Of a stretch of DNA of 33,770 bases, positions 1 through 33,770 are shown piece after piece (within the stretch, counting starts at the first letter, position 1; each line of letters opens with the position of its first letter). Position numbers and translations under genes: made by a program. The notes under the pieces are model-generated. The model saw nothing but the letters and a program-made list of their open reading frames with translations, was not told where the DNA came from and searched no databases. This DNA is from Oscillospiraceae bacterium (lineage in GTDB: Bacteria > Bacillota > Clostridia > Oscillospirales > CAG-272). The stretch spans positions 1 to 33,770 of the forward strand of contig SVTJ01000016.1 in the NCBI GenBank assembly GCA_015063845.1. Direction: 5' to 3'.

Positions 1-488
1 TATCCAAGAAAAGACGGGAGCTTGAAAAGACCGAAAAGCGAATAGCAGAGCTTGACACACGTTTTATGCGTATTTACGAGGACAACCTATCGGGAAAATT
101 GTCCGATGACCGCTTTGCCCAAATGTCCAAAATGTATGAGGACGAGCAAGCGGAAAAGAAAAAGCTTGCCGAAACACTTCGCGCAGAGATCGAAGCGGGC
201 AAGCAGCAAACGGACGATATTGAAAAGTTTATTACCAAGGTTAAGAAGATAACCGAGGTAAAGGAGCTTACTCCCGAACTTGTCCACGAGTTCGTTTCCA
301 AAATCGTAGTCCACGCTCCGTACCGAAAGGACAAACGCAGACATCAACAAATCGACGTGTATTATCACGGTGTCGGCATCGTCTATATCCCCACAGCCGA
401 GGAAATAGAGGAAATGTTCGAGGAGCATTTAGAAGAAGTAAAATGGGAACGAGAACAAGAAGTTAATATAAAGGAGAAAACGGCATAA
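1..488 (+). CDS. Large serine recombinase, C-terminal fragment (DUF4368 type)
   Basis: About 161 residues are visible; the gene begins before the window (reading frame starts at base 3). The visible part is a charged coiled-coil region (repeats of the type ELEKTEKRIAELD), then a segment with YEDNLSGKLSDDRF and a final stretch containing VSKIVVHAPYRKDKRRHQQIDVYY. This order is typical of the C-terminal coiled-coil and DUF4368 region of large serine recombinases of clostridial integrative and conjugative elements (TnpX/Tn4451-like family). The catalytic serine domain lies outside the window, so activity cannot be judged. Such recombinases are usually coded at one end of the element they move, so the element probably lies to the left, with an end near bases 490-590. 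A terminator follows directly. Confidence 0.85.
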   Translation, partial: SKKRRELEKTEKRIAELDTRFMRIYEDNLSGKLSDDRFAQMSKMYEDEQAEKKKLAETLRAEIEAGKQQTDDIEKFITKVKKITEVKELTPELVHEFVSKIVVHAPYRKDKRRHQQIDVYYHGVGIVYIPTAEEIEEMFEEHLEEVKWEREQEVNIKEKTA

Positions 489-503
489 CCGAAATCTCGG
501 TTA
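486..503. repeat. Short perfect inverted repeat at the recombinase stop codon
   Basis: TAACCGA (486-492) and TCGGTTA (497-503) are perfect complements around a 4-base loop. The left arm includes the recombinase stop codon. It could be a small RNA hairpin or part of the element end; no T-run follows. Confidence 0.4.
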
Positions 504-532
504 CACCGTATCTCATTCTTAGAAAGGGCGCT

Positions 533-592
533 CTTGGGCTATCCTACCTGCTTTACAGTAGGTCGCCCAAGCAGCTCTTTTTATTTTTTTAT
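533..592 (+). terminator. Intrinsic terminator after the recombinase
   Basis: CTTGGGC (533-539) pairs with GCCCAAG (565-571), with an inner stem CCTAC (543-547) / GTAGG (558-562). The T-rich tract from 576 to 592 suits termination of plus-strand transcription. The convergent ackA gene stops at 593, so the hairpin also lies where its transcript would end, though without a good T-run on that strand. Confidence 0.7.
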
Positions 593-1789
593 TTACTTCT
601 TTGCGAGACGCTCTGTGTCGATAGCTATCATGTATTCCTCATCGGTGGGGATTATCCACGTACGTACCTTCGCGCCCTCTGCGCTTATCTCAAAGGGAAC
701 GCCGCGCTCAAAGTTCTTGTTTTTGTCTGCGTCGATCTCAATTCCGAGATAGCTCATATTCTCGCAGACCTTCTCACGGATATTCCACTGATTCTCGCCA
801 ATTCCCGCGGTGAAGACGATAGCGTCAACGCCGTTCATCTCAGCAATGTACGAACCGATGTACTTCTTGATGCTGTTTACGAGCATCTTGATAGCAAGCT
901 CTGCGCGAGCATTTCCGTTTTCTGCTGCCTCGGTTACGTTGCGGCAGTCGTTAGAAAGTCCCGTAATACCAAGAAGACCGCTCTTCTTGTTGAGGATGTT
1001 GTCAACTTCCTCAGCGGTGTATCCCTTGGACTTTATAAGATATGTAACTATCGTGGGGTCTATACTTCCCGAACGAGTACCCATAACGATACCCTCCTGA
1101 GGAGTAAATCCCATTGACGTATCTATTGCCTTTCCACCTTCAACAGCCGTTACGGATGAGCCGTTACCAAGGTGGCAGGTGATTATCTTAAGGTCTTCGA
1201 TGGGCTTGCCCATAACCTTTGCAAGCTCGTAGCTTACAAATCTATGGGACGTGCCGTGGAAGCCGTAGCGACGGATCTTGTCATTCTCATAAAACTCATA
1301 AGGAATGGGATATATGTATCTGAAGTCCTCGATAGAGGAGTAGAAGGACGTATCAAAAACAGTTACCTGAGGTACGCTCGGCATAAGCTCAAGACAGGAC
1401 TTGATGCCTGCTATCGCGGGAGGTCCGTGCAGGGGATTGAGCGGCACGATGGTTTCGAGATATTTGATAACGCTCTCGGTAACGATACAAGACTCAAGCA
1501 TCTTACCGCCATGGACAACTCTGTGTCCGACAGCACCTATCTCGTCGATAGAGGAGATAACGCCGTATTCAGCGGAGCAGAGAAGCTCAAGCACGCGAGC
1601 AAGTGCCTTTGAGTGGTTTGCAAGGTCAAGCTCCTCGTAAAAGGGCTCTGCATTCGGACGCTTGTGTGTGATCGTTCCGCCTGCGCCTATTCTTTCGCAA
1701 GCACCCTTTGAGAGAACGTTTCCGTTATCCATATCAAAGAGCTGATACTTCAGCGAGGAAGAGCCTGCGTTCAAAACAAGAATTTTCAT
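593..1789 (-). CDS. ackA: Acetate kinase
   Basis: The 398-residue protein makes ATP and acetate from acetyl phosphate and ADP, the last step of acetate fermentation, in the cytoplasm. Family hallmarks are present: NAGSSSLKYQLF at residues 7-18, YGFHGTSHRFV with the conserved histidine, HLGNGSSV for phosphate binding, and TAGIGENQ near the C-terminus. Length matches the family (about 400 residues). The ATG start is preceded by AAAGGA. A near-perfect promoter lies directly upstream, so it is probably a single-gene transcript. The usual partner gene pta (phosphotransacetylase) is not next to it; acetyl phosphate must come from an enzyme coded elsewhere. Confidence 0.97.
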   Translation of the reverse strand: MKILVLNAGSSSLKYQLFDMDNGNVLSKGACERIGAGGTITHKRPNAEPFYEELDLANHSKALARVLELLCSAEYGVISSIDEIGAVGHRVVHGGKMLESCIVTESVIKYLETIVPLNPLHGPPAIAGIKSCLELMPSVPQVTVFDTSFYSSIEDFRYIYPIPYEFYENDKIRRYGFHGTSHRFVSYELAKVMGKPIEDLKIITCHLGNGSSVTAVEGGKAIDTSMGFTPQEGIVMGTRSGSIDPTIVTYLIKSKGYTAEEVDNILNKKSGLLGITGLSNDCRNVTEAAENGNARAELAIKMLVNSIKKYIGSYIAEMNGVDAIVFTAGIGENQWNIREKVCENMSYLGIEIDADKNKNFERGVPFEISAEGAKVRTWIIPTDEEYMIAIDTERLAKK

Positions 1790-1830
1790 ATTTTTTATCC
1801 TTTCAAATCTGTTTTCATAATTCGTTCTAT

Positions 1831-1859
1831 ATTATATCATATTTGCACCGATATGTCAA
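1831..1859 (-). promoter_or_regulatory. Consensus housekeeping promoter of ackA
   Basis: Read on the minus strand: TTGACA (1859-1854), 17-bp spacer, TATAAT (1836-1831), both exact consensus hexamers. Transcription would start about 35 bases before the ATG at 1789. The promoter lies just past the stop codon of the upstream hydrolase gene (1867), so ackA can be expressed independently of it. Confidence 0.9.
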
Positions 1860-1866
1860 CGGTCAA

Positions 1867-3003
1867 TTACAGTTCGAGACATTCATACGTGAGGTCTCTA
1901 ATGGGTGCGTGAAGCGTGCCGAGACGTGCAGGCCAACGCAAGAGATGCGTGGCAAAGAATACAGACACCTTGTTCTTTGTATCCATAAGTACGTAAGAGC
2001 CTGCCGCACCGTCCCAACCAAATTCTCCAAGAGGACTGCGCTGTCCCTCGTCCTTGTTGACCAAAGTGCGAACGCCAAGGCCATATCCGTAGCCCGCTCC
2101 TGCCGCGCAGGTGAATGCGGCGTTTACTGTAAAGCTCTTCAGCTGCTCGGAGTGAATGAGCTTTACTGTCTCGGAACGAAGCAAACGGTAGCCGTCTGCC
2201 GACGTTCCGCCACAAGCCATTGTGTCCGCGAAGAGAGAGTAATCCTCGACCGTAGATATCATTCCGGCACCGCCGCTTTCGTAATTATTTCGCAGACCGT
2301 GATGGTATATTCTATCCTCCGAAACGACGTCCTTTGTGTTCACGTCAACGCCATACAATGGTGGCAGAGTTGGCGGCTCTTTAAGTGTCGTCAAAAATCC
2401 TGTGCTTTTCATACCGAGCGGCTCGAATATCACCTTTTTCTGATAATCTCCGAACGGCATATCCGAGACCGCCTCAACGACAGCCCCAAGAAGATCGTGG
2501 CACATACTGTATCTGAAGTGTTCGCCAGGCTCAAATTCAAGCGGAGAGGCGACTGCGGCGCGTGCAAGGTCTACCGTGGATACTTTATCCTCACTCTCGA
2601 AAAGCCGTTGTATCGGGTCCGTGGCAAAGCTGTACGTAAAGCCTGCGGACATGGTGAAAAGATCGCGAACGGTTATCTCTTTTTGGGGAGCTTTTTTCAC
2701 CCCGTCCACCAAAAGAAATGCGTCTGCAAAGGCGGGGATATAACGTGACGCGGGAACGTCAAGCTCCAGCCGTCCCTCTTCAACAAGTCTCATCGCGCCT
2801 GCTACCGTAACAGGCTTAGTACAGGAATAAAGGCAGTATTGAGACTTGGGGTCTACTGCTGTCTTATTTGCCATATCCGCGTATCCGTACTGCGCGCGAA
2901 AAAGCGTTTTGTGTCCCTGCTTTATAATTATGTCACAGCCAGGGATGGAACTGTCTTTGTACAGTGTGTCTTTCATATAGTTGTCAAGCTTTTTGAAACT
3001 CAT
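1867..3003 (-). CDS. Beta-lactamase-fold serine hydrolase (class C / esterase type)
   Basis: The 378-residue protein has the penicillin-binding/beta-lactamase-like fold of PF00144. The active-site motif SxxK is S60-C-T-K63, followed by the usual helix and LDxPASRYIPAF segment. The second motif, normally YxN, reads Y165-S-M, and the third, normally HTG or KTG, reads W330-D-G. These changes argue for an esterase or peptidase role rather than antibiotic hydrolysis, as in many PF00144 members. No signal peptide or membrane segment is visible, so it probably acts in the cytoplasm. GGAGG sits 7 bases before the ATG. The true substrate cannot be read from the sequence. Confidence 0.88.
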   Translation of the reverse strand: MSFKKLDNYMKDTLYKDSSIPGCDIIIKQGHKTLFRAQYGYADMANKTAVDPKSQYCLYSCTKPVTVAGAMRLVEEGRLELDVPASRYIPAFADAFLLVDGVKKAPQKEITVRDLFTMSAGFTYSFATDPIQRLFESEDKVSTVDLARAAVASPLEFEPGEHFRYSMCHDLLGAVVEAVSDMPFGDYQKKVIFEPLGMKSTGFLTTLKEPPTLPPLYGVDVNTKDVVSEDRIYHHGLRNNYESGGAGMISTVEDYSLFADTMACGGTSADGYRLLRSETVKLIHSEQLKSFTVNAAFTCAAGAGYGYGLGVRTLVNKDEGQRSPLGEFGWDGAAGSYVLMDTKNKVSVFFATHLLRWPARLGTLHAPIRDLTYECLEL

Positions 3004-3030
3004 ATGAACACCTCCAATAGTAGTGTATTT

Positions 3031-3059
3031 ATTATACTACAAGCACACGACTTTTTCAA
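3031..3059 (-). promoter_or_regulatory. Promoter of the serine hydrolase gene
   Basis: Minus strand: TTGAAA (3059-3054), 17-bp spacer, TATAAT (3036-3031). The -35 box lies in the left arm of an inverted repeat whose right arm holds the -35 box of the divergent lipoprotein gene. Confidence 0.85.
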
Positions 3060-3086
3060 GTAAAAATCTTGTAATATACTTGAAAA
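3053..3086. repeat. Perfect 10-bp inverted repeat between divergent promoters
   Basis: TTTTCAAGTA (3053-3062) and TACTTGAAAA (3077-3086) are exact complements separated by 14 bases. Each arm contains one of the two divergent -35 boxes. It may be an operator for a dimeric regulator or the by-product of two similar -35 regions. Confidence 0.5.
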
Positions 3087-3108
3087 GAAGCTTGAAATGT
3101 GATAAAAT
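3080..3108 (+). promoter_or_regulatory. Promoter of the SGNH lipoprotein gene
   Basis: TTGAAA (3080-3085), 17-bp spacer, TAAAAT (3103-3108), with TG one base before the -10 hexamer (an extended -10). It would drive the SGNH gene and the gene 8 bases after it. Confidence 0.8.
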
Positions 3109-3139
3109 TATAAAAAGAATAAGCACATAGGAGAAAAAC

Positions 3140-3961
3140 ATGAAAAGAGTTTTTTTAATATTAATGACTATTGCAGTAGTACTCGGGGGATTATCGCTTT
3201 ATTCCTGCGATGAAACGCCTGCTGATGAGCAGCCCGTGGCAGATGATCCGACCGAAACTCCTGATACAACAACTCCGCCTGCGGACGAGCCCGAGGAGAT
3301 TCCGTTTACTGGTCTTAAGGGACTTACTATCAATGCTATCGGTGACAGCTATTTTGCGGGTGAGGGCTTGTCCAAGGATGAGGTATGGCTTGGCTTGCTT
3401 GCTGAAAAGTATGATATAAATATGAATAACTACGGCGTTGGCGGTTCGACCATATCGGATCTTGTAAATCAAAATCCTATGTGCAAGCGTTACAGTCAAA
3501 TGCCCGACAATTCTCCTGATATAGTTATACTTGAGGGTGGACGAAACGACTATATGAGTAAAGTTCCCTTGGGAACTGTTACGAGCAAAGATACAAAGAC
3601 CTTTATGGGTGCTATCAACGTAACCATAGACGGACTTCAGGCAAAATATCCGAACGCTATGATAGTGTGCATCACCAACTGGAATTTCAATAATACGTCG
3701 ACACATGACAGCCCCTACGGCGGTTCTGCGGTTTACGCGAACGCAATGAAGCAGGTAGCGGATGCACAGGGCGTATATTGTATTATGGCAAACGATCCTA
3801 ACGTCTCGGGTGTTGACGTATCGAACGCAGATTTCAGAGCGCAATACTGTATAAAGCCGGGTGACGTCAGCCATCTAAATGCTGATGGAATGAAGCTTGT
3901 TATGCCTAAATTTGACGCAGTGTTGACAGAATACTATAAGGATTTTCTCAATAAAAAATAA
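3140..3961 (+). CDS. SGNH/GDSL-family hydrolase lipoprotein
   Basis: The 273-residue protein begins with a lipoprotein signal peptide (LSLYSC, lipidated Cys 23), then an acidic, Pro/Thr-rich linker to about residue 55, which should place the enzyme domain away from the membrane. The SGNH blocks are clear: GDSY with nucleophile Ser 70, a glycine in GVGG (99-102), GGRNDY with Asn 136, and the Asp-His pair D242-x-x-H245 in GDVSHLNADG. The family removes acyl or acetyl groups from carbohydrates, lipids or peptidoglycan; the substrate here is unknown. It acts outside the cell membrane. The ATG follows a GGAG-type site. The next gene follows almost at once and is probably co-transcribed. Confidence 0.9.
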   Translation: MKRVFLILMTIAVVLGGLSLYSCDETPADEQPVADDPTETPDTTTPPADEPEEIPFTGLKGLTINAIGDSYFAGEGLSKDEVWLGLLAEKYDINMNNYGVGGSTISDLVNQNPMCKRYSQMPDNSPDIVILEGGRNDYMSKVPLGTVTSKDTKTFMGAINVTIDGLQAKYPNAMIVCITNWNFNNTSTHDSPYGGSAVYANAMKQVADAQGVYCIMANDPNVSGVDVSNADFRAQYCIKPGDVSHLNADGMKLVMPKFDAVLTEYYKDFLNKK

Positions 3962-3969
3962 GGGTGATT

Positions 3970-5142
3970 ATGGAACAAAACATGACGACAGTTTTCTTTT
4001 CCTTGCTGTCATCGGTGGATAAAGACCAAGGTTTTAGAAAGAAACAAGAGCTTCCAATCGAATATATAGACGAGCTTTTTGAGCTTGCCAAGAAGCACGA
4101 CCTCGCACACGTGCTGGCGTACGCGCTTTATGAGAGCGGAGCTGTCGTCAAGGGGGACGCGCTTTACGAGCGAGTGCAAAAGGAGCAGATACAAGCAATA
4201 TGGAGATATGAGCAGACACAGCTCGTGCTTGATGAGCTAAGAGCCCTTTTGGAAAGCGAGAGGGTGGTATTTGTTCCCTTGAAAGGCTCGGTCATACGCT
4301 GCTTTTATGCAGAGCCTTGGCTGAGGACCAGCTGCGACATCGACATCCTCGTGCATGAAGAGGACCTCGACAGAGTCGACGAGCTTTTGAGCGAGAGAGG
4401 CTTTGAGCGAAAAGGGAAGAATTATCACGATGTATCGTATTTTTCGCCGAGTGGTATCCATCTTGAACTTCATTACAATATAACCGAGCAGATAAGCAGC
4501 ATAGATCGTGTACTGTGTAAGGTTTGGGAGTATTGTATCCCTCTTGAAGGAAAGCAGTATGAACACCGCCAGACGACAGAATTTCTTATGTATCATCTGC
4601 TTGCGCATATGTCGTATCATTTTATCTCGGGCGGTTGCGGAATACGTCCATTTCTTGATATATGGCTACTCAAAAATAAGCTTGAATACGATGAGCAAAA
4701 GCTTGCTTTGTTGTGTCGCGAGGCGGAGCTTGATACCTTCCAAAAAAATGTATATTCACTTATAGACGTTTGGCTTGAGGGAAAAAGCCATACTGCATTG
4801 ACACTCAGTATGGAGAGCTTTATATTTGGCGGCGGAGTTTACGGAACTATGTCAAATCGAATTATTCTCGAACAGGCTCAGTCGGGCGGACGGGTAAAAC
4901 ACTTGATGTATAGGCTGTTTTTACCGTATGCCGTAATTAAGAAGAGATATCCCGTTCTTGAAAAGCACAAGTACCTTCTGCCCGTTTTTTGGGTAGTGCG
5001 CTGGGTGCAGACGCTGACAAGTGGAAGATTTAAGGATTCGGTGATCGAGCTTGAAGCGAACAATAACAATTCGGACGACGATATCAAGAATGCAGAGAGA
5101 TTTCTTGCCGCTGTTGGTCTTAACCCAAAGAATAGAGGATAA
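3970..5142 (+). CDS. Nucleotidyltransferase-fold family protein (PF14907 type)
   Basis: The protein has about 390 residues. Residues 102-127 (VPLKG..., then RTSCDIDILV with D123 and D125) match the LKG...R...DIDxL pattern of the uncharacterised nucleotidyltransferase family PF14907, and HLELHYNI follows as the likely third active-site strand. The D-x-D pair would bind metal and nucleotide. The rest is helical with no clear domain. Substrate is unknown; family members are found near capsule, glycan and peptide-modification genes. I chose the ATG at 3970; a GTG at 3964 is in frame but would have no ribosome site, while AAGGGTGA lies just before 3970. It starts 8 bases after the SGNH gene, suggesting an operon. 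Confidence 0.78.
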   Translation: MEQNMTTVFFSLLSSVDKDQGFRKKQELPIEYIDELFELAKKHDLAHVLAYALYESGAVVKGDALYERVQKEQIQAIWRYEQTQLVLDELRALLESERVVFVPLKGSVIRCFYAEPWLRTSCDIDILVHEEDLDRVDELLSERGFERKGKNYHDVSYFSPSGIHLELHYNITEQISSIDRVLCKVWEYCIPLEGKQYEHRQTTEFLMYHLLAHMSYHFISGGCGIRPFLDIWLLKNKLEYDEQKLALLCREAELDTFQKNVYSLIDVWLEGKSHTALTLSMESFIFGGGVYGTMSNRIILEQAQSGGRVKHLMYRLFLPYAVIKKRYPVLEKHKYLLPVFWVVRWVQTLTSGRFKDSVIELEANNNNSDDDIKNAERFLAAVGLNPKNRG

Positions 5143-5146
5143 ACAA

Positions 5147-5176
5147 AAAGACCACCCGAATGAACGGGTGGTCTTT
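5147..5176 (+). terminator. Terminator hairpin after the nucleotidyltransferase gene
   Basis: AAAGACCACCCG (5147-5158) pairs perfectly with CGGGTGGTCTTT (5165-5176) around a 6-base loop. The short T-run is part of the right arm. Confidence 0.85.
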
Positions 5177-5213
5177 GATATTGATAATAATTTAATAAAA
5201 ATTGAAATATCAC

Positions 5214-5242
5214 TTGAAAAAGTAGTGCCTTTGGTGTATAAT
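5214..5242 (+). promoter_or_regulatory. Promoter of mrp
   Basis: TTGAAA (5214-5219), 17-bp spacer, TATAAT (5237-5242), giving an untranslated leader of roughly 35 bases before the ATG at 5284. Confidence 0.85.
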
Positions 5243-5283
5243 ATTAATGTTTAGTATTTTTGTTATGTCTAAAGGAGATAAAG

Positions 5284-6120
5284 ATGTCTGAATGTACTCA
5301 CAACTGTTCGACCTGCTCGTCGGACTGTTCTTCAAAAGAAAAGAATTCGCTTATGGAGCAGCCTAATGCTCTCAGCAGCGTTAAGCATATCATTGCGGTA
5401 GTTAGCGGAAAGGGTGGCGTTGGTAAGTCTCTCGTTACTTCAATGCTTGCTGTAAATATGCAGAGACTTGGATACAAGGTAGGTATTCTTGATGCCGATA
5501 TCACAGGTCCGTCTATCCCCAAGTCCTTTGGCCTTAAAAAGGGAGTTGACGGCGATGAGCACGGTATGATACCTCCCACGACAACGTCGGGTATTGATAT
5601 TATGTCCGTTAATCTTATGCTTGAGGACGAGACCAAGCCCGTTGTTTGGAGAGGTCCCGTTATAGCAGGTGCGGTTAAGCAGTTCTGGACAGATACTATC
5701 TGGAACGATATCGACTATATGTTTATAGATTGCCCTCCCGGAACGGGTGACGTTCCGCTGACCGTTTTCCAGTCTATACCGATAGACGGTATAGTTATCG
5801 TAAGCAGTCCTCAGGAGCTTGTTTCGATGATCGTTGAAAAAGCGGCGAATATGGCTAAGATGATGGAAATACCCGTTTACGGAATAGTTGAAAACATGAG
5901 CTACGTCAAGTGTCCCGATTGCGGCAAGGAGATCAAGGTGTTCGGTGAGAGCCACATTGAGGAGATAGCCGAGAAGTTCGGATATGACCTTCTTGGACGT
6001 ATCCCTATGGATCCCAAGCTTTCCGCACTTGTAGATAAGGGCTGGATTGAGATGATGAATAACGATTATCTAGACACCGCTGCGGATATTCTCGTCAACA
6101 GAACGCAAAAGAAGATGTAA
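5284..6120 (+). CDS. mrp: Mrp/NBP35-family P-loop ATPase (iron-sulfur carrier)
   Basis: The 278-residue protein has the deviant Walker A motif GKGGVGKS (42-49) of the MinD/Mrp group, IDCPPGTGD (148-156), and the C-x2-C motif C210-P-D-C213 that bridges a [4Fe-4S] cluster between two subunits. Family members (ApbC/Mrp/NBP35) carry and transfer iron-sulfur clusters in the cytoplasm. The N-terminus has four extra cysteines (C4, C8, C11, C15) in a compact C-x3-C-x2-C-x3-C pattern that may bind a further cluster, recalling but not matching the ferredoxin-like tail of NBP35. A start at TTG 5260 is possible, but AAAGGAGAT at 5271-5279 clearly points to the ATG at 5284. It is bounded by its own promoter and terminator. 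Confidence 0.92.
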   Translation: MSECTHNCSTCSSDCSSKEKNSLMEQPNALSSVKHIIAVVSGKGGVGKSLVTSMLAVNMQRLGYKVGILDADITGPSIPKSFGLKKGVDGDEHGMIPPTTTSGIDIMSVNLMLEDETKPVVWRGPVIAGAVKQFWTDTIWNDIDYMFIDCPPGTGDVPLTVFQSIPIDGIVIVSSPQELVSMIVEKAANMAKMMEIPVYGIVENMSYVKCPDCGKEIKVFGESHIEEIAEKFGYDLLGRIPMDPKLSALVDKGWIEMMNNDYLDTAADILVNRTQKKM

Positions 6121-6126
6121 AAATGA

Positions 6127-6152
6127 GCGGGACGTCGAAAAGACCGTCCCGC
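6127..6152. terminator. Bidirectional terminator between mrp and the small BspA-like gene
   Basis: GCGGGACG (6127-6134) pairs with CGTCCCGC (6145-6152). A T-rich tract follows on the plus strand (CTTTTGCTTATTT) and another on the minus strand (CATTTTT), so it can stop both converging transcripts. Confidence 0.85.
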
Positions 6153-6159
6153 CTTTTGC

Positions 6160-6909
6160 TTATTTCGCGCCCGAGTAATTGCAGGTTATTGCTATGCTGT
6201 CAAGTATATCGTTACCTGCAAGTATGTCTATATCATTAAAGCTTGAAACGCTTCCTTGATAAAGCAGTTGAGTGAGGTTGATAGCGCCCTCAAAGGCAAA
6301 CGCACCTATTGCTTTTACATCTGTGCTGAGAAGATAGTTTATGCCTTGGCGGTTCATGGGATAACATATAAGCACAGTCTTGTCCTTTGAAAAAAGTACA
6401 CCGCCTATGGAGCAGTACACTTCGTTGTCAGGGCTTACGTTGACAGCCACTAGCTTTTCACAGCCTCTGAAAGCTCCCGTGCCAACCGTTTTAACTGTGG
6501 AGGGAATGGTCACGCTTACAAGCTCCTTGCAGTTTGTAAACGCGTTGTCGTCGATCTTGGTTACCTTATCACCGTCGGGGCTGACCGTGGGGATCTCAAA
6601 TTCGGTCTTCAGGCAGCTTCCAATGCCCGCGACAGAGCACGTGCCGTCGCCGCGGCTAACGAATTTAAGACCGTAAACGTCTGTCAGATCAAGCTCGACC
6701 TTTTGTGTTTGCTCTTGCTTTGTGTCTGTGTCGTTGAATACGCCAACGCTTGTGCCCCCCTGCGATACACTTGCATCGTTCTTGGCTCTTGCTTGCTTTG
6801 CAACGACTATCGACATGATAAGCGTGCTTATCGAAAGGATAATGAGCAAGCCTATAAGAGCAAGAGTTTTCTTGGGTACGGACTTTAACTTTTCGATTAA
6901 TGATTTCAT
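6160..6909 (-). CDS. Small membrane-anchored BspA-like leucine-rich repeat protein
   Basis: The 249-residue protein has a basic N-terminus, one hydrophobic segment (about residues 15-37) without a lipobox, and a Gln/Thr/Asp-rich linker. The outer domain opens with DGTCSVAGIGSC and runs into two or three BspA-type repeats (LRR_5), recognisable by KIDDNAFTNCKELVSVTIPS and AFRGCEKLVAVNV. The domain would face outside as a signal-anchor protein. The same opening module occurs in the giant protein at 14438-19405, so the two may belong to one surface family. BspA-type repeats usually mediate binding to host or matrix proteins, but this short version has no evident enzyme activity. Its promoter lies just upstream. 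Confidence 0.82.
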   Translation of the reverse strand: MKSLIEKLKSVPKKTLALIGLLIILSISTLIMSIVVAKQARAKNDASVSQGGTSVGVFNDTDTKQEQTQKVELDLTDVYGLKFVSRGDGTCSVAGIGSCLKTEFEIPTVSPDGDKVTKIDDNAFTNCKELVSVTIPSTVKTVGTGAFRGCEKLVAVNVSPDNEVYCSIGGVLFSKDKTVLICYPMNRQGINYLLSTDVKAIGAFAFEGAINLTQLLYQGSVSSFNDIDILAGNDILDSIAITCNYSGAK

Positions 6910-6945
6910 TTGACTTCTCCTTGATTTTTATATCCTTGCATGGAT

Positions 6946-6974
6946 ATATTACCATATATTGGAAATTATGTCAA
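6946..6974 (-). promoter_or_regulatory. Promoter of the small BspA-like gene
   Basis: Minus strand: TTGACA (6974-6969), 17-bp spacer, TAATAT (6951-6946). AAGGAG lies just before the ATG at 6909. Confidence 0.75.
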
Positions 6975-7084
6975 TGAAATTCGGTCGACATAAACACCTT
7001 AAAGCCGTGTCAAAGCCAATCAAAACGAGTGTTATCGAAGCGTTTAGACCGTAAACGATAAAAAAGAATTTTGAGGAATTTCGA

Positions 7085-8107
7085 ATGAGCGTACTTATTG
7101 GAGATAAAAAACTGAATAACGGGCTTATGCTCGCCCCTATGGCAGGTGTGACGGATAGCGTTTTTAGAGTGATATGCAAGCGATTGGGGGCGGAATATAC
7201 CGTCAGCGAGATGGTATGCGCCAAGGCGCTTTGCTATGCGCAACGCTCAAAAAAGATAAGTGCTGAGGCGTCTGCTTCCGCGGCGCTCGCGAGAACTTCT
7301 TTTGACGAGATGCCGATGGCTGTGCAGATATTTGGCAGCGAGCCCGAGTTTATGGCAGAGGCGGCAGCTATGATAGTGAACAGATCGTACAAGGGATGCG
7401 CTGCTGAATGCGCGCCCACGGCAATAGATATAAATATGGGATGCCCTGTACGAAAGATAACCTCAAACGGAGAGGGAAGCGCGCTTATGAAGGATCCCGA
7501 ACTTGCCGCAAGAATAGTGAGAGCGGTATCTGATGCTGTCAGTGTTCCGGTGACTGTCAAAATACGTGCGGGCTGGGATAGGACGTCAATAAACGCTCCC
7601 GAATTTGCAAAGGCGCTTGAGCAGGCGGGTGCTTCTCTTGTCTGCGTTCACGCGAGGACAAAGGAGCAGCTTTATGCCAAAGGCATAGACCTCGGCATAA
7701 TAGAACAAACCAAAAAAGCGGTCAGTATTCCCGTTATCGGAAACGGAGATATATATACTGCCGCAGATGCAATAAATATGATGACAAATACAGGCTGCGA
7801 TGGCGTTATGATAGGCAGAGGAGCGGAGGGAAATCCGTGGATATTTTCTGAGATCGCCGCGGCTATGGAACACAGAGAGTATATACCGCCAACGATTGCC
7901 GAGCGACTTTCGCTTGCTTCCGCGCAGCTTGATGCAATGATAGAGTTAAAGGGAGAGCGTACGGGGCTTGCCGAGGCAAAAAAGCATATGGCGTGGTATA
8001 TAGGCGGCGTAAGAGGCGCGGCTCAGGCAAGAGCAAGCATTATGACGGCTGAGAATGCCAACCAAATAAAAGATATATTTGCCGTACTTCTTAAGGACGG
8101 CGAATAA
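7085..8107 (+). CDS. dus: tRNA-dihydrouridine synthase
   Basis: The 340-residue flavoenzyme reduces specific uridines in tRNA to dihydrouridine. The FMN-binding start LAPMAGVTD (residues 16-24) is present, as is DINMGCPVRKI with catalytic Cys 120, VKIRAGWD, and the C-terminal phosphate-binding part GNGDIYTAADA followed by GVMIGRGAEGNPWIF. Length is normal for bacterial Dus proteins of the DusB type. GAGGAA precedes the ATG. A clear promoter could not be found between 6975 and 7084. A regulator-like gene starts 14 bases after the stop and is probably co-transcribed. Confidence 0.95.
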   Translation: MSVLIGDKKLNNGLMLAPMAGVTDSVFRVICKRLGAEYTVSEMVCAKALCYAQRSKKISAEASASAALARTSFDEMPMAVQIFGSEPEFMAEAAAMIVNRSYKGCAAECAPTAIDINMGCPVRKITSNGEGSALMKDPELAARIVRAVSDAVSVPVTVKIRAGWDRTSINAPEFAKALEQAGASLVCVHARTKEQLYAKGIDLGIIEQTKKAVSIPVIGNGDIYTAADAINMMTNTGCDGVMIGRGAEGNPWIFSEIAAAMEHREYIPPTIAERLSLASAQLDAMIELKGERTGLAEAKKHMAWYIGGVRGAAQARASIMTAENANQIKDIFAVLLKDGE

Positions 8108-8121
8108 AGGAAGGATGACAT

Positions 8122-8724
8122 ATGCAAAGCACGAGAATTTGCATAACTTCAAAAAATAAAGAGCTGTCTCGCTTTTTTGAGCTTGAGCTTAAGAATATGG
8201 ACTTTGACGTTTTCGTTTACGACGATGCTGATGCTTTTGATGCGTTTGACGCGGTAATAGTAGATGTAGATACAGTTAGAGGGACGCCAAAGTGCACCTG
8301 TCCTGTGATTCGCGTGAGCGCAGATTCTTCGAATGAAAGCGCGGTGCTGACATGGCCGATGCCAGTAAAGCTTATAAGAGAAAATATATATTCGATCCTC
8401 AATGCGAATACAAACGCTTTTGAGAATGACAATGATGCATGGGACGGACGCGTTTACGTAACGGGGGATAGAACTTTTTTGATAAACGGTACGAGAGTAG
8501 GGCTGTCCAAAAACGAGGCGGAAATACTTGTATCTCTTTGCCGCGCACGAGGAGAAACAGTGCTTCGAGAGAGCATAATGGAGCTACTCGGTGCAAGTGA
8601 GGGGAATATTTCCGACGTATACATATGTCTTTTAAGAAAAAAGCTTGAGACAAAATTCAATAGACGCCTGATATTTACTCATAGAAACAAGGGATACAGC
8701 ACAGGTCTTTGGATAGACGAATAA
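8122..8724 (+). CDS. OmpR/PhoB-type winged-helix protein with degenerate receiver domain
   Basis: The 200-residue protein has a C-terminal winged helix (about 128-195; LSKNEAEILVSLCRARGE, SDVYICLLRKKLE and the wing FTHRNKGYST), the DNA-binding fold of OmpR-family response regulators. The N-terminal 90 residues look like a shrunken receiver: AVIVDVDTV holds a possible phospho-acceptor near D48, but the conserved lysine before proline seems replaced (LTWPMPV) and the acidic pocket is not obvious. No histidine kinase gene is nearby. It follows dus by 14 bases behind a strong GGAAGGAT site. It may work without phosphorylation, as other atypical response regulators do. Target genes are unknown. 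Confidence 0.8.
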   Translation: MQSTRICITSKNKELSRFFELELKNMDFDVFVYDDADAFDAFDAVIVDVDTVRGTPKCTCPVIRVSADSSNESAVLTWPMPVKLIRENIYSILNANTNAFENDNDAWDGRVYVTGDRTFLINGTRVGLSKNEAEILVSLCRARGETVLRESIMELLGASEGNISDVYICLLRKKLETKFNRRLIFTHRNKGYSTGLWIDE

Positions 8725-8758
8725 AAAATATGCTGCTATCATATAGCAGCATATTTTT
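8724..8758. terminator. Bidirectional terminator between convergent genes
   Basis: A 16-bp perfect stem (8724-8739 with 8743-8758) around a 3-base loop, flanked by an A-run on the left and a T-run on the right. It suits both the regulator gene on the plus strand and the ACP gene on the minus strand (stop at 8772). Confidence 0.92.
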
Positions 8759-8771
8759 TATTGTTATTTAA

Positions 8772-8993
8772 TTAAAGTGTTTCAAGATAGTTTACAACAT
8801 CAGCAACAGTGGTGAACTTGCGGATATCGTCATCGTTGATCTCAATACCGAATTTGTCCTCGCAGATCATAACAAGGTCTGCAAGCTCTATTGAATTGAT
8901 ACCGAGGTCGTTTGAAAGCTCTGCATCCATTGTGATCTCATCGCGATCGATCTGAAGCTCATCAACAAGAAGGTTAACAAACTTTTCGTACAT
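8772..8993 (-). CDS. acpP: Acyl carrier protein
   Basis: The 73-residue acidic protein has the four-helix ACP pattern. The phosphopantetheine attachment site is Ser 34 in DLGINSIELADLV; the usual DSL is NSI here. The third and fourth helices (KFGIEINDDDI, TVADVVNYLETL) are typical. It carries acyl chains as thioesters during fatty-acid synthesis in the cytoplasm. It stands alone, with its own promoter and terminator, away from any fab genes. Because the window holds a second ACP (24928), this one may be the general carrier, but which is the housekeeping one cannot be settled from sequence. AGGAGG precedes the ATG. Confidence 0.9.
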   Translation of the reverse strand: MYEKFVNLLVDELQIDRDEITMDAELSNDLGINSIELADLVMICEDKFGIEINDDDIRKFTTVADVVNYLETL

Positions 8994-9027
8994 ATGGTCC
9001 TCCTGAATTAATATGTTTGATTAGTAC

Positions 9028-9041
9028 GTGCAATTGCACGA
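9028..9041. promoter_or_regulatory. Perfect 14-bp palindrome in the acpP start region
   Basis: CGTGCAATTGCACG overlaps the expected transcription start of acpP, just downstream of its -10 box. It could be an operator or a hairpin at the 5' end of the mRNA. A TTAGTAC sequence lies beside it at 9021-9027, resembling one half of the FapR site of Bacillus, but no matching second half is seen. Confidence 0.45.
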
Positions 9042-9045
9042 TAAC

Positions 9046-9074
9046 ATTATATAATATATTTTCCAAATTGTCAA
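9046..9074 (-). promoter_or_regulatory. Consensus promoter of acpP
   Basis: Minus strand: TTGACA (9074-9069), 17-bp spacer, TATAAT (9051-9046), both exact consensus, suggesting strong expression as expected for an abundant carrier protein. Confidence 0.9.
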
Positions 9075-9134
9075 GATAAATATTGAAATAAAAACATTAT
9101 CGCAAAAAAATTTACGGAGAGGGGGGAGAGAGAA

Positions 9135-11369
9135 TTGCAGCTTTTTAAACGCAGACCGCTATGCTTCTTTTGCTTTGTGTTTGCTGCAGTGTGCTTGATT
9201 GCAGCAAAGATAGGTTTGGTAGCAAAGCTTTGGATATCGGTAGCTGTCATTTTACTTGTAATTGCAACGGCTATATGTCTGTTTGTCACAAAGAGATATA
9301 GAACAGCTTTGTTTTATTTATTGTTTACTCTTTCGTTTATACTCGTTGCAATGCTGTCCTCTCTTTTTGGAATAGACCTTCCTCAAAGGCGCGCTGAGGG
9401 ATATGTGGGTGAGCATGCCGTGAAGCTTTGCGTGCTTGATAAGGAATATTCCTCGGAGTATTCCTCTGAATACACTGTGAAGCTTGAAAACGTTGACGGT
9501 GAAAAGGCATCAATAAATACACGCTTGTTGCTGAATTTCAAATCGGATATCGACGTTGGCGACACAGTTTACGCAAATGCCTCGCTTTCGAGAAACGAAG
9601 ATTCGAATGACAACGTGCTGCTTGTATGTGTGGTAGACGGAGAAGGTCGAGGACTTGTTAAATACTTTGACCGAGACGCTCCCATATATGAGAAGCTGGT
9701 GAGTAAAAACGGAGCGAGAGTGATACTATCTGAAGTTAAGAACGCTGTGAGTGACAGAGCAAATAAATTGCTTGGTCCGCTTACAGGTTCTCTCGCATGC
9801 GGATTTTTGATTGGAGATACGGAGAATATTCCCGATATTGTAATAAGAGATTTCCGTCGCTCGGGCGTGTCTCATCTTTTGGCTGTTAGCGGTATGCATA
9901 TCAGTATTCTTTTAGGTGCGGTAGAACTGCTGTTCAGACGCTTCTATATTCCTAAAAGTATACGATGTGTGACCGTTTCGTTGCTCGCATTCCTTTTACT
10001 GTGTCTTACGGGATTCTCAATGTCGGCTATGAGAGCGGTGCTTATGCTTTGGATAACGTATCTTATTTTTATGCTATCCGAGGAAGCAGATGCGCCAACT
10101 GTGCTTTTTGCGGCTTTGTTTGTAATGCTGTTGACGTTCCCGTATGCGGTGTCGGATGTAGGAATGTGGATGTCATTTCTTGCGACACTCGGACTTGTCA
10201 CGCTGTATAAGCCGGTATATGAAAAGTTGCCAGAGACAAAATCTAAAAACAGATTTGTCAAACTGCTGTGGGCATTTGGCAGATTGGTGATTCTCGCCAT
10301 TGTTATTACGGTGATATCTAATATGTTCTTGATGTATATCATGTGCACCGTGTTTGGAGAGGTATCCATAAGCGCGATCCCTGCAAATCTTTTGCTTTCT
10401 CCGATTTCGACAGTCTTTATGTTTGCTTGTGTGACGGCAATGATTTTTGGAAGTATTCCGTTTGTTGGCACGGCTTTCTGCTTTCTGTGTGTGAAGCTTG
10501 GCGAGCTGATAACGCTTATTGCAAAAATATTCTCAAGATTTGAATGGTCTGTCGTGTCTTTGCGACCGACGTTTGCAAGGATAATAGTTATCGCTTTTTC
10601 AATATCACTTGCAGTTATGCTCGTAATAAAGCTTAAACGAAAGTGGATGTTTGCCGCAATTCCGTTGGCTTTTGCGGTAGCATTTGGCGCGTGCTATACG
10701 GTGAGGCTCGCAACGTACGATACTTGTGCGGTCTATAATTATACGCGCGGAAATGAGACGGTATACATCAGTGACGGGAGCAAAGCGTGTATAGTTGATA
10801 TGTCAAACGGTGCATACAGTCATTATTTTGAGCTTATAAATGACGTTGAGGACAGCGGAGCGACCGAGGTAGAAACGATAGTGTTTACAAACGTAAGCAA
10901 AAAGCATTTGTCAACAATGAACTATATTTTCAGGAATAAGCTTGTGAGAAGTATATTTATTCCTTATCCTACGGATGATCAGATAGATATCAGCATACGT
11001 ATGACGGAGCTTGCATACGAATGCGGTGTGAGCGTGAGCTTGTATGACGACAAGCCAGTAAAGATACTTGACGGCGTATATATTTGCGCCGACATAGAAA
11101 ACAGCGCGTGGCTTGTTTCATCGGGAAAGCAAGTGCTTGGATACGTGGACGTCGAAAAAGAAAATTCATCCAAGTCTCTGATATCAAATGCCGATACAGT
11201 GATATTTGGAGGAGTGCCGTGTGAGGAATATTATGCGGATACTAAAATTGGAGCCAAGGCAATATATTCTTCCTCTGACGTGTTCGATGCGCAGAGATCG
11301 GTTGTGGACTATGAAAACACATATGTTAATATCTATGACAAGCTAAAGCTCAGAATAAAACTTGAATAA
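9135..11369 (+). CDS. comEC: ComEC/Rec2-family DNA-uptake channel protein
   Basis: The 744-residue membrane protein has an N-terminal two-to-three-helix region and DUF4131-like outer domain (to about 190), then the competence domain with many membrane helices and the signature HLLAVSGMHIS (247-257) and SAMRAVLML. ComEC forms the channel for single-stranded DNA in natural transformation. The C-terminal part (about 525-744) sits where a metallo-beta-lactamase domain is normally found, but the metal motif HxHxDH is missing: the equivalent stretch reads FTNVSKKHLSTMN (584-596). The nuclease-like function is therefore probably lost. Translation likely starts at the TTG at 9135, behind a very strong GGAGAGGGGGGAG site. 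No other competence genes are in the window. Confidence 0.88.
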   Translation: MQLFKRRPLCFFCFVFAAVCLIAAKIGLVAKLWISVAVILLVIATAICLFVTKRYRTALFYLLFTLSFILVAMLSSLFGIDLPQRRAEGYVGEHAVKLCVLDKEYSSEYSSEYTVKLENVDGEKASINTRLLLNFKSDIDVGDTVYANASLSRNEDSNDNVLLVCVVDGEGRGLVKYFDRDAPIYEKLVSKNGARVILSEVKNAVSDRANKLLGPLTGSLACGFLIGDTENIPDIVIRDFRRSGVSHLLAVSGMHISILLGAVELLFRRFYIPKSIRCVTVSLLAFLLLCLTGFSMSAMRAVLMLWITYLIFMLSEEADAPTVLFAALFVMLLTFPYAVSDVGMWMSFLATLGLVTLYKPVYEKLPETKSKNRFVKLLWAFGRLVILAIVITVISNMFLMYIMCTVFGEVSISAIPANLLLSPISTVFMFACVTAMIFGSIPFVGTAFCFLCVKLGELITLIAKIFSRFEWSVVSLRPTFARIIVIAFSISLAVMLVIKLKRKWMFAAIPLAFAVAFGACYTVRLATYDTCAVYNYTRGNETVYISDGSKACIVDMSNGAYSHYFELINDVEDSGATEVETIVFTNVSKKHLSTMNYIFRNKLVRSIFIPYPTDDQIDISIRMTELAYECGVSVSLYDDKPVKILDGVYICADIENSAWLVSSGKQVLGYVDVEKENSSKSLISNADTVIFGGVPCEEYYADTKIGAKAIYSSSDVFDAQRSVVDYENTYVNIYDKLKLRIKLE

Positions 11370-11378
11370 CGCTGCTTT

Positions 11379-11406
11379 GTCAATATCCTTTCGTGTTACA
11401 TATTAT
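11379..11406 (+). promoter_or_regulatory. Possible sporulation-sigma promoter of dpaAB
   Basis: GTCAATAT (11379-11386) and CATATTAT (11399-11406) resemble the -35 and -10 elements of mother-cell sigma factors (sigma-E/K class, -10 like CATAnnnT). No housekeeping promoter is evident here. The spacing is slightly short, so this is only a candidate. Confidence 0.35.
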
Positions 11407-11439
11407 GGTAATGTAGCCGAAATCATCCTACGAAAGGAT
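11385..11439. repeat. 10-bp inverted repeat spanning the dpaA leader
   Basis: ATCCTTTCGT (11385-11394) and ACGAAAGGAT (11430-11439) are exact complements. The right arm contains the dpaA ribosome site AAAGGA. If the left arm is transcribed it could hide that site; if transcription starts between the arms it cannot. Confidence 0.5.
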
Positions 11440-11446
11440 CAATGAT

Positions 11447-12358
11447 ATGAAGAACAAACCTAAGATAGCGGTGCTTGGCGGAGATCTCCGTCAATATGCC
11501 GCAGCAAAGGAGATGGGCAAAGCAGGTTTCGACGTTTATGCTTACGCTTTGTGCGTTGAGAGCGACGAGGCTAAAAGGATATATCTGTGCGACGGGCTTG
11601 ATGAGGCTCTTGCGGACGCACGGGCACTCATACTTCCGCTGCCCGTAAGCACCGATGACAGAACGCTTAACTGTCCTGCGCATAAGAGCAGTGAGCGGAT
11701 CTCTCTTGAGCAGATCATTTCCCAAATGCGCTCGGACGCATTGCTTTTTGGCGGGAGAATACCGCAGCTTATGAGTGTAAGAGCACAGGAAAAGGGAATA
11801 AAGGTCTTTGATTATTTTTTATCGGAGAAGCTTCAGATAAAGAATGCGTATATAACGGCTGAAGCGGCAATGAGTATCGCAATGAACAGCCTTGACAAAT
11901 GTCTTAAGGATGCGCGTGTAGCAATAACGGGCTCGGGTAGAATATCCAGAATACTCAGTGAGCTTTTGCGAAGAATGGGTACGAATGTTACGGTTGCGGC
12001 GAGAAATGCAGACGTTCTTGCGTATTCCCGTCTTTTAGGCTGTAAAACCTTGGTCATATCCAATAAAAATGACGGAGAAAAATGGTACGCTGAGCTTATG
12101 AAGGGATACGATATCATTTTCAATACCGTTCCGAGTTGGCTTTTTGACAGAGAATTTTTGTGTAAAGCCGACAAAAAAATGCTTTTCATAGAGCTTGCCT
12201 CGGCCCCCGGGGGAATTGATATATGCGCGGCAAGAGAATTGTCTTCAAACGTACTGTGGGCATCATCCTTGCCGGGTAAGTATGCTCCGCAAAGTGCGGG
12301 TACACTTATAGCGGAGTGCGTGTGCGATATACTTGAAGAGGAGGGTGTGGCACTATGA
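11447..12358 (+). CDS. dpaA: Dipicolinate synthase subunit A
   Basis: The 303-residue protein, also called SpoVFA, makes dipicolinic acid with subunit B from a dihydrodipicolinate-pathway intermediate; dipicolinate then fills the spore core. N-terminal features are IAVLGGDLRQ and LPLPVSTDD (63-71), and the Rossmann nucleotide-binding loop is ITGSGRISRIL (160-170), followed by TVAAR. The end carries LPGKYAPQSAG, a typical DpaA stretch. Length is normal. The gene overlaps dpaB by four bases (ATGA), showing translational coupling. In spore formers this operon is switched on late in the mother cell. It is the strongest evidence here that the organism forms endospores. Confidence 0.95.
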   Translation: MKNKPKIAVLGGDLRQYAAAKEMGKAGFDVYAYALCVESDEAKRIYLCDGLDEALADARALILPLPVSTDDRTLNCPAHKSSERISLEQIISQMRSDALLFGGRIPQLMSVRAQEKGIKVFDYFLSEKLQIKNAYITAEAAMSIAMNSLDKCLKDARVAITGSGRISRILSELLRRMGTNVTVAARNADVLAYSRLLGCKTLVISNKNDGEKWYAELMKGYDIIFNTVPSWLFDREFLCKADKKMLFIELASAPGGIDICAARELSSNVLWASSLPGKYAPQSAGTLIAECVCDILEEEGVAL

Positions 12359-12915
12359 TTGGTTTTGCAATGTGCGGATCGTTTTGTACACATAAGCACG
12401 CGCTTGCGCAGATGAAATTATTGCTTGAAAACGGCAGAGAGATACTACCGATAATGAGTGAAAACGTATATTCTACGGACACGAGATTTGGAACATCTCG
12501 GCAGCTCATAGACGAGGTCGAGCAGATTTGCGGTCGCCGTGTGGTGCACACGATAGTCGGCGCAGAACCGCTTGGACCAAGCATTGCGCTTGACGCTATG
12601 GTGATATGTCCGTGTACGGGAAATACACTTGCCAAAATGGCAAGCGGAATAACCGATACGTCGGTCACCATGGCAGCAAAGGCACATCTGAGAAGTGACA
12701 GACCGCTTGTTATAGCACTTGCTACCAACGACGCTCTGTCAGCAAATCTCAAAAACATAGGGCAGATGCTAACCAAAAAGCATGTATACTTTGTTCCGAT
12801 GTCTCAAGACGACCCACAAAAAAAGCCGCACTCACTCGTTGCGGACTTTTCACTAGTTCTGCCGGCCCTTGAAGCGGCAGAGCAGGGAAAGCAGTATCAA
12901 AGAATATTCAAATAA
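12355..12915 (+). CDS. dpaB: Dipicolinate synthase subunit B
   Basis: The 186-residue flavoprotein-fold protein (SpoVFB) is the partner of DpaA. It has the N-terminal IGFAMCGSFCTHKHA, a central SENVYSTDTRFG, and the flavoprotein-family pattern VICPCTGNTLAKMASGITDTSV, followed by NDALSANLKNIG. Length is normal for DpaB. The ATG overlaps the dpaA stop, and a GGAGGGTG sequence within dpaA serves as ribosome site. The gene is followed by a long hairpin that separates it from the converging ECF-type gene. Confidence 0.95.
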   Translation: MIGFAMCGSFCTHKHALAQMKLLLENGREILPIMSENVYSTDTRFGTSRQLIDEVEQICGRRVVHTIVGAEPLGPSIALDAMVICPCTGNTLAKMASGITDTSVTMAAKAHLRSDRPLVIALATNDALSANLKNIGQMLTKKHVYFVPMSQDDPQKKPHSLVADFSLVLPALEAAEQGKQYQRIFK

Positions 12916-12920
12916 AAAAT

Positions 12921-12950
12921 GAGGGCAACTTCTTTTAAGAAGTTGCCCTC
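12921..12950. terminator. Long hairpin between dpaB and the S-component gene
   Basis: GAGGGCAACTTCTT (12921-12934) is perfectly complementary to 12937-12950. On the minus strand a T-run follows, so it can terminate the S-component transcript; on the plus strand the T-run is absent. The stem closely resembles the hairpin at 25163-25192. Confidence 0.8.
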
Positions 12951-12958
12951 AAAACGCA

Positions 12959-13513
12959 TTAATAAGTATATCCCATATGCTTTTTAGCCAGCTTTTTCAA
13001 CACCTCGGAGAGGGGAACTATAAGAAGTCCCACCACAAGGTTACCGATCCCGTGGATAATGTCAAACGGAAATCCTGCCGCTATCCATGCAAGCGTTTGA
13101 TTGAAATTTAAGCCAAACATCAAAGCCTGAGCGGGTGCATACAGTATACCAAAAGCAAGTCCGTGCAGACAGCATACTATGGGGTATATCACACAAGCAA
13201 CCGCCTTTGGCATCTTGCGCGGTAGGAGCATAGTTATTCCCCAGAGAACAGTCCATATATAGAGATACGGCATCCACCAAAGATTAAAACCGCCAAAAAG
13301 GCCGTTCAAAAACACGTAAACGTAGATAGGAATAAGCGCTTTGACGCGAAATGCTATGGTGTACACCATAGTCAACATTCCGAGCAGGTGAATGTTGGGG
13401 AGTGCCTCCATAACTATTTTTGAGCAGAACATAAGCGTGCCGAGCATGGCGAACACTGCTATTTCAAGAAGTCTTATTCTGCGTTTTGTTCTGATGTCAC
13501 TTTGTGTATTCAA
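12959..13513 (-). CDS. ECF-type transporter S component, probably for cobalamin
   Basis: The protein has about 184 residues and five to six hydrophobic helices, with the overall look of the substrate-binding S component of energy-coupling factor transporters (short, very hydrophobic, charged ends, AGFPFDIIHGIGN near the C-terminus). No ATPase or EcfT genes are adjacent, so it would share a common ECF module coded elsewhere. It lies in the transcript of a cobalamin riboswitch and overlaps the DUF4430 gene, so vitamin B12 or a corrinoid is the likely substrate (inference from context). I chose the TTG at 13513, which has GAAGGAG upstream; a TTG at 13534 is also possible but has no ribosome site. 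Confidence 0.78.
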   Translation of the reverse strand: MNTQSDIRTKRRIRLLEIAVFAMLGTLMFCSKIVMEALPNIHLLGMLTMVYTIAFRVKALIPIYVYVFLNGLFGGFNLWWMPYLYIWTVLWGITMLLPRKMPKAVACVIYPIVCCLHGLAFGILYAPAQALMFGLNFNQTLAWIAAGFPFDIIHGIGNLVVGLLIVPLSEVLKKLAKKHMGYTY

Positions 13514-14033
13514 GTGAGTAAGTCGCTCCTTCAACTATATCGGTAGTATCTACGCCCGAATTTGAGTATGCACCGTCAACGTAGAATGCCCAGTAGCTTT
13601 TGTCAACGTCATAATCCGCGAGCATACCGTTTACTTTTTTGATGTAAAGTCCGAATTGACTGTCCTCGCCCTCAAGAAGATCATGCTCCATCAATGCGGC
13701 ACCCACTGTGGTCTTATCTGTCTTTATGGTGAATGTTACCGACTGGTTTTCTGCTTTGACTACAACGCTCAGCGTCTTTGCTCCCTCGCCAAAGGTCATG
13801 TTCTTGAGATGTTTAGCGTTTGTCCAAACACCTGTTTTTGTGACAGTATTGCCGCCATCCTCATTACCCGTATTTGGATCGGGGGTAGTGGGGGTGGTGT
13901 CGGTAGTTTCGGTAGTGTTGGCATCAGGTGTCGGAGCAGGGGCTTGTTCGCTTGAATCATCGCAGGCAACAACGCATAGCACCAACAAAAGAGCCAAAAC
14001 AATGGAAAGTGTAGATTTGATAATTGTTTTCAT
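13497..14033 (-). CDS. DUF4430 (transcobalamin-like) lipoprotein
   Basis: The 178-residue protein starts with a lipoprotein signal peptide (LCVVAC, lipidated Cys 24) and a Thr/Pro/Asp-rich linker (about 25-65). The folded part has VVVKAENQSVTFTIKTDKTTVGAAL, GLYIKKVNG and YWAFYVDGAYSNSGVD...GATYSLEYT, the usual features of DUF4430 (PF14478), a domain related to the C-terminal part of transcobalamin and intrinsic factor. It would sit outside the membrane and may bind corrinoid for the S component coded right after it (overlap of 17-38 bases). Its leader holds a cobalamin riboswitch and terminator, so expression should rise when B12 is scarce. Binding itself is an inference. Confidence 0.87.
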   Translation of the reverse strand: MKTIIKSTLSIVLALLLVLCVVACDDSSEQAPAPTPDANTTETTDTTPTTPDPNTGNEDGGNTVTKTGVWTNAKHLKNMTFGEGAKTLSVVVKAENQSVTFTIKTDKTTVGAALMEHDLLEGEDSQFGLYIKKVNGMLADYDVDKSYWAFYVDGAYSNSGVDTTDIVEGATYSLEYTK

Positions 14034-14069
14034 TTTTTATTTATCCTTTCTTTATATTGCAAAAGGATA

Positions 14070-14106
14070 AAAGAAAAGCACCCTTCAATGAGGGTGTCGA
14101 GTGCTT
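14070..14106 (-). terminator. Riboswitch-controlled terminator before the DUF4430 gene
   Basis: On the minus strand CACCCT (14096-14091) pairs with AGGGTG (14084-14079), followed by CTTTTCTTTTAT. An outer pairing of GCAC/GTGC bases is also possible. It lies between the cobalamin aptamer and the start codon at 14033, as expected for transcription attenuation. Confidence 0.75.
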
Positions 14107-14335
14107 TGCGGTATCCTGCCCATACCAAAATACAGCCAACAAAAATGCTGACCGAAAAACGCACTGTCTCCTCATTTTGCCCAAGAGCCTTTTTGTGCCA
14201 CAGAACGATAAGCATTCCGACTTTAACGGTAATGGCTGTTGCCACGGAATTTCACCGAGATTTCCTTATCCCCGAACACGAGTAGACGTGCCCGACAACG
14301 AATGACAATGCATCCAGATGAACTGTGTATATTCT
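14105..14335 (-). ncRNA. Cobalamin riboswitch
   Basis: On the minus strand the leader shows the conserved core CGGTGAAATTCCGTGGC (14257-14241) and ACCGTTAAAGTCGGAATGC downstream, and a B12-box-like GAGGAGACAGTGC (14173-14161). These match, in order and spacing, the conserved parts of the cobalamin aptamer (GGTGAAAnTCC, ACTGTnA, GGAGAC). It is followed by a terminator and then by the DUF4430 and S-component genes. Ligand binding would be expected to stop transcription. Exact edges are approximate, and I cannot tell adenosyl- from hydroxocobalamin types. Confidence 0.87.
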
Positions 14336-14346
14336 TTTGCAAGGGT

Positions 14347-14375
14347 ATTATATCACATCAAATAGAAAAAATCAA
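14347..14375 (-). promoter_or_regulatory. Promoter of the riboswitch operon
   Basis: Minus strand: TTGATT (14375-14370), 17-bp spacer, TATAAT (14352-14347). Transcription would begin near 14340, a few bases before the aptamer. Confidence 0.85.
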
Positions 14376-14395
14376 TATATTTAACGAAAAAAGTT

Positions 14396-14419
14396 GAGGC
14401 GGAGCAAAAGCTCCGCCTC
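14396..14419 (-). terminator. Terminator of the giant BspA-like gene
   Basis: A perfect 10-bp stem (GAGGCGGAGC 14396-14405 with 14410-14419) around AAAA; on the minus strand it is followed by AACTTTTTTCG. Confidence 0.92.
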
Positions 14420-14437
14420 TTATGATCGACGCTTATT

Positions 14438-17400
14438 TTAGGTCATTAAGTTTCCACCACCGGGGGTAACAACGCCACCCAGGGAAGCACCGTTGTACTG
14501 GGGGTTGGAGTATTCGTTTTCAAATGTCACACTACTCCAGTTCTGACGAGCGTCTTCATAAAGGAATACTGTCTGGAGAGCAACGCAATACCTGAATGCA
14601 TCAGCTCCTATGGACGTAACCTTGCCCATAATATTGATGGTCGTCATTTTTGAACAGTTGTAGAATGCTCTTACGCCAAACTCTGCTGAAACGTCCTCTC
14701 CAAGGATTATCTCGGTTACGTTCGTAAGTCCTGACAAAGCTCCGTAGTACAGATTTCCGCCGAGAACTGTTATCTTTGTAAGAGAGGTGGGGACGTAACG
14801 CTTTATGGAGTTTGTAGCATCGTAATACTGTGTCACCTGGGTTGAGTTCGTTTGGTTTTCCGAGCTGAATATATAGGTGAACAACGTGTCCTGACCTGCT
14901 GATGTAGCATTTTTGTTAGTTCCAACGAAAGGAACGGTGATCTCCTTAAGAGATGTACAGCCGAGGAGCAGGCTTGCGGGGATTTCGGTGACGCTTTCGG
15001 GAATAGTAAGTGTCTCAAGCTTCGTGCAACGAGAGAATGCCTGATTTCCTATCTTCTCACAAACGCTTGCTTTTTCAAAGCTTATAGACTTGATGTTTGC
15101 CACGCGGTTGAATAGATATGCGGGAATGCTTTCTACTCGCTTGCCGAATACTACGTCGACACCGTTTGACGAACCGAAGTTTGCGAATACCATGTTTTTG
15201 GAACTGCTGTATTCAAGATCATCAAGTGTTACAGCGTTGAAAGTCAACTTCGTAACGCCTCTACAATAGTAGAACGCGTCTGTTCCTATGGATTTTACAG
15301 CCGCAGGGATAGTCAGCTCAGTAAGGCTCTCGCAGCAATAGAACGCGCTATCTCCTATTTTCGTTACAGCTTCGGGGATAACGGCCTTGGGAAGCTTTTT
15401 GCAGTTGTAGAACGTGTAAGGCTCTATAATCTTCTGAGAAGTGGGAATAACTATCTCGTGTTCAATGTTCTGGCAGTTGTAGAATGCATACGCTCCGATA
15501 TGTGTTACGTTTTTAGGTACGTTCACTGCCTGCAAGTCCGTTCTGTTGTAGAACGCTGCTGCGCCTATTTCATACGGCAGTCCCTCGTAGTTTTCGGGGA
15601 GACTGAGGTTGATGTCCTTTCCAATATAATCGCAGAGAATAATGTCATCACCGTTTACAAAGAATACGTAGCCATCGGTTGTGGTGACGTACTTGCTCTG
15701 CCCGTCTGCTCCGTAAACGTATCTTGCGTACTTGGAAACGTAGCCATATTTGCTTGTGTCATCTCCTTTAACTATATCAAGTTCCGAAAGATTTTGTACC
15801 TCGTAGAGCTTGTAGCAGTTGACGAACGCATCGTATGCTATGGTCGTTACTGTGGACGGAATATTGACCTTCATAAGATTCAAACATCCGTAGAATGCCT
15901 TGTAATTTATGGTCTTAAGACCTTCCGGGAGAATGACCTCTTGGAGCATAGTGCATCCGCTGAAGCAACCGAAGTCTACAAGTCCGCCGTTAAGCTTTAT
16001 CTTTTTGAGAGAAACGGGAATTGCATAGCTACCCGAGTTGCTGAAGCCATATTGCTGAGTTATGGTTACCGTAAGGTCACCAGACGCGGAGTTCTGATAG
16101 AAGAGGTGTCCGAGAATACCCGCGCCGCCTGTGGAAGTTGACGTTCTGCCGATAAAGGGAAGCTCAAGGCTTTCAAGAGCGTAGCAACCCTTGAAAAGAC
16201 CGTCGGGCAGGTAGGTCACGCCATTAGGAATAGTAACGCTCTTAAGAGAAGAGCAGTTTGTGAAAATAGTACCTATATACGTAAGCGTTGAAGGGAGCTT
16301 TATCTCCGTAAGCGCAGCGCAGCCGTAGAAGGCATTTTCATCAATTCTCGTAACACCCTCGGGAATGATTATCTCGGTCAGCTTCATACAGTTGTAGAAG
16401 GTGTACGTATAAACGGTTGTCTGACCTGCGGGTATCGATATCGAGCCTTCAAGATTCTTACAGTTGTAGAATGCGTATTCTCCTATCGATACGATGTTCT
16501 TGGAAAGATTGAGAGTTGTGAGCTTAGTGTGACCCCAGAATGCATATTTGGAAATATACTTTACGCTATCGGGAAGCGTTACGGTGGTTGCGGTAGCGCT
16601 CTTGAAGGCATACGCGCCGATGACCGTCGTTCCTGCCTTTACGGTATAGTTTACGGGCAGATCGGAAGTGGTTGCTATAAGAGCTTTTCCAATATAAAGC
16701 GCGCCATCAACATAATTCTCCGTATTATTGATAAATGCAGTATTATAGAAAGCGTTATATCCAATAGAAGTAATGCTGTCGGGAATAGAGAAGCTCGTGA
16801 TAGCTGTCTTGTTATAGAATGCGTTGTTTGCTATCTCCTTAACGGGAAGTCCGTTGAAGACGGCAGGAATGATTATCTCGGTATCCTCGCACGTGCCAAC
16901 TCCGCTGACAATATAATACTTTCCGTCGGTGGAGATTGTGTAGCTAAGTCCTACGCTCGTTCTGTTGTTGGGGTCGGGAACAAACGTAACTGTCTCGGGA
17001 ATGCCGTTTACATACTTCCAGTAGTAGCCGTCACACTCGGGTGTGGTGTCGCAGTAGTAGTATCTCGTATAATACGAGTTGCTGTTACCAATGGTTATTT
17101 CGTTCCAATCAGCGACGTTACCGCCATAGAATATCTTTGCGCTTGAGCAAGAGATAGCCGAATACTCGATGGTCTTGACAGACTTGGGGATAACGATATA
17201 TGACAGGTTGCCATAGAACGCGTACTGCTTGATGATCTCGCAGGTGCTGTTTGGCTCAAATATTACCTTGTTAATGTAGTGGTCGGTGGTACTTGATGCT
17301 CCGGGTCTTCTGAGAATATATTGAGGAAGCACCTTAACGCCTGAGCCGATTATAAGTGTACCGCCATCAGAGGGAACAGTAGCACCCTTAGCATAGCTTA

Positions 17401-19405
17401 AGATAATATCCTTCATCTGAGCGTTAGTAGCTCTGTACTCGATAGTTACAAGGGATAGGTTGTGGTAGAATATAGTTCCGCCAACATACGTGACGTGCTC
17501 GGGTATTACTGCCTTTGTAAGTCTTGGGTTAAAGGCAAAAGCATTGTGAGCTATCTGAGTTACCTTCACGCCGTTTATCGTAGAGGGTATATCTGCTACC
17601 GTCACGGTATCCTTTACGTCATATACGCATATAGTGCCGTCGTCAAGCATTACCCAGTAATAGCCATCGTCAGTAACGCCGTGCTTTCTTGTAGCACCAA
17701 ATATATAGGATATCGTCGTTCCCGTGATAGCTCCACCGTAACTAAAGGTCATTCCCGCGTTATTCCATTGAGAAGCAAAGGTGCTCGGCGCGCTTGATTC
17801 CTCAAACGCAAGGAAGACGTCGGAGTATGCCATGCTTGTATAGTCGTTGGCGTTGGAGCTCCATTTTATCGAGCCCGCAAATGCGCTTGCTTTGATGGTG
17901 GTTACGTATTTGGGGATAAATACCACCGTGTGGGGAACAAAGTAAGCTCTGAACGCGTATGAGCCGATCTCGGTACATACACCGTTGCCGGGGAACGTGA
18001 GCGACTTTATGACCGCTGTCTTCGATGCCAGGTCGGAATCTCCCATGCTAACTGTCGTTGTGAAGCTGATGAGATATGCGGGTATTCTTGTGACTTTTTC
18101 TCCGATGACAACGTCAAATCCACCGGAATTTCTTCCGCCGTAAAGGAAGTTGTTGTGGTATTGTCCAAGGTCAGCGCAGCTTACAGCGTTGAACTCAAGT
18201 CGAGTAAGCTTTTTACAGCCGTAGAACGCGTAGCCGCCTATCGTTGTAACACCCTCTCCGATGACTATCTTGGTTACGTTTTCACAACCATGGAATGCGT
18301 AGTTTCCTATAGTTTCAACCGAATTGGGAATGATTATCTTTTCAAGACTTGAGCAACCGTAGAATGCGTACTTGCCAATGCTCTTGATAGAGTTGGAGAA
18401 CACGATCTTCTGAAGATTTGTGCAACCGTAGAACGCGTTGTCACCGATACTTGTTATAGCGTCAGAGAAGTATATCGCTATGATGTCGGTGTTATCCTTG
18501 AACGCGTCTGCGTCTATGCCTGTTACGGGAACTCCACCGATCTCGGCAGGGATGTAAATGGTAGTGCCCGAAAAGCTTCCAAGTCCCGATATCGTGCAGG
18601 ACGTGCCGTCACCCGAAGGTGTTGCGGTAAGTCCTACGCTTGCTTTGTGCGCACCGCAGACACACTGGTCATTCGTTCCGTAAACGTGCGAGAGCTGCTG
18701 TATCGTTTGCGTTTCGGTGTATTCGCAGTTTTTACACTTCTTGATAACAGCGCCGTTTTCCTCACAAGTAGCGGGGGTATTGCTGAGGATCTCAAGCGAG
18801 TGAGGAGCGAAGTCCTGCTGCTTTGTTATTCTCAGTATTTGCTTTTTACATACCGAGCAATAAGTGACTTCATCATACGTGCCCTTGACAGAGCAGGTAG
18901 AAGCGGTTTCGTTTTCCTTTACGGGTTCAGCTTGTGTGTGCTCGCCCGTAGGAGACACGATTTTGTGCTCGGAACTTATTTTATAATTACAAACAGAGCA
19001 ATACACGACCTCGTCGTAGCAGCCCTCGTTACCGCAATCACCTGCCGTCTGATTTTCTATAACAGCATCAGCGGGGTTGTGAGAAGTAACTGTTTCTTTA
19101 GTTCCGCAATGGCATTTGCGCCAGTGACCGGTCGCGTCCGAGAAATACTCGCCCTCAAATACGTGTTGACACGATGGATCTCCGTCTCCGTTTCCACCGT
19201 CCACTGTACCGTCGCCACCGCCGACTGTGCCGTCGCCGTTGCCGTCTTCCGTAGTCGTACTGTTGTCAGCTGTACTGCTATTTGTGCTGTCGTCCGTTCC
19301 CGTGTTGCCTTCTGACTTTGTGACGTCTTCGCAGGAGACGAGCACTGTCATCGTGGCAAGAAGCAACGCGATGAGCGCAACTAAAACTCGTTTGCTTGTT
19401 TTCAT
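14438..19405 (-). CDS. Giant BspA-like leucine-rich repeat surface lipoprotein
   Basis: The 1,655-residue protein begins with a lipoprotein signal peptide (VLVSC, lipidated Cys 25) and a Ser/Thr/Gly/Asp-rich spacer to about residue 77. Residues 79-252 form a Cys/His-rich region with C-x2-C pairs at 136/139, 183/186 and 224/227 and CxC at 98/100 and 248/250, in repeats of the type YDEVxYCSVCxxxI. From about 255 to 1640 there are roughly 30 BspA-type repeats (LRR_5), each centred on AFYGC or AFYNC and a following IPxxVxxIG. The opening module VGL...DGTSCTISGLG recurs near residue 818 (VGLSYTISTDGKYY). Such proteins bind host or matrix ligands. There is no LPXTG anchor; anchoring would be by lipid. 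It has its own promoter and terminator. Confidence 0.92.
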   Translation of the reverse strand: MKTSKRVLVALIALLLATMTVLVSCEDVTKSEGNTGTDDSTNSSTADNSTTTEDGNGDGTVGGGDGTVDGGNGDGDPSCQHVFEGEYFSDATGHWRKCHCGTKETVTSHNPADAVIENQTAGDCGNEGCYDEVVYCSVCNYKISSEHKIVSPTGEHTQAEPVKENETASTCSVKGTYDEVTYCSVCKKQILRITKQQDFAPHSLEILSNTPATCEENGAVIKKCKNCEYTETQTIQQLSHVYGTNDQCVCGAHKASVGLTATPSGDGTSCTISGLGSFSGTTIYIPAEIGGVPVTGIDADAFKDNTDIIAIYFSDAITSIGDNAFYGCTNLQKIVFSNSIKSIGKYAFYGCSSLEKIIIPNSVETIGNYAFHGCENVTKIVIGEGVTTIGGYAFYGCKKLTRLEFNAVSCADLGQYHNNFLYGGRNSGGFDVVIGEKVTRIPAYLISFTTTVSMGDSDLASKTAVIKSLTFPGNGVCTEIGSYAFRAYFVPHTVVFIPKYVTTIKASAFAGSIKWSSNANDYTSMAYSDVFLAFEESSAPSTFASQWNNAGMTFSYGGAITGTTISYIFGATRKHGVTDDGYYWVMLDDGTICVYDVKDTVTVADIPSTINGVKVTQIAHNAFAFNPRLTKAVIPEHVTYVGGTIFYHNLSLVTIEYRATNAQMKDIILSYAKGATVPSDGGTLIIGSGVKVLPQYILRRPGASSTTDHYINKVIFEPNSTCEIIKQYAFYGNLSYIVIPKSVKTIEYSAISCSSAKIFYGGNVADWNEITIGNSNSYYTRYYYCDTTPECDGYYWKYVNGIPETVTFVPDPNNRTSVGLSYTISTDGKYYIVSGVGTCEDTEIIIPAVFNGLPVKEIANNAFYNKTAITSFSIPDSITSIGYNAFYNTAFINNTENYVDGALYIGKALIATTSDLPVNYTVKAGTTVIGAYAFKSATATTVTLPDSVKYISKYAFWGHTKLTTLNLSKNIVSIGEYAFYNCKNLEGSISIPAGQTTVYTYTFYNCMKLTEIIIPEGVTRIDENAFYGCAALTEIKLPSTLTYIGTIFTNCSSLKSVTIPNGVTYLPDGLFKGCYALESLELPFIGRTSTSTGGAGILGHLFYQNSASGDLTVTITQQYGFSNSGSYAIPVSLKKIKLNGGLVDFGCFSGCTMLQEVILPEGLKTINYKAFYGCLNLMKVNIPSTVTTIAYDAFVNCYKLYEVQNLSELDIVKGDDTSKYGYVSKYARYVYGADGQSKYVTTTDGYVFFVNGDDIILCDYIGKDINLSLPENYEGLPYEIGAAAFYNRTDLQAVNVPKNVTHIGAYAFYNCQNIEHEIVIPTSQKIIEPYTFYNCKKLPKAVIPEAVTKIGDSAFYCCESLTELTIPAAVKSIGTDAFYYCRGVTKLTFNAVTLDDLEYSSSKNMVFANFGSSNGVDVVFGKRVESIPAYLFNRVANIKSISFEKASVCEKIGNQAFSRCTKLETLTIPESVTEIPASLLLGCTSLKEITVPFVGTNKNATSAGQDTLFTYIFSSENQTNSTQVTQYYDATNSIKRYVPTSLTKITVLGGNLYYGALSGLTNVTEIILGEDVSAEFGVRAFYNCSKMTTINIMGKVTSIGADAFRYCVALQTVFLYEDARQNWSSVTFENEYSNPQYNGASLGGVVTPGGGNLMT

Positions 19406-19450
19406 AAATATACTCCTCCCAAGGATATTTATATATAAATACTGTATACA

Positions 19451-19479
19451 ATTATACTACTTCGACCAACTAAAGTCAA
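19451..19479 (-). promoter_or_regulatory. Promoter of the giant BspA-like gene
   Basis: Minus strand: TTGACT (19479-19474), 17-bp spacer, TATAAT (19456-19451). GGGAGGAG lies close before the ATG at 19405. A CAACTAAAGT repeat (19467-19476) overlaps the -35 box. Confidence 0.85.
19467..19476 (+). repeat. CAACTAAAGT, copy 1 (at the -35 box of the giant gene)
   Basis: This 10-base sequence is repeated exactly at 19591-19600, next to the start of the TetR transcript. A candidate binding site of that regulator. Confidence 0.5.
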
Positions 19480-19542
19480 TAAGCGAATATGTAAATAAAG
19501 ATGACGAATTTTGTAAAAATGTGATTTTTTGTGCCTTTGTTT

Positions 19543-19552
19543 GACATATGTC
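19543..19552. promoter_or_regulatory. GACATATGTC palindrome before the regulator promoter
   Basis: A perfect 10-bp palindrome directly abutting the -35 box TTGACA at 19553. A second candidate operator. Confidence 0.4.
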
Positions 19553-19581
19553 TTGACAAATCGACATAAAACGACTATAAT
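19553..19581 (+). promoter_or_regulatory. Consensus promoter of the TetR-led fatty-acid operon
   Basis: TTGACA (19553-19558), 17-bp spacer, TATAAT (19576-19581), exact consensus. Transcription would start near 19588, which excludes the in-frame ATG at 19588 as a normal start and supports the one at 19639. Confidence 0.9.
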
Positions 19582-19590
19582 ATAGTTATG

Positions 19591-19600
19591 CAACTAAAGT
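19591..19600 (+). repeat. CAACTAAAGT, copy 2 (at the start of the regulator transcript)
   Basis: Exact copy of 19467-19476. With the following TG it forms the imperfect palindrome CAAC-TAAA-GTTG. A repressor here would block its own operon. Confidence 0.5.
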
Positions 19601-19638
19601 TGATTATTTTTGAGCTAAATGCTCGGATAGGAGGGAAT

Positions 19639-20184
19639 ATGGACCTTAGAATGGTAAAAACAAGGGCGCAGATAAAAAATGCGTTTTTGACACTTCGCGA
19701 GAAGATGATGCCCGAAAAAATAAAGGTCAAGGACATCTGCGACGTGGCAATGATAAACAAGACTACCTTTTACAATCACTATTCCGATACGTTTGAGCTT
19801 TCTAACGAAATAGATGAGCTTGCTGTCGAGAAAGTAGTTTCCGATTTCAGCGAAAGAGATAAACTGCTTGAAGATCCAAAGGCGTTTGCGATAGGACTTA
19901 TCCGCGTGCTTGAAAGAGACAGCGCTGAGCTCAGACGTATATTCAGAGGCAAGCAAGACGTTCTTTGCGTAAAGCTTGAGGAGAAGCTTCACTCGTTGTG
20001 CGGAAAGACGGAAACGATAGACGATGATATAAGGCTCGCATTTTTTATGGGCGGTTCTATCAGAGTGGTATGCGATTTTATATTTTCCGATATAAAATGT
20101 GATAAGGAACAGCTTACTGTTGCGGTTACCAAAATGATGGAGGCACTGGCTTCGCTCAAAAAGAATACGGCGCAGAGCGTTTGA
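19639..20184 (+). CDS. TetR-type transcriptional regulator
   Basis: The 181-residue protein has an N-terminal helix-turn-helix (about 10-50) with the TetR pattern VKDICDVAMINKTTFYNHYSD, and a helical C-terminal half with LAFFMGGSIRVVCDFI, typical for ligand-binding domains of small TetR proteins (TetR_C_7/8-like). I set the start at the ATG at 19639, which has GGAGGGA in front; a longer frame from 19588 would begin at the expected transcription start. It heads a same-strand cluster of fatty-acid genes (gap of 25 bases to fakA) and is divergent from the giant surface-protein gene. It may respond to an acyl ligand, but this is inference from its neighbours. Confidence 0.88.
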   Translation: MDLRMVKTRAQIKNAFLTLREKMMPEKIKVKDICDVAMINKTTFYNHYSDTFELSNEIDELAVEKVVSDFSERDKLLEDPKAFAIGLIRVLERDSAELRRIFRGKQDVLCVKLEEKLHSLCGKTETIDDDIRLAFFMGGSIRVVCDFIFSDIKCDKEQLTVAVTKMMEALASLKKNTAQSV

Positions 20185-20209
20185 CAAATATTGATATTTC
20201 GGAGATGTT

Positions 20210-21865
20210 ATGGAAACAAGAGTACTTGACGGAAATACGTTCAGGCGTATGCTTTGCGGAGGAGCAAACGGCATACGCACACATATTGAGGAGATAAATG
20301 AGCTCAATGTTTTTCCCGTTCCCGATGGAGATACGGGAACGAATATGAGTAAGACGATCGATAGCGGAGTGTTGAAGATATCAGAGTATGATAGCGCTGT
20401 GCTCGGCAACGTTGCGAATGAGTTTGCAAAGGGCTCGCTTTTCGGTGCGAGAGGAAACTCCGGAGTTATACTTTCTCAGTTTTTTGCGGGTATATGCGAG
20501 GAGCTTTCGGACAAGAGTACCGCAACTGTTAGCGAGCTTTCAGACGCTTATATGAACGGTGTTAAACGTTCGTATTCAGCAGTTTCAAATCCCGTTGAAG
20601 GAACAATACTTACCGTATTCAGAGAAAGCGCGGAGTATGCTCACGACAAACTGACAGATCAAAGCACACTTGAGGATTTTCTTAAGCTGAATATTGAGCA
20701 AGCAGAGCGTTCTCTTGAAAAGACAAAGGAGATACTGCCTGTGCTTACAGAGGCTGATGTGGTAGACAGCGGAGGCGCAGGATATTTGTGTATTGCAAAG
20801 GGGATGTATGCGTCTCTTTCGGGAGAGCAAATGCCGACTTTTTTGGCGGTACAAAGCGCACAGCCCTCAAATGAGATAAACTACGATCTGTTTACCTCTG
20901 ACACGGTGCTTGAATATGGATACTGTACGGAGTGTCTTGTAAGACTTCAGCACGCAAAGACCGACATTTCAGCCTTTGATGCGCAAGATTTTGCAAAAGA
21001 GCTTGAGGAAATGGGATGCAACTCGGTGGTGTCAATAAAAGACGGAGACGTACTAAAGGTGCATGCTCATACTATGACGCCTGCCGATATACTCACGCTT
21101 TGTCAAAGGTTTGGAGAGTTTCTTAATATAAAGATCGAAAACATGTGCCTTCAGCATTCCGAAAAGGAGAGCGAAGCGCCAAAGAAAAGAACTATCCACA
21201 AGAGATACGGTGTTGTTACTGTGGCAACGGGCGAGGGAATGAAGGCTCTGCTCTTGGCTCTTGGAGCTGACGTTATAATAGACGGCGGACAAACAGGAAA
21301 TCCTGCCGCCGAACAGTTCCTCGAAGCGTTTGAGCAGCTTGATGCGGATCATATACTTGTGTTCCCGAATAACGGCAATATTCTGTTGACGGCTCTGCAA
21401 GCAGCCGAGCTTTGGCGCGATGAAAACGTCACCGTTATCCCCACAAAGACTATACCCGAGGGATATGCGGCTCTATCGGTATTCAATTCTGCGGTAGATG
21501 ATATTGACGCTCAGATAAACGATCTTATATCCGCAAAGGACGCAGTCGTATCGGGAGAGCTTACGGTAGCCATAAGAGACAGCATCATAGGTGGAGTTGA
21601 GGTCAGGGAAGGAGAATACATAGGTATTCTTGACGGTGAGCTCGTCGCATCCGATTCGTCTCCGATAGACGCGATGTGCGCTATGATAGATAAAACCGAC
21701 GACCTTGACGACAGAGAGCTGATAACCCTTTTTGTGGGAGAAGGCGTGGACGACGAGGCTCGCGTGGAGATGGCTGACAGTATTGAGGACAGATATCCCG
21801 ATCACGCAGTAGAGGTACGTATCGGCGGACAAAAGATATACGATTATCTTATCGCGATAGAATAG
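20210..21865 (+). CDS. fakA: Fatty acid kinase FakA (DAK2/YloV family)
   Basis: The 551-residue cytoplasmic kinase phosphorylates a fatty acid bound to FakB, giving acyl phosphate. The N-terminal DhaL-like kinase domain has NVFPVPDGDTGTNM (33-46; metal-binding Asp 39 and 41) and GARGNSGVILSQFF. The middle region contains DSGGAGYLCIAKG and the C-terminal third has a DegV-like fold with IIDGGQTGNPA and FPNNGNILLTA. Length is normal. GGAGATGTT precedes the ATG. plsX follows after 12 bases. In many Firmicutes fakA sits with housekeeping genes such as recG or rpmB; here it is in a separate acyl-transfer cluster. Confidence 0.94.
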   Translation: METRVLDGNTFRRMLCGGANGIRTHIEEINELNVFPVPDGDTGTNMSKTIDSGVLKISEYDSAVLGNVANEFAKGSLFGARGNSGVILSQFFAGICEELSDKSTATVSELSDAYMNGVKRSYSAVSNPVEGTILTVFRESAEYAHDKLTDQSTLEDFLKLNIEQAERSLEKTKEILPVLTEADVVDSGGAGYLCIAKGMYASLSGEQMPTFLAVQSAQPSNEINYDLFTSDTVLEYGYCTECLVRLQHAKTDISAFDAQDFAKELEEMGCNSVVSIKDGDVLKVHAHTMTPADILTLCQRFGEFLNIKIENMCLQHSEKESEAPKKRTIHKRYGVVTVATGEGMKALLLALGADVIIDGGQTGNPAAEQFLEAFEQLDADHILVFPNNGNILLTALQAAELWRDENVTVIPTKTIPEGYAALSVFNSAVDDIDAQINDLISAKDAVVSGELTVAIRDSIIGGVEVREGEYIGILDGELVASDSSPIDAMCAMIDKTDDLDDRELITLFVGEGVDDEARVEMADSIEDRYPDHAVEVRIGGQKIYDYLIAIE

Positions 21866-21877
21866 GAGATTATTGAT

Positions 21878-22855
21878 ATGAATACTTATAAGATAGCGAT
21901 AGACGTTATGGGTAGCGATAACGGACCTGAGCTTTTGGTAAAGGGTGCGCTTGCAGCGCTTTCGGAGCACGAAGACCTTGAAGTGTTACTTTTTGGCGAC
22001 GCTGACACGATCGATCGCGCTATTGGAGAATACGATAGATCAAGAATTGAGGTGGTAAGTACTACCGAAGTTATCGACAACTACGACAATCCAATGGAAG
22101 CGATATACAAAAAGACAGACTCATCTCTTGTGAGGGCACTCATGACACTTCGAGAGAGAGATGACGTAGTTGGAGTTATAAATGCATCGAGCACTGGCGC
22201 ACTTCTTGCGGGCTCACTTAGATACGTTCCCGCAAAACAGCTTCGCCGACCTGCGCTTGCATCGATTTTGCCTGCTGAAAACGGCGGTTTTACATGCCTT
22301 GTGGATACGGGAGCAAACATTGATTGCAGTGCGCAGCACCTCGTTGATTTCGCTCATATGGGCTCGGATTTTATGAAACAGTATTACGGCATAGAAAACC
22401 CCAAGATAGGGCTTCTTTCAAATGGCACAGAGCCCACAAAGGGGAATAAGCTGGTAAAGGAAACACACGCGCTGCTTAAAAAGGAGAGCGACCTCAATTT
22501 TATCGGCAATATCGAGGGCAATAGAGCGCTTTCGGGAGACTGCGACGTGCTTGTCGCAGAGGGATTTGCTGGAAATCAGGTGTTCAAGAACTCTGAGGGT
22601 ATCGCGAGACGCCTTATAACGGATATCGTTAAGTACGCAAAGAAGACGGGAAGCTCCGAGATAATGCAGCTCGTGGGATATCTTATGAAGATATACGACT
22701 TCAACTCGCTTGGCGGTGCTATCGTGCTCGGCGTGGATAAGCCCGTTATTAAGGTGCGCGGTTCAGCAAATGCCGATACAATCAAGAACACAACGTCAAT
22801 GCTTATGAATATGATAAAGCACAACGATCTATTTAACGGAAAGGATGTAAGATAA
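21878..22855 (+). CDS. plsX: Acyl-phosphate:ACP acyltransferase PlsX
   Basis: The 325-residue protein interconverts acyl-ACP and acyl phosphate at the membrane surface, the link between FakA and both fatty-acid elongation and phospholipid synthesis. It begins IAIDVMGSDNGPELLVKGA and has SSTGALLAGSL, GLLSNGTEPTKGNKL, VLVAEGFAGNQVFKNSEG and the C-terminal GAIVLGVDKPVIKVRGSA. From memory of the family, MGSDNGP replaces the commoner MGGDxAP and SSTGAL replaces GNTGAL, so it may be a divergent paralogue; this needs an alignment. GGAG stands before the ATG, and fakB starts one base after the stop. No plsY, fabD or rnc genes, its frequent partners, are adjacent. Confidence 0.94.
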   Translation: MNTYKIAIDVMGSDNGPELLVKGALAALSEHEDLEVLLFGDADTIDRAIGEYDRSRIEVVSTTEVIDNYDNPMEAIYKKTDSSLVRALMTLRERDDVVGVINASSTGALLAGSLRYVPAKQLRRPALASILPAENGGFTCLVDTGANIDCSAQHLVDFAHMGSDFMKQYYGIENPKIGLLSNGTEPTKGNKLVKETHALLKKESDLNFIGNIEGNRALSGDCDVLVAEGFAGNQVFKNSEGIARRLITDIVKYAKKTGSSEIMQLVGYLMKIYDFNSLGGAIVLGVDKPVIKVRGSANADTIKNTTSMLMNMIKHNDLFNGKDVR

Positions 22856-22856
22856 T

Positions 22857-23768
22857 ATGGCAGGAAAGATCAAGGTAATGTGTACATCTACGGGCTGTAT
22901 CGAATATGCTCCCGAGCGTTATAGAAAGTATGACATTGATATAATTCGAATTCACGTGAATTTTAAGGGCAAGGAATATCTTGAGGGACTTGACCTTGAC
23001 CCCGTTGAATTCTATAATGAGCTCGAAAAGCTTGATGATCCTAAGAATAATCTTCCGTTTACGGCAATGCCTACGCGTGAAGCGATAATGGCACACTACG
23101 ATAAGGCAATTGCAGACGGATATGATGAGGCAATAGTGATAGCAATAAGCTCAGGCTGTGGCGGAACGTATAATTTGCTCCGTCTTATAGCGGAGGAATA
23201 TGCGGATAAAATAAAGATCACCGTGATAGATTCAAAGATCACCTGCTTTGGTGAGGGCTTGCTGGCTATCAAGGCGGCAGAGCTTGCTGAGAAGGGCGTT
23301 GACGGTGAGACCATTGTCAAGGAGATCCGCTGGATGATGAAGCATCAGGAGTTCCTTGGTGTTGACGGCAGACTTGACTATCTTATATACAACGGCAGAC
23401 TTAAGGGCGGAAAGGCTCTTATGGGTAAGATGCTCAGCATTTGTCCCGTAATACATTTCAACAAAGAGGGCGAGATAGTTTCTTTGCAGAGCGTAAGAAC
23501 TCAGAAAAAGGCTCTCAAGCAGACCTGCGAGATACTTAAGGAGATCATTGGAGACAGAGCTCCCGAGGATTATCTCCTCTGGCACGTTTATACGGGCACG
23601 ACCTTGCTCACAGAGCTCGTTGAGATCGAGAAGGCATACGACATCAAGACAAATCACGAGGACGTTATTATGTCACCTGTAAGCGGTGCGCATAACGGTC
23701 CTTGGCTCGCGGGATACGGACTTGCCTTTATCCGTCGTGAGGACGAGCCGCTTGACGAGGAAGTCTAA
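22857..23768 (+). CDS. fakB: DegV-family fatty-acid-binding protein (FakB type)
   Basis: The 303-residue protein has the DegV fold. FakB proteins hold a fatty acid in a tunnel and present its carboxylate to FakA. The carboxylate-contacting region is IAISSGCGGTYN (95-106), compared with the usual SSGLSGTY. LPFTAMPT corresponds to the conserved FxTSQPS stretch, DGRLDYLIYNGRL is the standard lid region, and SGAHNGPWLAGYG stands for GAHxGPG. The N-terminal TSTGCIEY differs from the typical TDSTADL, so lipid preference may be unusual. Its position between plsX and the GNAT gene, with FakA in the same operon, makes a FakB role likely. Confidence 0.88.
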   Translation: MAGKIKVMCTSTGCIEYAPERYRKYDIDIIRIHVNFKGKEYLEGLDLDPVEFYNELEKLDDPKNNLPFTAMPTREAIMAHYDKAIADGYDEAIVIAISSGCGGTYNLLRLIAEEYADKIKITVIDSKITCFGEGLLAIKAAELAEKGVDGETIVKEIRWMMKHQEFLGVDGRLDYLIYNGRLKGGKALMGKMLSICPVIHFNKEGEIVSLQSVRTQKKALKQTCEILKEIIGDRAPEDYLLWHVYTGTTLLTELVEIEKAYDIKTNHEDVIMSPVSGAHNGPWLAGYGLAFIRREDEPLDEEV

Positions 23769-23770
23769 GT

Positions 23771-24925
23771 ATGGGAAGCATAAATATCATAGAGGTAAAA
23801 ACACGTGCAGAGAGGCGCGAGTTTGTTGAATTTCCCCTGAGACTTTATAAGGATTGTCCGTACTTCGTGCCGCCTCTCTATGGCGACGAAATGGCGGTGT
23901 TTACTGACAAAAACGCATGCGCTAATACCTGCGTATCGGTTTTCTTTCTCGCGCAAAGAGACGGGAAAACGGTAGGACGTATTCAAGGTATCATTCAAAA
24001 GCAGTCAAATGAGCTTCACAGTGAAAAAAGACTGCGTTTTACAAGGTTTGATGCAATAGACGATGTCGCTGTCGCTACGGCTCTTTTTGACGCACTTGAG
24101 ATGTGGGGAAGAGAGAAGGGAATGGACACGGTATGCGGCCCTCTTGGATACAGTGACCTTGAGAGAGAGGGACTGCTTATAGAGGGATTTGATAGGCTCT
24201 CGACCTTTGAAGAGCAGTACAATTACGAGTATTATGCAAAGCTTATTGAGGCTTGCGGATATTCAAAGGAGATAGACTGGCTGGAGTTTATGCTTCGCGC
24301 TCCCAAGATGAAGAACGATATGCTCGCAAGAGTTGCGGAGCGTGCGTTGGAGCTTTCCAAGCTACACGTTGTTGACGCGTCAAAATTGTCAAAGAAGCAG
24401 TACATAGCTAAGTATAAGGACGGTGTTTTTGATTGCATCGATCTTTGCTATCGCCACCTCTACGGAACCGTGCCGTTCACGGAGAGTATGAAAAAACAGC
24501 TTATCGACCAGTTTATGATGGTCATAAACAAAAAATATCTCATCGTTATATGCGATGAGAATGAAAGAGTAGTGTCGTTTGCACTTTGTATACCGAGTAT
24601 CGGTGAAGCACTTCAAAAAAGCGGCGGACGTCTGACACCTTCTGCTATACAAAAGGTTCTTAAGGCAGTAAAAAAGCCAAGGACGGTAGACCTTGGACTT
24701 GTCGCGATATTGCCTGAGTATCAGTCGGCGGGTATAAATGCCGTGATGCTATGGAAAATGACAGAATATCTCGAGAGTGGTGAGATAGCCCATTTTGAGA
24801 CTAATCTTAATCTCGAGACCAACGTGCAGGTAATGGCTCAGTGGAAGTATTTCGACAGTGAGCAGCATAAACGCAGACGCTCTTATATTAAAAACATTGC
24901 TCCCGTATTGGAGAGAAAGGACTAA
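23771..24925 (+). CDS. GNAT-fold N-acyltransferase (YghO-like)
   Basis: The 384-residue protein starts with FVEFPLRLYKDCPYFVPPLYGD and a VGRI stretch, features of the long GNAT-like family that includes E. coli YghO. The acyl-donor-binding motif A is LVAILPEYQSAGINAVML (310-327, with Q-x-x-G at 318-321), followed by FETNLNLETNVQVMAQWKYF. Family members transfer an acyl group from CoA or ACP to an amine, but few have known substrates. Here it lies 2 bases after fakB and 2 bases before an ACP gene, which suggests acyl-ACP as donor. The acceptor is unknown: an amino acid, amino sugar or polyamine is possible. Confidence 0.85.
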   Translation: MGSINIIEVKTRAERREFVEFPLRLYKDCPYFVPPLYGDEMAVFTDKNACANTCVSVFFLAQRDGKTVGRIQGIIQKQSNELHSEKRLRFTRFDAIDDVAVATALFDALEMWGREKGMDTVCGPLGYSDLEREGLLIEGFDRLSTFEEQYNYEYYAKLIEACGYSKEIDWLEFMLRAPKMKNDMLARVAERALELSKLHVVDASKLSKKQYIAKYKDGVFDCIDLCYRHLYGTVPFTESMKKQLIDQFMMVINKKYLIVICDENERVVSFALCIPSIGEALQKSGGRLTPSAIQKVLKAVKKPRTVDLGLVAILPEYQSAGINAVMLWKMTEYLESGEIAHFETNLNLETNVQVMAQWKYFDSEQHKRRRSYIKNIAPVLERKD

Positions 24926-24927
24926 TT

Positions 24928-25149
24928 ATGCTTGAACAGCTTAAGGAGATACTCGCAAAGGTAAACAGAAGCATCGATATGGATGCAGTTAACGAACAGA
25001 CAAGACTTATTGAGGACCTCGCGCTTGACTCACTCTCTATAATGCTCTTTGCTATGGAGATAGAGGCAGCATTCGGCTTCAGATTTACCGAGCCTGTGCG
25101 CTTTGAGACGGTCGGCGACGTTTGCGCTTACCTTGAAAACAGAAAATAA
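24928..25149 (+). CDS. Acyl carrier protein of the fatty-acid operon
   Basis: The 73-residue protein has the ACP four-helix pattern with the attachment site Ser 35 in EDLALDSLSIMLFAMEIE, and a C-terminal ETVGDVCAYLENR. It differs strongly from the acpP-like protein at 8772, so it is a second, probably specialised carrier. It is the last gene of the TetR-led cluster, with AAAGGA before its ATG and 2 bases to the GNAT gene. The likely job is to receive acyl groups from PlsX and deliver them to the GNAT enzyme (inference). A 4'-phosphopantetheinyl transferase is not in the window. Confidence 0.88.
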   Translation: MLEQLKEILAKVNRSIDMDAVNEQTRLIEDLALDSLSIMLFAMEIEAAFGFRFTEPVRFETVGDVCAYLENRK

Positions 25150-25162
25150 GAACGCGATTTTT

Positions 25163-25192
25163 GAGGGGAACTTCTTCAAAGAAGTTCCCCTC
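25163..25192. repeat. Long hairpin after the ACP gene
   Basis: GAGGGGAACTTCTT (25163-25176) is perfectly complementary to 25179-25192, and two further pairs extend it (TT/AA). No T-run follows on either strand, so it is not a classical terminator. It closely resembles the stem at 12921-12950. Confidence 0.75.
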
Positions 25193-25298
25193 AAACTCAC
25201 ACAAGAACTTTAAAGAATTGGTTATTTTTGCGCCACAAGAAACTTAGGTTGCCCACGGTAGAAAAATCTTTTTGTTTGAAAGTTCTTTTTGGGGGTGT
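25193..25298. other. Non-coding stretch between two hairpins
   Basis: No gene, promoter or RNA family is recognised. CAAGAACTTT (25202-25211) and AAAGTTCTTT (about 25279-25288) are nearly complementary, so the whole 25161-25330 region could fold as one nested structure. Confidence 0.4.
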
Positions 25299-25330
25299 AA
25301 TGGGGTCTTTCTCGAAAGAAAGACCCCATT
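25299..25330. repeat. Second long hairpin, next to the aminotransferase stop
   Basis: AATGGGGTCTTTC (25299-25311) pairs perfectly with GAAAGACCCCATT (25318-25330). It lies just past the aminotransferase stop at 25342 on the minus strand but lacks a T-run there; it may still protect or end that transcript. Confidence 0.7.
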
Positions 25331-25341
25331 AGAATGCGTCA

Positions 25342-26535
25342 TTATTTATATTCCTCAGCAAGCGCTTTGAAAGCGGGAAGAGCGCCTTCTACGCGGGATT
25401 TATCCGTACAGTAAGCAATTCTTACGTAGCCCTCAACCCCAAAGTCATCACATGGAACAACAAGTATCTCGTGAGCCTTAGCCTTTTCAAAGAAAGCGTA
25501 CGCGTCGTCCTCAAGAGCCTTAACGAAGAGGTAGAAAGCACCGTCGGGCTTTACGCATTCATATCCGTATGCGGTGAGGTTATCATAAAGCAGATCGCGG
25601 TTCTCCTTATATGCTTCAACGTTGACCTTCGCATCTATACAGCGAGCGATCACCTGCTGGAAGAGGCTGGGAGCGCAAACGTATCCGAGTGAGCGTCCCG
25701 CACCGCAGACGGTGAGGTATATATTTACGCACTCTTCCATTTTAGGACAAACAGCTATGTATCCAATTCTCTCACCGGGGAGAGAAAGGGACTTTGAATA
25801 AGAATAGCAAACGAGCGTATTATCGTAGTAATTCATAAGATAGGGAACGTCAACACCAGAATATACGAGCTCCCTGTAGGGCTCATCGGCAATGAGGTAA
25901 ATCACCTTGCCGTATTCCTCGGACTTTCTTCTCAGCACCTCGCAAAGAGCCTTGACGGTTTCCTCGGAGTATACAACACCGCTGGGGTTGTTGGGAGAGT
26001 TGACGATCACCGCTTTTGTGTTCTCGTTTATCTTATTCTCAAAATCGGCAATATCTATCTGGAAGGTCTTTTCCATAGGCTTGCTTACGACTATCTTACC
26101 GCCTGCATTTTCGATGAAAACACGGTATTCGGTAAAGAAAGGCGCAAAAACTATGCACTCGTCCGCGCTGTTCTCCTCGATCACTGCTTTAAGACAGATC
26201 GAAAGGGAAGCAGCTGCACCGCAGGTCATATAAATAAGGTTCGGGGAGATACCAACGCCAAACTTATCATTGATCCTGTCAGCAATCACCTTGCGAACGC
26301 CTGCATCGCCCTGAGCGGATGTGTAGCCGTGCAGAAGCACGGAATTTTCCGTTTCAAGAAGATTTGCGATAGTCTCGTTTACTTCCTTAGGAGCAGGGAC
26401 ACTTGGGTTGCCAAGGCTGAAATCATATACGTTTTCAGCACCTATCTCGGCAGCTCGTGTCTTGCTGTATTCAAATATTTCTCTGATTATCGAGCGTTTG
26501 CTTCCAAGCCCGAACATTTTCTGATTGTATCCCAT
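25342..26535 (-). CDS. Pyridoxal-phosphate aminotransferase (class I/II)
   Basis: The 397-residue protein belongs to the aspartate-aminotransferase fold family. The cofactor lysine is K248 in YSYSKSLSLPGERIG; NSPNNPSG (179-186) and ADEPY (216-220) are the usual cofactor contacts. The conserved substrate-carboxylate arginine is probably in the C-terminal VRIAYC. It would move the amino group from an amino acid to 2-oxoglutarate in the cytoplasm. As the last gene of an operon with iorAB and two paaK genes, it probably converts Phe, Tyr or Trp to arylpyruvate; sequence alone does not fix the substrate. AGGTGA precedes the ATG. Confidence 0.92.
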   Translation of the reverse strand: MGYNQKMFGLGSKRSIIREIFEYSKTRAAEIGAENVYDFSLGNPSVPAPKEVNETIANLLETENSVLLHGYTSAQGDAGVRKVIADRINDKFGVGISPNLIYMTCGAAASLSICLKAVIEENSADECIVFAPFFTEYRVFIENAGGKIVVSKPMEKTFQIDIADFENKINENTKAVIVNSPNNPSGVVYSEETVKALCEVLRRKSEEYGKVIYLIADEPYRELVYSGVDVPYLMNYYDNTLVCYSYSKSLSLPGERIGYIAVCPKMEECVNIYLTVCGAGRSLGYVCAPSLFQQVIARCIDAKVNVEAYKENRDLLYDNLTAYGYECVKPDGAFYLFVKALEDDAYAFFEKAKAHEILVVPCDDFGVEGYVRIAYCTDKSRVEGALPAFKALAEEYK

Positions 26536-26545
26536 AATTATTCAC

Positions 26546-27352
26546 CTATATTCCGAGAAGCTTTTTGGCATTCTCACAAAAGATTTTTTGCTCCGTCTGA
26601 CTTCCAAGGTCAAACGATTTGATTATATCTACGTCGCCCCCGATATCACTCCAAGGGCTGTCTGTTGCGAAAAGAATTCTGTCCTCTCCGTGTTTTTCAA
26701 GGATCTTTTTAAAAGTATCTTTTCCTATAAAGCGCAAAACGTAAGCGGTGTCAAGGTAAATGTCCTCTCCGCAAAGCTTTTGCAGTACCTCGTCGAACAT
26801 CTCGTTCGCACCCATATGAGCAAGAACGAGCTTTGAGTGAGGCACTTTACGCAAAAGATTTAACGTGCGCTCAGGAGGACAATGGACGGTGTCTCTATAT
26901 GCACCGTCAACGCCCGCATGGGTCACGACTATAAGATCGTACTCCTTAGCGCACTGCATTATCCTAACGTATCCATCGTCGTCAATAAACGTCACCTGAT
27001 AATCGGGATGTATCTTAACACCGAGAAATCCGTTTTCTTTGATAAATGCCATTTTTGCCTCTATGTCCTCACAAGCGGGATGGATGCCCGCAAAGGAGAT
27101 GAGGCGTCTTTTTTTGTCTGAAAACGCACTGTTGACCCCTGATGCAAAGCGATTAACGCTGTCAAACTGCGAGGGGCTTGTAAGCACGGGGAGAGTGATC
27201 GAAATATCTGTATCAGCTTTCTCCATTTTGTCAATAAGTCCGTTCACAGTGCCGTTGGAAAAAGGCGGTATACCGCCTTTTTCCGAAAGCAACTCGATTG
27301 TTTTGCCTGCTATCTTGTCGGGGAATATATGCGTATGAAAATCAATTATCAT
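26546..27352 (-). CDS. Amidohydrolase-family metal-dependent hydrolase
   Basis: The 268-residue protein has the TIM-barrel amidohydrolase pattern of PF04909: DFHTH at the N-terminus (His 6 and 8), KIHP with His 115, THAG with His 145, AHMG with His 179, and TDSPW with catalytic Asp 231. It is related to the ACMSD-type decarboxylases and hydrolases. It lies in the aromatic-fermentation operon, 10 bases before the aminotransferase and 20 after the ACT gene, but its substrate there is not obvious: cleavage or decarboxylation of an aromatic side product is one possibility. No signal peptide is visible. Confidence 0.88.
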   Translation of the reverse strand: MIIDFHTHIFPDKIAGKTIELLSEKGGIPPFSNGTVNGLIDKMEKADTDISITLPVLTSPSQFDSVNRFASGVNSAFSDKKRRLISFAGIHPACEDIEAKMAFIKENGFLGVKIHPDYQVTFIDDDGYVRIMQCAKEYDLIVVTHAGVDGAYRDTVHCPPERTLNLLRKVPHSKLVLAHMGANEMFDEVLQKLCGEDIYLDTAYVLRFIGKDTFKKILEKHGEDRILFATDSPWSDIGGDVDIIKSFDLGSQTEQKIFCENAKKLLGI

Positions 27353-27372
27353 TTCTGCCCCCGTTTTTTTAC

Positions 27373-27801
27373 TCAGATATTTGCGAGCTCCTCACAGCTA
27401 ATGGTGCGAACTCCGCGATCCGTGAATATCTTATCTACCTTTTCAATGTCAGATGCCTTAAGAACTATGTATGCCTTGTCGGACTTTATAGAGAGACCGT
27501 ACATATACTCTATATTCACGCCGTTCTGGTCAATGACCTTAAGAAGCGCCTGAAGGCTGCCTGCCTTGTGGGGGATCTGAATGATAGAAACGTCGGAAAG
27601 AAGCGAAGAGAAGCCGTTTTCGGAAAGCTTTTCCTTGCCAAGTGCGGGATCGTCAACGATAAGACGAAGAAGACCGAACTCAGTTGTGTCAGCAAGGCTC
27701 TGCGAAAGAATATTTACATTGTTATCACCGAGAACGCTGAGGACCTCGGAGAGTCTACCTGCTCTATTTTCAATGAATACTGTCAACTGTTTAGCAAACA
27801 T
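27373..27801 (-). CDS. Tandem ACT-domain protein
   Basis: The 142-residue protein consists of two ACT domains: KQLTVFIENRAGRLSEVLSVL starts the first and SIIQIPHKAGSLQALLKVI the second. ACT domains bind amino acids and often control enzymes of amino-acid metabolism. Stand-alone double-ACT proteins commonly sit next to phenylacetate-CoA ligase and indolepyruvate oxidoreductase genes, as here. It may sense an aromatic amino acid. AGGAGG stands before the ATG, and the gene starts 18 bases after the upstream paaK. Confidence 0.92.
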   Translation of the reverse strand: MFAKQLTVFIENRAGRLSEVLSVLGDNNVNILSQSLADTTEFGLLRLIVDDPALGKEKLSENGFSSLLSDVSIIQIPHKAGSLQALLKVIDQNGVNIEYMYGLSIKSDKAYIVLKASDIEKVDKIFTDRGVRTISCEELANI

Positions 27802-27819
27802 TTTTTAATCCTCCTAAAA

Positions 27820-29118
27820 TCAATACAATTTACGGTTATCGATTACGTGAACAGCCTTACCCTGGCTTCTTACGAGAGACTGGGGTTCAACTATCTTGAT
27901 CTTGGCACTCAGACCGAGAGCCTGCTGGATAACGTGACCGATCTTCTTGGTGAGAGCCTCAATAACTCTTACCTCGTCGGTGTAGTACTTCTGATCGAGC
28001 TCAACTTGAACTTCAAGCGTATCAAGGTTATTAACTCTGTCAACTATCATCATATAGTGAGGAGTTACTTCCTCGACCTCGACGAGCGCCGCCTCTACCT
28101 GGCTCGGGAATACGTTGACACCTCTGATAATAAGCATATCGTCAACACGTCCCTTGAAGCGAGAGATACGAGCGCTTGTTCTTCCGCATTCGCATGGAGT
28201 GCGGTCGATGCTTGTAAGGTCCTTTGTTCTGTAACGGATAAGAGGGATACCCTCTTTGGTAAGCGTTGTGAACGCAAGCTCACCTGTTTCTCCGTCAGCG
28301 ACGGGAGAAAGCGTTGCAGTGTTGAGTATCTCGGGGTAGAAGTGGTCCTCGCAAACGTGAAGACCGCGGTGGTATTCACAGTCACAAGCAACACCGGGCC
28401 CCATTATTTCGCTAAGTCCGTAGATGTCGAACGCTTTGATGTTAAGTCTTGTTTCTATCTCATGGTGCATCTTTTCAGTCCAAGGCTCAGCACCGCAGAT
28501 AGCGTATTTAAGTTTGATCTGGTCGAGAAGTCCTTCGGAGGCAAGTACCTCGGAAATATGGAGCAAGTAAGAGGGTGTACAAGCGATCGCCGTAGCACCG
28601 AAGTCTACCATCATAGTGGTGAGCTTTTTGGAGTTACCTGTGCTCATAGGAACAACGGTTGCGCCTATTTTCTGAGCTCCGTCGTGTGCGCCGAGACCAC
28701 CTGTGAAAAGTCCGTAGCCGTAAGCTACCTGAATGATGTCGTCCTTTGTAACACCTGCCATGGTCATACATCTTGCTACACATTCTGCCCAAACATCAAG
28801 GTCTTTTCTTGTGTATCCAACGACAGTCGCCTTACCTGTTGTACCGCTGGAAGCGTGAATTCTTACGATCTCCGAATTAGGAACAGCAAAAAGTCCGAAG
28901 GGGTAATTGTCTCTAAGATCGTCTTTTGTTGTGAAGGGAAGCTTGACGATATCCTCAATACCCTTGATATCTCCGGGCATAAGGTCTACCGCTTGCATCT
29001 TCTTGCGGTAAAACTCAACGTTGTGATACATGTAATCAACGAGTTTTACAAGTCTTGCGCTCTGCAGAGCCGTCATCTGGTCTCTGCTCATACATTCTTT
29101 TGTTTGATTCCAGATCAT
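27820..29118 (-). CDS. paaK: Phenylacetate-CoA ligase family protein (copy near iorB)
   Basis: The 432-residue adenylate-forming enzyme has the ATP-binding loop HASSGTTGKATVVGYT (88-103), YGLSEIMGPG and IRYRTKDLTSIDRTPCECGR, all usual for PaaK. It joins an arylacetate to CoA with ATP cleavage to AMP, or in reverse would form ATP from arylacetyl-CoA. Beside iorAB the reverse, energy-gaining direction is plausible, as described for aryl-CoA synthetases of amino-acid fermenters, though those described in archaea are mostly ADP-forming. It is the same length as the copy at 31450 and clearly related, but differs in many positions, so the two may have different substrate ranges. Confidence 0.94.
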   Translation of the reverse strand: MIWNQTKECMSRDQMTALQSARLVKLVDYMYHNVEFYRKKMQAVDLMPGDIKGIEDIVKLPFTTKDDLRDNYPFGLFAVPNSEIVRIHASSGTTGKATVVGYTRKDLDVWAECVARCMTMAGVTKDDIIQVAYGYGLFTGGLGAHDGAQKIGATVVPMSTGNSKKLTTMMVDFGATAIACTPSYLLHISEVLASEGLLDQIKLKYAICGAEPWTEKMHHEIETRLNIKAFDIYGLSEIMGPGVACDCEYHRGLHVCEDHFYPEILNTATLSPVADGETGELAFTTLTKEGIPLIRYRTKDLTSIDRTPCECGRTSARISRFKGRVDDMLIIRGVNVFPSQVEAALVEVEEVTPHYMMIVDRVNNLDTLEVQVELDQKYYTDEVRVIEALTKKIGHVIQQALGLSAKIKIVEPQSLVRSQGKAVHVIDNRKLY

Positions 29119-29133
29119 ATTCTATTTTCCCCT

Positions 29134-29706
29134 TTAATGATTAGCTTCATACCCGCACATGAAAGCTTTTTTGTTTATATCTACCGTTTTTGCGGGAACG
29201 GTTGAAGATACGGTGTCAAGCCAAACCTGCTCATTAAATCCAATGAATGTCGCGGCATAACCGAGCACAACAGAGTTGAGCACCTTGCTGTTACCGAGCT
29301 CGAGCGCTACGCTCTGACCGTCGATAGCATACACACTGTGTTCCTTTTTGAGTATCTCGATGATGTTTTCGGGATATGTCTTAGCTCCGATAACGACCGT
29401 CATAGGATCAATGCGACAGTCGTTTACAACGATAACGCCGTCCTTCTTAAGAAAGTGAGCGTATCTGAGTGCTTCGAGACGCTCAAAAGCGATGATGACG
29501 TCTGCCTGTCCTTCTTCGACCACGGGCTCGTTGACCTTTTCTCCAAATCTAACGAAAGTAACAACGCTTCCGCCTCTCTGTGCCATACCGTGCACCTCGG
29601 AGATCTTTACGTCATATCCTTCCGCAAGAGCGGCTTTTCCTATAATTCTACTTGTCAGCAGAGTGCCCTGTCCGCCAACGCCTACTATCATTATGTTCTT
29701 TGTCAT
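29134..29706 (-). CDS. iorB: Indolepyruvate ferredoxin oxidoreductase, beta subunit
   Basis: The 190-residue protein is the gamma-domain-like partner of IorA. It begins with IMIVGVGGQGTLLTSRIIG, has VHGMAQRGGSVVTFVRFG and ends in a helical part. With IorA it oxidises arylpyruvates to arylacetyl-CoA, reducing ferredoxin. Length is normal. It starts 2 bases after the iorA stop, with GGAGAGATAA in the iorA end as ribosome site, indicating translational coupling. Confidence 0.95.
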   Translation of the reverse strand: MTKNIMIVGVGGQGTLLTSRIIGKAALAEGYDVKISEVHGMAQRGGSVVTFVRFGEKVNEPVVEEGQADVIIAFERLEALRYAHFLKKDGVIVVNDCRIDPMTVVIGAKTYPENIIEILKKEHSVYAIDGQSVALELGNSKVLNSVVLGYAATFIGFNEQVWLDTVSSTVPAKTVDINKKAFMCGYEANH

Positions 29707-29708
29707 AG

Positions 29709-31448
29709 TTATCTCTCCACCGTTTCTATTGCGCCAAATTTACAATAGTTCTTGCAAAGACCGCATCCGTTACACATAGTAGCGTCGATCTTTACCTTTC
29801 CGTCCTCGCCTCTGGTCATAGCGGGACAACCTATCTTCATACAAGCGCCGCACTTTCTGCAAGCATCAGCGTTTACAACGCACTTGTTGGGGAATTTCTG
29901 ACCCTTGAGAAGAACGCAGGGAGCTTTTGCGATGATAACTGTAAGCGTATCACCGTTCACACTCTTCTTTATAGTTTCCTCAAGTCCCTTTACGTCAAAT
30001 GAGCTTATCTCGATAACGTTTTGAACGCCAACTGCACGGCAAAGCTGTGCGAGGTCTATCGCATACGTTTCCTCACCCTTAAGTGTCTTACCCGTAGCAG
30101 CGTGCTCCTGATGTCCTGTCATACCCGTTGTGCGGTTGTCAAGTATCATAACAGTGCCGGTAGCCTTGTTATATACCATATTGATAAGGGAATTGATACC
30201 CGTATGTAAGAAAGTAGAGTCACCGATAACGGCTACCCAATTCTTTATAAATTCCTTTCCGCGACCCTTTTCCATTCCGTGAAGCGCGGAAATACTTGCG
30301 CCCATACAAATCGTGGTGTCGATGACACTCAGGGGAGCAACGGCACCGAGCGTGTAACAACCGATGTCACCGGATGCGTGTATCTTGAGCTTGTTAAGCA
30401 CGGAGAATACGCTTCTATGAGGACAGCCGGGGCAGAGAATAGGAGGACGTGCAGGTGCTTCCTGCTTGTCGAATGCTGTTTCATCCTTGCCAAAGAGCAC
30501 ACGGCGAAGGAGATTTGCGCTGTATTCTCCCTGTCTTGTGAACAGCTCCTTGCCCTTGACATCAAAGCCCCAAGCTCTGACCTGCTCCTCAATAACGGGT
30601 TCAAGCTCTTCAAATACGTAAACAGTCTCGACCTCTGCCATAAACTTCTCAACGAGAGCCTTGGATATGGGGTTTACAAGACCGAATTTGAGAACACTCG
30701 CCTGGGGGCATACTTCCTTTACGTACTGATAAGCGATACCGCAGGTGATAAAGCCGAGCTTTTTGTCGTTTATCTCCATCTTGTTGACGGGGAAGTCAAC
30801 AGCGTCTTGCGCCATTCTATTTTCTCTTTCTTCAACAACTACATGTCTGCCGATAGCAGATGCAGGCATCATAACGTACTTCTGTACTTTTCTCTCATAT
30901 TCCTTGTCCGCTACCTCAACTCTGTCGCAAAGCTCAACAGCACTCTGGGAGTGAGCAAGCTTTGTGGTGGTGCGGAGAATTACGGGAGTGTCGTATTTTT
31001 CGCTGAGCTCATAGCCGTACTTTACAAAATCCTTAGCCTCTTGGCTGTCGGAGGGCTCAAGCACGGGAACATGAGAAGCGCGAGCGATCATTCTTGTGTC
31101 CTGCTCGTTCTGTGAGCTTGCAAGACCGGGGTCGTCAGCGACAACAAATACCGAGCCGCCGCTAACACCTGTATATGAGAAGGTGTAGAGCGGGTCGCTA
31201 GCTACGTTGAGACCGACGTGCTTCATACAAGCAAGGCTTCTGACACCCGAAATGGACGCTCCGATAGCGACCTCAGCCGCAACCTTTTCGTTGGGAGCCC
31301 ATTCGGTGTATACGTCATCGTATTTTGCGAGATATTCACTTATTTCTGTACTCGGTGTACCGGGATATGCACTGGAAAGCTTAACTCCTGCCTCATATGC
31401 ACCTCTTGCAATAGCCTCGTTTCCGAGCATTATCGTTTTGTTTGCCAT
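29709..31448 (-). CDS. iorA: Indolepyruvate ferredoxin oxidoreductase, alpha subunit
   Basis: The 579-residue subunit holds the thiamine diphosphate site: SGDIGCYTLG, then AVIGDSTFLHTGINSL with the GDS...N metal motif, and ILDNRTTGMTGHQEH. The N-terminal pyrimidine-binding half has SSAYPGTPSTEIS. The C-terminus carries two [4Fe-4S] sites: C530, C533, C536 and C541, and C559, C562, C565 and C569. The enzyme converts indole-, phenyl- and hydroxyphenylpyruvate to the arylacetyl-CoA with ferredoxin as electron acceptor, and is oxygen-sensitive, which fits an anaerobe. It starts one base after the stop of the upstream paaK, behind AAGGAG. Confidence 0.97.
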   Translation of the reverse strand: MANKTIMLGNEAIARGAYEAGVKLSSAYPGTPSTEISEYLAKYDDVYTEWAPNEKVAAEVAIGASISGVRSLACMKHVGLNVASDPLYTFSYTGVSGGSVFVVADDPGLASSQNEQDTRMIARASHVPVLEPSDSQEAKDFVKYGYELSEKYDTPVILRTTTKLAHSQSAVELCDRVEVADKEYERKVQKYVMMPASAIGRHVVVEERENRMAQDAVDFPVNKMEINDKKLGFITCGIAYQYVKEVCPQASVLKFGLVNPISKALVEKFMAEVETVYVFEELEPVIEEQVRAWGFDVKGKELFTRQGEYSANLLRRVLFGKDETAFDKQEAPARPPILCPGCPHRSVFSVLNKLKIHASGDIGCYTLGAVAPLSVIDTTICMGASISALHGMEKGRGKEFIKNWVAVIGDSTFLHTGINSLINMVYNKATGTVMILDNRTTGMTGHQEHAATGKTLKGEETYAIDLAQLCRAVGVQNVIEISSFDVKGLEETIKKSVNGDTLTVIIAKAPCVLLKGQKFPNKCVVNADACRKCGACMKIGCPAMTRGEDGKVKIDATMCNGCGLCKNYCKFGAIETVER

Positions 31449-31449
31449 T

Positions 31450-32748
31450 TTATTTACTCCTTAAGTCCTTTACTCTCTTAGCCTTGCCCTCAAATCTCTG
31501 CAAGGTGTTGGGGGATTCAAGCATTACCTTTGCGTCAAGTCCGAGAATTATCTTAAGCTTGCTCTTGACCTCATTCGTGATCTTTTCAAGCACTGAGAAC
31601 GAGTCCGTGCTGTGTGCAAGCTCTACCTTGACCGTAAGCTTATCGAGATATCCCTCTCTCTCAAGAATTATCTCATAGTGAGGACCGAGCTCCTCAACGC
31701 TGAGTATTACTTCCTCAATTTGGCTCGGGAAAACGTTTACGCCGCGTATTTTGAGCATATCGTCGCTTCTTCCCGAAAGATTTTCCATACGGCAGAACGT
31801 TCTTCCGCACTTGCACTTTTCATAGAACAAGCGCGTGATATCCTTTGTTCTGTAACGGATAAGGGGAAGTCCTTCTTTCTTGATACAGGTTATAACAAGC
31901 TCACCCTGCTCACCCTCGGGAAGTACCTCTCCCGTTTTTGGATCAATTATCTCGGGGATAAAGTAGTCCTCATTAATGTGCATTCCGCAATGCTCGAGAC
32001 ATTCTCCTGAAACGCCGGGACCCATAAGCTCGCTCATTCCGTAGTTTGATGTTATGAGCAGATCCTTGCCCCAAAACTTGTGCATCTCCTCGCGCATAGC
32101 GTCTGTGAGAAGCTCGCTTCCCACGAGAGCGATCTTTACCTTGAGGTCTTTCTCGGGCTCAATTCCCATCTCGCGTGCTACCTCGGCAAGGCGAAGCGCA
32201 TAAGAAGGAGTAGCAACGAGCAGGGAGGTCTCGAAATCCTGCATATACATTATCTGCTTCTGCGAGTTACCCGTAGAGGAGGGAACTATTGCAGCGCCAA
32301 TATTCTCAAGTCCGTAGTGAAGACCGAGCGCACCCGTAAACATACCGTATCCGAAGCATATCTGCGCTATGTCATGCTCGCTTGCACCGCCCATGCAGGC
32401 AATACGTGATACGCACTCAGTCCAAGTTTCAAGGTCTCCTCTTGTATATCCTACGACAGTAGGCTTTCCGGTAGTACCGCTTGATGCGTGTATTCTTACA
32501 AGGCTATCCTTAGGAACAGCGAAAAGACCGAAAGGATAGTTATCTCTCATATCCTGCTTAGTTACAAAGGGGAGCTTTGCAAGGTCCGAGAGACTTTTTA
32601 TATCCTCGGGTCTTACACCTGCGTCGTCCATTTTCTTTGCGTAGGCAGGAACCTTTGAATATACTCTGTTGACAGTTTCCTGAAGGCGTTCAAGCTGCAA
32701 CGCCTCGATTTGCTCTCTGGGGAGCGTTTCTTCTTTTGACCAGATCAT
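31450..32748 (-). CDS. paaK: Phenylacetate-CoA ligase family protein (first gene of operon)
   Basis: The 432-residue adenylate-forming enzyme has HASSGTTGKPTVVGYT (87-102), GMSELMGPGV, LIRYRTKDI and ends in a basic tail. It is a paralogue of the copy at 27820, with many identical blocks (DNYPFGLFAVP, RIHASSGTTGK, NVFPSQ). It leads the aromatic-fermentation operon behind a consensus promoter; AGAAGG precedes the ATG. Its likely role is to interconvert an arylacetate and its CoA ester. Having two copies flanking iorAB suggests division of work between phenyl-, hydroxyphenyl- and indoleacetate (inference). Confidence 0.94.
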   Translation of the reverse strand: MIWSKEETLPREQIEALQLERLQETVNRVYSKVPAYAKKMDDAGVRPEDIKSLSDLAKLPFVTKQDMRDNYPFGLFAVPKDSLVRIHASSGTTGKPTVVGYTRGDLETWTECVSRIACMGGASEHDIAQICFGYGMFTGALGLHYGLENIGAAIVPSSTGNSQKQIMYMQDFETSLLVATPSYALRLAEVAREMGIEPEKDLKVKIALVGSELLTDAMREEMHKFWGKDLLITSNYGMSELMGPGVSGECLEHCGMHINEDYFIPEIIDPKTGEVLPEGEQGELVITCIKKEGLPLIRYRTKDITRLFYEKCKCGRTFCRMENLSGRSDDMLKIRGVNVFPSQIEEVILSVEELGPHYEIILEREGYLDKLTVKVELAHSTDSFSVLEKITNEVKSKLKIILGLDAKVMLESPNTLQRFEGKAKRVKDLRSK

Positions 32749-32789
32749 TTTTTACCTTCTATAAATAATAATAAATATGGATAATAGAA

Positions 32790-32818
32790 ATTATATCACA
32801 ATTTGCCGTATTTGTCAA
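32790..32818 (-). promoter_or_regulatory. Consensus promoter of the aromatic-fermentation operon
   Basis: Minus strand: TTGACA (32818-32813), 17-bp spacer, TATAAT (32795-32790), both exact. With gaps of 1-20 bases between all seven genes and no internal terminator seen, it can serve the whole stretch to 25342. Confidence 0.9.
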
Positions 32819-32835
32819 TAATTTTTGATGCTGAA

Positions 32836-32845
32836 ACCGTCGAAA
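32836..32845 (+). repeat. ACCGTCGAAA, copy 1
   Basis: Exact 10-base direct repeat of 32909-32918, lying upstream of the operon's -35 box. Candidate regulator site. Confidence 0.4.
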
Positions 32846-32901
32846 TCACACTAAATATCTACGTTTTTTACGAGCTTTGGGACATAAGTTTTTACCATCA
32901 C

Positions 32902-32930
32902 TTGACACACCGTCGAAAATGTGCTAAAAT
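32902..32930 (+). promoter_or_regulatory. Promoter of xpt
   Basis: TTGACA (32902-32907), 17-bp spacer, TAAAAT (32925-32930). The leader is only about 30 bases, too short for a purine riboswitch, which controls xpt in Bacillus. Confidence 0.87.
32909..32918 (+). repeat. ACCGTCGAAA, copy 2 (inside the xpt promoter)
   Basis: It lies in the spacer between the -35 and -10 boxes of xpt, 73 bases from copy 1. A protein bound here would block RNA polymerase. Confidence 0.4.
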
Positions 32931-32965
32931 AGTCGTAACGTATAATTCTTCAAGGAGAAAAGCTT

Positions 32966-33547
32966 ATGAATTTTTTGGAAGAACGCATTTTGAAGGACGG
33001 TATCGTCAAGGAAGGCAATGTACTTAAGGTAGATAGTTTTCTTAACCACCAGATGGACGTTGCGCTTCTCGATGAAGTGGGCAAGGAGTTCCACAGACGT
33101 TTTGCAGATAAAAAGATAACCAAGGTGCTTACTATTGAGGCATCGGGCATTGCGATAGCTTATGCTGTTGCCCGTTGCTTTGGCGTGCCTATGGTGTTTG
33201 CAAAGAAGGCTAAGAGCATAAATATCGACGGTGATATGTATACCGCCGAGGTCGAGTCATTCACACACAAAAACAAGAACCAGGTCATTGTTTCCAAAAA
33301 GTTCCTTTCAGCTGACGACCATATACTTATCGTTGACGATTTCCTTGCCAATGGCTGCGCTTTGCAAGGACTTATATCTATAAGCGAGGCTGCAGGAGCG
33401 ACTGTCGAGGGTATTGGAATAGTCATAGAAAAAGGATTCCAGTTCGGTGGCAGAAGCATAAGAAATCTCGGCTACCAGCTTGAGTCGCTTGCAATAGTTG
33501 AGTCGATGGACCACGAAACGGGCAACGTAGTTTTTCGTGAGCAGTAA
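32966..33547 (+). CDS. xpt: Xanthine phosphoribosyltransferase
   Basis: The 193-residue enzyme makes XMP from xanthine and PRPP in purine salvage. The PRPP-binding motif is [13 protein letters not shown] (120-132), and the N-terminal [12 protein letters not shown] plus [13 protein letters not shown] are typical of Xpt. Length is normal. AAGGAG precedes the ATG. In many Firmicutes a xanthine permease (pbuX) follows; here a DUF559 gene does, after a terminator. Confidence 0.95.
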
Positions 33548-33610
33548 ATAAAACAAAAAGAACACCGTTTCTCTGTTGTTCTTAACGGAGAATTGGCAGG
33601 CACAAAATTT

Positions 33611-33636
33611 CGGCAGAGAACTTGTTTTCTCTGCCG
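33611..33636 (+). terminator. Terminator of xpt
   Basis: CGGCAGAGAA (33611-33620) pairs with TTCTCTGCCG (33627-33636), followed by ATTTGTG. The right part overlaps the -35 box of the next promoter. A weaker stem AAGAACA / TGTTCTT lies at 33558-33583. Confidence 0.7.
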
Positions 33637-33650
33637 ATTTGTGATATAAT
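33622..33650 (+). promoter_or_regulatory. Promoter of the DUF559 gene
   Basis: TTGTTT (33622-33627), 17-bp spacer, TATAAT (33645-33650), with TG one base before the -10 hexamer. The weak -35 lies in the loop and right arm of the xpt terminator. Confidence 0.7.
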
Positions 33651-33679
33651 GGAAGCGATAAAACTTTGGAGGAGTAAGT

Positions 33680-33770
33680 ATGTCGCTTGATTACAACGAA
33701 AAGAATATTACTCTTGCAAAAAATCTTCGTAAAAATGCTACACCGCAGGAGAACCATCTGTGGTACGATT
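33680..33770 (+). CDS. DUF559 endonuclease-like protein, N-terminal fragment
   Basis: Only the first 30 residues are in the window. KNLRKNATPQENHLWYD matches the usual start of DUF559 proteins (LRKNxTPxExxLW), a small family with a Vsr/restriction-endonuclease-like fold and mostly unknown function. The catalytic residues lie beyond the window edge. GGAGGAG stands before the ATG, and a promoter lies just upstream. Confidence 0.8.
   Translation, partial: MSLDYNEKNITLAKNLRKNATPQENHLWYD

Follow-up and report, generated by a model that had tools for sequence, protein, structure and literature searches.

The stretch of DNA analysed here (the window, 33,770 nucleotides of contig SVTJ01000016.1 from an Oscillospiraceae bacterium) contains, at 19639-25149, six ORFs on one strand, with the coordinates of the initial annotation, which encode, in order, a TetR-type regulator, the fatty acid kinase FakA, PlsX, the fatty-acid binding subunit FakB, a tandem-GNAT acyltransferase and an acyl carrier protein (ACP). 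The intergenic gaps measure 25, 12, 1, 2 and 2 bases in order along the operon, and the genes stand behind a sigma-70 type promoter, TTGACA-17-TATAAT (19553..19581, + strand), that matches the consensus at 12/12 positions. The ORFs and the promoter bear out the earlier description of six same-strand genes with gaps of 1-25 bases behind a consensus promoter, and the operon is real. Alignment of the window with four relatives showed that the promoter block is nearly invariant. Just past the -10 box lies the candidate operator CAACTAAAGTTG (19591..19602, no strand assigned), which was aligned in five operons, with CAACTTTAGTTG and CAACCTAAGTTG as variants; the exact pattern CAACTNNAGTTG occurs at 2 places in the window's own genome. 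The regulator gene (19639..20184, + strand; 181 aa) lies in a mechanical ORF that begins at 19588, and the start at 19639 has a ribosome-binding site and aligns with the relatives' starts. The relatives of this protein in four operons of the window's layout (window-type) are 50-58% identical; a Pfam profile search gave no match to the regulator, and the label "TetR" rests on a weak match to the NCBIfam DhaS model (29.7 bits, cut-off 129).

FakA, the kinase's catalytic subunit (20210..21865, + strand), contains the DAK2, middle and C-terminal domains (PF02734, PF21645 and PF13684), all of which passed the Pfam cut-offs; its FakB/DegV partner is present, and FakA itself is among its solved structural relatives. 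FakB (22857..23768, + strand) matched PF02645 and TIGR00762 above cut-off and has solved FakB1 relatives. Both proteins scored below the NCBIfam equivalog cut-offs (445 versus 975 bits for FakA against FakA_VfrB, and 127 versus 350 bits for FakB against FakB1), and the NCBIfam matches above cut-off assign FakA to the YloV subfamily and FakB to the DegV family only. PlsX, the acyl-ACP:phosphate acyltransferase (21878..22855, + strand), passed the TIGR00182 plsX equivalog cut-off (271.7 versus 243.4 bits), and three solved PlsX structures are related to it. Deviating motifs, which the initial annotation had pointed out in PlsX and FakB, are indeed visible (MGSDNGP and NASSTGALL; SSGCGGTY, respectively), but both proteins match solved family members over most of their length.

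The tandem-GNAT acyltransferase (23771..24925, + strand) showed full-length homology to YghO by sequence (28% identity over 373 aa, E 8e-43) and by profile comparison (hhalign probability 99.95 over 364 columns), so that its earlier designation as YghO-like was upheld; its predicted structure (pLDDT 91.3) gave tandem GNAT structures as top matches. In the Pfam search the protein matched PF00583 alone (E 1.5e-4) and had no PF13444 domain, the latter of which we take to be the family of N-acyl amino acid synthases. The enzyme was placed in the YghO / bacterial ceramide synthase family via YghO, the tie to CC_1154 being taken from the accessible part of one report, in which CC_1154 is the Caulobacter ceramide synthase and its E. 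coli BL21 counterpart yghO (ECD_02850) is listed with it under "aca", the N-acyltransferase that acts in dihydroceramide synthesis (PMC9386255). The neighbours of BL21 yghO encode a fatty acyl-AMP ligase, an epimerase, an ACP and serine palmitoyltransferase (Spt). The last gene of the operon encodes a dedicated ACP (24928..25149, + strand; PF00550) with a DSL phosphopantetheine site at residue 34. At the relatives' window-type loci an ACP 43-87% identical follows the GNAT gene, in agreement with the earlier statement that the operon has an ACP of its own. The Enterococcus AcpB, as described in the available portion of its report, provides a precedent for PlsX acting with a second ACP that takes up exogenous acyl groups (PMC6509188).

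Conservation of the GNAT gene beside fak and plsX genes was confirmed in 17 of 18 relatives' loci, and 56 of the 75 tree rows have a same-strand FakA, FakB or PlsX within 7 kb of the GNAT, these rows being the best 80 of 585 loci plus two IMG/VR loci and the window, less 8 of 82 GNAT segments omitted from the alignment and the tree because the matched segment overran a stop codon. This gene set recurs across genera and thus reflects more than chance. FakA and FakB also accompany the GNAT at loci where neither PlsX nor ACP was seen, and 17 of 42 GNAT genomes (assigning G237 to the class without Fak although its GNAT has a neighbouring FakB-like gene, 31%) have no fak layout; Spt was found in 3 of these 17. 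G006, with a partial match at E 1e-4, was left out of the GNAT genomes. Among the matches listed, record titles place many of the relatives in herbivore gut samples.

We then compared the layouts with the presence of Spt. Relatives' loci include two sister layouts, FakA-FakB-GNAT-PlsX-ACP and GNAT-FakA-FakB. Across 394 genomes of the order (53 with Spt), Spt was found in 12 of 15 sister-layout genomes versus 41 of 379 others (p 3.6e-9), a comparison in which the layout classes were set after viewing the loci, the Spt score threshold was set after seeing the gap, the genomes are not independent, at most 4 or 5 candidates were scored per genome, depending on the search, and one of the 12 positives (G044) has a broken Spt. 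By genus, the figures were 6/9 versus 27/159 (p 0.002). A further two genomes with a sister layout (G030 and G040) gave no Spt match. When GNAT presence of any kind was set against Spt at the genus level, the tie was weak (8/24 genera, p 0.066), and no GNAT of the YghO-type family was found in 38 of the 53 Spt genomes, indicating that Spt does not need the GNAT. A KdsR-like reductase adjoins Spt in 12 of 18 loci examined. Genomes with the window-type layout had Spt in 0/10 cases and, in another sample, in 0/11, and the window's own genome (96.7% complete) gave no match to E. coli Spt, nor to clostridial Spt at E 1e-40. Thus, ceramide could not be made de novo from the known genes of this organism, and we did not file the operon as a ceramide pathway.

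Given that the GNAT gene is conserved beside fak and plsX, that the operon includes an ACP, and that the studied member of the GNAT family is described as an N-acyltransferase, as far as the available part of the source goes, the operon is best read as putting captured fatty acids onto an amine. We consider it fairly likely that these genes form a self-contained pathway that converts free fatty acid to N-acylated amine, and the product is probably an N-acylated lipid; we infer from sequence each reaction, the acyl donor, the acceptor and the ligand of the regulator. In such a route FakB would bind the captured fatty acid, FakA would phosphorylate it, PlsX would pass the acyl group of the acyl phosphate to the ACP of the operon, and the tandem-GNAT enzyme would then transfer it to the amine. 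With the sister layouts this amine would most likely be a sphingoid base formed by Spt and 3-ketosphinganine reductase, giving ceramide as the product, while with the window's layout, where neither gene was found, the acceptor may be either a long-chain base that is scavenged or some other amine.

A different reading, which the plsX copy number brings into view, is that the operon supplies the membrane: fatty acid synthesis being absent, FakAB, PlsX and ACP would make acyl-ACP and acyl phosphate for ordinary phospholipids, and the GNAT enzyme would be an accessory riding along, e.g., an O-acyltransferase or a protein acylase. The window's own genome contains one PlsX match, that of the operon, and the plsX held by relatives between trmFO and rnc is absent, the site lying inside a contig; the GNAT-linked copy is the sole PlsX in 4 of 19 GNAT genomes (G000, G017, G030 and G040, the last three 82-90% complete). 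The PF00109 ketoacyl-synthase had no match in 21 of 25 genomes of the genus, the window's own included, which fits dependence on captured fatty acids and counts for the N-acylation reading as well, and in Lactobacillus johnsonii, where most genes of fatty acid synthesis are missing, the AcpB gene adjoins plsX, according to the accessible text (PMC6509188). Being the only copy found, the operon's PlsX is not simply the specialised paralogue that had been proposed, and it would in this species also serve any housekeeping acyl-ACP need; in the absence of the usual plsX, phospholipid synthesis might be what the operon serves. Even so, we judge the membrane-supply reading improbable, as 13 of the 19 genomes that have a full-length GNAT gave at least two PlsX matches (the specialised-paralogue reading may apply to these 13), the GNAT keeps company with FakA and FakB at the loci showing no PlsX or ACP, and the own genome has a second FakA. 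Moreover, no PlsX was found at all in 8 of 79 relatives, so a lost plsX does not by itself imply a takeover by the operon. Further FakB/DegV genes are also present in the own genome. The initial annotation had advised looking for second copies of plsX and fakA, and of these only fakA has one; it was to be given up if the genome had these copies alone and the GNAT gene was not conserved beside them, and what we found is a sole copy for plsX only and a GNAT gene that is conserved in place.

Within the preferred reading, an N-acylating route, two acceptors were weighed. The enzyme may be an N-acyl amino acid or N-acyl polyamine synthase in a signal or detoxification route, in which toxic or excess fatty acids would be joined to an abundant cytoplasmic amine upon induction through the TetR-type regulator. 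This is a possibility we hold tentatively: the tandem GNAT fold, the window-type layout without Spt, the regulator at the head of the operon with its conserved promoter block, and recurring neighbours among which, in clusters read by eye, no acceptor-making enzyme was recognised are consistent with it, but the Spt that accompanies the sister layouts points to a lipid amine, and the GNAT has no PF13444 match. Sphingoid base salvage, whereby a true ceramide synthase would use captured fatty acids to re-acylate long-chain bases that come from food, the host or neighbouring bacteria, appears somewhat doubtful. Membership of the GNAT in the ceramide synthase family, the link of the sister layouts to Spt and the herbivore gut origin of many of the listed relatives argue for salvage, and a herbivore gut should offer free bases and fatty acids. 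Against it stand the own genome without Spt, the recurring neighbours, which on reading by eye rather than by family search showed no gene recognisable as serving uptake or sphingolipid modification, and a bacterial sphingolipid salvage route that, in the accessible part of the source, is not clearly established (PMC11324152). A broader and rather unlikely extension is that a large number of gut bacteria, chiefly Clostridia, build their ceramide-type lipids on scavenged and not self-made fatty acids, the place of the proteobacterial acyl-AMP ligase being taken by a fatty acid kinase together with PlsX and a private ACP; one branch would make its own sphingoid base, and the window's branch, with no detected ketoacyl synthase, would salvage both halves.

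The operon resembles the bacterial ceramide clusters (CC_1162-1165 with CC_1154 in Caulobacter; spt-acpR-epi-aasR with yghO in BL21), each of which likewise combines a YghO/CerS-family N-acyltransferase, a dedicated ACP and dedicated fatty acid activation. These clusters activate by an acyl-AMP ligase, whereas the window's operon would do so by FakAB and PlsX, and they have spt, for which the window's genome gave no match. The GNAT and ACP genes of the window are adjacent in one operon, while in Rhodobacteria a special ACP is reported, in the portion of the paper available, to serve Spt (PMC9386255). The FakAB-PlsX-AcpB system of Enterococcus faecalis and L. johnsonii likewise pairs FakA, FakB and PlsX with a second ACP onto which exogenous acyl groups are loaded, but the accessible part of its report does not mention a GNAT (PMC6509188), whereas the window has all these genes plus the GNAT in one operon. 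Within the limits of the searches made, we found no description of a fak-plsX-GNAT-ACP operon in the open-access PMC literature. Commendamide-type N-acyl amino acid synthases also have the GNAT fold and attach chains carried by acyl-ACP to an amine, but they form a different family, since the window's GNAT lacks PF13444, and we know of none with adjacent Fak/PlsX supply genes.

There is wide interest in the ceramides and other N-acyl lipids that gut bacteria produce, and their laboratory-studied makers belong mainly to Bacteroidota and Proteobacteria. Spt-like genes have been reported, in the part of the study available, from 40 phyla (PMC11334938), so the genomic potential by itself is no novelty; the new element is a compact operon of gut Clostridia in which the capture of fatty acids is tied to an enzyme of ceramide-synthase type, and this arrangement shows how a fatty acid kinase of Gram-positive style could supply such an enzyme. 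A clear prediction for lipidomics follows from the sister layouts that go with Spt and KdsR. The genome G367, from the window's family, carries a second YghO-family gene 1.3 kb from kdsR-spt.

The region 19639-25149 comprises six genes on one strand, encoding a TetR-type regulator, FakA, PlsX, FakB, a tandem-GNAT acyltransferase (23771-24925, + strand), and an ACP, with gaps of 25, 12, 1, 2, and 2 bases between the window ORFs. They lie behind a promoter of perfect consensus, TTGACA-17-TATAAT (19553-19581, + strand), in agreement with the initial annotation, which had described a same-strand operon with gaps of 1 to 25 bases and a consensus promoter. The regulator gene was assigned a start at 19639 rather than 19588, based on a ribosome-binding site and a start common to relatives. 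The block from the -35 element through CAACTAAAGTTG is nearly identical to that in the operons of 4 relatives, and the exact pattern CAACTNNAGTTG occurs at 2 sites in the genome of this bacterium (G000), one of them at the operon. While FakA, PlsX, FakB/DegV, and the ACP scored above curated family cut-offs, the GNAT did so for the broad PF00583 only, and the regulator matched DhaS below the cut-off. The operon is probably under the control of the regulator that it encodes. By sequence, the GNAT is a member of the YghO/bacterial ceramide synthase (CerS) family and probably works like it.

FakB and FakA are known to produce acyl phosphate and PlsX to produce acyl-ACP; given this biochemistry, FakB and FakA of the operon would make acyl phosphate, from which PlsX would then make acyl-ACP. 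The acyl group would next go to the GNAT, for which family membership suggests N-acylation of an amine and gene order suggests acyl-ACP as the donor. This last step, a YghO/CerS-family enzyme supplied by the FakAB-PlsX route, would be what differs from known systems. Every part of the operon is of a known kind, and the new element would be their combination: fatty acid kinase, PlsX, private ACP, and ceramide-synthase-type GNAT were not found together in the open-access PMC literature searched, and we know of no description of such a set. The predicted ACP route resembles that of Enterococcus, where PlsX favours a second ACP, AcpB, over AcpA when loading exogenous acyl groups (PMC6509188). The Caulobacter protein CC_1154, in contrast to the acyl-ACP donor suggested here, is termed an acyl-CoA transferase in the literature (PMC9386255).

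GNAT matches were found in 20 of 79 genomes (own included), or 19 after setting aside G006, whose partial match (E 1e-4) was not counted. At least one of FakA, FakB, and PlsX adjoins the GNAT at 17 of the 18 full-GNAT loci of relatives, and all three are absent beside it at the other locus (G013). A scan of named genomes revealed at least 585 relatives, the best 80 of which, together with 2 IMG/VR loci, gave 82 loci; among these, the GNAT stands alone at 21, some near contig ends (e.g., L139 and L141), and the layouts FakA-FakB-GNAT-PlsX-ACP, FakA-FakB-GNAT, and FakA-PlsX-FakB-GNAT-ACP occur at 11, 8, and 6 (plus 2 regulator-led), respectively. On a tree of 89 rows, a same-strand FakA, FakB, or PlsX gene lies within 7 kb of the GNAT in 56 of 75 labelled rows (74 of the 82 loci, with 8 left out, plus the window), and this label is clustered (9 changes versus a shuffled mean of 17.2). 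Of the co-occurrence that the initial annotation had proposed to check, conservation of the GNAT beside fak/plsX genes was borne out. Among the groups given in record titles of GNAT loci (the best 80 of at least 585) are Clostridia, Spirochaetales, Bacteroidales, and Bacilli, and many of the samples are from herbivore gut; since nearly all records are metagenome bins, single odd phyla may be misbinned. Two IMG/VR contigs filed as viral (L157 and L158) carry YghO-family GNATs (41% and 36-37%) with no fak genes in the stretches examined, and may be host DNA.

Serine palmitoyltransferase (Spt)-like genes are already known from many phyla, as stated in part of a published report (PMC11334938). Scoring at most 4 Spt and 5 GNAT candidates per genome, we found strong Spt (at least 383 bits; next match, 295 bits) in 53 and YghO-family GNATs in 42 of 394 genomes of the order. 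For two clostridial Spt proteins the top NCBIfam model was serine palmitoyltransferase, at 551 and 521 bits, below its cut-off of 640. A gene for a KdsR (3-ketosphinganine reductase)-like SDR adjoins Spt at 12 of 18 loci examined (L251-L254, L259-L263, L265, L267, and L268); for the reductases beside the two scanned Spt proteins, the top model, 3-ketodihydrosphingosine reductase, also scored below cut-off, with a modest margin (226 bits, the next SDR model reaching 198 and 216).

When the 42 GNAT genomes were assigned to layout classes, after the loci had been viewed, Spt occurred in 0 of 10 genomes with window-type FakB layouts, 3 of 17 without a Fak layout, and 12 of 15 with other FakB-type layouts, including GNAT-FakA-FakB (Spt being broken in one, G044). 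The last frequency compares with 41 of 379 remaining genomes (p 3.6e-9), and by genus the values are 6 of 9 versus 27 of 159 (p 0.002); with no layout split, Spt was found in 15 of 42 GNAT genomes versus 38 of 352 others (p 8e-5; by genus only p 0.066). In the overlapping 79-relative sample, an E. coli Spt query matched strongly in 4 of 6 sister-layout genomes (G044, G050, G062, and G074), gave no match in G030 and G040, and detected Spt in 0 of 11 genomes with the window-type operon. This co-occurrence suggests a sphingoid base as the acceptor in sister layouts. The window's family also includes G367, in which kdsR-spt has a second YghO-family gene 1.3 kb away and the Fak operon is elsewhere.

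G000 (1.88 Mb, 21 contigs, completeness 96.7%) contains 2 FakA, 3 FakB/DegV, and 4 PP-binding matches, and yielded no match to E. coli Spt or to the ketoacyl synthase PF00109. Of the second fakA and plsX that were to be looked for, the former is present (36% identical), while the operon's own PlsX is the single match. In many relatives plsX lies between trmFO and rnc (both neighbours at 24 of 30 fetched PlsX loci); since these are 12 bases apart inside one contig in G000 (L272, G000:C8:44000-60000, 7999-8012), the usual plsX has been lost there. Such loss is not peculiar to G000, as no PlsX was found in 8 of 79 relatives. Among the 19 GNAT genomes, 13 have at least two PlsX matches, 4 (G000, G017, G030, and G040) only the GNAT-side copy, and 2 (G013 and G047) a single copy away from the GNAT. 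In the genus, 21 of 25 genomes (own included) lack a PF00109 match (of the four matches, the one in G008 is partial and weak), and fatty acid uptake is therefore probable in these bacteria.

The plsX loss also allows a reading in which the operon supplies the membrane. The N-acylation reading is weakened by the lack of Spt with window-type layouts and by the 38 of 53 Spt genomes without a YghO-family GNAT. For these reasons, and since the reaction is predicted only, we do not claim ceramide-pathway membership for G000.

A second ACP gene in the window (8772-8993, - strand) is likely the housekeeping one, as it has the top score of the PP-binding matches and passes two ACP subfamily cut-offs. 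Between the operon and a convergent aminotransferase gene are two perfect hairpins at 25160-25195 (17-base arms) and 25300-25329 (13-base arms), with no plain T run found 3′ of either. Divergent to the operon is a gene for a BspA-type leucine-rich-repeat protein of 1655 aa (14438-19405, - strand), whose promoter-like site (19479-19451, - strand; 11/12 consensus) contains TTGACTTTAGTTGG; since this resembles the operator-like CAACTAAAGT of the operon, the two may have common regulation, perhaps by the operon's regulator. In sister-layout operons, a small helix-turn-helix-like gene directly upstream of FakA (~2.5 kb upstream of the GNAT; 5 loci, e.g., L122 1009-1290) and an opposite-strand zinc-ribbon protein gene (~3 kb upstream of the GNAT; 5 loci, e.g., L107 2224-3012), each at constant distance, are possible alternative regulators.
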